The notes beneath the pieces were generated by a model that was given only the letters and a program-made list of their open reading frames with translations, ran no database searches and had not been told where the DNA came from. The translations under genes were made by a program, and so were the position numbers. Shown here piece after piece: positions 1 through 64,000 of a DNA stretch of 64,000 nt (position 1 is the first letter of the stretch; each line of letters opens with the position of its first letter). Origin of the DNA: Gammaproteobacteria bacterium. GTDB lineage: Bacteria > Pseudomonadota > Gammaproteobacteria > Pseudomonadales > Halieaceae. The stretch lies in the NCBI GenBank assembly GCA_024742415.1, contig JANSYN010000007.1, forward strand, positions 62,001 to 126,000, in the 5' to 3' direction.

Positions 1-321
1 TTTGAGTTTGGCTCGGACGAACTCACCGAGGCGGGCGTGCGCCAGCTGGATCAATTTGGCATGGCGTTGTCCGACCCTGAACTGGCAAGCACCAGGCTGC
101 AGGTGGCTGGCCACACCGACGACCAGGGTGACGAGCTGTACAACCTTGATCTGTCCCAGCGTCGCGCCGCCAGCGTCGGAGCGTACCTGAAGCAGAACTT
201 CCAGATATCCGAGGACCGCATCGAGGTCGTTGGTTTTGGTGAATCCAAGCCTGTGATTGATGATGACTCTCTCGAAGCCCGCGCGCAGAATCGCCGCGTT
301 GAAATGGTGCTGATTGACTGA
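1..321 (+). CDS. OmpA-family C-terminal domain protein (5' end outside the window)
   Basis: The reading frame is open from base 1 and ends at TGA 319-321, so only the last 106 residues are visible. They form a typical OmpA/MotB peptidoglycan-binding domain: a GHTD motif at about residue 35, the LSQRRAASV helix at about 52-60, and a closing segment GFGES...AQNRRVEM. Proteins of this type anchor the outer membrane or an envelope complex non-covalently to peptidoglycan through diaminopimelate. The N-terminal part, which would tell whether this is a porin-like barrel, a Pal-like lipoprotein or another type, lies upstream and cannot be judged. The next gene starts 72 bases downstream on the same strand. 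Confidence 0.9.
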   Translation, partial: FEFGSDELTEAGVRQLDQFGMALSDPELASTRLQVAGHTDDQGDELYNLDLSQRRAASVGAYLKQNFQISEDRIEVVGFGESKPVIDDDSLEARAQNRRVEMVLID

Positions 322-393
322 CTGACGCAGCATCTGCAGCAGGCTTGAAGGCTGCGCCCTGGCCGCTACCGGTCAAGGCGCTCAAGCGCTGCC

Positions 394-2286
394 GTGATGC
401 CGCGCGCTGACACTGGCTGGCCAGTCCTGGCCGCGCCTGCCGCTTTCTGGCTGCTGTTTGTGGTGGCCTTTACCGTTCTGCAGTGGCCGTCTCTGGGCAA
501 CCTGGAGATGCAGGATAGCGACGACTACGTGCGCCTGCATCAGGCCGATGAATATAGCCGTAATCGGCAGTGGTACAACTTCACCCTGCAGCGCATGAAC
601 CCACCTGCGGGCACGTCGATGCACTGGTCGCGGCTCCCGGACGTGCCGCTGGCCCTGACCCTGTCCAGTTTGCGCCCGCTGCTGGGCGAGCATAGGGCCG
701 CGCTCGCCGCGATTATCGTGGTGCCATCACTCTTGCTGTTGCTCACACTTTATTGCCTCTGGGCGGGCTTGCGTGTCTCGACGCAACCCCAGGCAGCCGG
801 AATTGCGGTGCTGTATGTTCTGATCTGCCTGCCGGTGGTGAGCAAGGTCGCCCCCGGCAAACTCGACCACCATGCGTGGCAGGTGATGCTGGTGACCGCG
901 CTGTGGGCGTGCACTGCGGTGGGTGCCCGCACTCAGCGCGACGCGTTCGCAGGTTCAGCAGCGGGAGTCGTCGCTGGTATTGCGGCTGCCGCGTCCCTCT
1001 GGGTCGGTCTGGAGGTGCTGCCGTTACTGCTGGCGCTGTTGCTGTTTGTGCACCTGGAGTGGATTTATGGCAACGACCGGATTGCCCGTTTTGGCCTGGC
1101 ATTCGGCCTGAGTCTGGGCCTTGCGAGTGCGCTGGCGCTGTTGCTGCACGTCCCTCCATCGCAACGCCTCGTGGCCGCCTGTGATACCTATGCAGTGAAC
1201 TGGTTGCGGGTCGCCTGGGGTATAGCGCTTGCCTGTGCTGTATTGCCGCTGCTGGGAGCGCGCTGGGGCGGGCCGCGCCAGCGTTTTGCGCTGAGTGTGG
1301 CGCTGGCCGTGCTGTTCGCGGTTGTGGTGCTCGCGCGAGACGCCTCCTGCATTTTTCTTGGTCCTTACGCCGATATGCCCGCGCGCCTGCATGAACAGCT
1401 GCTCGCAAACATCTACGAAGCGCGCTCCGCATACGCGTTGGCTGTGCAGAGCCCGGCACTGCTGGTGATGTTTTTTGGGTTTCCGATGCTTACTCTGGTA
1501 GTCGCGCTGGCCGAGCGGACGAGCCTGCGTGCAGATGCCGTGTGTCGATTAAGCTTTTTACTGACGCTGTGTGCATTGTGCATGAGTCTTTGGCAGATCA
1601 GGGCCGTGTATTTTGCGGGGCTTTGCACCGCGCCGCTGGCAGCGATACTGGCGCAATCGCTGATGAACAGGCGCGGCGAAAAAAACGCCGCACTGTGGCC
1701 TGCCATTGTGGTCATGCTGCTGTTGTCGCCGATGGTGTCGCTGCTGCTGGGCGTCACCATGGACAGACTCTGGAGCAGTCAGGATGCGAGCGCGGCCCAC
1801 GAGCTATCCATCGCCCAAATAGATGCTGCTGTTGCGGTGATCGACCAGCAGCACCATGCCGGTGCGCCTACAGCGGCGCTGATCGCGGCGCCACTTAACG
1901 CTGGCCCGGCAATTCTGGCGCGCAGTAAACATGCGATCCTGGGCGCCCCTTACCACCGCAACGTAGGCGGCATTAACCAATGGCTGGATATGCGCGCAGC
2001 GCAAGACGAGGCGACCTTAAGGCAACTGTTGTTTGCAGCGCGCGTCGATTTTCTGTTGTTGCCGAAACTTGCGCAGGTCGGTACCAATGCCGGCCTGATC
2101 GAACAGGTCGCCGGCGGCAAACGCCTGGCGTGGCTGCGGCGATTGCCGACGCCGTCCGCGGAGGCTACTCTGCTCTTTCAGGTGCTTGCGGAATCGGCAG
2201 GACAGAGGCAACAGTCCTCACCCCCGAGACAGGCCCACTCAAGTACCGCCAGCCCTACTGGCATTGGGAAGTACAATGAACCATAA
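394..2286 (+). CDS. STT3/AglB-like GT-C membrane glycosyltransferase (putative)
   Basis: A 630-residue polytopic membrane protein with about 11-13 hydrophobic segments and a soluble C-terminal tail of about 170 residues. After the first membrane segment there is an acidic loop, MQDSDDYVRLHQ (about residues 31-42), followed by NPPAGTSMHWSRLPD. This layout, with an acidic DxD-like first loop and a P-x-G-x-x-x-HW motif, resembles the oligosaccharyltransferase STT3/PglB/AglB family of GT-C enzymes. These use polyprenyl-phosphate-linked sugars on the periplasmic face. The STT3 WWDYG motif is not evident, so transfer to protein is not established; a lipid or glycan acceptor is equally possible. It starts with GTG 394 (ATG follows at once) and its end overlaps the GT2 gene by 11 bases, which suggests a shared role with that gene and the methyltransferase after it. 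Confidence 0.6.
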   Translation: MMPRADTGWPVLAAPAAFWLLFVVAFTVLQWPSLGNLEMQDSDDYVRLHQADEYSRNRQWYNFTLQRMNPPAGTSMHWSRLPDVPLALTLSSLRPLLGEHRAALAAIIVVPSLLLLLTLYCLWAGLRVSTQPQAAGIAVLYVLICLPVVSKVAPGKLDHHAWQVMLVTALWACTAVGARTQRDAFAGSAAGVVAGIAAAASLWVGLEVLPLLLALLLFVHLEWIYGNDRIARFGLAFGLSLGLASALALLLHVPPSQRLVAACDTYAVNWLRVAWGIALACAVLPLLGARWGGPRQRFALSVALAVLFAVVVLARDASCIFLGPYADMPARLHEQLLANIYEARSAYALAVQSPALLVMFFGFPMLTLVVALAERTSLRADAVCRLSFLLTLCALCMSLWQIRAVYFAGLCTAPLAAILAQSLMNRRGEKNAALWPAIVVMLLLSPMVSLLLGVTMDRLWSSQDASAAHELSIAQIDAAVAVIDQQHHAGAPTAALIAAPLNAGPAILARSKHAILGAPYHRNVGGINQWLDMRAAQDEATLRQLLFAARVDFLLLPKLAQVGTNAGLIEQVAGGKRLAWLRRLPTPSAEATLLFQVLAESAGQRQQSSPPRQAHSSTASPTGIGKYNEP

Positions 2287-3490
2287 CCGTCCCCAGGTGA
2301 GCGCCGGGCGCGAGGCTGACGCGCCGGCCAACGCTTGCGATGACAGTCCCGAGCTGTCTATCGTTATACCCTGCCTGAATGAGGCCGGTACGATTGCCAC
2401 GTGTATCGCCAAGGCGCGGCGTTTCCTTGAGCAGCATCGGGTTGCTGGAGAAATTATCATCGCTGATAACGGCAGCAATGATGGCTCTGCAGACATTGCG
2501 CGCGACCTTGGCGTGATTGTGCACGCAGTCGCGACCCCCGGTTATGGTGCGGCCTTGATGGGCGGATTTGCGCGAGCCTCAGGGCGTTTTATTATTTTCG
2601 CCGACGGCGACGACAGCTACGACTTTGAACACCTGATGCCTTTTCTTGCGCGCTTGCGCGAGGGCGACGATTTCGTCATCGGCGATCGCTTTGGCGGCAG
2701 TATCGAAACGGGTGCAATGCCGTTCTTGCATCGCTACCTGGGTAATCCCTTGCTCAGCAGTCTTGGCCGCTTGCTGTACAATACGCCGATCAATGACTTC
2801 CACTGCGGTTTGCGAGGCATTCGTCGGGATGCGCTGGCGCGGTTGAAGCTGCGCGCAACGGGCATGGAGTTTGCCAGTGAAATGATCGTGAAAGCAGGGT
2901 TCCACAAACTGAAAATTTCGCAGGTGCCGATCACGCTGTACGCCGACGGCAGAGGCCATGCGTCTCATTTGCGCACCTGGCGCGATGGCTGGCGGCATCT
3001 GCGTTTCCTGATGATCCATAGTCCCCGGTGGCTGTTTTTCTATCCCGGTTTGGTCACGCTGTTTGTGGGCCTGTGTTTGCTTGTCTGGTTGTTGCCCGGC
3101 GCGCGCGCGGTCGGCGGCTTGACGCTGGACGTGCATACCATGCTTTATGGCGGTGTCATGACGGTGGTCGGCTTGCAGTTGGTGAGCTTCGCCTTGTTCT
3201 CCTGGCTGTTTACCGCCAATGCCGGATTGCTGCCGCGCGAAGACAAACTGCTGGGAATGGTGCGAACGCTGAGCCTGGAGCGCGGCATCCTGTTTGGATC
3301 GTTGCTTGGAGTTGCCGGTCTGGCCACCTCTGTGTACGCCCTGCTGCTGTGGAGTGACCAGAGCTACGGCAACCTGGTGCCGGCACAGATGATGCGCCTG
3401 ACCATTCCTGCAGTAACCGCGATGGCCTGCGGTGCCCAGGTGGTGTTTACCAGTTTCTTTTTGAGCGTGCTGCGGTTGGGTGAGTATTGA
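2276..3490 (+). CDS. GT2 family glycosyltransferase, dolichyl/polyprenyl-phosphate sugar synthase type
   Basis: 404 residues from ATG 2276, which overlaps the preceding gene by 11 bases; upstream in-frame starts would add only non-conserved sequence. The N-terminal half is a GT2 fold: LSIVIPCLNEAGTI at about 25-38, ADNGSNDGSADIARDLG, and FADGDDSYDFEHL as the metal-binding D-x-D region. The C-terminal 130 residues hold about four membrane segments. This matches the DPM1/GtrB-like group, which loads a sugar from a nucleotide donor onto polyprenyl phosphate on the cytoplasmic side. Next to a GT-C membrane enzyme that needs such donors, it probably supplies that enzyme. The sugar cannot be read from sequence. 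Confidence 0.85.
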   Translation: MNHNRPQVSAGREADAPANACDDSPELSIVIPCLNEAGTIATCIAKARRFLEQHRVAGEIIIADNGSNDGSADIARDLGVIVHAVATPGYGAALMGGFARASGRFIIFADGDDSYDFEHLMPFLARLREGDDFVIGDRFGGSIETGAMPFLHRYLGNPLLSSLGRLLYNTPINDFHCGLRGIRRDALARLKLRATGMEFASEMIVKAGFHKLKISQVPITLYADGRGHASHLRTWRDGWRHLRFLMIHSPRWLFFYPGLVTLFVGLCLLVWLLPGARAVGGLTLDVHTMLYGGVMTVVGLQLVSFALFSWLFTANAGLLPREDKLLGMVRTLSLERGILFGSLLGVAGLATSVYALLLWSDQSYGNLVPAQMMRLTIPAVTAMACGAQVVFTSFFLSVLRLGEY

Positions 3491-4107
3491 GCGTTCTGGA
3501 AAAACTGCACGAGCAACTGGTTGCGCGTCGCCGCATTGAGCGTCTTGCACAGCATCTGAGTGCGCGCTTGCCACAAAACGCCCGGGTGCTGGACGTGGGT
3601 TGCGGCGATGGTTACCTGGCGAGCCGCATCCTGTCGCTACGCGCAGACCTGCACCTTGAAGGCATCGACGTACTGGCCAGGAAGCGAGCGGCCATTCCGG
3701 TGGGACTGTATGACGGCAGCACGATTCCTGTCGAGAGTGGTAGCTACAACGTGGTGATGCTGGTGGATGTCGTCCATCATGCGGTTGACCCACACCGGCT
3801 GTTACAAGAGGCCGCGCGCGTGGCTAGCGATAAACTCGTCGTGAAAGACCATCTTGCTGACGCCATTTGGGCCCACAGCACGCTGCGCCTGATGGACTGG
3901 TTCGGCAACAGCCACCAGGGAGTGAACCTGCCGTATAACTACTGGACTGAGGCCCAGTGGAGGGAGAGTCTCGCGCAGATCGGACTGTCTATTGAATGGC
4001 GTGCACGCAGGCTAGGACTGTATCCATGGCCCGCGAGCCTGTTGTTTGACCGCTCACTGCATTTCGTTGCAGACGTAGCCACGGCGCCGTCACCTTCAGT
4101 TGCCTGA
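3487..4107 (+). CDS. class I SAM-dependent methyltransferase
   Basis: 206 residues starting at TTG 3487, which overlaps the stop of the GT2 gene in a TTGA junction and implies translational coupling. The S-adenosylmethionine site is visible: VLDVGCGDGYLASRI at about residues 36-50 (motif I), a GIDVLAR acidic loop (motif II), and VVMLVDVVHHAVDP at about 87-100. The family is the Methyltransf_11-like group. The substrate is unknown. Its coupling to two glycosyltransferases suggests it methylates a sugar or lipid-linked glycan, but that is inference from context. Confidence 0.85.
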   Translation: MSVLEKLHEQLVARRRIERLAQHLSARLPQNARVLDVGCGDGYLASRILSLRADLHLEGIDVLARKRAAIPVGLYDGSTIPVESGSYNVVMLVDVVHHAVDPHRLLQEAARVASDKLVVKDHLADAIWAHSTLRLMDWFGNSHQGVNLPYNYWTEAQWRESLAQIGLSIEWRARRLGLYPWPASLLFDRSLHFVADVATAPSPSVA

Positions 4108-4131
4108 GGCGCTGCGCCTTGTGGGCCTTGT

Positions 4132-5163
4132 TTAATCAGGCAGTTTGTCGATACGTACGATTTCAAAGCCCTGCTCGGCAGTTCGCCACTCCAGAAGCAG
4201 CGCATAGAAACTGTCGCCAATCTGGACTTCGGACAGGCTGATCTGGTCGCCATTGGCTGTGATGGTTGCATTGCTGGTATCCACGGTGTCGTTGGCCGCT
4301 ATGAAGTCCTTGTCGAACCTGATGACCTCGAACGTCGCGCTGCTCTCCACCGGTGTTGCGCCATCACAGTCTAGGTAGGCGCGCGCCGTGATGGTGTGCT
4401 CTCCCGCCGACAAATTGGAGTAACCATAGGCAAGGCTGAAGCCGGAATTTTCAGCCCCATTCACAGCGGGGAAAATATCCGCGACGTCTTCCCTGAGACC
4501 GCCATAGGGCGCGTCGAAGGCGTACTCACCATCCAGAAAAATCTCTACCCGACTGACGCCATCATTCGACACCGCCCAGCCGCGCAAATTGCCAATCCCG
4601 CCCATAACTGCGCCATCCACAGGCTCTTCCAGCGTAATAATCGATGAACCATCAGGCGGGCAGGCTGAGGGAGGAATGCCCGCTTCGGCGAAAGTCATAA
4701 CGGTAAAGGCTGCTACGCTGGCGGTGGAGGCGTTACTGCCGCCGTCAGCGCTTCCAGCGGATCGATTCGCGCCGCTGGGCGTTACCCTTGCGAAACTGTT
4801 GTCCCGATACAGGTCGCTGGCTTCTATGTATTCGTCAGGCAGGAAGAGGATACACTCTGTCGTTGATGTGCAGCCGTTAATGTCAGTAGGGTCCGGTCTT
4901 TCGGCGAGGCCGTTCAGCGCGCTAACCACGGCAACGGATACATCGTTGGCCAGTGCCTCCCAGGAAGGCTGATCTACCTGCTCGGGTAAAAAAGTATCGC
5001 CGAAGCGAGAGTCGGCAAAATTTATCTGGTAAGTGATTCCGTCGACTTCAACGCCTGACAGCGTGCTGCCATCCGGCGACAAACTTGGCTGAGCCGCGGT
5101 GTGCATTGCAGGCAGTGATAGTAAAGCGGCGATGACGCCAGAGCGTGCGGGTAGCGAGAGCAT
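4132..5163 (-). CDS. secreted protein with Ig-like domain, function unknown
   Basis: 343 residues with a Sec-type signal peptide; the hydrophobic stretch ends near AMHTAAQ, so cleavage is likely around residue 24. I do not recognise a named family. Three parts can be seen: an N-terminal region (about 30-115) with a GITYQINFADSRFGD block and an NGCTSTTECILF cysteine pair; a low-complexity Ser/Ala/Gly linker (about 125-150); and an Ig-like beta-sandwich (about 175-285) with PVDGAVMGGIGNLRGW and SRVEIFLDG typical of bacterial Ig repeats. A short C-terminal beta module ends near GFEIVRI. It converges on the methyltransferase gene with only 24 bases between. It could be a surface adhesin or matrix protein; no enzymatic motif is visible. 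Confidence 0.7.
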   Translation of the reverse strand: MLSLPARSGVIAALLSLPAMHTAAQPSLSPDGSTLSGVEVDGITYQINFADSRFGDTFLPEQVDQPSWEALANDVSVAVVSALNGLAERPDPTDINGCTSTTECILFLPDEYIEASDLYRDNSFARVTPSGANRSAGSADGGSNASTASVAAFTVMTFAEAGIPPSACPPDGSSIITLEEPVDGAVMGGIGNLRGWAVSNDGVSRVEIFLDGEYAFDAPYGGLREDVADIFPAVNGAENSGFSLAYGYSNLSAGEHTITARAYLDCDGATPVESSATFEVIRFDKDFIAANDTVDTSNATITANGDQISLSEVQIGDSFYALLLEWRTAEQGFEIVRIDKLPD

Positions 5164-5297
5164 GTGGGATCCTTGGTGGGAAGGGTGGCTCCAGAGAGTG
5201 TAGTTCAGGGACCCGTTATAGCAAGCAGCGCTTGTTGCGGCGCCGGGCGCATCTACGCTCCGTTGCTTGGATCAAAACCAGCGCACGTTGACTCAGG

Positions 5298-6392
5298 TCA
5301 AACGTTGAACCTGAAATGCACGATATCACCGTCCTGTACAATGTAGTCCTTGCCCTCGAGACGCCAGCGTCCGGCGTCCTTCGCGCCTTGCTCGCCGTTG
5401 TGCGCGATGAAGTCGTCATAGCCGATGACTTCGGCACGGATAAAACCTTTCTGAAAATCGGTATGAATGACGCCTGCCGCTTCCGGCGCGCTGGCGCCGA
5501 CTTTCACAGTCCAGGCACGCACTTCCTTGGGTCCCGCTGTAAAGTAGGTTTGTAGGTGCAAGAGCTCGTAACCTGCGCGAATAACCCGGTCGAGACCGGG
5601 CTCTTCCATGCCCATTTCCTGCAGGAACTCCAGGCGTTCGGCATCTTCCAGGTCGGCGATCTCAGCTTCCATCTGGTTGCATATCACCACGACGATGGCG
5701 TTCTCCGCAGCAGCAATGGCCTCAACGGCCTGCACGTGCGGATTGTTGTCGAAGCCATCTTCATCGACATTCGCGATGTACATCGTGGGCTTGTTGGTCA
5801 GCAGGAACAGCTGCCTGGCGAGTTTTTTCTCGGCATCGTCCAGCGCTAGCGCGCGCACAGGCCGGGCCTCGTTGAGGTGCGGTAGCAACTTGTTTTCGAG
5901 CAGGGCCTTCATGGCGATGGCTTCCTTGTCACCGCCTTTTGCATTGCGGACAACCCGTTGGAGTTGTTTCTCGCAACTTTCAAGATCAGCCAGCGCCAGC
6001 TCGGTGTTGATGATTTCAATGTCTGCCGCGGGGTCAATCTTGTTCGCCACATGGATAACGTTATCGTCATCGAAACACCGTACCACGTGGGCTATGGCGT
6101 CGGTCTCGCGGATATTGGCAAGAAACTGGTTGCCCAGACCTTCACCCCTGGAGGCGCCAGCTACCAGCCCGGCAATGTCGACGAATTCCATGGTGGTTGC
6201 AATTTCACGCTCGGGTTTGACGATCGCGGCGATCTTGCCCTGCCGCGGGTCAGGCACCGCCACCACGCCCGCGTTTGGTTCAATGGTGCAAAAGGGGAAG
6301 TTCTCGGCGCCGATCCCCGCCCTGGTCAGGGCGTTGAACAAGGTGGACTTGCCAACATTGGGCAGTCCGACGATACCGCAGTTGAATCCCAT
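5298..6392 (-). CDS. ychF: redox-regulated ATPase YchF (OLA1 family)
   Basis: 364 residues, the normal length of YchF, a ribosome-associated TRAFAC P-loop protein that hydrolyses ATP rather than GTP. Visible motifs are the P-loop GLPNVGKS at residues 9-16, FVDIAGLV (G3) at about 72-79, an NQMEAE segment where other GTPases have NKxD (the reason for ATP preference), a central coiled-coil arm, and a C-terminal TGS domain ending in [10 protein letters not shown]. It follows pth with 25 bases between on the same strand, the usual pth-ychF arrangement, and is the last gene of the prs-rplY-pth-ychF series. Confidence 0.97.
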
Positions 6393-6417
6393 GAACGTAT
6401 CCCCTAGAAAGTGCGGA

Positions 6418-7005
6418 TCAAGCCGCGGTGAAGCTGTGTAATTGTGTCATCGCCTTGGTGGCATCGCCGTCGAGCAGCAGCGGCAGGGCGGCGAGTGCCT
6501 CGTCGATGCTCGCATCGATATGCGCTCTGTCGGCGGCAGACGGCGCACCAAGCACATAGCCTGTCACCTTCGACGCGTGCCCGGGGTGCCCGATACCAAT
6601 GCGCAAGCGATGGAAATTCCTGTTGTTCCCCAGTGCGGGGATAATGTCGCGCAGACCGTTGTGCCCGCCGTGGCCTCCACCGAGCTTGAAGCGCGCTGAA
6701 CCCGCAGGAATGTCCAGTTCGTCGTGTGCAATCAGCATCTGTTCAGGGTTGATCTTGTAAAAACTGGCGACGGCACTTACGGCCTTGCCGCTGAGATTCA
6801 TAAAGGTGCTAGGAACCAACAATCGAAGATCGTGGCCGGCAAAGCGTACTCTGCCGGTCAGGCCAAAAAACTTGCTCTCGGGTTGCAGGGTGCACCCCGA
6901 GCGTTGGGCCAGCGTCTCAACGAAATCGGCACCAACGTTATGGCGGGTCCCCCGGTATTCACTACCGGGGTTGCCCAATCCAACAACAAGCTTGAGTTCA
7001 GACAA
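6418..7005 (-). CDS. pth: peptidyl-tRNA hydrolase
   Basis: 195 residues, the family length. The enzyme releases peptides from prematurely dropped peptidyl-tRNA in the cytoplasm. Catalytic and substrate residues are in place: Asn12 in GLGNPG, His22 in TRHNVG, and Asp in the AHDELDIP motif at about residue 94, followed by [13 protein letters not shown]. It lies between rplY (35 bases upstream) and ychF (25 bases downstream), all on the minus strand, consistent with one transcript. Confidence 0.98.
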
Positions 7006-7040
7006 GGAAGTTCCCGCCCAGACAAAAAGCAGGCTCCAGC

Positions 7041-7727
7041 CTAGTCTTCGTCGTCAGTGCCTTGCTCGCCGCCCTCGGCCTCCTCGCCAGCATCACCGCC
7101 TTCTGGCGCGGCGCTGTCGGCTTCTTCATCCTCTGCGCTACCGCGTGGAGCGATGACAGACGCAATGGCCAGGTCATGATCTTCGCCCAGTGCAAGCGCG
7201 ACCGAGACCACGCCCTCGGGCAAGGTGATTTCTGACAGGTGCACGATCTGGCCGGTTGCCACGTCCTGCATATCAACCTCAATGAATGCGGGAATATCAG
7301 CAGGCAGACACTGGATTTCGATGTCCGTGGCCTGGTGCTGAATGATTCCGCCTTCCATCTTGACGCCAACGCAGCTGTCTTCGTTAAGGAAGTGGATAGG
7401 CACATTGACCTTGATCGCGACTTTGTCATCCACACGCAGGAAATCGGCGTGCATCACGCGGTTCTTGGACGGGTGGCGCTGAAGATCCTTGAGGATGGCC
7501 TTCTCTGTGCTACCGCCTGCAATGTTGATGGACAGAATCTGCGAGTAGGACGCTTCGTTTTCCAGCGTTTTCTCCAGATCCTTGCGTACCAGCGTCAGGG
7601 CCTGTGGGTCTTTGCCTGCGCCGTAAATAATGGCAGGCACCTGGTCAGCGAGACGACGCAGGCGGCGGCTCGCACCTTTCCCTGTGTCTTCTCGCACTTC
7701 CGCATTCAATTCAAAACGTTCAGACAT
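7041..7727 (-). CDS. rplY: 50S ribosomal protein L25/general stress protein Ctc
   Basis: 228 residues, the long (Ctc/TL5-type) form. The N-terminal 5S rRNA-binding L25 domain covers about residues 1-95 ([26 protein letters not shown]), followed by the beta-rich Ctc C-terminal domain to about 185. The last 40 residues are a very acidic Ala/Glu/Gly/Asp tail of the kind found in many proteobacterial L25 proteins. It lies downstream of prs and 35 bases upstream of pth on the same strand. Confidence 0.97.
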
Positions 7728-7823
7728 GGTCTGGACTCCTTTGATAAATCACCGTTGTGCTTGCGACCGGCGCAACAGTGAGTGGGTAGAACGCTGTTTT
7801 CAGGAGCGGGGTACCGGGTACCT

Positions 7824-8780
7824 TTACTCAAACAGCGCGCTTATGGATTCCTCATTTGAAACGCGTCGCATCGACTCGGCCAGCAGGTCGGCGATGGTCA
7901 GTTGGCGAATCTTTGTGATGGATCTCGCCTCGTTGCTCAGGGGAATAGTGTCTGTGACAACCAGCTCATCGAGCTGTGAATCCTGTAAATTCTGCAGTGC
8001 ATTGCCGGAAAGAACGGCGTGTGTGCAGTAGGCCACAACCGTAGAGGCGCCGCGATCTTTCAACGCATCGGCTGCTTTGCACAGGGTGCCGGCGGTGTCG
8101 ACCATATCGTCGACGAGCAGACAGGTGCGGCCCTGTATTTCGCCGATGATGTTCATCACCTGCGCCTCATTGGCCTGCGGCCGTCGTTTGTCGATAATGG
8201 CAAGATCGGCGTCATTGAGCTGCTTGGCGATGGCGCGTGCCCGCACGACACCGCCGATGTCCGGCGACACCACGATCAGGTTGTCGTAGTTGCAGGCCTG
8301 GATGTCGTCTTTGAGCACGGGCGAGCCATAGATGTTGTCTACCGGACAGGCGAAGAAGCCCTGGATTTGTTCGGCGTGCAGGTCGACGGTCAGTACGCGA
8401 TCAACACCGACGGCGACCATCATGTCAGCAACAACCTTGGCGCTGATCGGTACCCTGGCGGAGCGCACGCGACGATCCTGCCGGGCGTAGCCGAAATAGG
8501 GAACCACCGCAGTGATGCGTGCAGCAGACGCGCGACGCAGGGCGTCGATCATCACAATCAGTTCCATGAGGTTGTCATTGGTGGGTGCACAGGTGGATTG
8601 CAGGACAAAGACATCCTTGCCGCGAACGTTTTCCTCCAGCTCGACGTTGACCTCGCCGTCACTGAATTTCCCGACCTGGGCGTTGCCCAGTGACATATAA
8701 AGCCTGCTGGCAACCTTCTGCGCCAGCTCAGGATTTGCGTTACCGGTAAAGACCATCATTTTCGATGACACAGAGCTCAC
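7824..8780 (-). CDS. prs: ribose-phosphate pyrophosphokinase (PRPP synthetase)
   Basis: 318 residues, class I PRPP synthetase, which makes 5-phosphoribosyl-1-diphosphate from ribose 5-phosphate and ATP for purine, pyrimidine, His, Trp and NAD synthesis. The N-terminus [13 protein letters not shown] and the PRPP loop [17 protein letters not shown] (about 215-231) with the following DKRRP are characteristic, as is ARQDRR in the ATP-binding region. It is preceded by tRNA-Gln and ispE on the same strand, the usual gammaproteobacterial order, with 258 bases before it that probably carry its own promoter. Confidence 0.98.
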
Positions 8781-9038
8781 CCTTGGCTTAGCTGTCGTGT
8801 GGTTGTGGCAGTCATTGTCTGGATGGCGGCCAACGGTGCCGTTGAGATGGCTGCCTCTCTTTCCCGCGTGTGTCGGTAGGCGTTGTCAACGCTTAACGGT
8901 TATCGGCCGTCCCGTCATCTCGCTGCATGTTGATCTTGCTGTGACCCTGCACCTGCCCGATCAATGACGCGCGCATCATGAGTGCTTTGACCGGTGCGGT
9001 CTATGTCCTTCTACGTCCGTTAACCAGCGCTCGATGTA

Positions 9039-9113
9039 TGGCTGGGGTGGCAGGATTCGAACCTGCGAATGCCGGGATCAAAACCCGGTGCCTTGCCGCT
9101 TGGCGACACCCCA
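9039..9113 (-). tRNA. tRNA-Gln (anticodon TTG)
   Basis: Reading the minus strand from 9113, a complete 75-nt cloverleaf can be drawn: acceptor TGGGGTG pairs with CACCCCA; the D arm contains GCCAAGCGGCAAGGC; the anticodon stem CCGGG/CCCGG holds the loop TTTTGAT with anticodon TTG (complement at 9079-9081); and the T arm contains GGTTCGAATCC. The 3' CCA is encoded at 9041-9039. It sits between ispE and prs, a placement conserved in gammaproteobacteria. Confidence 0.97.
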
Positions 9114-9127
9114 AACTCTTTTGCGGG

Positions 9128-9958
9128 TCAGTGCAACGCCGCCATGGTTGGCGAGCGGTTCACGCCCCTTGCTACAAAACTCTGCCAGTGCAATGGCAGT
9201 TGCGCCCTCGCGGCCTCGGCTTCCTGTTGAGTGGCAAACTGTACGAAAACGCACGCGCCGGTGCCGGTTAACCTTGGCTCCCAATGTTTTTCCAGAAATT
9301 TCAGTACGTTATCAACTTCTGGATAGCGACGCCGTACTATAGTCTGGCAATCGTTGCGGGAGTGGCCGCGCGAAAAGCCCGACATTTTGATGGGAGGAGA
9401 GTTGCGTGTCAATTCCTGGTCGGAAAATATTTCCGCGGTGGGAATATGGCAACCGGGCGCGACGATCAGGAACCAATCTTCAGGCAATTCCAGGGGCGTG
9501 AGTTTCTCGCCGATACCCTCGGCCCAGGCCGATCGGCCGCCGATAAACACCGGGACATCAGCGCCCAGCTGCGCGCCCATGGCGCACAGGTCCTGGTTGC
9601 TGTGATCCAGCCCCAACAGAAAGTTCAGGGCCAGCAGGGTGGTCGCTGCATTGGAGCTGCCGCCGCCGAGCCCGCCGCCCATGGGAATGTGCTTGTGCAG
9701 GGTGATATCGACACCGTGCTGCCCGGTGTCGAGCATCTGCGCCGCACGCGTTACAAGATTGTGCGCAGCGGGTATGTCAGGCTGGTTGCTGTGCAGCCTG
9801 ATGCCGGGGGTGTCTGATCGCTGAAATCGCATTTCATCGCCCCAGTCGAGCAGTTGAAACACGGTTTGCAGCGTGTGGTAGCCATCGCTGCGACGGCCGG
9901 TGATATGCAGGAAGAGATTGAGCTTTGCCGGTGAGCAAACCGTGAGCGACTCGATCAT
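9128..9958 (-). CDS. ispE: 4-diphosphocytidyl-2-C-methyl-D-erythritol kinase
   Basis: 276 residues. The enzyme phosphorylates CDP-ME at the 2-hydroxyl in the MEP isoprenoid pathway. The GHMP-kinase signature PMGGGLGGGSSNAA is at residues 92-105. PAKLNLFLHITGRRSDGYH at the N-terminus carries the catalytic Lys and substrate-binding residues, and LTGTGACVF near the C-terminus is the third GHMP motif. Its ATG (9956-9958) overlaps the lolB stop in an ATGA junction, so translation is probably coupled. tRNA-Gln follows 14 bases after its stop. Confidence 0.98.
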   Translation of the reverse strand: MIESLTVCSPAKLNLFLHITGRRSDGYHTLQTVFQLLDWGDEMRFQRSDTPGIRLHSNQPDIPAAHNLVTRAAQMLDTGQHGVDITLHKHIPMGGGLGGGSSNAATTLLALNFLLGLDHSNQDLCAMGAQLGADVPVFIGGRSAWAEGIGEKLTPLELPEDWFLIVAPGCHIPTAEIFSDQELTRNSPPIKMSGFSRGHSRNDCQTIVRRRYPEVDNVLKFLEKHWEPRLTGTGACVFVQFATQQEAEAARAQLPLHWQSFVARGVNRSPTMAALH

Positions 9959-10590
9959 GGCAGGCCATCGACCTGCCAGTTGCGCAAGAGCACAGTCAGC
10001 TTCTGGCTGCCATTGGCCAGTGTGATACGGGTCGGGAGGTAATAACCATCAAACGTTGCGTAGCGAGCGTAGTCGATGGCCCAGGAGCTCTGCACGATCC
10101 GCAAGGCATAGCCGCGCTGCGGATCGGTTTCAACCAGGGGGTCTGGCGCGTCTGGCGCCGGGATGCCGCGCAACCAGTAGGACAGGGCAGCAATGGGCAG
10201 ATCCCAGCCGGTTTCTGCGACGAGTTGTCCGGGGTTCTGGGCCAGATCAATCACGCTGTGCTCGCCGTTGGCATCAATGGATAGCAAGCTCCCCTGCGCG
10301 CGCAGCGTCGTGGCACCTGCGCCCAGCGGGCCGGTCAGGCGCAGTTCGCTGTGCCCCTCGCGCTGGCGCCACAGCAGGGATACAGTATCGACCGCACCAT
10401 CGCGACGCAGCGCAGCCTTGCCGCTGGCATTCCAGTGCTGAAGCTGCTTGATCTGCTGGTGATGATCGGGCCAGTCCAGGTTGCCGGTTGAGCCGGTGGG
10501 TTGGCCTGCGCAAGCGGCGAGCAACGCCAGTAGCACGAGTGCCGCAGCGCTGTTTCCGGCACGCAGTGGGTTAAGGGGCTGGCTGTGCAT
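9955..10590 (-). CDS. lolB: outer-membrane lipoprotein LolB
   Basis: 211 residues. LolB receives lipoproteins from the periplasmic carrier LolA and inserts them into the outer membrane. A lipoprotein signal ends in LLAAC, with the lipidated Cys at residue 27. The mature part has the LolB beta-barrel pattern with several exposed Trp residues (WRQREGHSELRLTGPLG, YWLRGIP, WAIDYARY). Its start overlaps the end of the upstream TPR lipoprotein gene by 20 bases and its stop overlaps ispE by 4 bases, as in the Pseudomonas hemA-lolB-ispE region. Confidence 0.96.
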   Translation of the reverse strand: MHSQPLNPLRAGNSAAALVLLALLAACAGQPTGSTGNLDWPDHHQQIKQLQHWNASGKAALRRDGAVDTVSLLWRQREGHSELRLTGPLGAGATTLRAQGSLLSIDANGEHSVIDLAQNPGQLVAETGWDLPIAALSYWLRGIPAPDAPDPLVETDPQRGYALRIVQSSWAIDYARYATFDGYYLPTRITLANGSQKLTVLLRNWQVDGLP

Positions 10591-12331
10591 CCGGCGTATC
10601 CGAGCCCAGTGTCGTAATCCCCAGACGCTGCAGCGTCTCTTGTAGTACGGCGTGGTCCGGGTCGCTGGCGTAGGCGGCGCGCCATACGGTCAGGGCGCCA
10701 TCAGTATCGCCCAGGGTCCACATGACCTCGCCCAGGTGCGCGGCAACTTCAGGATCGGGAAACTCTGCATAGGCACGCGTCAGGTAGTGCAATGCCTCAT
10801 CGTAACGCTGCAGTCGGAACAGTACCCAACCCATGCTGTCGAGAATCGCAGGCTCGCCCGGTTGCAGTTCCAGCGCCCGGCTGATCAGCTTGAGCGCCTC
10901 CTCGTGTCGGTCGGTGCGATTGGCCAGTGTGTAGCCCAGGGCGTTCAGTGCAGTCGCGTGGTTGGGTTCACGCGACAGGATGTCGCGCAGGTCGCGCTCC
11001 ATGCTCACCAGGTCGCCCTTCTGTTCGCTGAGCATGGCCCTGGCGTAGAGCAGCGATGACTCCTGTGGCGATTCGGCGAGTGCTTCGTTGAGTAGCGTCA
11101 CTGCCAGGTCAGGCTGGCCGGCCTGACCCAATAGCTGTGCCTCCAGGCCGAACAGCGCGTTGCGTCGCTCCGGATAGTGATCTCTTTGATCAGAGAACCA
11201 GGCGAGGAAGCGCACGGTCTGCTGTGACTGGATCAGAATCTCGCCGATGCGTCCTGTGGCGGCCATAAACTGTTCACCTTCGCCAACCGCCTGGTAGTGG
11301 CCCAGTGCCTGCTCGGTATCGCCGCTTTCCTGTGCAATGCGACCGAGGTAGTAGTGGGCCTCATCGGCGCGCTCGCCCAGTTCAACCATGGCGCGCAAGT
11401 AGTGGGCGGCGGCGTCTTCATCGCCCACCTCGCGATTGATCAGTGCCAATGAGAACAGCAGGTCGGCGTCGTCTGGCGATTGCAGCGACAGGATCTCGAA
11501 CTGCTCGCGTGCAGCGCGCAGGTCGGTTGCCGTTAACAGGCGCGCGTAGCGCAGTCGCAGCGTTTGGTCCTGCGGGTTGCGCTGCAGTGTTTTTTCAATA
11601 CGCCGGTAGGGTTTTTTCGCGCCCTGGTCTGCCAGAATTGTCGCCTCCAGCAGCAGCGCCTGGTACTGCTCTGGGTCTATCTCAAACAGCGCTGCCAGCG
11701 AGTCCAGTGCTTCGTCTTTGGCGTTGAGCTCGTTGTAGATGAGCGCCTGTGTGAGCAGCAGGCTGCCATTGTTGGGGAACTGTGGCGCCAGCGCATTCAC
11801 GCCCTGCGCCAGTGCGGTTTTGTCCTCTGCCGACAGGCGGGCAAAGTTGCTGGTGACAATCATGAAATTGGCCGGGCTGTCGATTTCTTCCACTGCCTTT
11901 AAGTGCACCAGCGCTTCCGCGTTGCGGCCCTGCAACACCAGCTGGCGCGCCGCCGCGCTGTGTGCGCCCTTGCTGGTGGGTTCCAGGCGAGCCCACAGCA
12001 GCGCTGCTTCGAGCGACTCCGGCCTGCGGTCGAGGTATTGCGCCAGGCGCGTGGTGTGCGCGGCAACGCCGGCGTCTTCCAGCCTGGCGGCCTGCGCCAT
12101 GTAGGTCTCCAGAGCAACGTTGTACTCGCGCCTGCGCAGGGCGAACTCGGCGATGAGCAGCTCGTGCAGGCTGTCATCGGGGAATGGACGCTCCGCTGGC
12201 GGCGCGGGTTTTACCGGCCTGGGTGCCTGACTGGTCGCAGCGACATCGCCGGCAGCGTGGTTGGCAACCGGTTCGGTAGCGCAAGCGCTGATGAGCACGA
12301 TAAACGCGACAAGAAGTGTTCGAGGTAACAT
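10571..12331 (-). CDS. TPR-repeat lipoprotein (PA4667-like)
   Basis: 586 residues from ATG 12331. An in-frame ATG 93 bases upstream was not used because the protein from 12331 begins with a clean lipoprotein signal, LVAFIVLISAC, with Cys17. After a Pro/Ala-rich spacer the whole protein is helical TPR repeats: AEFALRRREYNVALETYMAQA near the start and a block ending ALQLQPGEPAILDSMGW...YDEALHYLTRAYAEFPDPEVAAHLGEV. Its position between hemA (divergent) and lolB matches the Pseudomonas PA4667 family. It is probably an outer-membrane-anchored periplasmic scaffold, but its function is not established. The last 20 bases overlap lolB. Confidence 0.88.
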   Translation of the reverse strand: MLPRTLLVAFIVLISACATEPVANHAAGDVAATSQAPRPVKPAPPAERPFPDDSLHELLIAEFALRRREYNVALETYMAQAARLEDAGVAAHTTRLAQYLDRRPESLEAALLWARLEPTSKGAHSAAARQLVLQGRNAEALVHLKAVEEIDSPANFMIVTSNFARLSAEDKTALAQGVNALAPQFPNNGSLLLTQALIYNELNAKDEALDSLAALFEIDPEQYQALLLEATILADQGAKKPYRRIEKTLQRNPQDQTLRLRYARLLTATDLRAAREQFEILSLQSPDDADLLFSLALINREVGDEDAAAHYLRAMVELGERADEAHYYLGRIAQESGDTEQALGHYQAVGEGEQFMAATGRIGEILIQSQQTVRFLAWFSDQRDHYPERRNALFGLEAQLLGQAGQPDLAVTLLNEALAESPQESSLLYARAMLSEQKGDLVSMERDLRDILSREPNHATALNALGYTLANRTDRHEEALKLISRALELQPGEPAILDSMGWVLFRLQRYDEALHYLTRAYAEFPDPEVAAHLGEVMWTLGDTDGALTVWRAAYASDPDHAVLQETLQRLGITTLGSDTPDAQPAP

Positions 12332-12440
12332 AGCGTTCGAGCAACGGTAACCCGGGAAAAGACAGGCGGTCATGATGACATAGACGGCGACCGAAACCCA
12401 CAGCTTGCTGGGGCGGGCAGGCATCCTTGTGAACGAGTTC

Positions 12441-12478
12441 GCGCTGATTTTTTGGCGTTAACTTGCTAAAATCAGCGC
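12441..12478. promoter_or_regulatory. perfect 11-bp inverted repeat upstream of hemA
   Basis: The arms GCGCTGATTTT (12441-12451) and AAAATCAGCGC (12468-12478) are exact reverse complements separated by 16 bases. A -10-like TAAAAT (12467-12472) lies inside the right arm, on the hemA side. The element is between the divergent TPR-lipoprotein and hemA genes, so it may be an operator or a transcript hairpin. There is no T-run after it, so it is not a standard terminator. Confidence 0.5.
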
Positions 12479-12568
12479 AGTTGTCCCAACAGACTCGCAA
12501 ACCGCGCACGCCAATCAGCTGTGTCAATACGGGTTGCGATGCCATCGGCGGGTTGAATCGGTTATCAA

Positions 12569-13933
12569 ATGAACTTTGTAGCGCTGGGTATTAGCCACAA
12601 TTCAGCGGGCGTAGAGGTGCGAGAGCGAGTCGCCTTTGCGCCTGAGCAGCTGTCAGAAGCGCTGGTGGATGCCTGTGCCGGTGTGAACCTTGATGAAGTC
12701 GTCATACTGTCCACCTGTAATCGCACCGAGCTCTACGCCATGGTGCCCGAAGGCGATGCGCCGGGGGCTCGGCGTGCGGCATTAATCGATTGGATGGCCA
12801 GCTATCATCACCTGTCGACAGACGAACTGCAGCGTTGTGCCTATCACTTTACGGGCGCGCAGGCACTGACGCATCTGGCACACGTAGCCGGCGGTCTGGA
12901 CTCCATGGTCCTGGGGGAGCCGCAGATCTTTGGCCAACTGAAATCAGCCTATGCCGTTGCCCAGGAGGCGGGCACGGTCGGCCCCGAACTGGGCAGACTG
13001 TTCCCGCGCGTGTTTTCCATCGCCAAGCGCGTGCGCACCGATACGGCCATCGGTGAAAACCCGGTGTCGGTGGCCTATGCTGCGGTGGATCTTGCCGGGC
13101 ATATCTTTTCGGATTTGTCCGTGTGCAGCGCGCTGCTCGTTGGCGCGGGCGAAACCATCGAGCTGGTTGCCCGTCACCTGGTAGAAGCCGGGGTGGAGCG
13201 TATCGTGATTGCCAATCGCACCCTGGGCAGGGCACGCGAGCTGGCGCATCAGTTTGGCGCTGAGGCCGTGTTGTTGTCGGAAATTCCCAGCCAGTTGGAG
13301 CGCGCGGACATCGTGATTACCTCCACCGCCAGCCAGCTACCCATCCTGGGCAAGGGCGCGGTAGAGCAGGCGCTGAAGGTGCGTCGGCACCAGCCTATGT
13401 TGATGGTGGATATTGCGGTGCCACGGGACATCGAGTCGCAGGTGGGCGAACTGCGGGATGTCTACCTCTACAGCGTTGATGACCTGCGTGAAATCGTTGA
13501 CGAGAACCTGCGCAGTCGTCGCCAGGAAGCCAGCAAGGCGGATGTCATCATTGCACAGGGCGTCAACGATTTCATGGAGGAACTGCGCAGCCTCAACGCG
13601 GTTGACGCTGTGAAAACCTACCGCAGTATGGCGGAGCGACTGCGCGCCAGTGAGTTTGATCGCGCCCAACGTGCGCTGGCACGCGGTGAAGATCCGCTGC
13701 AGGTGATGGCACGGCTGTCGCGATCGCTGATGAACAAATTGATTCACGCGCCGACCACGGGCCTGAAGAAGGCCAGTATTGAAGGCCGGCACGATATTAT
13801 CGAGAGTGCCTCTGCACTTCTCGGCCTGGAAACGGAAGCCGACTCTGTATCGGAGGCGCGCGACGATGATGACAACCCGGAGTTGCCGCTGTCCGCTGAT
13901 GCCACGGATTCCTCAACGCGAACCCTGCAATGA
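12569..13933 (+). CDS. hemA: glutamyl-tRNA reductase
   Basis: 454 residues. It reduces glutamyl-tRNA to glutamate-1-semialdehyde, the first committed step of C5-pathway tetrapyrrole synthesis. The catalytic Cys50 is in [33 protein letters not shown] follows at about 105-125, the NADPH-binding [13 protein letters not shown] is at about 192-204, and the C-terminal dimerisation helices are present. A Ser/Asp-rich tail of about 35 residues extends beyond the conserved part. Its last four bases overlap the prfA start (ATGA). Divergent from the TPR lipoprotein, with a perfect inverted repeat between. Confidence 0.98.
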
Positions 13934-15015
13934 AAGCATCGTTAGTCACCAAGCTGGAAACACTATCCGATCGCCACGAAGAAGTGTCCGCGCTGCTGGG
14001 GGATGGGGAGACCATCGCCGACCAGGAGCGTTTTCGCGAGCTGTCGCGCGAGTACTCCGAGCTGGAATCCGTTGTGTCCTGCTACGCCAGCTACAGCCGG
14101 CTGCAGGCCGACCTCGAAGACGCACGCTCAATGCTCGATGACGCTGACCCGGACTTGCGCGAGATGGCACGCGAGGAAGTGGAAAGCGGCACGCAACAAC
14201 TGGCAAGCCTGGAGGCACAGTTACAAACGCTGCTGCTGCCACGTGACCCGAACGATTCACACAACGTGTTTCTGGAAATAAGGGCAGGCACGGGCGGCGA
14301 CGAAGCGGCGATTTTTTCGGGTGACCTGTACCGCATGTATACACGCTACGCCGAGCGCCAGCGCTGGTCGGTAGAGCTGATGTCGGAGCGCGCCGGTGAA
14401 CACGGCGGCTACAAGGAAGTCATCGTGCGGATTGAAGGTCGCGATGTTTATGCGCATCTCAAGTTTGAATCGGGCGCCCATCGCGTGCAGCGCGTGCCCG
14501 AAACCGAATCCCAGGGACGTATTCACACCTCGGCCTGCACCGTCGCGGTTATGCCTGAGGTCGAGTCGGTCGATGCGATTGAAATCAACAAGGCTGATCT
14601 GCGGATCGATACTTACCGTGCTTCCGGCGCAGGTGGCCAGCATGTGAACAAGACGGACTCGGCGGTGCGCATAACGCATTTGCCGACCGGTGTGGTCGTT
14701 GAATGCCAGGATGAGCGCTCACAGCACAAGAACCGGGCGCGGGCGATGTCGCTGTTGCAAGCGAGGTTGTTGTCCAGCGCGCAGGATAAACAGGCCGATG
14801 AACAAGCCGAGACGCGGCGCAATCTCGTCGGCACCGGCGATCGTTCGGACCGGATTCGTACCTATAACTTTCCCCAGGGCCGCGTGACGGACCACCGCAT
14901 CAATTTGACGCTTTACAAGCTGGCCGAAGTGATGGAGGGTGATCTTGACGCCGTTATTGAGCCCCTGCGCCAGGAGTATCAGGCCGATCAGCTGGCAGCG
15001 CTGGCCGAGGATTAA
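13930..15015 (+). CDS. prfA: peptide chain release factor 1
   Basis: 361 residues, the family length. RF1 recognises UAA and UAG stop codons and triggers peptidyl-tRNA hydrolysis. The universally conserved GGQ motif is at residues 235-237 within [17 protein letters not shown]. The preceding domain has [14 protein letters not shown] at about 115-128 and the codon-recognition region with its PxT-type tripeptide before [10 protein letters not shown]. Coupled to hemA by ATGA overlap, and followed after 6 bases by prmC, which methylates the Gln of GGQ. Confidence 0.98.
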
Positions 15016-15021
15016 CCGCGC

Positions 15022-15858
15022 ATGGCCACCGTCGCGCAGCTACTGCGCAGTGCTGCAGACCTTCCCGGTGAGAGTGCGCGCCGAGAGGGCGAAATCCTGC
15101 TGTGTGCCTGTGTGCATAAACCACGCAGTTGGTTGTATGCCTGGCCCGAGGCAATCATCCCCGACGAAGCTGCCGCGCAGTTTGCGCGCCTGCTGGCCGC
15201 GCGCCGGGCAGGACAGCCAATAGCGTATATCCTGGGCGAGCGTGAGTTCTGGTCGCTGACGCTCAAGGTCACTAGCGCAACGCTGATTCCGCGCCCGGAA
15301 ACCGAAGCCCTGGTAGCGTGGGCGCTCGAGTTGCCGCTGCCCCGGCACGCCACCGTGCTGGAGATGGGTACCGGCAGTGGTGCGATTGCGCTGGCGCTGG
15401 CTTCTGAGCGCTGCCATTGGCAGATCACCGCCACTGACAGCAGCGTCGATGCGTTGGCGGTGGCCAGGGCCAATGCGCGCACTTGCGCGCTGGATGCTGG
15501 TGTTACTTTTCTGCAGTCTGACTGGTATGCCGGGCTTGGTCGTGAGCGTTTTGACCTGGTGTGTTCGAACCCGCCGTATATATGCCCCGACGACGCACAC
15601 CTGCAAAACGGCGACCTGCGCTTTGAACCACGCTCAGCGCTGGCCGCGGCCGAGGGCGGGATGGCAGATCTGCGCTGCATTGTGAGCGCTGCCCGAGACC
15701 ACCTGAATGACAATGGCTGGTTACTCGTAGAACATGGATTCGAGCAGGGCGAGGCGGTGCGAACACTGTTTGCCCTGGCGGGCTTTAGCGCCATCACCAC
15801 GCGTCGTGACCTGGCCGGGCTAGAACGTACTACCGGAGGCTGCAACAATGCTCAGTGA
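15022..15858 (+). CDS. prmC: release factor glutamine N5-methyltransferase
   Basis: 278 residues. PrmC (HemK) methylates the GGQ glutamine of RF1 and RF2. The N-terminal helical RF-binding domain is followed by a Rossmann methyltransferase with VLEMGTGSGAIALALA (SAM motif I) at about 113-128 and the signature SNPPYI, in which Asn183-Pro-Pro-Tyr bind the substrate amide. It lies immediately after its substrate gene prfA and overlaps the following moeB-like gene by 11 bases. Confidence 0.97.
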   Translation: MATVAQLLRSAADLPGESARREGEILLCACVHKPRSWLYAWPEAIIPDEAAAQFARLLAARRAGQPIAYILGEREFWSLTLKVTSATLIPRPETEALVAWALELPLPRHATVLEMGTGSGAIALALASERCHWQITATDSSVDALAVARANARTCALDAGVTFLQSDWYAGLGRERFDLVCSNPPYICPDDAHLQNGDLRFEPRSALAAAEGGMADLRCIVSAARDHLNDNGWLLVEHGFEQGEAVRTLFALAGFSAITTRRDLAGLERTTGGCNNAQ

Positions 15859-16609
15859 CCAGCAGCTCATGCGCTATAACCGCCAGATACTGCTGCATGA
15901 TTTCGATATCGCCGGTCAGGAGCGCCTGCAGCGTGCAACGGTGCTGGTGGTTGGGCTTGGCGGTCTGGGCTGCCCGGCGGCCATGTACCTGGGCGCTGCG
16001 GGGGTAGGGCGACTTATCCTGGCCGATGGTGACAGCGTTGAGCTGAGTAACCTGCAGCGCCAGATTGCTCACGCAAGCGATGGCCTGGGAATGAATAAGG
16101 CGCGCTCGGCTGCGGCAACTGTGTCCCGGTTGAATCCGGACATCGACGTAGAAATCATGGAGACCCATTTGCACGAGGCGCAGTTATCACCACTGCTGCA
16201 GCGTGTGGACCTGGTGGTAGATGCTACCGATAACTACCCCATTCGCTTTGCACTGAACCGCGCCTGTATAGCGGCGCGCATCCCGATGGTATCCGGTGCT
16301 GCGGTGCGCAGCGAGGGTCAGGTTGCGGTGTTTGACCCGGGTAACGGTGGGCCCTGTTACGCCTGCCTCTATCAGGAATCAGATGCCCTGACTGCCCTGA
16401 GTTGCAGCGACAGTGGTGTGCTGGCGCCGCTCGTTGGTGTTGTTGGGTCCTACCTTGCCATGGAAGCGCTGAAGGTGTTGTCAGGTTATGGCAAGACGCT
16501 CAGTGGCCGTTTACTGGTGCTGGATCTGGCGCAGGGTGAGACTCAGGCGCTGCAATTGCCGGTGCGAGCGGACTGCATGGCCTGTGCCGCGCTGCAGGCC
16601 GAACGCTAG
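15848..16609 (+). CDS. moeB: MoeB/ThiF-family adenylyltransferase
   Basis: 253 residues of the E1-like superfamily that adenylates the C-terminal glycine of a MoaD- or ThiS-type sulfur carrier. Visible features are the RYNRQI entry motif (9-14), the nucleotide loop VVGLGGLG (34-41), DGDSVELSNLQRQ, DATDNYP, and two zinc-binding CxxC pairs (CYAC in the middle, CMAC near the C-terminus). The context prfA-prmC-moeB matches Pseudomonas, where the gene is called moeB. No carrier-protein gene is nearby, so a ThiF- or HesA-like role cannot be excluded. Converges on the MATE gene with 7 bases between. Confidence 0.9.
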   Translation: MLSDQQLMRYNRQILLHDFDIAGQERLQRATVLVVGLGGLGCPAAMYLGAAGVGRLILADGDSVELSNLQRQIAHASDGLGMNKARSAAATVSRLNPDIDVEIMETHLHEAQLSPLLQRVDLVVDATDNYPIRFALNRACIAARIPMVSGAAVRSEGQVAVFDPGNGGPCYACLYQESDALTALSCSDSGVLAPLVGVVGSYLAMEALKVLSGYGKTLSGRLLVLDLAQGETQALQLPVRADCMACAALQAER

Positions 16610-16616
16610 GACGCAT

Positions 16617-18029
16617 TTATTGTCGTTGGGGTGACACTGTCGTGTTGCCTGTCTGATCAGGGTCCATTGGCGGCAGCGGCCGCGACAGCCGGGCCACCAG
16701 GCGTCGTACGAGAATCGCCGTGCTGATCGCAACCCCCAGAATCATCGCCTTCCAGAAACCCATGGTGCCCTCCTGGGGGTTGTCTGCCTGCACAAGCCCC
16801 AGCCAGGCGCCCAGTGGCAAGGTCACGAACCAGTACGCGCTGCATAACACAACGAAGGGGAACAACGTATCCTTGAAGGCGCGCAGTGTGAACGTGGTGG
16901 TGATCTGTGTGGCGTCAATCAGGATGAACAACGCCGCCAGGCCAATCAGCCCGCTGGCGATGTGGTGAATGCCGGCGTCCTGGGTGTAGGTGCCGATGAT
17001 CGCACCGGGCACCAGTAGCAGGACGAGCATAAACGTCAGTCCCAGAACCGCGATCGTCGATGCGCCGCAGGTAAACGCCAGGCCCACGGCGCCGCGATCC
17101 TGTGCGCCTATGGCGTGACCAACGCGCGTGGCCATTGCCGAGCCAATGCTGACCAGCATCATGTAAACCACGTCCCAGACATTGGTTGCGATCTGGTGTG
17201 CGGCAATAGCGGTGTTGCCCATGGTTGCGATCATCAGCGCAATCACCGAGAACACGGCGATCTCCAAAAAGAATGACAGGCCCATGGGCAGCCCCAGCCG
17301 GAGAATCTCGCGCTGTATCGGCCAGTGCGGCGCTACCAGACGCAGCGGCGGAAGATAGGGGCGCAGGTGTTTGGCGCGCGCCATGTAGATACTGATCAGC
17401 ACAGGTCCCAGCCACAAGGAGATGGCCGTTGCCCATCCGCAGCCCACTGCTCCCAGTTCAGGTGCGCCCCACTTGCCATAGATGAATGCGTAATTCAGCG
17501 GGATATTCGCGAGAAAACCGATAACGCTGGCAATGGCAAACGGGCGCAGAATACCGATGCCCTGCGTGTGGCAGCGCAGGGCCTGGAAGATAGCCGCTGC
17601 CGGCAGGCCAAAGGCAACCGCCTGCAGGTAGCCCAGGCTGCGGGAATGGGTTTCGCCGTCGAGGCTCAACAGGTCAAGCAGTGGACCGGCGAAATAGCAC
17701 AGTGGTGCTACCGCCAGTCCCAATACAACGGCCAGCCACAGGGACTGCGGCAGGCAGTCGCGAATTCGCTGGCGGCGCCCGGCGCCGTAATCCTGGGCTA
17801 TGATGGTGGTCGCACCCAGCATTGTACCGATGAATAACAGGTACAGTGGTAGCCAGATGTTGTAACCAATGGCGATGGCCGCCAGGTCCAGGGGGCTGTA
17901 GCGCCCCGCCATGATAGTGTCGACCACGCCGGTGCCGGTCTGGGCCAGTTGCGCGACGAGCATGGGCCATGCGATTCTGACCAGCGCGCGGTACTCACCC
18001 GCAAGGGTGATCAATGGCGGCATCTTCAC
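16617..18029 (-). CDS. MATE-family multidrug/Na+ antiporter (NorM-like)
   Basis: 470 residues with 12 predicted membrane segments in two related halves, as in NorM. IAWPMLVAQLAQTGTGVVDTIMAG at the N-terminus and LRLGLPMGLSFFLEIAVFS in the second half are the characteristic MATE repeats. Such proteins export cationic drugs or metabolites using Na+ or H+ gradients across the inner membrane. It is monocistronic, convergent with moeB and divergent from the DoxX gene. The substrate cannot be deduced. Confidence 0.92.
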   Translation of the reverse strand: MKMPPLITLAGEYRALVRIAWPMLVAQLAQTGTGVVDTIMAGRYSPLDLAAIAIGYNIWLPLYLLFIGTMLGATTIIAQDYGAGRRQRIRDCLPQSLWLAVVLGLAVAPLCYFAGPLLDLLSLDGETHSRSLGYLQAVAFGLPAAAIFQALRCHTQGIGILRPFAIASVIGFLANIPLNYAFIYGKWGAPELGAVGCGWATAISLWLGPVLISIYMARAKHLRPYLPPLRLVAPHWPIQREILRLGLPMGLSFFLEIAVFSVIALMIATMGNTAIAAHQIATNVWDVVYMMLVSIGSAMATRVGHAIGAQDRGAVGLAFTCGASTIAVLGLTFMLVLLLVPGAIIGTYTQDAGIHHIASGLIGLAALFILIDATQITTTFTLRAFKDTLFPFVVLCSAYWFVTLPLGAWLGLVQADNPQEGTMGFWKAMILGVAISTAILVRRLVARLSRPLPPMDPDQTGNTTVSPQRQ

Positions 18030-18126
18030 GTGCAGTAACGGTGTGGTGGTGGGTCTGCGGCGGTCAATTGAAACCTTTTGTACAATCCTGCTGTCACAAG
18101 GTGGCGATGATTAAAGGACGAATAAC

Positions 18127-18717
18127 ATGAATGCACTGGCGCGACTCTATTACAGCATACACAACGCCATATTTCGCCCACTGGGTTATCTTGATGGAAT
18201 GGCGCCCCTGGCCTTACGGGTGTTCCTGTTCTTTCCGTTTCTGATGGCGGGTCAGCAAAAGATCAACGGTATGGAAAACACCATCGAATGGTTCGGTAAT
18301 GCCGAATGGGGGCTTGGTCTGCCTTTTCCTGCAGTGCTGGCTTACCTGGCGGCCTACACTGAGTTCATCGGTGCCTGGTTATTGCTGTTGGGACTTGCCA
18401 CCCGCTGGATTACTATCCCACTGATGGTGACCATGCTGGTTGCGATTTTTGCCGTCCACTGGCCGCACGGGTGGGCCGCGATTGCAGATTCCACCTCGCA
18501 GGACGTGGCCGTCAGGCTGGGCGCGGCCAAGGAGATCCTGCGCGAGCATGGCAATTACTCGTGGCTTACGGAGAAGGGCAACTTTGTCATACTCAACAAC
18601 GGCATCGAGTTTGCTGTGACCTATCTTATTATGCTGTTCAGTCTGTTCTTCACCGGCGGCGGCCGGTTCACGAGCCTGGACTACTACCTTGGGCGGATAT
18701 TTCCCCCAAGGTCCTGA
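18127..18717 (+). CDS. DoxX-family inner-membrane protein
   Basis: 196 residues with four or five hydrophobic segments. LALRVFLFFPFLMAGQQKINGM, the GLPFPAVLAYLAAYTEFIGAWLLLLG block and MLVAIFAVHWPHGWA are typical of the DoxX/SURF4-like family. Members are implicated in redox or small-molecule handling at the membrane but most have no proven function. A good ribosome site (AAAGGA) precedes ATG 18127. A hydrophilic insertion of about 40 residues (ADSTSQDV...WLTEKGN) between the last two helices is longer than in the shortest members. It stands alone between the MATE gene and rhlB. Confidence 0.88.
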   Translation: MNALARLYYSIHNAIFRPLGYLDGMAPLALRVFLFFPFLMAGQQKINGMENTIEWFGNAEWGLGLPFPAVLAYLAAYTEFIGAWLLLLGLATRWITIPLMVTMLVAIFAVHWPHGWAAIADSTSQDVAVRLGAAKEILREHGNYSWLTEKGNFVILNNGIEFAVTYLIMLFSLFFTGGGRFTSLDYYLGRIFPPRS

Positions 18718-18859
18718 GCAGGCCTGCGCGCCAGGCCATGACCTGTATCCATGAAGGCCTGGCAGCGGTTGGGCGTCGCCTCAGCAACGTTTCAGTCGCA
18801 CATTCTGTGTCCAGAAATGCTAAACTAGCGCGTTGTTTCACGCCGACAGGACACATGCA

Positions 18860-20284
18860 TTGATCAAGAGTTTAGTGGGCCGCTTCACTGGCAAGGGCGA
18901 AACCCCCGCACAGCCCGCGGCCGCCAAGAAGAATGTGGCACCCAAGCCAGCGTCGTCAGCAGAGTCTGCGAAACCGCGTGCCGAGAGTACCCGGCCTGCA
19001 CAGCCTGCAACCCAGACCGAAGCGCAGAAATCCGCCAAACGCGCGCCGCGTCGTCGCCGTTCGGCAAAACGGCCGGCTGAGTCGGCGCCGTGGAGTATCG
19101 ATCAGTTTCCGGTGGAGCCGCAGGACGGCCAGACGCGGTTTCATGATCTGGGTCTGCGTGAGGAACTCATGCACGCGATTGCCGATCTGGGGTTCAAGTA
19201 TTGCTCGCCGATCCAGGCCGACGTGTTGCCGCACACACTGCAAGGCCATGACGCCATCGGCAAGGCGCAAACGGGCACCGGCAAAACTGCTGCTTTTCTG
19301 ATTACCGTATTCAATGACATGTTGTGCCACCCGGTTGAGGGTGAGCGCTTTCTGGGCGAGCCGCGTGCACTGGTGATCGCACCGACACGCGAACTTGTTA
19401 TGCAGATCGCGGCAGACGCTCAGGACCTGGCCAAGTACACCAACCTCAACGTGGTGACACTGATCGGTGGCATGGACTACCAGAAGCAACTCAACAAATT
19501 GACCAGCCAGGTCGTTGACCTGGTAGTGGCAACGCCCGGTCGACTGCTGGATTTTATGGGCCGGCGTGATCTCTACCTCGACCACATCGAAACACTGGTA
19601 CTCGATGAAGCGGATCGCATGCTTGATATGGGCTTCATTCCACAGGTAAAACGTATCGTGCGCGCCACGCCACAAAAGGACAGTCGCCAGACACTGTTGT
19701 TCTCGGCAACATTTACCCAGGACATTATCAATTTGTCGCAGCAGTGGACATTTGAGCCTGTCACCATAGAGATAGAACCCGAGAGCGTTGCCACCGATTC
19801 CGTCGATCAGAAAGTCTACCTGGTCAGCAGTGAGCAGCGTTACCGGGTATTGACCAACCTGTTGCGCAGCGAAGGGGCGGAGAGCGTGATCGTCTTTGCC
19901 AATCGGCGCGACCAGGTACGTCGCTTGCATGAGCGCCTGCGAAAAAATGGCATAGCCGCTGGAATCCTCTCTGGCGAGATCGCTCAGGCCAAGCGCACGC
20001 GCACGCTGGAACAGTTCAAGAAGGGTGAGATCAAAGTGCTGGTGGCCACAGATGTTGCCGGCAGGGGTATTCATGTTGATGGCGTGAGTCACGTGGTCAA
20101 CTACAACCTGCCCGAGGACCCGGAGGACTATGTGCACCGTATAGGTCGCACCGGTCGGGCCGGAGCCACGGGCGTTTCGATCAGCTTCGCCAGTGAAGAT
20201 GACGCCTTTCTGCTGCCCGATCTCGAAGCGCTGTTAGGCTCTTCCCTGGAGTGTACGCACCCGCCGGAAGAGTTACTGCGCTAG
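18860..20284 (+). CDS. rhlB: ATP-dependent RNA helicase RhlB (DEAD box)
   Basis: 474 residues from TTG 18860, chosen because AGGA lies 8 bases upstream and the product then begins (M)IKSLVGRF, like RhlB proteins; another TTG at 18833 would add nine unconserved residues. A basic Ala/Pro/Lys/Arg-rich extension of about 80 residues precedes the helicase core. Motifs: Q-motif region [13 protein letters not shown], Walker A AQTGTGKT (about 136-143), DEAD at 249-252, SAT, and [10 protein letters not shown]. RhlB unwinds RNA in degradosome-type complexes. The end overlaps the convergent cysZ gene by 12 bases. Confidence 0.93.
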
Positions 20285-21004
20285 CTCCTCGCACCAGAAC
20301 AGAGTCGCTCCCACCACAGCGGCAGGCACGACAATAAAATTGACGATCGGGATACCCGCACACAGGGCCACGATGCCGCCGAAACCCAGGCTGCACCAAC
20401 GGTGGCTGTCGGAGGCGGCAACGACGTCGGCAAACCTGAGGTGATGGTTGTCCATCGGGTAATCCAGGAAGGTGATGCTCATCATGCGCGCACCCAGCCA
20501 GAACCACAGGACAGGAGCGATCGCATTGACGCCGGGTAGTACTGAGGCAATCAGCACCAGCAACGCGCGCGGAATGTAATACAGCATCTTGGCCAACTCG
20601 CGCAGGACGCCACGCGGTACCAGTAGCAACGCGGCCCCGATACCCTCTATACCCTCGACCGGACGCCCGGTAATCAGCTCTTCGGCTTTTTCCGCCAGCA
20701 GGCCGTTGAAGGGGGAGGCGATCAATAGTGCCACGCTGGTGAAGAGATACCCGCTGATCAGTGCAGCGGTCAGGACGATCAGTGGCCAGAGGATCCATTC
20801 AAGAAAGGCCAGCCACTGCGGCAGCCTGGACATCAACCAATCGATCATTTCCCCGACATAGTTGAACCCCAGCGTGAATAAGGTGCCAAAGATAACCACG
20901 TTGATGATCAGAGGCACCAGCACGAACAGGCGCAGTGCCGGATGCGTCAACATACTGGCGCCGCGGCGCAGGTAGCTGATTCCTCGGCTGATGTCTGTGG
21001 TCAT
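20273..21004 (-). CDS. cysZ: CysZ/EI24-family sulfate transporter
   Basis: 243 residues from ATG 21004, whose codon overlaps the stop of the upstream Cys-rich gene (ATGA). The N-terminal [31 protein letters not shown] and the central [18 protein letters not shown] are CysZ signatures. Four membrane segments plus two half-inserted hairpins are consistent with the family. CysZ brings sulfate into the cytoplasm for cysteine synthesis. The 3' end overlaps rhlB by 12 bases on the opposite strand. Confidence 0.93.
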
Positions 21005-21231
21005 TGTGTCTCCTTGTGATCGGTGTGGGCTGGCAGCGCGCACAGTGCACAGATGCAGCGTTGACCGCGCTCGGCCTGTGGCAGGGCAGCCAGTGCGGCG
21101 TCGAAAGTCCCGGCGTTCCAGCACCAGCAGGATTCAGCGGCCTGCCCATTGGCGATGGCGCAGGCGTTGTCGCCACCGCATAGCGGGCAGAGCTTGTCGG
21201 TTGGACAGGCGTGTGTCATGTGGTGGTCCAT
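21001..21231 (-). CDS. small cysteine-rich CWC-family protein
   Basis: 76 residues from ATG 21231; ATG 21219, four codons in, is an equally possible start. Nine cysteines lie in three clusters: CPTDKLCPLCGGDNAC, ESCWCWN (the CWC motif that names the family), and CICALC near the C-terminus. The pattern matches the small Cys_rich_CWC family and implies bound zinc or another metal; no function is known. The stop codon overlaps the cysZ start, so the two are probably co-translated. The gene diverges from smrA with 46 bases between. Confidence 0.8.
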   Translation of the reverse strand: MDHHMTHACPTDKLCPLCGGDNACAIANGQAAESCWCWNAGTFDAALAALPQAERGQRCICALCALPAHTDHKETQ

Positions 21232-21277
21232 TGTGCAGGCGGCGAAGGTATAATATCCGACTCCCGGGAGAGAGTGT

Positions 21278-21880
21278 ATGAGTGCAGGTGACGAGGATTT
21301 GTTCCGCCAGGAAATGAGCAGCGTAACGCCTCTCAAGCGTGATGCGCGTGTTTTGCGTACACCCTCCGGCCAGGCTGAGAGTGCCGATGCATTGGCGCAC
21401 CGCCGCCAGGCGGCGGTCAATACGCAGGAGCGTGACAGAAACAGCCTCAGCGACCAGGAAATTCCCCCGCTGGATGCCTGGTACGTACTGTCATTCAAGC
21501 GCCCGGGGGTGCAAAACGGTGTGTTTCGCAAGCTCAAGCAGGGGCGTTACGAGGCGCATGCGCGGCTCGACCTGCACCGCATGACCACCGCAAGGGCGCG
21601 TCTTGAGGTTTTCGGTTTTATCGAGGAGTCCCATGCGTACGGTTTGCGCAGTGTGCTGGTGATTCACGGCAAGGGCGAAAGCAAACCCGAGCAACAACGG
21701 GCCTCGGCGCTCAAAGGTTGTGTGAATCATTGGCTGCGCGAGCTGGATGTTGTGCAGGCGTTTCATAGCGCGCAGCCGCAACATGGTGGTACCGGCGCAG
21801 TGTATGTGCTGTTGCGTAAAAGCGAGCGCGCCAAGGAAGAGGCGCGTGAGAAATTCTCCAGGGGCCGCACCACGCCCTGA
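21278..21880 (+). CDS. smrA: Smr-domain protein, SmrA-type nuclease
   Basis: 200 residues. The C-terminal half is a Smr (MutS2-related) domain: LDLHRMTTARARLEV at about 97-111, then VLVIHGKGES at about 126-135 and GTGAVYVLLRK at the end. Smr domains of this type act as nucleases on DNA or RNA. The N-terminal part is charged and includes the TPLKRDARV and LSFKRPGVQ blocks common to the gammaproteobacterial SmrA/YdaL group. A GGGAGAG ribosome site precedes ATG 21278. It converges on the PA4642-like gene with 8 bases between. Confidence 0.92.
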   Translation: MSAGDEDLFRQEMSSVTPLKRDARVLRTPSGQAESADALAHRRQAAVNTQERDRNSLSDQEIPPLDAWYVLSFKRPGVQNGVFRKLKQGRYEAHARLDLHRMTTARARLEVFGFIEESHAYGLRSVLVIHGKGESKPEQQRASALKGCVNHWLRELDVVQAFHSAQPQHGGTGAVYVLLRKSERAKEEAREKFSRGRTTP

Positions 21881-21888
21881 TGTTTGCG

Positions 21889-22179
21889 TTACCTGCCACC
21901 CGCTGCGCGCAGGATGGCTGCGTACTCATCGCCGTGCCGATGGCCTGTGATGATGTCCAGGACCGTGCGGCCATCTTTGCCGCAGGCATTGATGTCGCGT
22001 CCCTCAGCGGTAAAAAAACCAACGAAGAGTTCGAAATCGGACGGGCGCATACTCTGGTAGGCTTTTAGCAGCATGTGGAAGTTGTCGTCGGTGCCATCGT
22101 AGGCCCGTGCCCTGAGGAAGCTGCGCACGTGGTCTTCCGTCCACACATCATCAATGACCTTTTCTTTGTCTTTACGCAT
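21889..22179 (-). CDS. PA4642-family small protein
   Basis: 96 residues, cytoplasmic, with the N-terminus MRKDKEKVIDDVWTEDHVRSF typical of the uncharacterised PA4642 family of marine and Pseudomonas-type gammaproteobacteria. The C-terminal half (FTAEGRDINACGKDGRTVLDIITGH) resembles a single ankyrin-like repeat. No catalytic motif is present. It follows gatB on the same strand after 11 bases and may be the last gene of that transcript. Confidence 0.85.
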   Translation of the reverse strand: MRKDKEKVIDDVWTEDHVRSFLRARAYDGTDDNFHMLLKAYQSMRPSDFELFVGFFTAEGRDINACGKDGRTVLDIITGHRHGDEYAAILRAAGGR

Positions 22180-22190
22180 CTGCGGTTTCC

Positions 22191-23633
22191 CTATACCAGT
22201 TTGCTGGCGAGCAATTCATTGACGATCTTCGGGTTCGCCTGACCTTTGGAAATCTTCATGACCTGGCCGACAAAAAAGCCAACCAGCTTTTTGCGTTTTG
22301 CCTCATCGGCTGCCAGGTATTGTTCGACCTGCTGGCGGTTATCCGCAATGACGGCGTCCACCATGGCTTCGAGCTCAGTGCTGTCGCTGACCTGCTTCAA
22401 GCCACGCGCTTCAATCACATCATCGGCACTGCCTTCACCCTGCCACATGCCTTCAAAAACCTGTTTGGCGATCTTCCCCGATATGCTGTTGTCGAGTATG
22501 CGGGCAATGAGGCCGCCCAGGTCTTCGGCGGATACCGGGCTGTCGCGCAGTGCCAGTTCACCGCGATTGAGTTGGCCCAGCAACTCGACCTGTACCCAGT
22601 TTGCAGCAATTTTGGCATCGCCACAGGCGGCCGTTACCGTTTCAAAGTAATCGGCCAACTCGCGGTTGTCGGCCAGCACGGCGGCATCATAGCTACTCAA
22701 GGCATATTGCGCCACGAAGCGCTGGCGTTTTTCCTGCGGTAACTCCGGCAGTTCATCTGCCACCGCCTGTATGTAGGCCTCGTCGATGACCACGGGCAGC
22801 AGGTCCGGCTCGGGGAAGTAGCGATAGTCATTGGCAACTTCCTTGCTGCGCATGGAGCGCGTCTCATCTTTGTCGCTGTCGTAGAGGCGCGTCTCCTGCA
22901 CAATGCTGCCGCCGTCTTCGAGAATGTCTGTCTGGCGCTCGATCTCGTGGTGAATCGCCTTCTCTACGAAGCGGAATGAATTAACGTTTTTGATTTCTGC
23001 ACGCGTGCCCATTGTTTCGCTGCCGACCTGGCGCAGGGAAATGTTGATGTCACAGCGCATGGAGCCCTCGGCCATGTTGCCATCGCTGATTCCCAGGTAG
23101 GTGACCAGGCTGTGCAACGCCTTCAGGTAGGCGACCGCCTCTGCGGCGGTACGGATGTCCGGGTCGGTCACGATCTCGAGCAATGGCGTCCCTGCCCGGT
23201 TCAGGTCGATACCGGTTTGCCCGTGGAAGTCTTCGTGCAAGGACTTGCCGGCGTCTTCTTCCAGATGTGCGCGCGTGATACCGATGGTGCGCACACTGCC
23301 GTCATCCATTGGGATATCGAAGGTGCCCTTGCCCACAATCGGCTGCTCAAACTGGCTGATCTGGTAGCCCTTGGGTAGATCAGGGTAGAAGTAGTTTTTG
23401 CGGTCAAAGACCGAGCGTCGGCAGATCCGGGCGCCGATACCCAGCCCGAACTTGACCGCGCTTTTTACGGCCATCTCGTTGAGCACCGGCAGCATGCCAG
23501 GCATGGCCAGGTCGACCGCACTGGCCTGTGTGTTGGGCTCGGCACCAAAGGTGGTGGGCGAGCCCGAGAATATCTTGGATTGCGTGGCAAGTTGCAGGTG
23601 TACTTCCAGGCCGATGACGGATTCCCAGGCCAT
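22191..23633 (-). CDS. gatB: Asp/Glu-tRNA(Asn/Gln) amidotransferase subunit B
   Basis: 480 residues, the standard length. GatB phosphorylates the mischarged aminoacyl group and passes ammonia from Gat[14 protein letters not shown] at the N-terminus, [26 protein letters not shown] and the [10 protein letters not shown] block are family signatures, and the C-terminal YqeY-like tail ends [12 protein letters not shown]. The ATG shares one base with the gatA stop (TAATG), so translation is coupled. Confidence 0.98.
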
Positions 23634-25099
23634 TACTTGATCGCTCCTGTTGTGCCCTCGGGTGTGTGGCGGTGCCAGTCAGTGTGCTGTTGAAACTGGT
23701 GCGCAACATTCAGTAACCGGCTCTCTGCGAAGTGGGGGCCGATCAGTTGTATGCCGACGGGAAGCCCGCCCACCAGCCCTGCGGGCATGGACAGCGCAGG
23801 TAGCCCGGCCAGATTTACCGCCAGTGTGTAAACGTCTTCGAGATACATCGACACCGGGTCATTGGATTTTTCACCCAGTGCAAAGGCCGGGCCTGGTGTG
23901 GTTGGGCCAGCGATGAGGTCAACGCTGTCAAAGCACTGCATGAAATCTTCTTTTATCAGGCGGCGCACTTGCTGGGCCTTCTTGTAGTAGGCGTCGTAGT
24001 AACCGGCAGACAGTGCATAGGTGCCGACGAGTATGCGCCGTTTTACCTCGTCGCCAAAACCTTCTTCACGGGTGCGCGTGTAGAGGTCATGAAGGTCGAC
24101 AGGTGCTGCGCAACGGTGGCCGTAGCGCACGCCGTCAAAGCGCGACAGGTTGGTTGAGGCCTCGGCGGGCGCGATGACATAGTAAGTGGGTACCGTGAGT
24201 TGGCTATGAGGCAGGGAAACCTCCACCAGCGTCGCGCCCAGCGCTTGCAATTCGTCAAGCGCGTTCTGCACGCGTTGCCCCGTGGTGGCTTCTAGACCAT
24301 CGCCAAAGTACTCCTTGGGCAGGCCAATACGCAGCCCCTGCAGCGGCGTATTCAGTTGCGCGCAGTAATCCTCGACGGGCATTGCAGACGATGTGGAATC
24401 CTTTGGGTCGTGGCCGGCCATGGCATTGAGCAGCATGGCGCAGTCCAGTGCCGAGCGCGCCATTGGTCCGCCCTGGTCCAGGCTTGAGGCAAAGGCGATC
24501 ATGCCCAGGCGGGACACGCGCCCATAGGTGGGTTTCAGGCCGGTAATGCCGCACAGCGCAGCGGGCTGGCGAATAGAGCCGCCGGTGTCGGTGCCGGTGG
24601 CAGCGGGTGCGAGCATGGCAGCCACGGCGGCCGCCGAACCCCCGGATGATCCACCGGGCACTCGGGTGACGTCCCAGGGATTGCGCACTGCACCGTAATA
24701 GCTGCTCTCGTTGGAGGACCCCATGGCAAATTCATCCATGTTGGTTTTTCCAAGCGTGACCGCTCCCACAGCGTTGAAGCGTGCTATCACGGTTGCGTCG
24801 TAGGGCGGTATGAAGTTGTCGAGCATTTTGGAGCCGCAACTGGTGCGCATGCCCTCGGTGCAAAAAATATCCTTATGAGCGATGGGTATGCCCGTCAACG
24901 CATCAGCGGTGCCTTTGCTGCGGCGTTCATCGGCAAGCCGCGCAGCGGCGAGCGTCGCGTCCTCATCAACGGTAATGAAACTGTTGAACTGCTCGTCAAG
25001 TGTGTTGATGCGTGCCAGGAAGGCCTGCGCGATTTCAACACTGCTGAACTGGCCGCTGGCCAAGCCCTGCGCTAATTCGGCAACGGTCAGGTCGTGCAT
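23633..25099 (-). CDS. gatA: Asp/Glu-tRNA(Asn/Gln) amidotransferase subunit A
   Basis: 488 residues. GatA is the glutaminase of the GatCAB complex and an amidase-signature enzyme. The Ser-cisSer-Lys triad is visible: Lys76 in AHKDIFC, Ser151 in PGGSSGGSA, and Ser175 in [11 protein letters not shown]. It ends one base into gatB. Unusually, 341 bases separate it from gatC, whereas gatC and gatA are generally almost contiguous. Confidence 0.98.
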
Positions 25100-25440
25100 G
25101 GTTTCCGATTCTCAAACATGTGGGTTTGTTGCTCCTGGGTCCTGCCGGTCGCGCGCCGGGTGCGGCGTCCGGTGAGGTTTGTGTCTGTTGCGCCTGTGGC
25201 CGCGGTGTCGCGGTGGCGCGCGTTGTCAGTCTTTCGCGGCCTGCCTGTCCTGGCACGTGTTGTCGCGCAATACAGGCTTTCGAGGTGTGGCCCGCTGCGC
25301 ACTGCGGCTACCTTGTGGCGAACGTTGGCGCCGGGTTGGTGGATTTCAGCAAGAGGCGCATTTCATTCCCTTGTTTGAACCACCGCGCCCGGGCGTTCGC
25401 TGTTGGGCATGGCGGTGCGTCCAGGCGTGGGTGCGCGCGT
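25100..25440. other. 341-base spacer between gatC and gatA with no recognisable gene
   Basis: No convincing coding sequence, hairpin with T-run or repeat is visible. Open frames on both strands are GC-rich shadows with Arg/Thr/Gly-rich translations and no family resemblance. The spacer could hold a gatA promoter or a small RNA, but I see no specific evidence. Confidence 0.5.
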
Positions 25441-25728
25441 TTACTCAATGACCTTCGGAACCAGGTACAGGCCATTTTCTACCGCCGGTGCGATCGCCTG
25501 AAACGCTTCGCGTCGATTGGGCTCGGTGACGACATCAGCGCGCAGGACCTGCACAGCATCCAGTGGGTTGGCCATGGGTTCTATGTTGCGCGTATCCACG
25601 GCCTGCAGTTGATCTACCATTGCCAGGATGGCGGCAATGCGGTCGGTCACTGTGCCGATCTGGTCGTGGGCAATTCGAATCCTCGCCAACTCGGCAATGT
25701 TCTCGATGTCCTGTTGCTCTATGGTCAT
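25441..25728 (-). CDS. gatC: Asp/Glu-tRNA(Asn/Gln) amidotransferase subunit C
   Basis: 95 residues from ATG 25728; an in-frame start 24 bases upstream would add eight residues not expected in the family. GatC wraps around GatA and stabilises the GatCAB complex. IENIAELARIRI at about 7-18, the AMVDQLQAVDT segment and the C-terminal ENGLYLVPKVIE are characteristic. It is first in the minus-strand gat series and divergent from mreB. Confidence 0.95.
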   Translation of the reverse strand: MTIEQQDIENIAELARIRIAHDQIGTVTDRIAAILAMVDQLQAVDTRNIEPMANPLDAVQVLRADVVTEPNRREAFQAIAPAVENGLYLVPKVIE

Positions 25729-25950
25729 GGTTCTAGGGCCTTCTGTGGCCACTCCTGCGGCGGCGGGGGCGTAAACTTATCATATTTGCGCCTTGCCCAA
25801 AATCCCCGCGGTTGTTACAGTTGCGCAATTCTTTCGTCACCCGAAAAAGGCCGCCCCCGCGGCGTCCTTTCGTGGCCAAAAAGCGGCAAAAAACGGCGAA
25901 AACAGCAAAAACATGGCCGGCGCGTTTTCGCCGCTGCCATCACAGGGTAG

Positions 25951-26997
<1,047 letters not shown>

Positions 26998-27069
26998 GCC
27001 ATCACACGCTGTCGCTGACGGCACGTTGGGCAGTTGCAACAGCATTGAAGGTCGAACAGGGGCGCTGAG

Positions 27070-27906
27070 ATCAAGCCATTATTCGTCAAGGAATCCTCGC
27101 TTTTCACGCGCATCCTGCTCGCTGCTGCGCTGGTGGTCACCCTGATCGCGGCAGACCTGCACTTTAAACAACTCTCTACCTTACGCGCGGTTGTCGACAC
27201 CTTGATGACGCCGGTGTACTGGATTGCGGATGTACCATCGCGCATCGGCGACTGGGGGCAGACCCATCTGCAGTCGCGAGCCAGCCTGCTTGAAAACAGT
27301 GAGCGCCTGCAGCGCGAGAATCTCGTTTTACAGGGCCGATCACTGCAGATGGCCTCGCTGCAGGCGGAGAACGTGCGCCTGCGCGCCTTGTTGAATTCTT
27401 CTGCGCTGCTGCGCGACGACGTGCTGGTTGCCGAGTTGGTTGGTGTTTCCCCCGACCCCGCGCGGCATCAGCTGGTGCTGAACAAAGGTGCGAACGACGG
27501 CGTTTTTGTCGGCCAGCCGCTGATTGATGCCGATGGGCTGGTCGGCCAGATCCTTGAGGTGAGCGCCGAGTCCTCGCGAGCCCTGTTAATTACCGATGCG
27601 ACACACTCTGTACCGGTGCAGGTCAATCGCAACGGTGTGCGTGCCATAGCTGAAGGCACGGGCGTACTGGGTTCCCTTGAAGTGCACCATGTCTCTGCGA
27701 CCACCGATATTCAGGAGGGGGACTTACTGGTGACCTCCGGACTTGGCGGCCGCTTTCCCGTGGGTTACCCGGTGGCGACAGTGCGTGCCATCGTGCGCGA
27801 TCCGGGTGAAGCATTTGCCGAGATAACGGCAACACCCACGGCCGCACTGGATCGCAGTCGTCACGTGCTGCTGGTCTTCATCGAAGCTGCCCAGCAGGGA
27901 GAGTAG
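27070..27906 (+). CDS. mreC: rod shape-determining protein MreC, apparent ATC start
   Basis: 278 residues if begun at ATC 27070. The first conventional start in frame is GTG 27133, but it would delete half the membrane anchor. The frame from 27049 (after TGA 27046-27048) to 27133 has no ATG, GTG or TTG. The translation from 27070, (M)KPLFVKESSLFTRILLAAAL, lines up with the E. coli MreC N-terminus MKPIFSRGPSLQ, and an AGGGG ribosome site ends 7 bases upstream. After the anchor come a coiled coil (about 65-110) and the two beta-barrels (DATHSVPVQVNRN, VTSGLGGRFPVGYPVA). MreC is a periplasmic scaffold of the elongasome. A sequencing error at the start is the alternative. Confidence 0.92.
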   Translation: MKPLFVKESSLFTRILLAAALVVTLIAADLHFKQLSTLRAVVDTLMTPVYWIADVPSRIGDWGQTHLQSRASLLENSERLQRENLVLQGRSLQMASLQAENVRLRALLNSSALLRDDVLVAELVGVSPDPARHQLVLNKGANDGVFVGQPLIDADGLVGQILEVSAESSRALLITDATHSVPVQVNRNGVRAIAEGTGVLGSLEVHHVSATTDIQEGDLLVTSGLGGRFPVGYPVATVRAIVRDPGEAFAEITATPTAALDRSRHVLLVFIEAAQQGE

Positions 27907-27909
27907 GGC

Positions 27910-28398
27910 ATGAACGACAGCCAGGGCAGCGGTTACGGTTTTATCCTGCTCACGTTTTTTATTGCCTGCGTGTTGGCGGTAGTACCGTTGCCGGGCTGGC
28001 TGATGTGGGGTCGCCCCGAGTGGGTTGCCCTGGCCCTCATTTACTGGACAATCGCGCTGCCCCATCGCGTGGGTATTTTGACTGCACTTGTCATGGGTGT
28101 TGCGCTGGACGTGCTCGAGGGCGCTGTTCTTGGACAAAACGCCTTCTCGCTGACTGTCGTGACCGCGCTTGCACTGGTGCTGTACCAGCGGGTGCGCGTG
28201 TACAGCCTTGCGCAGCAGGCTGCGGTGGTGTTCGTGCTGATCGGCATCAACCAGCTGATTTGCCAATGGGTGCAGAATCTGCAGGGCGTGGGTGCGCGCT
28301 CCCTGTTTTTTTTGCTGCCCGCACTGACCAGCGCGCTACTGTGGCCGGTTGTGCTGACAGTGCTGCGCGGTTTGCGTCGTCACTACCAGGTGAGTTGA
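27910..28398 (+). CDS. mreD: rod shape-determining protein MreD
   Basis: 162 residues with about five membrane segments, the size of MreD, which partners MreC in the inner membrane. The pattern is typical: WLMWGRPEWVALALIYW near the N-terminus, then HRVGILTALVMGVALDVLEGAVLGQ with the conserved D-x-L-x-G-x-x-LGQ. It starts three bases after the mreC stop and is followed after 9 bases by maf. Confidence 0.94.
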   Translation: MNDSQGSGYGFILLTFFIACVLAVVPLPGWLMWGRPEWVALALIYWTIALPHRVGILTALVMGVALDVLEGAVLGQNAFSLTVVTALALVLYQRVRVYSLAQQAAVVFVLIGINQLICQWVQNLQGVGARSLFFLLPALTSALLWPVVLTVLRGLRRHYQVS

Positions 28399-28407
28399 TA
28401 CCCTGTC

Positions 28408-29010
28408 ATGCAGCTTGTTCTTGCCTCTGCCTCACCGCGAAGACGCCAGCTCCTTGAGCAGATTGGGGTGGGCTGTGTCATTGACCCGGCGGATATCGAT
28501 GAAACAGCCAGGGAGTACGAAGCGCCCGTTGATTATGTACAGCGTATGGCCCAGGAGAAAGCGCATGCTGTTTTTGTGCGGCCCGAGCACGCGCAGCATG
28601 CGGTATTGGCGGCAGACACCAGTGTCGTGCTTGACGGTGACATACTGGGCAAGCCAGCAGACCGCGGCGCTGCCCTTGCCATGCTGGCGCGTCTGAGTGG
28701 GCGTGAGCACGAGGTCATGACAGCCGTGTGCCTTCTGCACGCGGGGAACGCGGTCAGCGAGGTAGTAACGACCAGAGTGGAGTTTGTGACGCTGACCCTG
28801 CAGATGTGTGAAGCCTACCTGGCAACTGACGAGCCCTGGGATAAGGCCGGTGCCTATGCCATCCAGGGCCTTGCAGCCGCGTTTGTGCGCAGCATTGTGG
28901 GTAGTTACAGCAATGTGGTTGGCCTGCCTCTGGCAGAAACCTGGCGTATGCTCGATGCAGCGGGCATCGCCAATGGCCTGCAGGTAGCCGGCCCAGCGCC
29001 TACGGAGTAA
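28408..29010 (+). CDS. maf: Maf-family nucleoside triphosphate pyrophosphatase (YhdE type)
   Basis: 200 residues. Maf/YhdE enzymes hydrolyse dTTP, UTP and some modified nucleotides to monophosphates. The phosphate-binding SASPRR is at residues 7-12; LAADTSVVLDGDILGKP (about 67-83) carries the metal-binding Asp; and DKAGAYAIQGLAAAFV (about 144-159) follows, with GSYSNVVGLPL near the C-terminus. The mreBCD-maf-rng order is conserved in gammaproteobacteria. rng begins 4 bases later. Confidence 0.95.
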   Translation: MQLVLASASPRRRQLLEQIGVGCVIDPADIDETAREYEAPVDYVQRMAQEKAHAVFVRPEHAQHAVLAADTSVVLDGDILGKPADRGAALAMLARLSGREHEVMTAVCLLHAGNAVSEVVTTRVEFVTLTLQMCEAYLATDEPWDKAGAYAIQGLAAAFVRSIVGSYSNVVGLPLAETWRMLDAAGIANGLQVAGPAPTE

Positions 29011-29014
29011 TGCA

Positions 29015-30493
29015 GTGAGCGAGGAAATTCTGGTCAACATCACGCCCATGGAAACACGGGTTGCGGTTGTCGATAACGGCGCCACGCAGGACATTCATAT
29101 TGAACGCAAGATCAACCGCGGGATAGTCGGCAATATCTATGCGGGCAAGGTCGTACGCGTTCTGCCGGGAATGCAGGCAGCGTTCGTTGATATTGGCGCC
29201 GAGCGAACCAGTTTTATCCATGTGTCGGATATCGCCGCGCTGGACGCCAACGGTAAAGAGTTGCGCGAGCGCAGCTCCGAGAACATCACCGACTTCCTGT
29301 ACGAGGGAAAGAAGGTAGTGGTGCAGGTCACCAAGGATCCGCTGGGCACCAAGGGCGCCAGGCTCACCACCCAGCTGTCGGTGTCTTCACGATATCTCGT
29401 GCTGATGCCCCAGACTGACCACATCGGGGTGTCCCAGCTGATCGAGGATGCCGGTGAGCGCGAGCGACTGCAGCAGATTCTTGCCGAGGGCCTGGCAGCC
29501 GAGGATACGCCGGATGCCGGTGGCTTTATTTTGCGCACCGCCGCAGAGGGTGTCGGCCGCGAGGAGATCATTGCTGATCTGCGGTTTCTCAAACGCCTGT
29601 GGGCTGCGGTGTCGCGCAGGGCCAGTAACGCGACCGGCACCGAACTGTTGTACGAGGATTTGCCGCTGCACCTGCGCACCGTGCGCGATCTTGCCCGTGC
29701 GTCTGTCACCAGAATCTATGTCGACAGTACCGAAGGCTATGCCGCCATGGCGGGCTTCTGTCGGGAGTACGTGCCCGAGGTTGAGGGTATCCTCGAGGCC
29801 TACCGTGGGGAGCGCCCGCTGTTCGATTTGCATGGCGTCGAAGAGGAAATTCAACGCGCGCTGCAGCGCAAGGTAGAGCTCAAGTCCGGTGGCTATTTGA
29901 TCATCGACCAGACCGAGGCGATGACGACCATCGATGTGAACACCGGCTCGTTCGTGGGCCGGCGGAATCAGGCAGAGACCATTCTCAAGACCAACCTGGA
30001 GGCGGTCAGTGCGCTTGCCCGACAGCTGCGCATGCGCAACCTCGGCGGCATTATAATTATCGACTTTATTGACATGGCCGATGCCGAGCACCGACGCCAG
30101 GTGCATCGCACACTCGAGAAGACCATGCAGCGCGACCCCGCGCGCAACCAGATTACCAGCGTATCTGAATTAGGGTTGGTGGAGATGACGCGAAAGCGAA
30201 CGCGCGAAAGTCTGGAGCGTATCCTGTGCGAAGAGTGTCCGGCCTGTGATGGACGCGGCGTATTGAAAACCGCCGAAACCGTCTGTTATGAGATTTTCCG
30301 CGAAATCATGCGCGATGCCCGGGCCTACGAAAATGATACCCTCATGGTGCTAGCGGCGCAGCCTGTGGTAGACAGGCTGCTGGACGAAGAGTCTTCCAAT
30401 CTGGCGGACCTCGAAGAGTTTATCGGCAAGACCATAAGCTTCCGGGCAGAACCCAGCTACAGCCAGGAACACTTCGATATCATCCTGCTCTAA
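29015..30493 (+). CDS. rng: ribonuclease G
   Basis: 492 residues from GTG 29015. RNase G is a 5'-end-sensing endonuclease that trims 16S rRNA and decays some mRNAs. The N-terminal S1 domain includes GNIYAGKVVRVLPGMQAAFVDIG at about 30-52. TTIDVNTGSFVG and IIIDFIDMADAEHRR contain the catalytic aspartates, and CEECPACDGRG forms the zinc link. It lacks the long C-terminal scaffold of RNase E. maf lies 4 bases upstream; yhdP follows after 33 bases. Confidence 0.96.
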   Translation: MSEEILVNITPMETRVAVVDNGATQDIHIERKINRGIVGNIYAGKVVRVLPGMQAAFVDIGAERTSFIHVSDIAALDANGKELRERSSENITDFLYEGKKVVVQVTKDPLGTKGARLTTQLSVSSRYLVLMPQTDHIGVSQLIEDAGERERLQQILAEGLAAEDTPDAGGFILRTAAEGVGREEIIADLRFLKRLWAAVSRRASNATGTELLYEDLPLHLRTVRDLARASVTRIYVDSTEGYAAMAGFCREYVPEVEGILEAYRGERPLFDLHGVEEEIQRALQRKVELKSGGYLIIDQTEAMTTIDVNTGSFVGRRNQAETILKTNLEAVSALARQLRMRNLGGIIIIDFIDMADAEHRRQVHRTLEKTMQRDPARNQITSVSELGLVEMTRKRTRESLERILCEECPACDGRGVLKTAETVCYEIFREIMRDARAYENDTLMVLAAQPVVDRLLDEESSNLADLEEFIGKTISFRAEPSYSQEHFDIILL

Positions 30494-30526
30494 ACTACGG
30501 TTTCTGGCGCATAACGGAGAAGCGTT

Positions 30527-33500
30527 TTGGCGCGCTCGATCTTTGACAGAATAAATAGCGTGCTCTGGACGGGTCTGGTGGGCGTGCTGTGCCTTCTGGC
30601 CCTTTATGTGGGTCTTGGGCGATTGCTGGTGATGGGCCTTGGTGCCTATGACGAGGCGATTCTGCAGGAGATCAACCTGCGCGTGCCGTTTGATGTGCAG
30701 GCGGCAGATGTCTCGGGGCAGTGGCGCTCCTTTACACCGGAAATCGTGCTTTCGGAATTGCGCATTAGCCTGCCCGAGGACCCACAATCGCCCCTGGAGC
30801 TCACGCGGGGGCAAGTGGGTATTGACGTCTGGAATAGTCTGCGCAGTGGTTCCCTGCAGGTCACGCATCTGATTGTTGATGGATTGAACCTGCGCGGCGA
30901 GTTTACCGCTGATGGCAAGTTTGGCCTGCGAGGGTTCAGCCGCGGACAGGGCGAGTCAGGCCAGTGGCTGCAGGAGTTTTTGCTCAACATCTCCCTCATC
31001 CAGCTGCGCAACAATGCACTGAGCCTGGCACTGCCGGGAGGCGAGGTGCGTGATTTTGACCTCAACCTGGAGTTGACGCGCAGTGGCAGTTTCCGCCGCT
31101 CGCAGGCGAGCCTGACGTCGACGCGCGGCACCAGAATCGTCATGCTTGCCCGGGGAGTAGGCAACCCGTTGCAGCCCAAGTCCTTTACTGGCACGGCTTA
31201 TGTTGATGTCTTTTCCCGTGACCTGGGCGCGATGCAGGATCTGTTCGGCGCTAACGCCCCCGCGCTGTGGGCCGATGGCGAGTTGGAACTGGAATTTTGG
31301 CTGTCGTTTGACGCCGGTAAGCCAGAGATCGCAACCCGTATCGAGGCAACGAATCTGCAGGTTGCGCCAAGGGAGGGCGACTGGTCCCTGCCATTGAGCC
31401 GTATAGCTTTGGAGGCGCATGTGCTGGAGGCCGGCGATCGCTGGCGTTTGCAGGCGGCTGATGTTGAGGTGGCCAATGGTGATCACGCCATTGTGTTGCC
31501 GCGCCTGCAACTTGATGCCTGGGAAACCGCGTTGCGCCTGCGCGCAGCCGACCTGGACATTGCCACGCTGGCGCGCTTTGCTGGCAGTTTTGAGGTTGCG
31601 CCGCAGGGGTTCAACGCGGTGCTACAGCAGCTGGCACCCGCCGGCAGTATCAGCGCACTGCAGCTGAATATTGCAGATTACCGGGATCCTCTGGCTGACT
31701 GGGAGCTGGAGTCAAACTTCAGCGATGTGTTCGTGGCTCCGTATGCAGGGGCGCCTGGTGGCACCGCGGTGACCGGTTTCATGGGGCTGCGTCCGGGCAG
31801 CGCAGAGATCATCCTGGATTCGCAGGCCCTGCAGCTGGATTTTCCGAACATATACCCTGCACCGCTGACCTTTGATGAGCTGTTTGGAACGCTGCTGCTG
31901 TCGTGGGATGAGCAACGCTTTACCCTGTCCTCCGGGCTGCTCAGTGCAAGCTCCGTGGAAGGGCCGTTGACGGCGCTGCTGGGTCTGGACATTCCATTGC
32001 AACCCGACGATGTCGGGATCGAAATGGATCTGCTGGTGGGCGTGCGCGATGCTGAATTGGCCTATCTCGAAAAATACCTGCCTTACACGCTGGATGAAGG
32101 CCTGCTTGACTGGTTGCAAGGCAGCCTCGGCGAAGGGCAGGTGGAGGCGGGGTCATTCTTGTGGCGCGGGTCGTTGCAGTCAGATGCCAGTGCACTGCGC
32201 ACAGTGCAACTTGCCTTTAACGTTGCCGACACGCCGTTTCCTTTCCACCCAGACTGGCCTGCTGTCACCGTCGGTCAGGGTATCGTCCTGGTCGACAACG
32301 CCGCAGTGAGCGTGTGGGTCGACAGCGGCACACTGCTGGAGTCCAGCATCGCGCGGCTCTCGGTGGAAACGGGTCTCGATGCGCAGTCCGCAGTGCTGCT
32401 GGCAATCGACGGCGAGCTGAACGGCCCTGTGGCAGACGCGCTGCACGTGGTGAATACATCGCCTCTTGCAGACATCGTGGGCGACGTGTTCGCGCAGTGG
32501 GAGGCCAGTGGTGAACTGCAAACGGCATTGCGGATTGATCTCAGCCTGGCTGCAAACGCGCCACCGCCACGGGTGGATGTCACCACAACGTGGCGCGATG
32601 CGGATTTGACGATTAACCCGGGCAATATTCCCCTGCGTGACGTGGCCGGGCAATTCATGTACTCCTCGCAAAGTGGTTTCGCCTCGCGTGACCTGGTCGC
32701 CCAGCTGTGGGGTCAGCGTGTCGATATCGCGCTGAGCCAGCAGCATGGGTCCGCGCGCGGCCGCTATGAGCCGGACTCGTCGACCCTGGTCATTGGCGCG
32801 CGGTCACGGCTGGCAATGTCGCAATTGCGGCAGTGGCTCGATCTGGATTTACTGTCGATGGCCACGGGTGAGACGGCCGTCGACCTGTCCATACAGGTGA
32901 CGCCCGGTAAAACACCGCAGCTTTTTGCCCGCAGCGATCTGCGCGGCGTTAGCCTGGACCTGCCACAGCCATGGGCGAAGTCTGCCAGGCAGGTGGGGCA
33001 GTTGCAGCTGTCTTATGATCTGGACCCTGCGGGCCAGCTGCTGTTCCTCGACCTTGATGACGACCTTGCCCTTAACCTGCGTCTGCAACAGGGCGCCCTG
33101 GTGGCGGGTGGCCTGGGTATAGGCGGCAGTGTGGCCGACCTGGAAGAGGGCAAGTTCACCCTGCATGGCCAGGTGCCTTATGTGGAGGCCTCGGGCTGGA
33201 TGGCGTTTCTCTCTGAGCATTTTGCAGGGTTTGCCGATGGCCCGGCCGGGGGTGCAGCGACGCCCGTTGACGCTGCCGAGGCCGCCTCGGCCGAGTCTGC
33301 CCCGGCGCTGGAAGTGGTGGTAGATAATCTGCAGATTGCTGCCCTGGAGATTTTGGGCGATACCTATGCAGACGTCACCACCAGCCTGACGCTGCGGGAG
33401 GGGGATATCAGTGGTTCCATAGCCACTGATTGGCTGCGTGGCGACGTGTTCTGGTCACCCGCTTCGGACGCTTCCAGGATCGATGTGCACTTGCTGGATA

Positions 33501-34573
33501 TCGACGGTCTTGCCATGCCGCAGGCCAGCAACCCAGAGCCGGCAGCGGGTGCCGAGGGTGAATCGCAGGCCGAGCCCGCGCCAGAGCCAGCCACCGCCAA
33601 CGGGCAAGATGAAGACTTTATTTTTGAACTGCCGCCCGTCAGCGTGTCCATTGCTGACATCTACCGGCAGGGGCGACGTTTGGGGCATCTGGACTTTGCA
33701 CTTGAGGGCGGTAGCCAGTACCTGCTGCTTAGCGGTATTGCGGGTGATATCGCCGGTATGCGCTTCGCGCAGGACCAACCCGCCTGGCTGCGCTGGGACA
33801 GAACAGGTGACGCGCGCTCGAGTGTTGCCGCGCGCCTGGTGTTTGACGACCTGGGAGATACCCTGGAGCAATTTGGCTACCAGAAAATCATCCAGACCAG
33901 AAAAGGCGCCTTTACCATGGATCTCTCGTGGCCCGGCGCGCCCTCCGAATTTGCCCTCGCTGCGGGTTCAGGTTCCCTGCTGATCGATCTTGGCAAGGGC
34001 AGTTTTCTTGATGTGCCTGCCGGCGCGGCCGGTGCCCTGCGCGTTGTGAGTATTCTTAACCTGGTGCATATCGTACAGAGCCTGAGCGTCACCCACATGT
34101 TTGATTCAGGTATTCCCTTTGACAAGGTCAAGGGTGAGGTTTACCTGCATGAGGGAACACTTGAGGTGCCACGAATAAACGTGGCAGGCGGCTCTTCTTT
34201 TGTGTTCAGTGGCGTCTCCGATATCGGCAGCGAAAGCCTCAACGGCGAGCTGGTGGCTACCTTGCCCGTGGCCAAGAACTTGCCGTGGGTGGCCGCATTG
34301 GCAGCGGGATTACCTGTGGCGGCAGGTGTGTTTGTCGTCAGCCAGTTGTTTGACAAACAGGTCAGTCGCCTGACCAGCGCCGTTTACAGTATCGAGGGTA
34401 CGTGGAATGAGCCGCGTGTCAGCTTCAGTCGAATATTTGACAACACGCAGCCCGCTGCGGGAGCCGCCGCCTCTGAGTTGCCGCCAGCAACTGTGGTTCA
34501 GGAACTGCTCGAGGATCCCAACGCACCTGGGCCCGCTGCGTCTGCCCCAGCCATCGCCGTCCCCGACGACTGA
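30527..34573 (+). CDS. yhdP: YhdP-type AsmA-like envelope protein (phospholipid transport)
   Basis: 1348 residues from TTG 30527, the usual very long form of the family. It has one N-terminal membrane anchor (about 15-38) and a huge periplasmic part of short amphipathic beta strands, ending with the AsmA-like C-terminal domain (DLGKGSFLDVPAGAAGALRVVSILNLVHI at about 1150-1180 and VAALAAGLPVAAGVFVVSQLF near 1260-1280). A Pro/Glu/Ala-rich linker lies near 1005-1025. In enterics YhdP helps move phospholipids to the outer membrane with TamB and YdbH. It directly faces darP; tldD, its frequent neighbour, is not here. Confidence 0.94.
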   Translation: MARSIFDRINSVLWTGLVGVLCLLALYVGLGRLLVMGLGAYDEAILQEINLRVPFDVQAADVSGQWRSFTPEIVLSELRISLPEDPQSPLELTRGQVGIDVWNSLRSGSLQVTHLIVDGLNLRGEFTADGKFGLRGFSRGQGESGQWLQEFLLNISLIQLRNNALSLALPGGEVRDFDLNLELTRSGSFRRSQASLTSTRGTRIVMLARGVGNPLQPKSFTGTAYVDVFSRDLGAMQDLFGANAPALWADGELELEFWLSFDAGKPEIATRIEATNLQVAPREGDWSLPLSRIALEAHVLEAGDRWRLQAADVEVANGDHAIVLPRLQLDAWETALRLRAADLDIATLARFAGSFEVAPQGFNAVLQQLAPAGSISALQLNIADYRDPLADWELESNFSDVFVAPYAGAPGGTAVTGFMGLRPGSAEIILDSQALQLDFPNIYPAPLTFDELFGTLLLSWDEQRFTLSSGLLSASSVEGPLTALLGLDIPLQPDDVGIEMDLLVGVRDAELAYLEKYLPYTLDEGLLDWLQGSLGEGQVEAGSFLWRGSLQSDASALRTVQLAFNVADTPFPFHPDWPAVTVGQGIVLVDNAAVSVWVDSGTLLESSIARLSVETGLDAQSAVLLAIDGELNGPVADALHVVNTSPLADIVGDVFAQWEASGELQTALRIDLSLAANAPPPRVDVTTTWRDADLTINPGNIPLRDVAGQFMYSSQSGFASRDLVAQLWGQRVDIALSQQHGSARGRYEPDSSTLVIGARSRLAMSQLRQWLDLDLLSMATGETAVDLSIQVTPGKTPQLFARSDLRGVSLDLPQPWAKSARQVGQLQLSYDLDPAGQLLFLDLDDDLALNLRLQQGALVAGGLGIGGSVADLEEGKFTLHGQVPYVEASGWMAFLSEHFAGFADGPAGGAATPVDAAEAASAESAPALEVVVDNLQIAALEILGDTYADVTTSLTLREGDISGSIATDWLRGDVFWSPASDASRIDVHLLDIDGLAMPQASNPEPAAGAEGESQAEPAPEPATANGQDEDFIFELPPVSVSIADIYRQGRRLGHLDFALEGGSQYLLLSGIAGDIAGMRFAQDQPAWLRWDRTGDARSSVAARLVFDDLGDTLEQFGYQKIIQTRKGAFTMDLSWPGAPSEFALAAGSGSLLIDLGKGSFLDVPAGAAGALRVVSILNLVHIVQSLSVTHMFDSGIPFDKVKGEVYLHEGTLEVPRINVAGGSSFVFSGVSDIGSESLNGELVATLPVAKNLPWVAALAAGLPVAAGVFVVSQLFDKQVSRLTSAVYSIEGTWNEPRVSFSRIFDNTQPAAGAAASELPPATVVQELLEDPNAPGPAASAPAIAVPDD

Positions 34574-34616
34574 CCGCTTGCGTTGGACCCGCCGCGCCAG
34601 CGCGGTGGCCACGGTA

Positions 34617-35147
34617 TCAGGACTGGCCCGCCTGTAGCTCGCGCAGGTAACGAAACAGCTTGCGACTGGCCGCGGGTGGCTTGTTTGCCGTTGTTTCCCG
34701 CTGGTGCTGCAGCACCAGCTGGCGTACGTGTTGCCGGTCCGCCGCGGGGAAGCGTTGCACCGCAAGTTCCACACCGCCTTGTCCGGCCGCGAGAATGTCG
34801 GCGCGCAGTGTTTCCAGCGACTGGAAGGCAAGTGTCTCATCGCTGTGGCTCTGGTGTAATTCGTTCATTGCCTTTTCGATGGGTGCCGCATCGATATCCC
34901 GCATGAGCTTGCCAATGAGCTGCATGTGTCGTTTGCGTGCGCTGTTGCTGCGAATGCGTTGGCACTCTTCAAGCGCAACAAGCAGGCGCTCGTCCTCGAT
35001 AGGCAGGCTGCGCAACTGCTTGTCGCTCAGGGCGACCAGTGATTCACCCAGGCGTTGCAAGGCGTGCATTTCGCGCTTGCGCGCGCTTTTGCTGGGCGCT
35101 CTTGCGTCCAGTTCATCCTGTGGATCAATGTCGTGGCCATTACCCAT
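34617..35147 (-). CDS. darP: ribosome-associated protein DarP (YjgA, DUF615)
   Basis: 176 residues from ATG 35147; an earlier in-frame start at 35189 would lie deeper inside mgtE. DarP binds the late 50S precursor and promotes 23S domain V folding. The KSARKREMHALQRLGE block at about 18-33 and the NSARKRHMQLIGKLMRDID block at about 65-83, with HQRETTANKPPAASRKLFRYLREL at the end, identify the family. It overlaps the mgtE stop by 8 bases on the same strand and converges on yhdP. Confidence 0.95.
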   Translation of the reverse strand: MGNGHDIDPQDELDARAPSKSARKREMHALQRLGESLVALSDKQLRSLPIEDERLLVALEECQRIRSNSARKRHMQLIGKLMRDIDAAPIEKAMNELHQSHSDETLAFQSLETLRADILAAGQGGVELAVQRFPAADRQHVRQLVLQHQRETTANKPPAASRKLFRYLRELQAGQS

Positions 35148-36492
35148 AGAAAACCGTTGCCAGCCCCAGAAATGACGCAAACCCGACAACGTCGGTTACG
35201 GTGGTTAGTACAACACCGCCGGCCAGGGCAGGGTCTATTTTCATGCGCGTTAACAGCAAGGGCAGCACGGCGCCGAACAGACCCGCGGTGACCAGGTTGA
35301 TCACCAGGGCTGCGGCCATGATCAGGCCGATGTTCCAGTCGTCAAACCACAGCGAAGCAGCGACGGAAACAACCGCAGCCCACAAAATACCATTGAACAG
35401 TCCGATCAGGACCTCGCGATTGATCAACCACGCCTGGTTGTTTTTTACGACCTGGCCCATGGCAATGCCGCGCACCAGTACCGTCAGGGTTTGCGTACCG
35501 GCGATGCCCCCCATCGACGCCACGATGGGCATGAGTACGGCCAGTGCAACCACCTTCTCGATCGTATCCGAGAACAGGTTGATCATACCCGCTGCAATGA
35601 ATGCGGTTATCAGGTTGATACCCAGCCATATAGCGCGGCGCGGCGCGGCGCGCGTGACCGGCGCAAAGGTGTCTTCTTCTTCATCCAGCCCTGCCATCGA
35701 CATGAAAGAGTGGTCAGCGTCTTCGCGAATAACATCTACCACGTCATCAATGGTAATGCGGCCGAGCAATTTCCCGTGATCGTCTACCACGGGCGCCGAT
35801 ACCCAGTCATTGCGTTCAAACAGGCGAGCGACTTCTGTATCGGGCATGTCCACCGGGATAGGCTGGACATCGGTGATCATCATTTCTCGTACGGTGGCAG
35901 AGGGGTCCGAGACCAGCAGCGTGCGCAACGGCAGCAGGCCGATGAACTGGTCAGCCCGGTTGACCACCAGCAGGTTGTCGGTCATGGCAGGAATTTCGTC
36001 ATGCCGTCTCAGGTAGCGCAAGACGACATCCAGCGTCAGCCGCGCGCGAATCGTGATGGTGTCCGTGTTCATGAGGCCGCCGGCCACATCGTCGGGATAA
36101 AACATCACGCGTTCGAGTCGAGCCCGGTCCTGCTGATCCATCGCATTGAGGACTTCAAACGTTACGCGATCGGGTACCTGCTGCAGGATGTCTGCAATAT
36201 CATCGTCTTCCAGGCCATCGGTGAGTGCGGCGACCTGCTCGGCATCCATGTTGCCAAGAAAGGTTCCTCGCAGGTCATCCCCCAGTTCGCCGAGGACCTC
36301 ACCCTCCTGATCGGATTCCACCATCTGCCAGATGATGTTGCGGAACTTGGGCGGCGAGGATTCCAGCAGGTGCGCGACGTCGGCCGCGGACAGGCCGTTG
36401 AGCATGCGACGAATGTCAATGAAGGTGCCGCTTTCCAGTGCGGTACTTAGCTGATCGAGCGCTTCCTGGGACGCGGCGGTGTTCTGTACCAT
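35140..36492 (-). CDS. mgtE: magnesium transporter MgtE
   Basis: 450 residues from ATG 36492, preceded by GGGAGAAGA. Domains in order: the N-terminal helical Mg-sensing domain (about 15-125, with MLNGLSAADVAHLLESSP), two CBS domains (about 130-250: MNTDTITIRARLTLDVVLRY and MMITDVQPIPVD...DVVDVIREDADHSF), and five membrane helices carrying the channel (IVASMGGIAGTQTLTVLVRG; DPALAGGVVLTTVTDVVGF). It is a Mg2+-gated Mg2+ channel of the inner membrane. It follows ptsO after 132 bases and overlaps darP by 8. No M-box leader was recognised upstream. Confidence 0.96.
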   Translation of the reverse strand: MVQNTAASQEALDQLSTALESGTFIDIRRMLNGLSAADVAHLLESSPPKFRNIIWQMVESDQEGEVLGELGDDLRGTFLGNMDAEQVAALTDGLEDDDIADILQQVPDRVTFEVLNAMDQQDRARLERVMFYPDDVAGGLMNTDTITIRARLTLDVVLRYLRRHDEIPAMTDNLLVVNRADQFIGLLPLRTLLVSDPSATVREMMITDVQPIPVDMPDTEVARLFERNDWVSAPVVDDHGKLLGRITIDDVVDVIREDADHSFMSMAGLDEEEDTFAPVTRAAPRRAIWLGINLITAFIAAGMINLFSDTIEKVVALAVLMPIVASMGGIAGTQTLTVLVRGIAMGQVVKNNQAWLINREVLIGLFNGILWAAVVSVAASLWFDDWNIGLIMAAALVINLVTAGLFGAVLPLLLTRMKIDPALAGGVVLTTVTDVVGFASFLGLATVFYG

Positions 36493-36624
36493 GGGTCTTC
36501 TCCCGACAAGGAAACTGCCGGCGCCGTTGCGACACCGTGAGTTTCCACCCTCAGGCGGCTGCCTGGTGGGCAATTATCCGGAAAAGCCTGAGAGGCAACA
36601 ACGGGATTAGTTACAGATTACCGC

Positions 36625-36894
36625 CTATTCTGGTTCGTCAAAGCGATTTTCAAGCAGCGCGGACAGTGCAGCCAGCGCCTGCTCTTCATCACGTCCGTCA
36701 ATTTCGATATCCAGAACTGTACCCTTGCCCGCAGCCAGGCGCATGACCGACATGATGCTTTTGCCATCGACGAGTTGGCCGTCGACCCCTGCGCGGATGT
36801 CACTGGAGAAAGCGGATGTGCAGGCGACAAACTTGGCCGCCGCCCGTGCATGCAGGCCGAGTTTGTTGATGATGGTTAACTGGGTCTGGATCAC
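36625..36894 (-). CDS. ptsO: nitrogen-PTS phosphocarrier NPr (HPr family)
   Basis: 89 residues from GTG 36894, giving (M)IQTQLTIINKLGLHARAAAKF, the expected HPr N-terminus. Longer in-frame versions would run into rapZ. The phosphorylated His15 is in GLHARA, and Ser46 sits in DGKSIMSVM. NPr passes phosphate from EI-Ntr to PtsN. The gene follows rapZ after 31 bases, and an AGGT ribosome site lies about 9 bases before the GTG. Part of the rpoN-hpf-ptsN-rapZ-ptsO series. Confidence 0.95.
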   Translation of the reverse strand: MIQTQLTIINKLGLHARAAAKFVACTSAFSSDIRAGVDGQLVDGKSIMSVMRLAAGKGTVLDIEIDGRDEEQALAALSALLENRFDEPE

Positions 36895-36925
36895 GCGATG
36901 TGTACCTGGCTTGTTGGTTTTGCTC

Positions 36926-37780
36926 TTATTGTAGTTCGCGGTGCCTGATATCCACCGACTGATGTTGCGATTGGCAATGCTGGTGGAGTCGGTCTGCAAG
37001 ATATACTGAACGATGTTGACCGCCGGTACAACCCACGGCAATTGTCATGTAGCTGCGGTTGCTTTCGCGATATCGTGGCAACCACCGGTCGAGATAGTTG
37101 CTGATGTCAGCCAGTAGCTCATGGGTCATTTCATGGCTTTCGAGAAACTCACGCACGTCCGGGTCCAGGCCGGTCTTGCTACGCAATTCCTGGCTCCAGT
37201 GAGGGTTGGGCAACATTCTTACATCAAATACCAGGTCGGCATCGGCCGGCACGCCCCCCTTGAAACCGAATGACTGGATCAAGATCGACATCTTGCCACC
37301 TGCGGTGCCGAGCAGGCGCTGGCGTACCACATCGCGTAATTCATAGATCGTCGTCTTGCTGGTGTCCAACACCAGGGTTGCCTTGACGAAGATCGGCTCA
37401 AGCAGCTTGCGCTCCTTGTCTATTGCCTCGTGCAGCGGTACGGACTCGGAGCTCAGCGGGTGTCGGCGGCGGGTTTCGCTGAAGCGCTTGATCAGGGTTG
37501 AGCGATCAGCGTCCAGAAACAGCACCTGGCAGTCGAGCTCCGGCGGCAGCGAAGACAGGATATCCGCGAAGGTCTCCAGGTCCTGCCAGGAGTTGCGTGC
37601 ATCGATACACACTGCTGTTCCCTGAAAGAGGCGGAACTGTTCACGGCTGGTCTCCTGCACCAGTGCGGGCAACAGTGCGACAGGAAGGTTGTCGATGCAG
37701 TAGAAGCCGTCATCCTCGAGTACGTTCAGGGCGGTACTCTTGCCCGAGCCTGATCGGCCGCTGATGATTACCAGGCGCAT
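36926..37780 (-). CDS. rapZ: RNase adapter protein RapZ
   Basis: 284 residues. RapZ binds GlmZ-type small RNAs and hands them to RNase E, and senses glucosamine-6-phosphate in enterics. The N-terminal P-loop GRSGSGKS is at 8-15, followed by ALNVLEDDGFYCIDNLP; the C-terminal RNA-binding domain has FGFKGGVPADADLVFDVRMLPNPHW and IAVGCTGGQHRSVYLA. It lies 9 bases after ptsN on the same strand. No GlmY/GlmZ gene is in the window. Confidence 0.97.
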   Translation of the reverse strand: MRLVIISGRSGSGKSTALNVLEDDGFYCIDNLPVALLPALVQETSREQFRLFQGTAVCIDARNSWQDLETFADILSSLPPELDCQVLFLDADRSTLIKRFSETRRRHPLSSESVPLHEAIDKERKLLEPIFVKATLVLDTSKTTIYELRDVVRQRLLGTAGGKMSILIQSFGFKGGVPADADLVFDVRMLPNPHWSQELRSKTGLDPDVREFLESHEMTHELLADISNYLDRWLPRYRESNRSYMTIAVGCTGGQHRSVYLADRLHQHCQSQHQSVDIRHRELQ

Positions 37781-37789
37781 GCAGGCGGC

Positions 37790-38248
37790 CTAGGCAGTGA
37801 GTTCGCGCACGGCGCTGTACAGCGCCGTGGCATCGTCAGCCGCACGCAGTTGCTCGCGCGCCACCTCGTTGCTGAACAGGCCGGCGGCCTCAGCGAGGAT
37901 GTCCAGGTGTTGTTGGTGCGCTTCTTCGGGAACCAGCAGCACGAATAGAACATCGACTGGTTGTTCATCCGGTGCATCAAACTCAATGGGCTCGGCAAGG
38001 GTAAACAGCGAGCCCAGGGGTTCGCTGCAATTCCCAACGCGGCAATGGGGCAGGGCAATACCACTGCCCAGGCCCGTGCTACCGAGGCTTTCGCGTTCTA
38101 CCAGTTTATCCAGTACGTGGTTGTACTCGAGTTGCGTCTGGTCGTCGCAAATGAGCTGGGCCATGGTTTCGAAAAGGCGCTTCTTGCTGACCGGCGGTAC
38201 ATGACAGGCGACGCGGGTCGGAGCGAGGATTTCGCTGAGAGTCTGCAT
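37790..38248 (-). CDS. ptsN: PTS IIA-like nitrogen-regulatory protein PtsN
   Basis: 152 residues. PtsN (EIIA-Ntr) is the end acceptor of the nitrogen PTS and regulates potassium uptake and other targets depending on its phosphorylation. The active-site His68 lies in GSGIALPHCR, and DEQPVDVLFVLLVPEEAHQQHL is typical of the fold. It sits between hpf (26 bases upstream) and rapZ. Confidence 0.97.
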   Translation of the reverse strand: MQTLSEILAPTRVACHVPPVSKKRLFETMAQLICDDQTQLEYNHVLDKLVERESLGSTGLGSGIALPHCRVGNCSEPLGSLFTLAEPIEFDAPDEQPVDVLFVLLVPEEAHQQHLDILAEAAGLFSNEVAREQLRAADDATALYSAVRELTA

Positions 38249-38274
38249 GGAACTGGCGTATTCTCCTGGCGAGG

Positions 38275-38562
38275 CTAGTGACCCCGGTGCTTCTGCTTGT
38301 GTTTTATGAGTTGGCGGTCGAGTTTGTCTGCCAGCGCATCAATGGCGGCATACATGTCTTCATCTTCAGCGGCGGCGAACAGGTCCGCGCCGGAAATATG
38401 TACGGTTGCCTCGGCTTTCTGGGTCATTTTTTCAACCGAGAGAATGACGTGGGTGGTGCTGATCTGGTCAAAATGTCGTTGCAGTCGCTCAAACTTACTT
38501 TCCACGTAATCGTTCAGCGGCGGGGTGATTTCCAAGTGATGGCCATTGATTGTCAATTGCAT
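38275..38562 (-). CDS. hpf: ribosome hibernation promoting factor, short form
   Basis: 95 residues, the short HPF form without the C-terminal dimerisation domain, so 100S formation would need RMF. MQLTINGHHLEITPPLNDYVESKFERLQRHF and ATVHISGADLFAAAEDEDMYAAIDALADKLDRQL are the two halves of the S30AE fold. It follows rpoN after 99 bases, the standard order. Confidence 0.96.
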   Translation of the reverse strand: MQLTINGHHLEITPPLNDYVESKFERLQRHFDQISTTHVILSVEKMTQKAEATVHISGADLFAAAEDEDMYAAIDALADKLDRQLIKHKQKHRGH

Positions 38563-38661
38563 GAAAAACTCCTCGGTTACGTTGCTTCAAAATTGCCCGC
38601 AGGCAAATGTGTGTCCAATGGCAGGTATTCTAATCCAATCACCTGCCAAACCAAGACGCAT

Positions 38662-40173
38662 TCACACCAGCCGCTTGCGTTCATTGGAGGGTGGTATGAA
38701 TAGGGAATCCCGGTACTTGGCGATGGTTCGCCTGGCCACCTGGATGCCCTGCTCCTCAAGCAGCTGTGTGATCTTGCTGTCGCTGAGGGGTTTTTTGGGG
38801 TTCTCGGCGGCGACCAGCTTTTTGATGATCGCGCGGATGGCGGTTGATGAGCATTCGCCACCGGCTGCCGTGGCGACGTGGCTGGAAAAAAAATACTTCA
38901 GTTCGAAGATGCCGCGAGGCGTGTGCATGTACTTGTTGGTAGTGACCCTGGAAATGGTTGATTCGTGCATCTCCACGGCTTCGGCGATCTCATGCAGTAC
39001 CAGTGGCTTCATGGCTTCTTCCCCGTACTCCAGGAAGTTGCGCTGGTGCTCGACGATCTTGGTGGCGACCTTCATCAGTGTTTCGTTGCGACTGTGCAGA
39101 CTCTTGAGAAACCAGCGCGCCTCCTGCAGGTTGTCACGCAGAAAGGTGTTGTCTGCGCTGTCATCGGCGCGCTTGATCAGGCTCGCATAGTCCGCGTTGA
39201 TACGCAGCTTTGGTGCGATGTCCGGATTGAGTTCCACCACCCAGCGGCCGCCGCGTTTGCTGACAAAGATGTCAGGCACGACATACTCGATGTCATCGGG
39301 AACGGCGGTCTTGCCGGGATTTGGGTCAAGCGACCGGATCAGGGAGAGCACGTCGCGCAGTTCGTGCTCCTTGAGCCTGGTGCGCCGCTGTATCTGCGCG
39401 AAGTCGCTGCTGGCGAGCTGGTTAATGTGACGGTTGATGATCACCTTGGCCTGCTCCAGCCACGGTGTTTCAGGGGGTAGTTGGTCCAGCTGTACCTGCA
39501 GGCACTCCTGCAGGTTGCGTGTACAGACCCCGGTTGGCTCGAACTGCTGGAGCATATGCAGTACCGCAACCACCTCGTCCATCTCGATATCGAGGTCAGG
39601 CAGCCCGCTAACCAGCGATTCATGAATCTCTTCGAGGGACAGGATCAGGCGGCCATTGGCGTCTGTGGCATCAATAATGGACAGGGCGATCAGGCGGTCG
39701 GTGTCAGACAGCCGTGTCAGGCTAAGTTGCCACAGCAGCAGGTCGCGCAGACTGCTGCTTGAGGCATTCCGCGCGTCCATGTCGAACTCACCGCCTTCAT
39801 CCGGTGACGGCCCTGGCGCAGAGGCGACCGGTAGCAGGTCGTCCCACTGTGTATCCACGGGTAATTCGTCGGGCAGAGTGCCCGTATCGTGCTCCTGGCG
39901 ACTGTCGCCGTCCTTGTCATCTGAGGCGGCTTTTTCAAGGCTTTGCAATGGCCCGTCGGTGCCGCTGGCGGCGTTGTCGGCCCAGTCGTCGCGGTCGGTG
40001 TCCGGGGTGTTGTCGTCGTCTTCAGAGACTTCAAGTAAGGGGTTGCTGTCCAGCGCCTGCTGGATCTCCTGCTGCAAGTCCAACGTCGACAGCTGCAGCA
40101 GGCGTATTGCCTGCTGCAGTTGCGGCGTCATGGTCAACTGTTGACCCAGTTTGAGTTGCAGTGATTGCTTCAT
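38662..40173 (-). CDS. rpoN: RNA polymerase sigma-54 factor
   Basis: 503 residues from ATG 40173, giving [29 protein letters not shown], the conserved glutamine-rich region I that binds bacterial enhancer-binding proteins. An acidic region II (about 50-130, [12 protein letters not shown]) follows, then the core-binding region, the helix-turn-helix ([22 protein letters not shown]), and the RpoN box [10 protein letters not shown] at about 480-489. It directs -24/-12 promoters. lptB precedes it by 169 bases on the same strand. Confidence 0.98.
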
Positions 40174-40342
40174 TGATCTGCCCGATGCCACCAGGGACCG
40201 GCCATCGCACCTTAATCAGTATGGGCTTGGGAGGTCAGTGTAGCGGTCGATTCCTTCGACTTGCAAGAGTTTGGCGTGATTTTTGCTTGTCTTTGTGATG
40301 CAGGTAACTTCCGCGTTGGATATTGCGCCCCGGATGGGCTGT

Positions 40343-41068
40343 TCACATGCGAAACTGCTCGCCCAGGTAGACTTCGCGGACATGCTTGTTGGCCAATACC
40401 TCATCGGTGGTGCCCGCCGCGATAATGTGACCTTCGCCCACGATGTAGGCCTTCTCACAAATATCCAGGGTATCGCGCACGTTGTGGTCGGTAATCAGGA
40501 CGCCGATGCCACGCTCGCGCAGGTGGTTGATGATGTGTTTGATGTCGCTGACCGAGATTGGATCAACGCCGGCAAAGGGTTCATCGAGCAGGATGAAGCT
40601 GGGCTCGGTCGCCAATGCCCGGGCGATCTCAACGCGACGCCGCTCACCACCTGACAGCGCCTGCCCAAGGCTGTCGCGCAGGTGTTGCACGTGGAATTCC
40701 TCGAGCAGTTCGTCCCGGCGTTCACGCTGTTGCTGCTTGTTGAGATCCTTGCGGGTCTGCAGGATGGCCATAAGGTTGTCGCCAACCGACAGTTTGCGGA
40801 AGATCGACGCTTCCTGGGGGAGGTAGCCAATGCCCTTGCGGGCGCGTTCATGCATGGTGAGGCTGGTGATGTCTTCGCCGTTAACGGTAATCATGCCGGC
40901 GTCGGCCGGGATGATACCGATGATCATGTAAAAGCAGGTCGTTTTGCCGGCGCCGTTGGGGCCCAGCAAACCCACGATCTGGCCGCTATCGAGCCCCAGG
41001 GAAACATCCTGTATGACCTCGCGACCGCGGTAGGCTTTGGCCAGGTTATTCGCTCTGAGTTGCGCCAC
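40343..41068 (-). CDS. lptB: LPS export ABC transporter ATPase LptB
   Basis: 241 residues. LptB powers LptFG extraction of lipopolysaccharide. Walker [10 protein letters not shown] is at about 36-44, the signature [16 protein letters not shown] at about 135-150, and Walker [15 protein letters not shown] at about 156-169; the switch His is in [11 protein letters not shown]. The gene overlaps the 3' end of lptA by 23 bases. Confidence 0.98.
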
Positions 41069-41723
41069 CGGCGGGTGCTTCCTCTTCGGGGGCGTCGGAC
41101 GCAGGCGTGGAATCCGCCGCGGGCGCTGCGATGGCCTGTGCGTCTATCGGGCGTTGCTGGGCGGCGCCTGCCGCCGGAGCAGTGTTTGTGGACGTGTCAT
41201 CGTCAGGGTCCTCAAGCAGGCTGGGAGGGATAACGACAATCACCTTGTTGTCTTCGTTAGTGCGGTCCGACTCTGCCTTGACCAGTTCACGCGTGATGAA
41301 GTAGTCGATGGAATCCCCCGTCACCAGCGTGCCGTCGTCACGTTGCAATTCGGCGTTGGTGCGCAGGTGGACCAGTTCCTCGCGGCGATAATAGGTAATA
41401 ACCTGTGCATGGGCATGCACCAGGCCTTCGTCGATTTCCGGCTGTTGGCGCATCTTTGCCGGCTGCCCGCGGGCAACAATCTTGTTGGCGTCGCGGTCTT
41501 CATGAAAGATGGTGAGGCTGTCGGCGTCCAGTTCCATGCTGCCCTGACGCATCTGCACGTTGCCGCTATAAATGGTCACGCCGCGCTTTTCATCGCGCAC
41601 GGCCTTGTCAGCGGTAATATGGATAGGCTGTTCCCGATCATCGGGTAGCGGCCTGGCGGCCATGGACAAACTCAGCAGTGAAGCTGCAAGCAGCAGTTGC
41701 ACTGCGTGACGTACACCGATCAT
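41046..41723 (-). CDS. lptA: LPS transport periplasmic protein LptA
   Basis: 225 residues from ATG 41723, which overlaps the kdsC stop (ATGA). A Sec signal ends near [12 protein letters not shown]. The OstA-like domain follows: [31 protein letters not shown] and [18 protein letters not shown] low-complexity Ala/Pro/Asp/Glu tail of about 60 residues extends beyond the E. coli length. LptA forms the periplasmic bridge that carries LPS. In most gammaproteobacteria lptC sits between kdsC and lptA; here there is no room for it. Confidence 0.95.
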
Positions 41724-42256
41724 TGGGAAAGCCCCATTCCAGGTGAAAGCATGTCGCCACGACAAGCGAGTATGAATTCACAGGCCTCGCGCACAGCGCC
41801 CTGGCCGCCATTGTTGCTGCTGATCCAGTCCGCCGCCTCGGCCACGGCGCCGCAACTGTCAGCCACTGTCATGCCAAGGCCGGCGGCGACGATCGCGCCC
41901 AGGTCCGGCAGGTCATCGCCCATATAGGCACAGTCTTCCAGTGTCAGGCCGTTGCGCTCGCACACTTCCAGCAGTGCCTCTCTTTTGTCTTCACGTCCTT
42001 GGACGACTTCATCGATAGACAGTTCCGTCGCCCGTCGCGTGACAATCTGCGATTGCCTGCCGGTGATGATGGCCACTTTTACACCGGCTTGCTGAAGAAG
42101 TTTGATGCCCAGGCCGTCTTTGATGTTAAAGGATTTTATCTCGTCGCCGCTGTTTGAATAGTAAATGCGACCATCGGTCATCACGCCGTCGACGTCCAGC
42201 ACCAGTATTCTGACCCGCCTTGCACGCTGCTCTGTCGTTAATGTGCTGTTGTTCAT
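41720..42256 (-). CDS. kdsC: 3-deoxy-D-manno-octulosonate 8-phosphate phosphatase
   Basis: 178 residues, a C0-type HAD phosphatase that makes Kdo from Kdo-8-phosphate. The nucleophile motif LVLDVDGVMTDGRIYY holds Asp21 and Asp23; IITGRQS and MGDDLPDLGAIVAAGL supply the remaining HAD motifs. Its start shares one base with the kdsD stop (TGATG) and its stop overlaps the lptA start, so the three genes are translationally linked. Confidence 0.97.
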   Translation of the reverse strand: MNNSTLTTEQRARRVRILVLDVDGVMTDGRIYYSNSGDEIKSFNIKDGLGIKLLQQAGVKVAIITGRQSQIVTRRATELSIDEVVQGREDKREALLEVCERNGLTLEDCAYMGDDLPDLGAIVAAGLGMTVADSCGAVAEAADWISSNNGGQGAVREACEFILACRGDMLSPGMGLSQ

Positions 42257-43236
42257 CAGGCAATGCCTGCGTGCAGGAGATCTTTCAGGTGCAACACGCC
42301 TGCGATGGTGCCGGTGTCGCTGACGACAACCAGCGCGCCGATTTCGTTTTCTTCCATGATTCTCAGTGCTTCCGCAGCGAGCATATCTGGTCTCGCCGTT
42401 TTGGCGTTAACGCTCATTAACTGGCCGATCGTTGTACTGTTAATGTCGATTTTACCGTCGAGTGAACGTCGCAGGTCGCCGTCGGTAAAGACGCCGACCA
42501 GCGCGCCTGTGGCGTCTGTTACGGTGGTCATACCAAGGCCCTTGTCACTGATTTCCAGCAGGGCCTGGGACAGTTTGGTGTCGCGGGTGACGCTGGGTAT
42601 TGCCGCACCGGTGAGCATGATGTCGCGTACCATGAGCAGCAACTTTTTGCCCAGCGTGCCGCCGGGATGCGAGAACGCAAAATCCTCGGCCGTGAACCCG
42701 CGCGCTTCGAGCAAGGCAATGGCGAGGGCGTCCCCCATGACCAGGGCGGTCGTGGTGCTTGAGGTGGGCGCCAGGTCCAGTGGGCAGGCTTCAGTTGCCA
42801 CTCCGGTATCCAGCGGCACATCCGACGCCTTTGCGAGCGCTGATTCAGGGTTACCGGTCATACTGATAAGGGGGATTCCAAGGCGCTTGAGCAGCGGTAG
42901 CAGTGTCAGGATTTCACCCGCCTCGCCACTGTTGGATAGCGCGATCACGGCATCATCGCGAGTGATCATTCCCATGTCGCCATGGCTGGCCTCGCCGGGG
43001 TGGACGAAAAATGCCGGTGACCCGGTGCTGGCAAGCGTCGCAGCGATTTTGCTGGCGATATGGCCGGATTTGCCCATGCCGGTAACAATGATCCTGCCTT
43101 TAACCTGCAGCAGGATGTCGCAGGCGCGCTCGAAATCAGGTCCGATGCGTTGTTCCAGTGCCGCCACGGCGGCCGCTTCCATAGCGATGGTGCGCCTGGC
43201 GGATGCTGCGAAACTGGAGGTGCTTGGCTCCGGCAT
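42256..43236 (-). CDS. kdsD: arabinose-5-phosphate isomerase KdsD
   Basis: 326 residues. It converts ribulose-5-phosphate to arabinose-5-phosphate for Kdo synthesis. The SIS domain spans about 35-180 (VTGMGKSGHIASKIAATLASTGSPAFFVHPGEASHGD; ALSNSGEAGEI), followed by two CBS domains (about 200-326). It follows the CaCA antiporter gene after 20 bases, as in the E. coli yrbG-kdsD-kdsC region. Confidence 0.97.
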   Translation of the reverse strand: MPEPSTSSFAASARRTIAMEAAAVAALEQRIGPDFERACDILLQVKGRIIVTGMGKSGHIASKIAATLASTGSPAFFVHPGEASHGDMGMITRDDAVIALSNSGEAGEILTLLPLLKRLGIPLISMTGNPESALAKASDVPLDTGVATEACPLDLAPTSSTTTALVMGDALAIALLEARGFTAEDFAFSHPGGTLGKKLLLMVRDIMLTGAAIPSVTRDTKLSQALLEISDKGLGMTTVTDATGALVGVFTDGDLRRSLDGKIDINSTTIGQLMSVNAKTARPDMLAAEALRIMEENEIGALVVVSDTGTIAGVLHLKDLLHAGIA

Positions 43237-43256
43237 TGAGAATTGTCCAGATGCTG

Positions 43257-44240
43257 TCAGAGGGTGCTGTGTAGCAGATAATAATACAGGCCGTAGAAGG
43301 ACACTAACAGCGTGCCCAACATGCGGCCCAGGTAGGAGTGCTGCACCTGCGCCTTCATGCGCTTGCGACTCACCCAGATAGCGACTGCCAGGAAAACGGT
43401 CAGGAATGTCATGGACAGGTAGTCTCGAGAGACGACTGCCGGCTCCAGAACCTGCGGTGCTACGATGCCCGGAATGGCCATGACCACAAGCAGGTTGAAC
43501 AGGTTTGAGCCAACGATGTTGCCCAGCGCCATTTCGGTGTGCCCGCGCATAGCGCTGGCGATGGTAGCAGCCAGCTCGGGCAAACTGGTGCCAATCGCGA
43601 CGATGGTCAGCCCGATCACCAGTTCGGAGACACCCAGTTGCTCCGCGGCGCTCACGGCCCCCCAGACCAGGATGCGTGAACTGAGGATAAGCAGGGCGAG
43701 TCCGATGGCAAAATACAGCCAGGCGCGGACAGGTTTGAAGTGTGGCAACTCGTCCTGTTCTACCTCGCGCAGGATCTCGGAATCGTATTTGTGACTGCGA
43801 ATCAGGTGCACGATCATCAGTATCATTACGGTGAGCATGATGGTGCCGTCGATTATTGACAGCGTTCCGTCGAGTATCAGCAGCCCAACGCCAAAGGTGA
43901 CCGCCAGCAGTACGGGAATTTCGCGGCGCATGCAGCCGTCCTCGACCATGAGGGGGGCCACCAGCACCGTGGTGCCCAGCACCAACGCAATATTGGCGAT
44001 GTTCGAGCCAATGGCATTACCGACTGCCAGTTCGCCCGAGCCTGCCATGGCGGCGGTAATCGACACCAGCACCTCCGGTGCAGACGTGCCGAGGGAGACG
44101 ATCGTTAACCCGATAATAATGGGCGACAGGCCCACGTTTTCGGCAATAGAAGCGGCGCCTGCAACAAACAGGTCAGCGCTCCAGATGAGTATGATAAAGC
44201 CGATTATGATGCTTGCGGCGGCCAACAGCATAGATGCCAA
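43257..44240 (-). CDS. yrbG: calcium/sodium antiporter (CaCA family, YrbG-like)
   Basis: 327 residues with ten membrane helices in two inverted repeats. The alpha-repeats carry the ion-binding acidic residues: GLTIVSLGTSAPEVLVSITAA (about 43-63) with GNAIGSNIANIALVLG, and GLTIVAIGTSLPELAATIASA with GNIVGSNLFNLLVVM. Predicted to exchange Na+ for Ca2+ in the inner membrane. An ATG three codons downstream (44231) is an alternative start. First gene of the kds-lpt minus-strand series and divergent from mlaC. Confidence 0.93.
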   Translation of the reverse strand: MASMLLAAASIIIGFIILIWSADLFVAGAASIAENVGLSPIIIGLTIVSLGTSAPEVLVSITAAMAGSGELAVGNAIGSNIANIALVLGTTVLVAPLMVEDGCMRREIPVLLAVTFGVGLLILDGTLSIIDGTIMLTVMILMIVHLIRSHKYDSEILREVEQDELPHFKPVRAWLYFAIGLALLILSSRILVWGAVSAAEQLGVSELVIGLTIVAIGTSLPELAATIASAMRGHTEMALGNIVGSNLFNLLVVMAIPGIVAPQVLEPAVVSRDYLSMTFLTVFLAVAIWVSRKRMKAQVQHSYLGRMLGTLLVSFYGLYYYLLHSTL

Positions 44241-44428
44241 ATTCCTGCTAAAGTATGCGCCCTGCGGAGCACCGGAACCGTTGGGGTGTATTTAGTGTCA
44301 AATCAGGTCAAAGTAGTGGCCTGACGAGGCGCTTCCGGTGAACGGGTAGACTCAGGGTAACGGTCGCAGATTATACAGGGCCTCCAGTGCGCGGCCAGTC
44401 AAATTTGGTTTTTCGGAGAATAAACGGA

Positions 44429-45085
44429 ATGTCCCCAAGATCGATATCATTGTTAGTGATGGCCCTGTATTTCTGGGTTGCCGGCGCATTGGCGCAAACC
44501 AGCGCCTACGAGATAGTCGACGCCACTTCCGCGCAGGTAATGGCGGTGGTGCAGGCCGCCGAAGCTTATGCAGACGAGGACCCGGAGCGCTATTACCAGC
44601 AGATCGAAGCCCTGCTGGATCCACTGATTGACTATCGCGGCTTTTCGCGCAGCGTCATGGGTGCCTATGCCAGTTCCCGACGCTACAAATCGCTGGACGA
44701 GGCAGAGCGCGCCCAATTGCGCGACCAACTGGACAGGTTCACACAGGTTATGCGCGCGAGCCTTGTGCGCACCTACAGCAAGGGCCTGTTGGCGTTTGGT
44801 GGGTCGCGCATCGAGGTGGTTCCCTCGGAAGACGATGTCCCCGGCGCCAAGCGCGTGTCGGTGCGTCAGAACGTGTTCGCGGATCGCGACGACCCCTATG
44901 TAGTGTTCTATCAAATGGGACTGGACCAGTCCGATGAGTGGAAGCTGCGCAACGTGATTATCGAGAGCGTGAACCTGGGAGAGATTTATCGCGACCAGTT
45001 CCAGGCTTCTGCCCGGGAAGAGAACGGTGACCTGGACGCGGTCATCGCCAAGTGGACAGTTGTTACGGTTGATGTTGACGCCTGA
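44429..45085 (+). CDS. mlaC: phospholipid-binding protein MlaC (Ttg2D)
   Basis: 218 residues from ATG 44429, preceded by GGAGA; a longer in-frame start at 44387 lacks a signal peptide at its end. A Sec signal ends at GALAQ. The MlaC/Ttg2D fold is recognised by YYQQIEALLDPLIDYRGFSRSVMG (about 55-78), AQLRDQLDRFTQVMRASLVRTYSKGLLAF (about 93-120) and WKLRNVIIESVNLGEIYRDQF near 180. MlaC shuttles phospholipid between MlaA at the outer membrane and MlaFEDB. Those partners normally flank it; here mlaFED and mlaB are absent. Confidence 0.92.
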   Translation: MSPRSISLLVMALYFWVAGALAQTSAYEIVDATSAQVMAVVQAAEAYADEDPERYYQQIEALLDPLIDYRGFSRSVMGAYASSRRYKSLDEAERAQLRDQLDRFTQVMRASLVRTYSKGLLAFGGSRIEVVPSEDDVPGAKRVSVRQNVFADRDDPYVVFYQMGLDQSDEWKLRNVIIESVNLGEIYRDQFQASAREENGDLDAVIAKWTVVTVDVDA

Positions 45086-45250
45086 GTGGCAGGCGCCTGT
45101 TCGGGCGGCGACGTTAGCAACCACCCCTGTTTTCCCTTAACATACTGCCCCGGAGGCAGCGACTGTCGTGGGCGCTGCGCGTAATGCGCCTGGCCCCGGA
45201 CTCGCCTTGCCCTGAACATCAAGCGGACCAACAGTACTGGAGAATTCCCC

Positions 45251-45496
45251 ATGGACGTCACCGAGGTGCAAGCCCTGTTGCAGGCACACATGCCAGAGTG
45301 TGAGTTTCACGTGCAGAGTGAGGGCGGCCACTACCATATCGAAGCGATCGGTGATGTGTTCGACGGCCTGCGTCCGGTCAAGAAGCAGCAGTTGGTCTAC
45401 GCCGCGCTCGGCCAGAGTATTGCTGAGGGTGCAATGCACGCCGTGAATATCCGCACCTATACACGTGCTGAGTGGGAAGCGCGGGCGAGCGCCTGA
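45251..45496 (+). CDS. ibaG: BolA-family protein IbaG
   Basis: 81 residues. MDVTEVQALLQAHMPECEFHVQSEGGHYHIEAIGDVFDGL and RPVKKQQLVYAALGQSIAEGAMHAVNIRTYT match IbaG/YrbA, a BolA-like protein that pairs with monothiol glutaredoxin and iron-sulfur clusters. In most gammaproteobacteria murA follows and mlaB precedes; neither is present. A TGGAGAA ribosome site lies 8-14 bases before ATG. Confidence 0.95.
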   Translation: MDVTEVQALLQAHMPECEFHVQSEGGHYHIEAIGDVFDGLRPVKKQQLVYAALGQSIAEGAMHAVNIRTYTRAEWEARASA

Positions 45497-45662
45497 TACT
45501 CACCCTGCGGCCGGTATTGCGCGGCACCGCGGGCGTCGTCAGACGCGACGCTGCCGAGCGCCCTCGCACACGCTGTGCCAGCGCGCCAGATACCCCGCGA
45601 CGCACCGCAATTGAGACAAATGAGCGTACCTGCACAGTGTGCCGGACAGCCAGGAAGCCTTC

Positions 45663-46310
45663 ATGAAAAAGTTGACGCTGGCCCTGACCAAGGGCCGAAT
45701 CCTCAAGGAAACCCTCCCTCTTTTGCGTGAGGCCGGTATTGAGCCGTTGGAGGATGTGCATACCAGCCGCAAGTTGATCTTTGACACCACCATGCCCGAT
45801 CTGCAACTGGTGATCATTCGTGGCACCGACGTGCCGACCTACGTTCGCCTGGGGGCCGCCGATATGGGTGTAGTTGGCAAGGACATCCTCCTCGAACATG
45901 GTGCCGAGGGACTGTACGAGCCTTTGGACCTTGGGATTGCGCGTTGTCGCCTGATGACAGCGGCGCCGGTGGGCTGGCGCAGTGACGGGCCACGCATCCG
46001 CGTGGCGACCAAGTTCGTCAATATTGCTCGCAACTACTTTGCCAGGCGCGGCCAGAGCGCAGACGTCATCAAACTGTATGGCGCGATGGAACTGGCACCG
46101 ATGATGCAGCTGGCAGATTTGATTGTCGACATTGTTGATACGGGCAACACCCTGCGCGCCAATGGGATGGAGCCGCTCGAGGAAATCGCGGCCATCAGCT
46201 CGCGCCTGATTGTCAACAAGGCGGCCATGCGTTCGCAGCATGACAGCATTGCCAGGATCCTGGCGGATCTGGCCGCAGCGGTGGAGGGTGCCGGCCATGC
46301 TGCGGCTTGA
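45663..46310 (+). CDS. hisG: ATP phosphoribosyltransferase, short form
   Basis: 215 residues from ATG 45663; an upstream start would add an unconserved octapeptide. It makes the first intermediate of histidine synthesis from ATP and PRPP. This is the short catalytic form without the C-terminal regulatory domain, so a HisZ subunit encoded elsewhere is expected. [18 protein letters not shown] (about 4-21), [14 protein letters not shown] and [20 protein letters not shown] (about 158-177, PRPP loop) identify it. It overlaps hisD by 14 bases. Confidence 0.97.
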
Positions 46311-47604
46311 TGCAAACAGCGCCCGGTTTGATGCTGCGCTGGAAAAACTGCGCCGCTTTGATACGCAGGATGATACACAGGACGATGCGCAAATCGATGC
46401 AGTGGTGGCGGCTATCATCGCCGCTGTTGCACAGCATGGTGATGCCGCCTTGCTGCGATACACCGCAGAGTTTGATCAATTGCAGGCCGCATCGGTGGCT
46501 GAACTTGAGGTGAGCGCCGCGCGCATTGCCGCCGCGCTGGAGAGCATTGATCGCGCGCAGCGTGAGGCATTGCAGTTTGCTGCAGAACGCATCAGGCAGT
46601 ATCACGAGCATCAAACGCAACAGAGCTGGCGGTACACAGACTCGCTGGGGAACGAACTGGGCCAGCAGATTACCGCACTTGATCGAGTGGGTGTCTACGT
46701 GCCCGGTGGAAAGGCAAGCTATCCCTCATCAGTACTGATGAACGTGTTGCCCGCCAAGGTGGCCGGCGTGGCCGAAGTCATTATGGTTGTGCCTGCCCCT
46801 TGCGGCGAGCTGAACGACCTGGTGCTGGCCGCTGCCGCGATTGCCGGTGTAGACCGGGTGTTTACAGTAGGTGGTGCGCAGGCAGTTGCTGCGCTGGCGT
46901 ATGGCACGGCGTCGATTCCGCGAGTCGACAAAATCGTCGGCCCGGGGAACATCTACGTCGCAACCGCCAAGCGGATGGTGTTCGGTCGCGTCGGTATTGA
47001 CATGATCGCCGGCCCCTCCGAGATTCTTGTGATCTGTGACGGTTCCGTCGACCCGGACTGGGTCGCAATGGATCTTTTTTCGCAGGCCGAGCACGACGAA
47101 AACGCCCAGGCGCTGTTGCTTTGCCACGACCAGAAGTACCTCGATTCAGTGCAAGCGAGCATCGACAGGCTGCTGCCCGCCCAGCCTCGCGCAGAGATTA
47201 TTCGCGCGTCTTTACGGGCACGTGGCGCGATGATCCTGACGCGCGATATTGACCAGTCTGTTGCGGTGAGCAATAGCATTGCCCCGGAGCACCTGGAGCT
47301 GCTGGTTGCTGACCCTGACAGCCTCCTGCCCAACATTCGACACGCCGGCGCGATTTTTATGGGCGCCTACACCTCTGAAGCGCTGGGCGACTATTGCGCT
47401 GGCCCCAATCATGTCCTGCCCACGGCGGGCAGTGCGCGGTTTTTCTCGCCTCTGGGCGTCTATGATTTTCAAAAACGCAGCTCCATCATCCGCTGCAGTG
47501 AAGCGGGTGTGCAGCGCCTGGGTGAGGCGGCTTCAGTGCTGGCGCGCGGCGAATCGCTGGTGGCCCATGCCCAAAGTGCAGAGATGCGCCTGAAGAACGA
47601 GTAA
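46297..47604 (+). CDS. hisD: histidinol dehydrogenase
   Basis: 435 residues from ATG 46297, overlapping the end of hisG by 14 bases. It oxidises L-histidinol to L-histidine in two NAD-dependent steps. [29 protein letters not shown] (about 128-157), [23 protein letters not shown] and [18 protein letters not shown]-type residues near 260 (zinc and substrate binding) are diagnostic, as is [23 protein letters not shown]. hisC, which often follows, is absent; the next gene converges from the other strand. Confidence 0.97.
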
Positions 47605-47673
47605 GCTCAGGCATGGGGCATGCGCAGAGCATGAGCTCTACTGGATAGTGTGCCCGCCAGGCGCAGGCACCGA

Positions 47674-48810
47674 TCAGGAGGCCGCCTCCGGCACGTTAGC
47701 AGTACCCGAAGACTGCGTAAGCACACCGACCACCGCGCGCAACTCCAGGCTCTGGCGTTCGCGCCTGACCGAGATTTCAATGGTATCGCCGGGACGTAAC
47801 CTGGCAATCTCATGCATCGTTTGGCGGCCGTTCTGCACGGCAGCGCCATCGATGTGGGTAATCAGGTCACCTACCTGGACACCGGCCTTGGCTGCCGGGC
47901 TTGCCGGAGCAACTGTCTGCACCGAGAGCGCGGGCTGGGCGGTGCCTGAGCCATTAAATACGCCGATGGGCTCAACGCTGACGCCGAGCCAGCCGCGTAT
48001 GACTTCTCCGTACTGAATGAGGTCCTGCAGTACGAAGATCGCTAGCTTGGCAGGAATTGCCAGGCTGATTCCTATGCCGGTATTGCCCGTGTAGCCTGAT
48101 ACCGAACGGTTATTGCCGGTGTAAATCAGCGTGTTCACGCCCAGCAACTGTCCCTGGGTGTTGATCAGGGCGCCGCCTGAATTACCCAGATGAATCGTGG
48201 CATCAGTCTGGATGTAATCCTCGTACATACTCTGCTGCAAGCCGTAGCGGCCAAGTGCCGAAACGATGCCCTGGGTCACCGAGTGACCAAAACCCAGCGG
48301 GTTACCAATAGCCAGTACGACATCGCCGACTCTGACTTTGTCGGAATTGCCTATCTCGATGGCCTGCAGGTCAGGCAAATCCACTTTCAGGACCGCCAGG
48401 TCAGTGGCCTGGTCGGTGCCTATGACGACCGCGCTACTGGAGCGTCCATCGTGCAGCATGACCTGGATAGCGTCCGCCTCCGCGATGACATGATTGTTGG
48501 TCAGAATATGGCCTTCAGGAGACACGATGACCCCGGAGCCCAGTGAACGCTCGATGCGCTGCCGCGGAGTGCGGTTTTGCGCAAAAGGATTGCGCACTAC
48601 GCCAGGGGTGTTCGAACTGACCAGCTTGGCCGTGTAAATGTTGACGACCGAGGGCGTTGCGGCGCGCACAGCCTGGGCGTAGCTCACTGGCTCGCGGCCG
48701 TCCTCAATGTGGTCGACCCTGGCTGGCAGGATCCATCTGTCGAGTACCAGCAGCGCAGCAAGAAGCCCGGCAATAGCCGGCCAGGCGATAAACTGAAGCG
48801 TTTGTTTCAT
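47674..48810 (-). CDS. algW: DegS/AlgW-type periplasmic serine protease
   Basis: 378 residues with one N-terminal membrane anchor (about 7-28), a trypsin-like domain and a single PDZ domain (about 270-365), the DegS/AlgW architecture rather than the two-PDZ DegP form. The triad is His107 (ILTNNHV), Asp137 (ATDLAVLKV) and Ser211 (HLGNSGGAL). Such proteases sense misfolded outer-membrane proteins and start cleavage of the anti-sigma factor RseA/MucA. Its position beside his genes matches Pseudomonas algW. It diverges from the Nif3-like gene. Confidence 0.93.
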   Translation of the reverse strand: MKQTLQFIAWPAIAGLLAALLVLDRWILPARVDHIEDGREPVSYAQAVRAATPSVVNIYTAKLVSSNTPGVVRNPFAQNRTPRQRIERSLGSGVIVSPEGHILTNNHVIAEADAIQVMLHDGRSSSAVVIGTDQATDLAVLKVDLPDLQAIEIGNSDKVRVGDVVLAIGNPLGFGHSVTQGIVSALGRYGLQQSMYEDYIQTDATIHLGNSGGALINTQGQLLGVNTLIYTGNNRSVSGYTGNTGIGISLAIPAKLAIFVLQDLIQYGEVIRGWLGVSVEPIGVFNGSGTAQPALSVQTVAPASPAAKAGVQVGDLITHIDGAAVQNGRQTMHEIARLRPGDTIEISVRRERQSLELRAVVGVLTQSSGTANVPEAAS

Positions 48811-48887
48811 AGGTGCCGCTTATCTTGTTTACGGTCATTGTATATGATGGCCCAGCTTCTGTACTTGAACAAGGAAGGCAAGACTCC

Positions 48888-49646
48888 ATGGCTATCGAGC
48901 TTCAAACTCTGTGTGCGTATGCCGACGAACTCATGCAAGTGGAGCGTTATGAGGACTATTGCCCCAATGGTTTGCAGGTTGAGGGGAGGGCCGTGATAAC
49001 GCGTATTGCCAGTGGAGTAACGGCGAGCCAGGCGCTGCTTGATGAAGCGCTGGCCTGGGGTGCGGATGCCATACTGGTACATCACGGCTATTTCTGGAAA
49101 GGCGAGGCGCAACCCGTTGTTGGCATTAAACGGGCGCGGTTGGCCGCGCTGCTGGCCGCCGATGCCAGTCTGATCGCTTATCACCTGCCACTGGATGATC
49201 ACCCGCAACTGGGTAACAACGCACGCTTTGGCGAACTACTGGGTATTGCGGTAGAAGCGCAGCAGCCACTGCCGCAGGCGCAGGTAGGAGCAATGGGGTG
49301 CCTGGCGGCCGCTACAACCTGTGCAAGCCTGGTCGACAGAATTGCGGCGCTGACTGCGCGTCAACCCCTGTTGATTGGCAACCCGCAGGCGACTGTGCAT
49401 AGCGTCGCCTGGTGCACCGGTGCCGCGCAGGGATACATCGATGCAGCGGTTGCGGCAAGTGTCGACCTGTACATCACTGGCGAAGTGTCAGAGCAGACCG
49501 TGCACGTTGCGCGCGAATCGGGCATGCAGTTTATCGCCGCCGGGCACCACGCGACGGAGCGTTACGGGGTGCAGGCCCTGGGCGAGGCGCTGGCTGTGCA
49601 TTTCGGGCTGGAACACCGCTTTTTTGATGTTCACAACCCGGTCTGA
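48888..49646 (+). CDS. Nif3/YbgI-family dinuclear metal centre protein
   Basis: 252 residues from ATG 48888, preceded by AAGGAAGG; longer in-frame versions are not conserved. YCPNGLQVEG at about 25-34, ILVHHGYFWKGE at about 65-76 (His pair of the metal site), LIAYHLPLDDH, and GHHATERYGVQALGE near the C-terminus make up the metal-binding signature. Proteins of this family form hexameric rings and have been linked to cyclohydrolase-like chemistry and DNA repair, but the physiological role is uncertain. Converges on zapG. Confidence 0.93.
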   Translation: MAIELQTLCAYADELMQVERYEDYCPNGLQVEGRAVITRIASGVTASQALLDEALAWGADAILVHHGYFWKGEAQPVVGIKRARLAALLAADASLIAYHLPLDDHPQLGNNARFGELLGIAVEAQQPLPQAQVGAMGCLAAATTCASLVDRIAALTARQPLLIGNPQATVHSVAWCTGAAQGYIDAAVAASVDLYITGEVSEQTVHVARESGMQFIAAGHHATERYGVQALGEALAVHFGLEHRFFDVHNPV

Positions 49647-49654
49647 CCATGTGG

Positions 49655-50137
49655 TCAGGCTTTGGGGGCAGGGTTCGCGCTGTCGGGCCCTATGGGGCGT
49701 TCGAGGCCGAACTCTTCATTTAACATGCCTTTCTCGTCGGGCGAGGTCTTCGGGGCATAATCCAGGGGGGGATGCACCGGTGCAAGCCTGGAGGGAATCT
49801 GTGCGCTATCACCCTCATTGGAGAGCTGTTCCAGCGACACCGGACCTTGACCAAGGCACAGTCCGGCGGCGCCCTTGGCCAGATGGTTGTGCACATCGCG
49901 ATAGCTTTCGGTCAGCGCGTTGAGCAGTTGCGCGGTCTCTTCGAAGTGTTCGACAACTTCATCCTCGTAGCGCTTTTTGTCCTGCAATACGTGGTCGAGC
50001 TTGCGTTCGACTTCACGGTACTTCTGGCCTGAAGCCGATGTGCTTCTGCCAATGGCGATGCCAATGCCAAGTGCCAGCAATGCCAGTAGGGCGGCTGCCC
50101 CGATGATTATCTCAATGCTGTAGGTTGTTGTTTCCAC
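49655..50137 (-). CDS. zapG: ZapG/YhcB-type division-associated membrane protein (DUF1043)
   Basis: 160 residues: an N-terminal membrane helix (about 8-29, with GIGIAIGR), a coiled coil (about 38-80, KYREVERKLDHVLQDKKRYEDEVVEHFEETAQLLNAL) containing the family-specific YRDVHNHLA motif, and a Pro-rich acidic tail. YhcB/ZapG links cell-wall synthesis and division. It lies divergently upstream of zapE, another division gene, as in Pseudomonas. Confidence 0.93.
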   Translation of the reverse strand: METTTYSIEIIIGAAALLALLALGIGIAIGRSTSASGQKYREVERKLDHVLQDKKRYEDEVVEHFEETAQLLNALTESYRDVHNHLAKGAAGLCLGQGPVSLEQLSNEGDSAQIPSRLAPVHPPLDYAPKTSPDEKGMLNEEFGLERPIGPDSANPAPKA

Positions 50138-50295
50138 TGCCGATGATCCTGCGCCCTGAACGTGAAGCGCAAGTATACCTGCTCTGCCAGCTATGCAGTA
50201 GCATCTGGCTGCGGCTTCTGCCCGATTGCCAAGTGGTAGACGCAGTGGTTACAGTAATCCGCCATTTTGACAGGCCAAAACGAAGTGTTTAGACG

Positions 50296-51399
50296 ATGAC
50301 AACTCCCTGGCAGCGATACCAGGCCGATTTGCAGAGTGACGAATTCAGCCACGACCCGGCGCAGGAAGAGGCAATTCGCAAGTTGCAGGATTTGTATGAA
50401 AGGCTGCTCCAGACGGAGTCGACCCGCGAGGGTGGGTTGCGCAGCCTGTTACAGCGCTGGAGGCGCGCGGCGCCGCGTCAGCCCGAGCGGGGCTTGTACC
50501 TGTGGGGCGGGGTGGGCCGCGGCAAGACCTACATCATGGACACGTTCTTCGATTGCCTGCCTTTTAAGGACAAGCTGCGAGTGCATTTCCATCGTTTTAT
50601 GCAGCGTGTCCACGACGAGCTGATTTCACTGGAGGGCCAGAAGGACCCATTGGAGCAGGTCGCTGATCGGCTCGCACAAGAGGCCAGGATCATCTGTTTT
50701 GACGAGTTTTTTGTGACAGACATTGGTGATGCGATGATTCTGGCGGGTTTGATGGAGGGTCTTTTTGCGCGCGGCGTGTCGTTGGTAGCGACCTCGAATA
50801 TCGCGCCGCAGTTGCTGTACGAGAACGGGTTGCAAAGACAACGATTCTTGCCCGCGATCGCCTTGATCGAGCAGCATACCGAAGTGTACAACCTCGACGG
50901 TGGCACCGATTATCGCCTGCGTACCTTGCAGCAGGCCGAGTTGTATCACTACCCGCTGGATGCCGGTGCCGACCTGTCGCTTGAAGAGAGCTTTCGTCGA
51001 CTGGCGCGTGAACCCGGCATGAACTGGGAGCGCATTGACATCAACCATCGCTATATCACCTGTCGCAAGCTGGCAGATGACGTGGCCTGGTTCGATTTTG
51101 CCGAACTGTGCGACAGCCCGCGCTCGGCCAGCGACTACATCGAGCTGGCGCGGATATTTCATGCCGTGTTGATCTCGGGGGTGCCTGAATTCGGGCCGGA
51201 CAAAGGCGATCAGGCGCGCCGCTTCATTAATCTGGTGGATGAGTTTTACGACCGCAATGTCAAACTGGTCCTGGCGGCTGAGAAGCCACTGCTCGAGTTG
51301 TATGCCGGAGGGCAGCTTGAGTTCGAGTTCCAGCGCACTCTGTCGCGCCTGCAGGAGATGCAGTCTTATGATTATCTGGCGCTGGAGCACCGACCCTAG
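50296..51399 (+). CDS. zapE: cell-division ATPase ZapE (AFG1-like)
   Basis: 367 residues, the family length. Walker A GGVGRGKT is at 71-78, the FHRFMQRVHDEL motif at about 97-108 and Walker B ICFDEFFVTDIGDAMIL at about 133-149, with VATSNIAPQLLYENGLQRQRFLPAI as sensor and arginine-finger region. ZapE acts on the Z-ring under low oxygen or heat and resembles mitochondrial AFG1. It is 192 bases before the rplM promoter. Confidence 0.95.
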   Translation: MTTPWQRYQADLQSDEFSHDPAQEEAIRKLQDLYERLLQTESTREGGLRSLLQRWRRAAPRQPERGLYLWGGVGRGKTYIMDTFFDCLPFKDKLRVHFHRFMQRVHDELISLEGQKDPLEQVADRLAQEARIICFDEFFVTDIGDAMILAGLMEGLFARGVSLVATSNIAPQLLYENGLQRQRFLPAIALIEQHTEVYNLDGGTDYRLRTLQQAELYHYPLDAGADLSLEESFRRLAREPGMNWERIDINHRYITCRKLADDVAWFDFAELCDSPRSASDYIELARIFHAVLISGVPEFGPDKGDQARRFINLVDEFYDRNVKLVLAAEKPLLELYAGGQLEFEFQRTLSRLQEMQSYDYLALEHRP

Positions 51400-51591
51400 G
51401 CCTGTGCCATTGGATAAGCGCGCTGCGGAACGCGCCACGGGAGGCGGCCAGGGCGGGTTGATGGCTGTAGCTGGCTGCTGCCGGCGCAGGGTGGTGTGTA
51501 GGGCGGGTGCAGGGCGCTGCGTGAGGTGCTGCGAGGAGTCCGGTACGCCTTAACCCTGCCCTACAGGCATGAAATATATTCGATTTTCAGC

Positions 51592-51620
51592 TTGAAAAGG
51601 GGTAGGGCATTGATTAGTAT
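51592..51620 (+). promoter_or_regulatory. sigma-70 promoter of rplM-rpsI
   Basis: A -35 box TTGAAA (51592-51597) and a -10 box TAGTAT (51615-51620) are separated by exactly 17 bases. The predicted transcript would start near 51627 and have a leader of about 30 bases before rplM. Confidence 0.55.
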
Positions 51621-51656
51621 TCGCCCTCGATTTTGGACCCCCTCAGGCGGTTATCT

Positions 51657-52085
51657 ATGAAAACTTTTAGCGCCAAATCAGCAGATGTGAACCGCGATTG
51701 GTTCGTGGTTGATGCTTCTGACAAGACCCTGGGGCGTCTGGCGAGCGAGATTGCCCACCGCCTGCGCGGCAAGCACAAGGCCGAGTACACGCCCCATGTG
51801 GACACCGGCGATTACATTGTCGTTGTCAACGCGGAGAAAATCCGGGTGACAGGTGCCAAGAGCACTGACAAGATGTACCACCACCATACCGGCTATCCCG
51901 GCGGCTTGAAGTCGATCTCGTTCGAAAAGCTGATTGATAAAGCGCCCGAGCGCGTGATCCAGTCTGCTGTGAAGGGCATGCTGCCGCGGAATCCGCTGGG
52001 ACGTGCCATGTTCAAGAAACTCAAGGTTTATGCCGGTAGCGAGCATCCCCATACGGCACAGCAGCCGCAAGAATTGACTCTTTAA
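51657..52085 (+). CDS. rplM: 50S ribosomal protein L13
   Basis: 142 residues from ATG 51657, the E. coli length; eight upstream in-frame residues are not conserved. [56 protein letters not shown] and [26 protein letters not shown] are nearly invariant. First gene of the L13-S9 operon; rpsI begins 14 bases later. Confidence 0.98.
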
Positions 52086-52099
52086 GGGACATCATTTTT

Positions 52100-52492
52100 A
52101 TGTCAGTCACCCAGTACTACGGAACCGGCCGTCGCAAAACATCTACCGCCCGTGTTTTTTTGAAGAATGGCGGCGGCAATATCACCGTCAACAAGCTGCC
52201 GTTGGATAAGTATTTCGGTCGTGAAGTGGCCCGCATGATTGTGCGTCAACCACTGGAACTTGTTGAATTGGCAGACAAATTTGACGTTAACGTCAGCGTT
52301 GTCGGGGGTGGAAGCTTTGGCCAGGCTGGTGCGATTCGCCACGGGATTACGCGGGCGTTGATGGAGTACGACGAGGCGCTGCGCGGGTCGCTGCGCGCGG
52401 CGGGCTATGTCACACGTGACGCGCGTGAGGTCGAGCGCAAGAAAGTGGGCCTGCGCAAGGCGCGCAAGCGTCCCCAGTTTTCCAAACGATAA
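52100..52492 (+). CDS. rpsI: 30S ribosomal protein S9
   Basis: 130 residues, the standard length. [16 protein letters not shown] at the N-terminus, [19 protein letters not shown] in the middle, and the basic tail [18 protein letters not shown], which reaches the P-site tRNA, are diagnostic. Followed 38 bases later by a strong intrinsic terminator. Confidence 0.98.
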
Positions 52493-52530
52493 TCTTGCTG
52501 GCTTCTGTTGGGAGTCAGCAACCGCGAAAG

Positions 52531-52566
52531 CGCCCGATTGCTCTTGCCAACCGGGCGTTTTTTTTG
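52531..52566 (+). terminator. intrinsic terminator after rplM-rpsI
   Basis: The arms CGCCCG (52531-52536) and CGGGCG (52552-52557) form a GC-rich stem, followed directly by a run of eight T (52558-52565). This ends the ribosomal-protein operon. The 260 bases from here to petA contain no recognised gene; they must hold the petA promoter, for which TAAAAT at 52737-52742 is a possible -10 box without a clear -35. Confidence 0.85.
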
Positions 52567-52826
52567 TCCGTCCGTGGCGGCAGGCCCGCCTGGAGCGTAC
52601 CGTTTGGGTCGCGCTGATCGCGTTTTTACAGGTGTGCCCTGCACGGACACAGCCTGCGCATGATGAAGGTCTGAACCATGGCGGTGAATTGCCAAAAACC
52701 CGTTGGGATTCGGGCGTTTACCTTGTCAGTGTCGAGTAAAATCATTACCATTTGCACCTTTTTGGGAGTTGAAGCTGGCGCCTGTTCCACGAGCGCATTT
52801 GGAGCTTCGAAGCGGGGGAGAAAAAC

Positions 52827-53423
52827 ATGAGTGACGATGGCGTAAATGCCACCAGGAGAAAATTCCTGACGGCTGCCACCAGTACCGTGGGCGCTGCCGG
52901 AGCGGTAGGAATCATGGTGCCTTTTGTGGGGTCCTGGAATCCATCTGCCAAAGCCAAGGCGGCGGGTGCACCGGTTAAGTTCGACATCAGCAAGATGGAA
53001 CCGGGCCAGATGGTTAACGTCGAGTGGCGTGGCAAGCCGGTGTATGTCATGTACCGCACCCAGGAGCAACTCGATGCACTGTCTGGGTTGGATGACCAGT
53101 TAAAGGATCCATTGTCCGAGATATCAATCCAGCCGGAGTACGTCACTGGCATAGCGCGGGCGATCCGGCCGGAAATTCTCGTGGTTGAAGGCCTGTGCAC
53201 GCACCTTGGCTGCGCACCCAAGTTTCGCCCCGAAGTGGGTGCGGCAGATCTGGGTGGGGCCGCATGGATGGGCGGTTTTTTCTGTCCCTGTCACGGCTCC
53301 AAGTTTGACCTGTCCGGTCGCGTTTATTCAGGCGTCCCGGCTTCGTCCAACCTCATTGTCCCCCCCTACTCGTTTGAGGGAGAAAATCTGTTGGTCATTG
53401 GCGTCGATGCGGAGGCCGCGTAA
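52827..53423 (+). CDS. petA: ubiquinol-cytochrome c reductase Rieske iron-sulfur subunit
   Basis: 198 residues. A twin-arginine signal with Arg10-Arg11 in TRRKFLTAA precedes the single membrane anchor. The Rieske cluster ligands are Cys124 and His126 in CTHLGC and Cys153 and His156 in CPCHGS, with Cys129 and Cys155 forming the usual disulfide. It passes electrons from quinol at the Qo site to cytochrome c1. Its stop shares one base with the start of the cytochrome b/c1 gene (TAATG). Confidence 0.98.
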   Translation: MSDDGVNATRRKFLTAATSTVGAAGAVGIMVPFVGSWNPSAKAKAAGAPVKFDISKMEPGQMVNVEWRGKPVYVMYRTQEQLDALSGLDDQLKDPLSEISIQPEYVTGIARAIRPEILVVEGLCTHLGCAPKFRPEVGAADLGGAAWMGGFFCPCHGSKFDLSGRVYSGVPASSNLIVPPYSFEGENLLVIGVDAEAA

Positions 53424-55462
53424 TGGTTAATTTGTTAGTCGGGTTACGCGATTGGGTGGACGAGCGCCTGCCGATCGTGCGCGCGTGGGATACCCACATG
53501 GGCAAGTACTACGCGCCCAAGAACTTCAACTTCTGGTATGTATTCGGCGTACTGTCGCTGCTTATCCTGGTCAACCAACTGCTCACCGGTATCTGGTTGA
53601 CGATGAACTATACGCCCAGCCAGGAGGGTGCCTTTGCATCCGTTGAATACATCATGCGCGATGTCGATTACGGCTGGATTTTGCGCTACATGCACTCCAC
53701 CGGAGCATCAGCGTTTTTCGTTGTGATTTACCTGCATATGTTCCGTGCCCTGCTGTATGGGTCATACAAGAAGCCGCGCGAATTGATCTGGATATTTGGC
53801 ATGCTGATCTTCGTGGTGTTGATGGCCGAGGCTTTCGTAGGTTATGTGTTGCCCTGGGGGCAGATGTCCTACTGGGGTGCCCAGGTGATCATCTCACTGT
53901 TCGGTGCCATCCCGGTGGTCGGCGATGACATCGTCACCTGGATTCGCGGTGACTACCTGATCTCCGGAATCACACTGAACCGTTTCTTCGCGCTGCACGT
54001 GGTTGCCCTGCCGATTATCCTGCTGGCACTGGTTGTATTGCACCTGCTGGCCCTGCACGAGGTGGGCTCAAACAACCCTGACGGCGTCAGCATCAAAAAG
54101 CACAAGGACGAGAACGGCGTGCCGCTTGATGGCGTTGCCTTTCATCCGTTTTACACGGTGCATGACCTGCAGGCGATCGGGGTGTTCCTGTTTATTTTCT
54201 GTGGCGTAATCTTCTTCATGCCAGAGATGGGAGGCTTCTTCCTAGAGTATGCAAACTTTGAGCAGGCCAACAACCTGAAGACGCCCGAGCATATTGCCCC
54301 CGTCTGGTATTTCACACCGTTCTACTCGGTGCTGCGTGCAGTGCCGGACAAGTTCTGGGGCTTTGTGGCGTTCGCAGCTTCTGTTGCGATCCCCTTCATA
54401 CTGCCGTGGCTTGATCGCAGTCCGGTGCGCTCCTGGCGCTACCGGGGTAACATCACCAAAGTCATGCTGCTCCTGTTTGTGGCCTCATTCCTGATTCTGG
54501 GCGTGCTTGGCGTCAAGGCACCGACGCCCGAGAGAACGCTTTTGGCACAGATCTGCAGCGTGTTTTACTTTGCGTTCTTCCTGCTGATGCCGATCTGGTC
54601 GTCGATCGACAAGACCAAGCCCGAGCCGGAACGTATCACTATGGACGGCGGGATTGGCATCTGGGGCACTCTGGGTGGCGTGGTGCTTATTGGCCTTCTG
54701 ACGTTCCTGCCACTAAAGGTCGTGGGCGCGGAGTCCGCCTACAAGTGCGGCAGCATTCCCTGTGACGAGTTCAAGGCAGACCCTGCGGACAAGGCTTCAC
54801 TGCAGCACGGCGCCAAGTTGTACATGAACTACTGCATGGCCTGTCACTCGCTGCAGTACTCCCGCTACAATCGTGTGGCCACTGACCTGGGTATTCCCGA
54901 AGATTTGTTCGAGGCCAACCTGCTGTTTGACCCATCGGTGAAGATCGGTGCTCTCATGGAAAATGCGATGGATGACGCGGCCGCGAAGGAGTGGTTTGGC
55001 GTCACGCCGCCGGATCTGACACTGTGGGCGCGTCGCAAGGGCGGAGACTGGCTTTATACCTACCTGCGGAATTTCTATCAGGATGACAAACGCCCCTACG
55101 GTGTGAATAACCGCGTGTTCAAGGATGTGGGCATGCCGCACGTGTTGATGGAGTTGCAGGGCCTGCCCGAATGCGCGTTGGGCCCGGTCAAGGCCGCTAA
55201 CGGTGGCGTAAAGCGTGATCCGCTAACTGGAGAGGACCTACTCGAAGAGCCCTGTGGGCGCCTTGTCGTGAATGAACCGGGGGACATGACCGTGGAAGAG
55301 TTTGATACGGCGATGTACGACCTGGTGAATTTTCTGGAGTATACGGCCGAGCCAACCGTCCTTGACAGGCATCGGATAGGGACTTTCACGTTATTGTTTA
55401 TTGCTTTGTTTACCGTTTTTGCCAGTTTGCTAAGTCGCGAGTACTGGAAGGGCATACACTGA
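53423..55462 (+). CDS. petBC: fused cytochrome b/cytochrome c1 of the bc1 complex
   Basis: A single 679-residue frame joins two proteins that are usually separate. Residues 1 to about 405 are cytochrome b with haem ligands His91/His105 and His192/His207 and a Qo motif PVWY at 293-296. From Met407 a hydrophobic signal-like stretch (GTLGGVVLIGLLTFLPL) ends in VVGA-ES, a likely signal-peptidase site after Ala436. It is followed by cytochrome c1 with CMACH at 471-475, the axial-Met region GMPHVLMEL, and a C-terminal anchor. The arrangement resembles Bradyrhizobium FbcH, which is cleaved after synthesis. Internal ATG 54641 (Met407) could also serve as a separate start. Third subunit petA is immediately upstream. 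Confidence 0.95.
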   Translation: MVNLLVGLRDWVDERLPIVRAWDTHMGKYYAPKNFNFWYVFGVLSLLILVNQLLTGIWLTMNYTPSQEGAFASVEYIMRDVDYGWILRYMHSTGASAFFVVIYLHMFRALLYGSYKKPRELIWIFGMLIFVVLMAEAFVGYVLPWGQMSYWGAQVIISLFGAIPVVGDDIVTWIRGDYLISGITLNRFFALHVVALPIILLALVVLHLLALHEVGSNNPDGVSIKKHKDENGVPLDGVAFHPFYTVHDLQAIGVFLFIFCGVIFFMPEMGGFFLEYANFEQANNLKTPEHIAPVWYFTPFYSVLRAVPDKFWGFVAFAASVAIPFILPWLDRSPVRSWRYRGNITKVMLLLFVASFLILGVLGVKAPTPERTLLAQICSVFYFAFFLLMPIWSSIDKTKPEPERITMDGGIGIWGTLGGVVLIGLLTFLPLKVVGAESAYKCGSIPCDEFKADPADKASLQHGAKLYMNYCMACHSLQYSRYNRVATDLGIPEDLFEANLLFDPSVKIGALMENAMDDAAAKEWFGVTPPDLTLWARRKGGDWLYTYLRNFYQDDKRPYGVNNRVFKDVGMPHVLMELQGLPECALGPVKAANGGVKRDPLTGEDLLEEPCGRLVVNEPGDMTVEEFDTAMYDLVNFLEYTAEPTVLDRHRIGTFTLLFIALFTVFASLLSREYWKGIH

Positions 55463-55524
55463 TCGCCGCGGGCCGCAGCCCGGTTGCGTTTGTATTTTAA
55501 TGAGAACTTACTGAGGTACACCTG

Positions 55525-56157
55525 ATGGGCGTTGTGGCAAAGCGGTCTTCGATGACATTTTTTTCGGACAACACCAGTCACTATAGCCACCGGGTGCGCA
55601 TCGTCCTGGCGGAAAAGGGCGTGACGGTCGATATGGTCGAGTCCGATGCTGCCCACCCGCCTGCGGAGCTTGCGGACCTCAACCCCTACAATAGCCTGCC
55701 GACACTGGTAGACAGGGACCTTGTACTCTACGAGTCGAAGGTGATGATGGAGTATCTGGATGAGCGCTTCCCGCATCCACCCCTACTGCCTGTGTATCCT
55801 GTTGCGCGCGCTGAAAGCCGGCTGTTCATCCATCGCATCGAGAAAGACTGGTGTGCGCTGGTGGACGCTATACAGCATACTCGCTCTGATAACGTGGTAA
55901 AAAAATCCACCAAAGAGCTACGTGAGAGCGTGATGGGTATTGCCGGGATCTTTGCAGAGAAGCCCTTTTTTATGAGTGAAGAGTTCACTTTGGTCGATTG
56001 CGTCATCGCTCCGATTCTGTGGCGCCTGCCGTCGCTGGGTGTTGAGATTCGTGCCAGCAAGCAGTCCAAACCCCTGCAGGCGTATATGGATCGATTGTTC
56101 AACAGGGAGTCCTTCCAGGAGAGCCTGTCCGAGCAAGAGCGGGAAATGCGACTTTAA
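55525..56157 (+). CDS. sspA: stringent starvation protein A
   Basis: 210 residues. SspA is a glutathione-S-transferase-like protein that binds RNA polymerase and alters promoter use under starvation. The thioredoxin-like half ([22 protein letters not shown], about 11-33; [18 protein letters not shown]) and the helical half ([25 protein letters not shown], about 149-173) are clear. It lies 62 bases after the cytochrome gene and is followed after 33 bases by sspB. Confidence 0.96.
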
Positions 56158-56190
56158 GCCACACAACCCGCGCGTTGGTATCCCTAGCCC

Positions 56191-56568
56191 ATGACGTCCA
56201 GTCGCCCCTATATTATGCGCGCCCTGTACGAGTGGATCGTAGACAACAACTGCACGCCCTATGTATTGGTTGACGCCTCGACAGAAAATGTCATGGTTCC
56301 CGAGCAATACGTGAAGGACGATCAGATCGTGCTGAACATATCACCGGACGCTGTTGTTGATTTACAGATATCGAATGAATCGATGGTCTTCAATGGCCGT
56401 TTCGGCGGTGTCGCGACGGACGTGCACGTGCCGATTGCCGCGGTGATTGGCATCTATGCGCGCGAGAATGGCCAGGGCATGGTTTTTGACCCTGAAGAAA
56501 TCGCGGAATCACCCGACGAAGACCCGCCGCCAGAGCCTCCACGGCCGTTCCTCAAAATCGTCAAGTAG
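56191..56568 (+). CDS. sspB: ClpXP adaptor SspB
   Basis: 125 residues. SspB delivers ssrA-tagged peptides to ClpXP. RPYIMRALYEWIVDNNCTPYVLVDA (about 5-29) and FNGRFGGVATDVHVPIAAVIGIYARENGQGM (about 68-98) form the substrate-binding domain; the Pro/Glu tail ends in RPFLKIVK, the short ClpX-binding motif. The sspA-sspB pair is conserved. Confidence 0.97.
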   Translation: MTSSRPYIMRALYEWIVDNNCTPYVLVDASTENVMVPEQYVKDDQIVLNISPDAVVDLQISNESMVFNGRFGGVATDVHVPIAAVIGIYARENGQGMVFDPEEIAESPDEDPPPEPPRPFLKIVK

Positions 56569-56589
56569 CGCGCCGCGCCCAGCGCCGGG

Positions 56590-57162
56590 TTACGGGATAA
56601 TTTCAAAAAGCTTTACAACACGTTGCACACCGGAGATATCCGCCGCGGTGGCAGCAATGCGTTGTGCCTCGCTCTGGCTGGCCAGGCCCATCAGGTAGAC
56701 CACGCCGTCTTCAGTGACGACTTTCACGCGGGTGCCTTCGATGTCCGAGTTGCCCAGCAGCCAGGACTTTACCTTGGTGGTAATCCAGGCGTCAGAGGTA
56801 CGTGTCATGGCAGAGCTGGGTGCGGCGATCTCCAGTTCGTTATAGATTCTGCGTACGCCGCGTACTCTTTTGACAACGTCAGTTGCCTTGGCCTTCAGTG
56901 CTTCATTGTGTACCTGACCCGCCAGCAACACATAACCGTTGTAACTGACCACGACGATGTTGACGTCATGGAATGCTTCATCGGCCGCGTGAATATTGAC
57001 CGTGGCCTTCGTCTCTATGTTGTTGTCCTCGATCATTCTGCCCAGCGTGCGCTTACCCTGGTCCTCCTCAATGGTGTCCGCCTGCATGGTGGCCAGCAGG
57101 CTCCCACAACCCGAAAGCGCGGTGATAAGGACAAAACTGCAGATAATCTGGAAGAACTTCAT
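56590..57162 (-). CDS. dolP: BON-domain outer-membrane lipoprotein DolP
   Basis: 190 residues with a lipoprotein signal ending in ALSGC (Cys19). Two BON domains follow at about 45-115 and 120-190, each with the pattern of hydrophobic and Gly residues expected (VVVSYNGYVLLAGQV; VVTEDGVVYLMGLASQSEA). DolP binds anionic phospholipid near the division site and supports outer-membrane integrity. It follows diaA after 3 bases, the diaA-dolP order of enterics and pseudomonads. Confidence 0.95.
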   Translation of the reverse strand: MKFFQIICSFVLITALSGCGSLLATMQADTIEEDQGKRTLGRMIEDNNIETKATVNIHAADEAFHDVNIVVVSYNGYVLLAGQVHNEALKAKATDVVKRVRGVRRIYNELEIAAPSSAMTRTSDAWITTKVKSWLLGNSDIEGTRVKVVTEDGVVYLMGLASQSEAQRIAATAADISGVQRVVKLFEIIP

Positions 57163-57165
57163 GGG

Positions 57166-57762
57166 TCACTCCGTGCTGAAACTGCCGAACAGGCCGTTGT
57201 CGATAAGTTTGCAAATAGCGTTCAGGGTCATGAGCTGCAGCTCGAGTGTGGTGGCCCTGTCGCTGCAAGAGAACTCGATAGCGGTGTCCTGTTCGCTGAC
57301 TAACTCAAGCAGCTCGCTCGCGCCATTGGACAGGAGGATGCATTGCATGTTCCGCTCGTGCGCGGCATCAATGGCCATTTTCAGTGTGTTGCTGGTCTGG
57401 TGGCTGGCAATGCAAAGGAGTATATCGCCGGGCTGGCCCAAGGCGCGCAACTGGCGTGCGTAGATGTCATCGGGGTTGCTGGTTTGGGTAATCGCCGTGA
57501 GTGTGTGTGGGTCGCAGCCCAGCGCTATGGCCGGCAGTGGCGGTCGCTCGCTGTCGTACTGTGCCATCAGACTGGTGACAAATAGTTGCGCGATGGCGCC
57601 ATCGCTGCCGTTTCCGCACACCAGTATTTTGGCATCGGCAATCAGGGCCGCGATTAACTGGTTGCTGGCCTGCTCGATGTTGCCGGCCAGCTCATCTGCG
57701 GACAGGGCAATCATTTCAATCGCGCTGTGAAAATGATTGGCAATAATCTGGTAGTTATCCAT
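57166..57762 (-). CDS. diaA: SIS-domain protein DiaA (DnaA-associating, GmhA-like)
   Basis: 198 residues with a single SIS domain: ILVCGNGSDGAIAQLFVTSL at about 46-65, and LCIASHQTSNTLKMAIDAAHERNMQCILLSNG at about 115-146. Sequence alone does not separate DiaA, which stimulates DnaA loading at oriC, from phosphoheptose isomerase GmhA. The yraN-diaA-dolP neighbourhood favours DiaA. The substitution GNGSDGA, where relatives usually have GNGGSAA, supports a non-enzymatic role but is not proof. Confidence 0.88.
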   Translation of the reverse strand: MDNYQIIANHFHSAIEMIALSADELAGNIEQASNQLIAALIADAKILVCGNGSDGAIAQLFVTSLMAQYDSERPPLPAIALGCDPHTLTAITQTSNPDDIYARQLRALGQPGDILLCIASHQTSNTLKMAIDAAHERNMQCILLSNGASELLELVSEQDTAIEFSCSDRATTLELQLMTLNAICKLIDNGLFGSFSTE

Positions 57763-57843
57763 GTGTGTTCTCAGCGCCTGTTGTTCGTGCTTTGCAGGCA
57801 GTGTGGTGAGTGTAAGCCCGGATCAGTAAATGGCGATGTGTGC

Positions 57844-58200
57844 TCAGGCGGTAAATGCGCTGCGTATCCAGCGTATATCGCTGGATGATGATTGTCGGGG
57901 TTCGAAGGCAATCACGTCAAATCTGCAGGGCACTGTGGCCATAGTTTGCTGTTGCTGCAAGTAGAATTGCGCGGTGCGCACCAATCGGTGCCGTTTTCTT
58001 GCGCTGATTGAAGCTGCGGCGCCGGCGTAGCGTGCGTTAGTGCGGGCGCGCACCTCAACAAAAACCAGTTGCGCGCCGTCCCAGGCGATGATGTCGATTT
58101 CGCCGGTGGCACAGCGGAAGTTGCGTGCGGCAATGGTCAGGCCTTGCGCCTGCAGCCAGGCGGCAGCGCGCTGTTCATAGTGATCGCCCAGGGATTTCAT
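57844..58200 (-). CDS. yraN: YraN family protein (UPF0102)
   Basis: 118 residues with the restriction-endonuclease-like core: YEQRAAAWLQAQGLTIAARNFRCATGEIDIIAWDGAQLVFVEVRAR (about 8-53), in which GEIDII and FVEVR carry the conserved Glu/Asp/Glu of this fold. The biochemical role is unknown; a nuclease is suspected. It lies between lpoA and diaA on the same strand. Confidence 0.94.
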   Translation of the reverse strand: MKSLGDHYEQRAAAWLQAQGLTIAARNFRCATGEIDIIAWDGAQLVFVEVRARTNARYAGAAASISARKRHRLVRTAQFYLQQQQTMATVPCRFDVIAFEPRQSSSSDIRWIRSAFTA

Positions 58201-58238
58201 GCCGCGCCACCTGCTGCTTGCCGAAGCGGCCAGTGTAG

Positions 58239-60032
58239 CTAATTCCTGCGTATGCCCTCGCCATCAAAAACAGCCAGCGTCGCCTCGCGGCGAATGCGCA
58301 GTTGCGGGTCGAGGGTCAGCAGCCCGGTGCTGCCGCGAAACAATGCCTGCGGCCCGGTGCGCAGTCGTGCAAACTGTGATTGCACCAGCCAGGCATCGGC
58401 ACCGAGTGCGTTGAGCCTGGCATAGTTGTCGCTGTCTGTACCGCCGGAGGCGATAGCCACGCGCAACTCCGGCTGCTCGCCAAGGAACCAGGGGATTTCG
58501 ACCAGGTGCATACCCTGTAAATCACGATTGGCCTGGCCCGGCAGCCCGCTGTAGGCATTGGACAGCGTATACACCGGCACCTGTGCGGCGTAATGAAAGG
58601 CGAACAGGGGTTTCAGCGCCTTGGCCTGGGCGGGATTGCGGCTGAGCAAAAAAATGACATCCAGGTCCTGGCGTCGTCGTGGCGTGAATTCAACATTGGT
58701 GGCGAGCATGTCGCGCACCACGCGAGCACGCTCTTCACTGCGCAGCAGCCCGAGTGCGTCCTTGACGCTGCTCGAGTAGTTATCTCTCTCGGCGTAGGTC
58801 GCGCCGCTGACAACCCTGCCGCCGAGCTGTTGCCAGCGGTCGCGCAGCGCACGATCGACCTGTATGCCCCAATCGTCATCCAGCGTGAGTATCGCCGCGT
58901 TACGATGACCGCGGCCGAAAGCGCGTTCGGCCAGGGTGATCGCTTCATCTTCGGATGACAGTGACATCTGGATGACAGGTGCACCGCCGGGTGGAAGCTC
59001 GCTGTCAATGCGGTTCAAGGCAATCATGGGCACTGTGCGATCCGGTCGCATGGCCAGATCGGTCACTGCGGATTTGCTCAGTGGCCCTACAATCACCTGC
59101 GCGCCGCGGCTGATCGCGGCATCGTACGCGGCAGCGGCTGAGGCGTGCTGGTCCTGGTCGATAATGGCTAGCTGTGGCGTCACAGCACCTGCTGTGCGGG
59201 CCTGGAAGTACGCGGCCAGATAACCGTCGAGCACGGCGTGTCCGGCGGGACCCAGGCGCCCGCTCAGTGGCAGGATCAGGCCGACCCGTGTTGCCCCCGT
59301 GGCGCTTTCAGGCAAGGTGTCCAGACCGCCGGGCAGTGGCTTGTCAGCCGGGTGATTCGGGTACTGGCTGCGCCAACGGGTAATGGCAACGCCCAGGCTT
59401 GCATCATCGGGCCGCGCGTCGGCGGCCAGGTGTAACCATCCCATCCATTGGGGGTCAACCGCGCTGGCCAGTTCCTCCTCGAGTTGCGCTGCTGATGCTC
59501 TTTGCAGACTCCGCCAGGTGCGCTGCTTCCAGCCGGTGATCTCCGCGTCCGGAAGCCACTCAAGCATACCCGCAGCGAGTCGTGCGGCGGCGACATGTTC
59601 GCCGCCCAATGAAAACACGAAATGCTGGAAATTACGGATGCGATAGAGCATCCCGGGCGCGATGTCTGCGGCAGTGGCTTCGCGCAGCAGTGCCCTGGCA
59701 GTGGCTTGCTCGCCCCGCAGGTAAGCGATGCGCGCCTGCAGGTAATAGTGGTACGCGCGATCATCGGCATTCGGCAGCGGAGTTGGCACAGCGTCCAGCA
59801 GGTTTGATGCGGCCATCCAGTTAAAGTCGGCCAGTGCGCTCTCGACGCGATTGAATGCCCCACGGTACGCGCTGGGCGGCAGTGCAAGTGACACTTTTTC
59901 TTCAACAACTGCCGGCGGCTGCGGCAGCACCGGCCCTGGGTCTTCCCGTGTGACCTCACTGGCGCAACCCCACAGCAGGGCGCTCACCAATACGGCGGTC
60001 GTGATTTGCTGCAGAGGCAGTGTTCGGCGCAT
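58239..60032 (-). CDS. lpoA: penicillin-binding protein activator LpoA
   Basis: 597 residues from ATG 60032, with AAGGA just upstream; a GTG four codons earlier is the alternative. A lipoprotein signal ends in LLWGC (Cys23). The N-terminal part is TPR-like (about 45-260) and the C-terminal part is a periplasmic-binding-protein fold (about 270-597: VGLILPLSGRLGPAGHAVLDGYL, VIVGPLSKSAVTDLA, LNRIDSELPPGG). LpoA reaches from the outer membrane to stimulate PBP1A. It diverges from rsmI, the conserved arrangement. Confidence 0.95.
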   Translation of the reverse strand: MRRTLPLQQITTAVLVSALLWGCASEVTREDPGPVLPQPPAVVEEKVSLALPPSAYRGAFNRVESALADFNWMAASNLLDAVPTPLPNADDRAYHYYLQARIAYLRGEQATARALLREATAADIAPGMLYRIRNFQHFVFSLGGEHVAAARLAAGMLEWLPDAEITGWKQRTWRSLQRASAAQLEEELASAVDPQWMGWLHLAADARPDDASLGVAITRWRSQYPNHPADKPLPGGLDTLPESATGATRVGLILPLSGRLGPAGHAVLDGYLAAYFQARTAGAVTPQLAIIDQDQHASAAAAYDAAISRGAQVIVGPLSKSAVTDLAMRPDRTVPMIALNRIDSELPPGGAPVIQMSLSSEDEAITLAERAFGRGHRNAAILTLDDDWGIQVDRALRDRWQQLGGRVVSGATYAERDNYSSSVKDALGLLRSEERARVVRDMLATNVEFTPRRRQDLDVIFLLSRNPAQAKALKPLFAFHYAAQVPVYTLSNAYSGLPGQANRDLQGMHLVEIPWFLGEQPELRVAIASGGTDSDNYARLNALGADAWLVQSQFARLRTGPQALFRGSTGLLTLDPQLRIRREATLAVFDGEGIRRN

Positions 60033-60114
60033 GGTATCCTTCACCCGGTTGGTCCTGGTCTCGGCCTGAGACCAGCGTGGTTAATCCGCTAGTCTGACAT
60101 TATAAGGGGTAAAC

Positions 60115-60942
60115 GTGGAAGCAGGGCTTTATGTGGTGGCCACCCCGATGGGAAACTTTGGTGATCTGTCCAGTCGCGCCATCGAAACCTTGTCCAATGC
60201 CACGTTGATAGCCGCCGAGGATACCCGTCACAGCAAGCGCCTGTTGCACGCTTTCGAAATCGACACGCCGCTGATGGCCTATCACGATCATAGTGATGAC
60301 CGCGCACTGCTGCGTATTGCGCAATGTATAGAGACAGGCGGGGCGGTGGCACTGATCAGCGATGCAGGCACGCCGCTGATCTCTGATCCCGGCTACAGAC
60401 TCGTCAGGTATGTACAGGATCGGGGTCACAGCGTGCGCCCCGTGCCGGGTGCCTGTGCCGCGATTGCTGCGCTGAGCGTTGCCGGCCTGCCGACCGACCG
60501 CTTTATGTTCGAAGGTTTTTTACCAGCACGGCAGGCCGCGCGCAGGAAGCGACTGGAAGCCCTGCGCGAAGCGTCCCTGACCCTGGTCATCTATGAGGCT
60601 CCGCATCGCATTCAGGAAACCCTGGCGGATCTACACGACATACTGGGTCCCGCGCGTGAAGCGCTGCTGGCCCGGGAGATGACCAAGACGTTCGAAACCC
60701 TGCGTCGCGCCCCGCTGGCAGAGTTGGTAGCATTCGTCGGTGCCGACGCCCACCAGCGCAAGGGTGAGTTTGTGCTGGTCGTGGAGGGCGCGCCGCCCGT
60801 CAGCACGGAAATCGATGCACTCACGCGCGCCTGGCTGGAGCGTCTGGTCAGGGAAATGCCGGCCAAGCGCGCCGCAGCGGTGGTGGCCGATGTCACGGGA
60901 ATGCGCAAAAAGCTGTTATATGAATACCTGATCGGAAAGTAG
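60115..60942 (+). CDS. rsmI: 16S rRNA (cytidine-1402-2'-O)-methyltransferase
   Basis: 275 residues from GTG 60115, preceded by AAGGGG. RsmI methylates the ribose of C1402 in the decoding centre; RsmH, encoded just downstream, makes the N4-methyl on the same base. LYVVATPMGNFGDLSSRAIETL (about 4-25), AAEDTRHSKRLL, ALISDAGTPLISDPGYRLV (about 79-97) and YEAPHRIQETL are tetrapyrrole-methylase-fold signatures. Confidence 0.97.
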   Translation: MEAGLYVVATPMGNFGDLSSRAIETLSNATLIAAEDTRHSKRLLHAFEIDTPLMAYHDHSDDRALLRIAQCIETGGAVALISDAGTPLISDPGYRLVRYVQDRGHSVRPVPGACAAIAALSVAGLPTDRFMFEGFLPARQAARRKRLEALREASLTLVIYEAPHRIQETLADLHDILGPAREALLAREMTKTFETLRRAPLAELVAFVGADAHQRKGEFVLVVEGAPPVSTEIDALTRAWLERLVREMPAKRAAAVVADVTGMRKKLLYEYLIGK

Positions 60943-61077
60943 CAGGGTCGTCACCACCATCTGGGGTTTGTACACCGCTGGGGAGCTTGTTTCCATTACC
61001 GCTGCGCATTGCAGGCGTCGGGCCGGCTGCGGATGCGTGCTGGCCGGGGAGAATCCCGGTGCGATGGCGCTCGCCGC

Positions 61078-61106
61078 TTGTCACCGTTGCACTTGAACGG
61101 TAGTCT
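61078..61106 (+). promoter_or_regulatory. promoter of the RNase P RNA gene
   Basis: TTGTCA (61078-61083) and TAGTCT (61101-61106) are 17 bases apart. The predicted start, about 7 bases later near 61113, coincides with the first base of the P1 helix. The GC-rich discriminator TGGCGCC is of the type seen at stringently controlled stable-RNA promoters. The -10 box is weak. Confidence 0.5.
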
Positions 61107-61112
61107 TGGCGC

Positions 61113-61573
61113 CGAGTCGGTCAGGCGATCGCTTTCCAGTTACTTATCTATCCTCATCGTTCGCTGGGCGTGTGGGAACCGCAGGCGCACGCGTTGCGGT
61201 GGTGATAGCTAAGTAACTGGGGGGAGGAAAGTCCGGGCTCCACAGGGCAGGGTGCCAGGTAACACCTGGGGGGCGCGAGCCTACGGAAAGTGCAGCAGAA
61301 AGTATACCGCCTGAAAAAGGGGTCAGACCCCTTTTGAGTGAAAAGGGGTCTGACCCCTTTTTCAGGGTAAGGGTGAAAAGGTGCGGTAAGAGCGCACCGC
61401 GCGGCTGGTAACAGGCGTGGCGATGGTAAACCCCACTCGGAGCAAGACCAAATAGGAATCCGTTTGCTGTGGCCCACAGTGGATTCGGGTAGGTTGCTAC
61501 AGGCAGGTGGTGACACCTGTCGCAGATGAATGATCGTCCAAGACAGAACCCGGCTTACCGACCGACTCACCTT
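61113..61573 (+). ncRNA. rnpB: RNase P RNA (class A), with expanded P3 and P12
   Basis: The catalytic RNA that matures tRNA 5' ends. P1 pairs GAGTCGGTC (61114-61122) with GACCGACTC (61560-61568), followed by ACC. P2 pairs GGCGATC with GATCGTCC. The conserved core is present: GGAGGAAAGTCCGGGCTCC, CAGGGTGCCAGGTAA, GGGTAAGGGTGAAAAGGTGC, GGTAAGAGCGCACCG, and AGATGAATGATCGTCC with ACAGAACCCGGCTTA at the 3' side. At about 461 nt it is some 80 nt longer than the E. coli RNA (377 nt). The excess lies in P3, with an 11-bp CCAGTTACTTA/TAAGTAACTGG stem, and in P12, which is a palindromic repeat hairpin. Located between rsmI and mraZ as in Pseudomonas. Confidence 0.95.
61310..61366 (+). repeat. inverted pair of GGGGTC/GACCCC palindromes forming helix P12 of RNase P RNA
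   Basis: Two palindromes (61315-61335 and 61341-61361), each made of AAAAGGGGTC, one central base (A in the first, T in the second) and GACCCCTTTT, lie in inverted orientation. With the flanking CCTGA/TCAGG they give a perfect 26-bp stem (61310-61335 with 61341-61366) and a 5-base loop, GAGTG. The sequence sits exactly where helix P12 of class A RNase P RNA belongs. It looks like a REP-type dispersed repeat; no other copy was noticed in this window. Confidence 0.8.
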
Positions 61574-61581
61574 TTATTGCG

Positions 61582-61635
61582 ATACGGTGCACTAGTCCCT
61601 GACTCAAGCTATACGGTGCGCTAGTCCCTGGCTCA
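61582..61635 (+). repeat. two imperfect 25-bp direct repeats just after rnpB
   Basis: ATACGGTGCACTAGTCCCTG-ACTCA (61582-61606) is repeated as ATACGGTGCGCTAGTCCCTG-GCTCA (61611-61635), with two mismatches and a 29-base period. The repeats start about 10 bases after the mature 3' end of the RNase P RNA, so they lie in its precursor tail or terminator region. Confidence 0.7.
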
Positions 61636-62030
61636 CTGCAGGCCGCTGTCTCCAGGGTCGCGGCGCTTGCCGTGTTCTTGCCCCTTTCATGACCCCACCG
61701 GCGGCCGCCGCTCCTGCCTGGCGAAACAGCGCGCGTCTTACTGCTATATATTGTGGGTGCAGCGCCTGGTTATATCCACATGTAGTAGTAGCGAGGTCGG
61801 ATTGCCTGCCCGGTGTCCGGGAAAGTCCTCCAGGTTATATCTATTTCTTATATAGATTCAGAAAAACGATAAAAAAATAGCCTTTAACTTAAAGTAAAGT
61901 CTCAACAAGTGAATTTATGGGGCTGTTTTTTGTGATTTTTCCCGCCTGAAAAACCGCTCCCGGGTCGTGTTCTCCACGCGGAATCGCCCCTAATTGCCTG
62001 AAATTAAAACGATTTTCATGGTTCCTTATC
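61636..62030. other. gene-free, partly AT-rich region between rnpB and the mraZ promoter
   Basis: No gene is supported; two open frames of about 62 codons near 61670-61880 have no family resemblance. The stretch from about 61740 to 61930 is much richer in A+T than its surroundings. It contains GGTTATATC twice (in 61767-61778 and 61832-61843), a short inverted repeat ATCTAT/ATAGAT (61839-61844 and 61852-61857) and a CCCGG/CCGGG hairpin near 61810. Confidence 0.5.
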
Positions 62031-62059
62031 TTGACACTACCTGCACATGTGACCATAGT
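62031..62059 (+). promoter_or_regulatory. sigma-70 promoter of the mraZ/dcw cluster
   Basis: A perfect -35 box TTGACA (62031-62036) is followed after 17 bases by CATAGT (62054-62059), four of six matches to the -10 consensus. Transcription would begin near 62066, giving a leader of about 66 bases before mraZ. Confidence 0.65.
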
Positions 62060-62078
62060 GTGAAATCGTAGCGAAAAG

Positions 62079-62103
62079 TGGGAAAAGTTGGTTAATAGTG
62101 AAA
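62079..62103 (+). promoter_or_regulatory. putative MraZ operator: three TGGGN-like boxes with 5-bp spacers
   Basis: TGGGA (62079-62083), TGGTT (62089-62093) and TGAAA (62099-62103) recur with a 10-bp period between the promoter and mraZ. MraZ proteins repress their own cluster by binding TGGGN direct repeats spaced by 5 bp, so these fit an autoregulatory site; the second and third boxes are degenerate. Confidence 0.55.
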
Positions 62104-62131
62104 AATAGCCAGCTTATGGGAGAGTTCCGCC

Positions 62132-62590
62132 GTGTTCCGTGGGGTTCATAACATCAATATGGATGCGAAAGGGCGCATGGCGATGCCAACCCGCCTGCGT
62201 GAGCCCCTGCACGCCCAATGTGAGGGCAAAATTGTCGTCACTATTGATAATCGTTCCTCCTGCCTGGTGATGTTCCCGCTGCCTGAATGGGAAGTGCTGG
62301 CTGCCGAGATCCAGGCGCTGCCTTCCATCAAGCCAGCGGTACGTCGTTTCCAGCGGCTCATTCTGGGCTACGCCACGGATCTCGAACTCGATGGTAATGG
62401 CAGGATACTCCTGCCTCCGTCCCTGCGCGAGCACGCGCGCCTGGAGAAGAAGGTCAAGCTGGTGGGTTTGGGTAACAAGCTGGAGTTGTGGTCTGAAGAG
62501 CTCTGGATGGGCGAGTGTGACCTGGCGTTGAAGGACGCTCTGTCTGAAGAAGATATCCCCGACGAACTGATGTCGTTGACGACGTTTTAG
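62132..62590 (+). CDS. mraZ: transcriptional regulator MraZ
   Basis: 152 residues from GTG 62132, with GGGAGAG upstream, the usual MraZ length. It has two AbrB-like half-barrels: FRGVHNINMDAKGRMAMPTRLREPL (about 2-26) and LELDGNGRILLPPSLREHARLEKKVKLVGLGNKLELWSEE (about 87-126). MraZ forms ring oligomers that bind upstream of the division and cell-wall cluster and repress it. First gene of that cluster; rsmH follows after 9 bases. Confidence 0.97.
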   Translation: MFRGVHNINMDAKGRMAMPTRLREPLHAQCEGKIVVTIDNRSSCLVMFPLPEWEVLAAEIQALPSIKPAVRRFQRLILGYATDLELDGNGRILLPPSLREHARLEKKVKLVGLGNKLELWSEELWMGECDLALKDALSEEDIPDELMSLTTF

Positions 62591-62599
62591 GCCCTGGGA

Positions 62600-63517
62600 A
62601 TGCATCAAACGGTTCTTTTGCACGAGGCGGTCGACGCGCTGGTCATGCAGCCAGAGGGGTTCTATGTGGATGCCACCTTTGGCCGTGGCGGGCATAGCGC
62701 AGCGATGCTGTCGCGGCTAAACGCACAGGGCCGTGTACTGGGTGTCGACAAGGATCCGGCGGCCCGTGAAGCGGCCAGTCGTTTGCAGGCTAGCGAATCC
62801 CGTTTTGAGTTTTTCCATGGCTCCTTCGCGGAGTTGCCGGAGCAACTGCAGCGCATGGGGATCGATGCGGTCGACGGAATTTTGCTGGATCTGGGTGTAT
62901 CCAGCCCGCAGTTGGATGAAGCGGAGCGAGGCTTCAGTTTTATGCAGGACGGGCCGCTCGATATGCGCATGGATACCACCCGCGGTGAGACGGCTGCCCA
63001 GTGGTTGTCTTATGCCAGTGAGACTGAAATCGCCGCCGTGCTCAAGGACTATGGTGAGGAGCGTTTTTCACGCCGTATTGCAGCTGCGATTACAGCTGCG
63101 CGCGATACCTCGCCGATAGCAACGACCGGCGAACTCGCGCGTCTGGTCAGCGACGCCAACCCGCGTTGGGAAAAACACAAGCATCCGGCAACCCGCGCAT
63201 TCCAGGCGATTCGCATCAAGGTGAACCGCGAGCTGGACGACTTGCAGGCGCTGCTCGACGGCGCGCTGGATATGCTGCACGTCGGTGGGCGACTGGTAGT
63301 CATCAGTTTTCATTCACTGGAGGACCGCCTGGTAAAGCGTTATATGCGCGACATGGCCAGGGGGCGTGACCTGCCGCGGGGCGTGCCGATACGAGACGAA
63401 GATCTCGATCGGCGCATGCGGCTAATCGGCAAGGCGGTCCGTGCCAGTGATGAAGAAGTGCGCGCGAACGTGCGCGCGCGCAGCGCAGTGATGCGCGTCG
63501 CGGAGAAGATCAGCTGA
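62600..63517 (+). CDS. rsmH: 16S rRNA (cytosine-1402-N4)-methyltransferase
   Basis: 305 residues. [13 protein letters not shown] (about 2-14), [16 protein letters not shown] (SAM loop, about 22-37), [22 protein letters not shown] (about 94-115) and [14 protein letters not shown] near 235 are characteristic of MraW/RsmH. It shares its substrate base with RsmI, encoded just upstream of rnpB. Its stop shares one base with the ftsL start (TGATG). Confidence 0.98.
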
Positions 63518-63858
63518 TGGGCAAGCCGCGTAGGAAGGTGTCAGCCAGGGGGCGTGACAGCAAGCTGGCCCAAGCGCACACAGATGCGCTGGGCCAGCTA
63601 ACCTGGGTTAATGCCGCGCTGCTGGGCCTGATCATGCTGTCGGCGTTCACTGTGATCTATTCAACCCATGCCTGCCGGACGCTGTACGCACAGCTACAAG
63701 TGCTGGAATCGTCCCAGTGGTACCTGCAGGAAGATTACGGGCGCCTGATGCTAGAGCAAAGCACCTGGGCGTCTCACCATCGGGTGGAGAGCGTGGCGCG
63801 TTCCGATCTTGGCATGACGGCACCGGACTTGCAGAACTTCAAGGTGGTTGGTCCATGA
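63517..63858 (+). CDS. ftsL: cell division protein FtsL
   Basis: 113 residues, bitopic: a basic cytoplasmic N-terminus (about 1-27), a membrane helix (LTWVNAALLGLIMLSAFTVIY, about 28-48) and a periplasmic leucine-zipper-like coiled coil (LYAQLQVLESSQWYLQEDYGRLML). FtsL joins FtsB and FtsQ to activate FtsWI. The end overlaps ftsI in an ATGA junction. Confidence 0.94.
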   Translation: MGKPRRKVSARGRDSKLAQAHTDALGQLTWVNAALLGLIMLSAFTVIYSTHACRTLYAQLQVLESSQWYLQEDYGRLMLEQSTWASHHRVESVARSDLGMTAPDLQNFKVVGP

Positions 63859-64000
63859 GCAGCGTGCGCCAGCAGCCTGTCGTGCCGCGCTGGCGTTATG
63901 TCGTTGTACTGACCGGGCTGTCTGTACTGGCGCTGCTCGTGATCGGGCGGCTGGTATCCCTGCAGGTGCTGGACGTGGAGCACGGCCGGGAGTTCCTGAA
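63855..64000 (+). CDS. ftsI: peptidoglycan D,D-transpeptidase FtsI (5' part only)
   Basis: The first 48 codons are visible, from ATG 63855 overlapping the ftsL stop. They encode a short cytoplasmic end, a membrane helix (VVVLTGLSVLALLVIGRLV, about 16-34) and the start of the periplasmic part (LQVLDVEHGREFL), which is the N-terminal pattern of FtsI/PBP3. The catalytic domain lies beyond the window. The order mraZ-rsmH-ftsL-ftsI supports the call. Confidence 0.93.
   Translation, partial: MSSVRQQPVVPRWRYVVVLTGLSVLALLVIGRLVSLQVLDVEHGREFL

Follow-up and report, generated by a model that had tools for sequence, protein, structure and literature searches.

P12 of the RNase P RNA of a Halieaceae bacterium is probably an inverted doublet of a transposase-associated, REP-like palindrome

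The window (i.e. the whole 64,000-nt stretch of DNA analysed) belongs to a 4.14 Mb genome of the Halieaceae (G000) and carries rnpB, the RNase P RNA gene. A full-length covariance-model match to Rfam RF00010 at 61113-61573 on the + strand (314.1 bits, E 5.8e-102, gathering score 100, whole model 1-367) places this gene in class A. An RsmI-type methyltransferase gene lies on one side of rnpB and mraZ on the other, and the RsmI frame was used as a marker for the family tree. The features of the locus are as follows.

60106-60942, + strand: frame for an RsmI-type 16S rRNA 2'-O-methyltransferase, the upstream neighbour (278 codons plus stop; TIGR00096, 261.5 bits, cut-off 167.9)
61113-61573, + strand: rnpB, class A RNase P RNA gene (Rfam RF00010)
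61136-61220, + strand: enlarged P3 of rnpB (arms 61136-61159 and 61197-61220, 83% complementary; outside the repeat family)
61310-61335, + strand: 5' arm of P12, 26 nt (100% complementary to 61341-61366 in a repeat search)
61315-61335, + strand: palindromic unit 1, AAAAGGGGTCAGACCCCTTTT (self-palindrome in the 5' arm; member of a family of 26 sites in its own genome)
61336-61340, + strand: linker GAGTG, 5 nt (apical loop in the one-helix form, part of the linker in the two-hairpin form)
61341-61361, + strand: palindromic unit 2, AAAAGGGGTCTGACCCCTTTT, the reverse complement of unit 1 (self-palindrome in the 3' arm)
61341-61366, + strand: 3' arm of P12, 26 nt (repeat search)

In the Rfam alignment, the window RNA has a 38-nt insertion relative to the model, located in the P12 hairpin. 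P12 of the window pairs perfectly over 26 bp around a loop of 5 nt and is built from two inverted palindromic units; the first-pass annotation had described both correctly, at the right coordinates. The fold of 61290-61390 had a minimum free energy of -56.5 kcal/mol (z -9.72), a value equalled by none of 200 shuffles. Matches to GGGGTCNGACCCC with at most one mismatch were found at two sites in the window, both in P12, as compared to a shuffle mean of 0.21 (1 of 100 shuffles reached two). Apart from P12 and P3, where 73 nt stand opposite four model positions, the class A structure is aligned over the whole model without further large gaps, in line with the earlier claim of an intact flanking core. 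P3 is longer by about 70 nt in the window RNA and short in G012, another species of the same genus. This enlargement was considered as a second repeat insertion and rejected, as blastn with 60000-62000 (40 of 51 first-look candidates scored) gave no match for it elsewhere in the genome. Just 3' of rnpB (61579-61635) lie two 28-nt direct repeats that are 89% alike.

A looser pattern of the palindrome, AAGGGNTCNGANCCCTT, was found at 26 sites in the genome of the window, two of them in rnpB, as compared to none for the reversed control. The remaining 24 sites were spread over eight of the 11 stretches fetched; Rfam detected only two tRNA genes in these stretches and neither overlapped with a site. 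Open frames of at least 200 codons held none of the 24 sites, as compared to 0.64 of random positions in the same loci. When one mismatch was allowed in GGGGTCNGACCCC, 34 genome sites were obtained versus 10 for the control, mostly GGGGTCAGAGCCC or its complement and often paired. A blastn search of 60000-62000 against the same genome (40 of 51 first-look candidates scored) gave nine matches beyond the full self match, all in the P12 stretch: one was the hairpin on itself and eight were at six other places, the best being 90% over 48 nt. The exact palindrome, AAGGGGTCNGACCCCTT, is confined to rnpB in this genome and, having no dispersed copy, was ruled out as a dispersed repeat here. The first-pass annotation had called the palindrome a dispersed type, which holds for the looser family and not for the exact sequence.

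Five successive dispersed pairs of units are 25-27 nt apart, and the two rnpB units 26 nt. Four of these five close pairs are direct and one (L052) is inverted, with a reverse-forward order, while the rnpB doublet is forward-reverse as judged by the centre base; inverted doublets, the usual unit of REPINs, were seen in rnpB and L052. As a palindrome of 20-50 nt in many and mostly intergenic copies, the family agrees with a REP in these respects, with a number of sites (26 in 4.14 Mb) that is low for one. GTAG or CGTC, on either strand and within 12 nt, accompanied 4 of the 24 sites, which by arithmetic without a control is not above chance. Because this tag is not consistent, the family is called only 'REP-like'. 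Neither target-site duplication nor movement of the repeat was seen. In two loci of the genome (L048 and L049), half units (AAAGGGGTC) are clustered about full palindromes, as if by local decay or slippage.

A single match to PF01797 (Y1, IS200-like) was present in this genome (G000:C11:119400-119735), within a 230-aa frame (L050:1371-2063) that scored 59.5 bits against a cut-off of 23. The best NCBIfam match of the protein was the REP-associated tyrosine transposase model, NF047646, at 75.5 bits, just below the cut-off of 80. Two forward units and a looser third lie upstream of the gene, downstream there are two reverse units that each differ from the pattern by one letter, and the stop codon falls within a unit. 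The sole Y1 gene is thus placed between inverted units; the first-pass annotation had suggested looking for the palindrome near transposase genes. Seven of 57 genomes contained at least eight sites, and six of these seven have a Y1 match, the exception being G024 (9 sites). The Y1 gene was bracketed by units, as is usual for REPs, in three of the six (G000, G012 and G023); bracketing was absent in G019, G022 and G031 (3 kb each, at most three mismatches). The association of repeat and transposase is real and is not general. The earlier proposal that a REP-like repeat had inserted into or replaced P12 is supported by the dispersed, Y1-flanking family.

P12 was readable in 15 of the 18 genomes of the genus; an rnpB match was absent from the assemblies of the other three (G002, G010 and G015). 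Among 19 rpoB genes compared, the nearest is 80.5% identical. The double palindrome occurs in two of the 15 readable P12s (the window genome and G012), 12 are of 10-18 nt and one (G016, rnpB locus L071) is an unrelated 61-nt helix, so that 13 of 15 lack the element. The pattern anticipated in the first-pass annotation for an ordinary helix, i.e. a palindrome without copies elsewhere and a hairpin shared by all relatives, does not apply, because there are 24 further sites and most relatives are without the hairpin. A wider set of 60 P12s (56 of the family and four of other families as an outgroup) had a median length of 18 nt, with 12 of at least 40 nt. Long P12s without this repeat included those of G016, G029 (52 nt) and G068 (78 nt), and were also observed in G021 and G048. 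Kept apart from this set were G005 and G006 (P12 read separately), the partial loci L079-L081, L083 and L084, and 16 order-level genomes (L018-L021, L025, L026, L028, L030, L031, L035, L037, L039, L060, L065, L068 and L074). Several contigs stop in or beside rnpB, some at or near P12: L079 (G018), L080 (G025), L081 (G046), L077/L078 (G005), L082/L083 (G006) and L187-L189 (G088). There is a hint here that rnpB may break in draft assemblies at such a helix.

A scan for GANCCC close to the 3' base of P12 flagged five of 140 family genomes, of which one (G090) has an ordinary 20-nt P12 and was counted as chance. A separate scan of the GTDB collection with an exact pattern yielded four loci, all of them RF00010 genes: L105 (Halieaceae bacterium Ww294), L106 (Gammaproteobacteria bacterium Zod_Metabat.15, with a long rpoB branch), L107 (a contig of G012) and L108 (Pseudohalioglobus lutimaris HF004). 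From equal contig coordinates and sequence, L105 was taken as G093 and L108 as G081. Double units are present in the rnpB of G012, G093, G081 and, in an altered form, G085, with a similar long hairpin in L106. P12s of this kind thus occur in a second species of the genus, in two further genera of the family and in a gammaproteobacterium that is apparently distant. Carrier counts are lower bounds because the family scan pattern overlooks forms such as that of G085. In genus g2 (four of five genomes readable), the double palindrome is present in G093; in each of the other three (G094, G095 and G096), a single hairpin of REP-like or decayed form is accompanied by a small second one. In genus g11 (eight genomes), the carriers are G081 and G085. 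As the family pattern, looser copies aside, was found only at rnpB in G093/G057 (2 sites) and G081/G059 (1 site), a present-day source of the repeat was not seen in these genomes.

The apparently distant locus, L106, was followed into its own genome (G058), in which the family pattern had no sites. Copies of the L106 P12 were found at three other places in this genome (19-30 nt, weak, E 0.007 or worse). One contig with such a weak copy (L205) contains an inverted pair of the GGGGTCAGACCC type, and at another locus (L143) its Y1 gene is flanked by inverted pairs of a related palindrome, of the GGGGTCAAATCCC type. L106 is treated as a likely parallel case.

The units of rnpB differ from the dispersed ones in symmetry. 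All 24 dispersed units of the window genome carry one mismatch in the six-pair core, whereas the rnpB units of this genome are perfect palindromes that differ from every dispersed unit at the symmetric position. Across genomes, nine rnpB units retain the 13-nt core and were scored, and eight of these pair at 6 of 6 positions; G012 unit 1, G081 unit 1, G094 and G095 have lost the core and were unscored. None of seven dispersed sites in G012 was symmetric, and among the matches listed the symmetric dispersed units were one of 33 in G019, one of three in G018 and the single unit of G032. Self-symmetry of a unit is required for two separate hairpins and not for one long helix, and the difference in symmetry therefore suggests that the two-hairpin form has mattered, or that the rnpB units descend from a symmetric form.

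Both forms were computed, as the first-pass annotation had foreseen an RNA able to fold as one long helix or two small hairpins. In the window, the choice lies between one 26-bp helix and two hairpins of 9-10 bp, and the calculated energies were -50.8 kcal/mol without pairs inside the units and -27.7 with them, i.e. the one-helix form is more stable by 23 kcal/mol. The corresponding calculated values (kcal/mol, without and with within-unit pairs) were -48.4 and -30.2 for G093, -29.5 and -32.8 for G012, -34.4 and -34.5 for G081, and -37.8 and -37.6 for G085, so that the two-hairpin form is as good as or better than one helix in the last three. Comparison by hand showed that, at two places in hairpin 2, an A-T pair in G081 corresponds to a C-G pair in G085, and that both genomes have an added AACC/GGTT stem below this hairpin. 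These paired changes suggest, short of proof, a constraint on pairing. They were read by hand, and no pair counts were taken from a MAFFT alignment of five P12s, because it places the 3' arm of G081 hairpin 1 wrongly.

The history of the element was examined with trees of RsmI (55 rows; G096 and G097 had no RsmI match and G008, G011 and G017 were too short) and of the rnpB core (58 rows; G017 and G088 were too short). For the AU tests, the carriers were grouped by their P12, and the trees were already known when the tests were run. A single clade of the five clear carriers (G000, G012, G093, G081 and G085) was rejected with both markers (AU P = 7e-7 for RsmI and 0.0014 for the rnpB core), as was a clade to which G094 and G095 were added (AU P = 0.001, RsmI). 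The carrier state required at least four changes on the RsmI tree and five on the rnpB-core tree, or five and seven with the decayed forms. Carriers outside a single clade mean repeated gains, one gain with several losses, or transfer. Many forks are open in both trees and in an rpoB codon tree, and the rpoB protein tree is long-branched.

In one account of this history, the doublet was inserted once, long ago, in a common ancestor of several genera of Halieaceae and was then lost many times, the rnpB units being relics of an older symmetric repeat. Being concerned with history, this account is compatible with the interpretation of P12 given below. The sequence GGGGTCTGACCCC is common to rnpB of G000, G012, G093, G081 and G096; TTTGAG separates the two hairpins in the window, G081, G085, G094, G095 and G096 (not in G012 or G093); and a part of the rnpB-core tree with 26 rows and support of 95/95 includes all five carriers. 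The contrast between symmetric rnpB units and the wholly asymmetric dispersed units of G000 and G012 also fits a relic. However, a single gain needs several losses, since the carriers do not form one clade and the least number of changes is four or five. In addition, L106 looks separate, and symmetry could be selected anew in the RNA, symmetric units being found elsewhere in low number. On balance this account falls a little short of an even chance and, with trees containing so many open forks, there is a slight leaning towards an old gain with losses inside the family plus a separate event in L106. As the rnpB units have a symmetric form shared with rnpB of other genera, the insertion need be neither recent nor derived from the dispersed copies of today.

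Two further explanations were considered. P12 could have lengthened by slow covariation in its lineage, its likeness to the dispersed palindrome being convergence on a stable hairpin. The wide variation in P12 length, with some long P12s lacking the repeat, the confinement of the exact palindrome to rnpB and the distinct symmetric position of the rnpB units all speak for such a process, whereas the match of both units to the 24-site family at fixed positions, with the same spacing of 25-27 nt, is unlikely to be chance (0 control sites), and 12 of the 15 readable P12s of the genus are of 10-18 nt; this explanation is judged improbable. The hairpin could otherwise work at the level of DNA or transcription, as a terminator-like or cruciform structure, with its place in P12 being incidental. 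The units (AAAAGGGG...CCCCTTTT) resemble short terminators and a terminator-like site was called on the - strand (61328-61309), but two such sites in 1 kb compare with a shuffle mean of 0.8 (sd 1.1), none was on the + strand, and efficient termination on that strand would truncate an essential RNA. The terminator reading is weak, and an effect at this level very improbable.

The explanation preferred here, with good confidence, is that in P12 of the window two inverted copies of a REP-like palindrome, of a kind associated with a transposase, came to lie in a helix of free length and have been kept as ribozyme structure; an origin of this P12 from the repeat is, taken separately, likewise probable. 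In the proposed sequence of events, the host Y1 (HuH) transposase, with which the repeat is associated, would spread short palindromes outside genes. A doublet would then have entered or replaced the distal part of P12, where it now lies, presumably by transposition and with tolerance by the ribozyme, the rest of the class A structure being unchanged. The rnpB units would have become or stayed perfect palindromes and would now evolve as RNA structure; in the small sample of relatives, letters change and hairpins persist (G081 and G085 differ by two paired changes), and the P12s of G094-G096 resemble decayed forms. The window doublet is predicted to form one helix or two hairpins, with the two-hairpin form as a local alternative that would be transcribed first. 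We infer both the route of entry into P12 and any function of the doublet. That the doublet is tolerated rather than needed, as a structural spacer of little specific function, is somewhat favoured. A more far-reaching proposal, in which transposase-borne palindromes land repeatedly in P12 of gammaproteobacteria, the units are reshaped to perfect self-pairing, the RNA is bistable (one long helix, or two hairpins at a three-way junction) and the state of P12 affects RNase P assembly or activity, is considered unlikely.

Short tandemly repeated repetitive (STRR) sequences occur in P12 of the RNase P RNA of heterocystous cyanobacteria, where this helix has likewise taken up genomic repeat DNA. 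STRRs are tandem heptamers, unlike the transposase-linked palindromes of the window family. A precedent is provided by the Rickettsia palindromic elements (RPEs), which Ogata et al. (2002) reported from the M1 RNA and tmRNA genes of rickettsiae (as cited in a review, PMC2229807). Dispersed palindromic repeats lie within the RNase P RNA gene in both cases, and palindromic elements inside this gene are a known kind of event from Rickettsia (PMC2229807). RPEs have lengths of 105-146 bp and occur within protein genes, in frame (PMC2229807). The repeat described here has a unit of 21 bp and a doublet of about 50 bp, and its copies lie outside long open frames (0 of 24) and beside a Y1 transposase gene, so that it does not fit the description of an RPE. 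The review holds that the effect of RPEs is possibly neutral (PMC2229807). The first-pass annotation knew of no described case, which must be qualified by the rickettsial elements and stands for REP or RAYT elements in rnpB, on which no paper was found among the matches listed, from a search with many journals outside its coverage.

REPINs, which consist of two inverted REPs and are linked to RAYTs (PMC3116915, excerpt), are resembled here by the inverted doublet of rnpB that folds as a hairpin, the extragenic copies and the repeat-flanked Y1 gene. Compared with the same excerpt, the family differs in that four of five close dispersed pairs are direct, in a spacing of 25-27 nt as opposed to 71 or 110, and in having a doublet inside a gene (PMC3116915). 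The E. coli TnpAREP needs a GTAG motif and a bulge, and another group of REPs has perfect palindromes (PMC8266576, excerpt). Palindromes tied to a Y1 protein, with one REP group imperfect and another perfect, offer a parallel (PMC8266576, excerpt), unlike the GTAG tag, which is inconsistent in the window family (GTAG or CGTC at 4 of 24 sites). QMITE1 and QMITE2 of Coxiella are mobile palindromes giving structured RNAs (PMC5896051, excerpt); these are small RNAs, whereas the window repeat sits in an essential ribozyme. As to the helix itself, P12 is described as variable and sometimes dispensable (PMC2858038, excerpt) and as among the most mobile parts of one RNase P RNA studied in solution (PMC11779636, excerpt).

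The interpretation first made from the letters of the window is supported in the main. A transposase-associated palindrome looks to have become part of an essential ribozyme, and the case suggests how a selfish DNA repeat can join an essential RNA. The bacterial family includes P12s that are empty, freshly filled, changed in pairs or decayed, which makes the gain of helices in structured RNAs testable within it.
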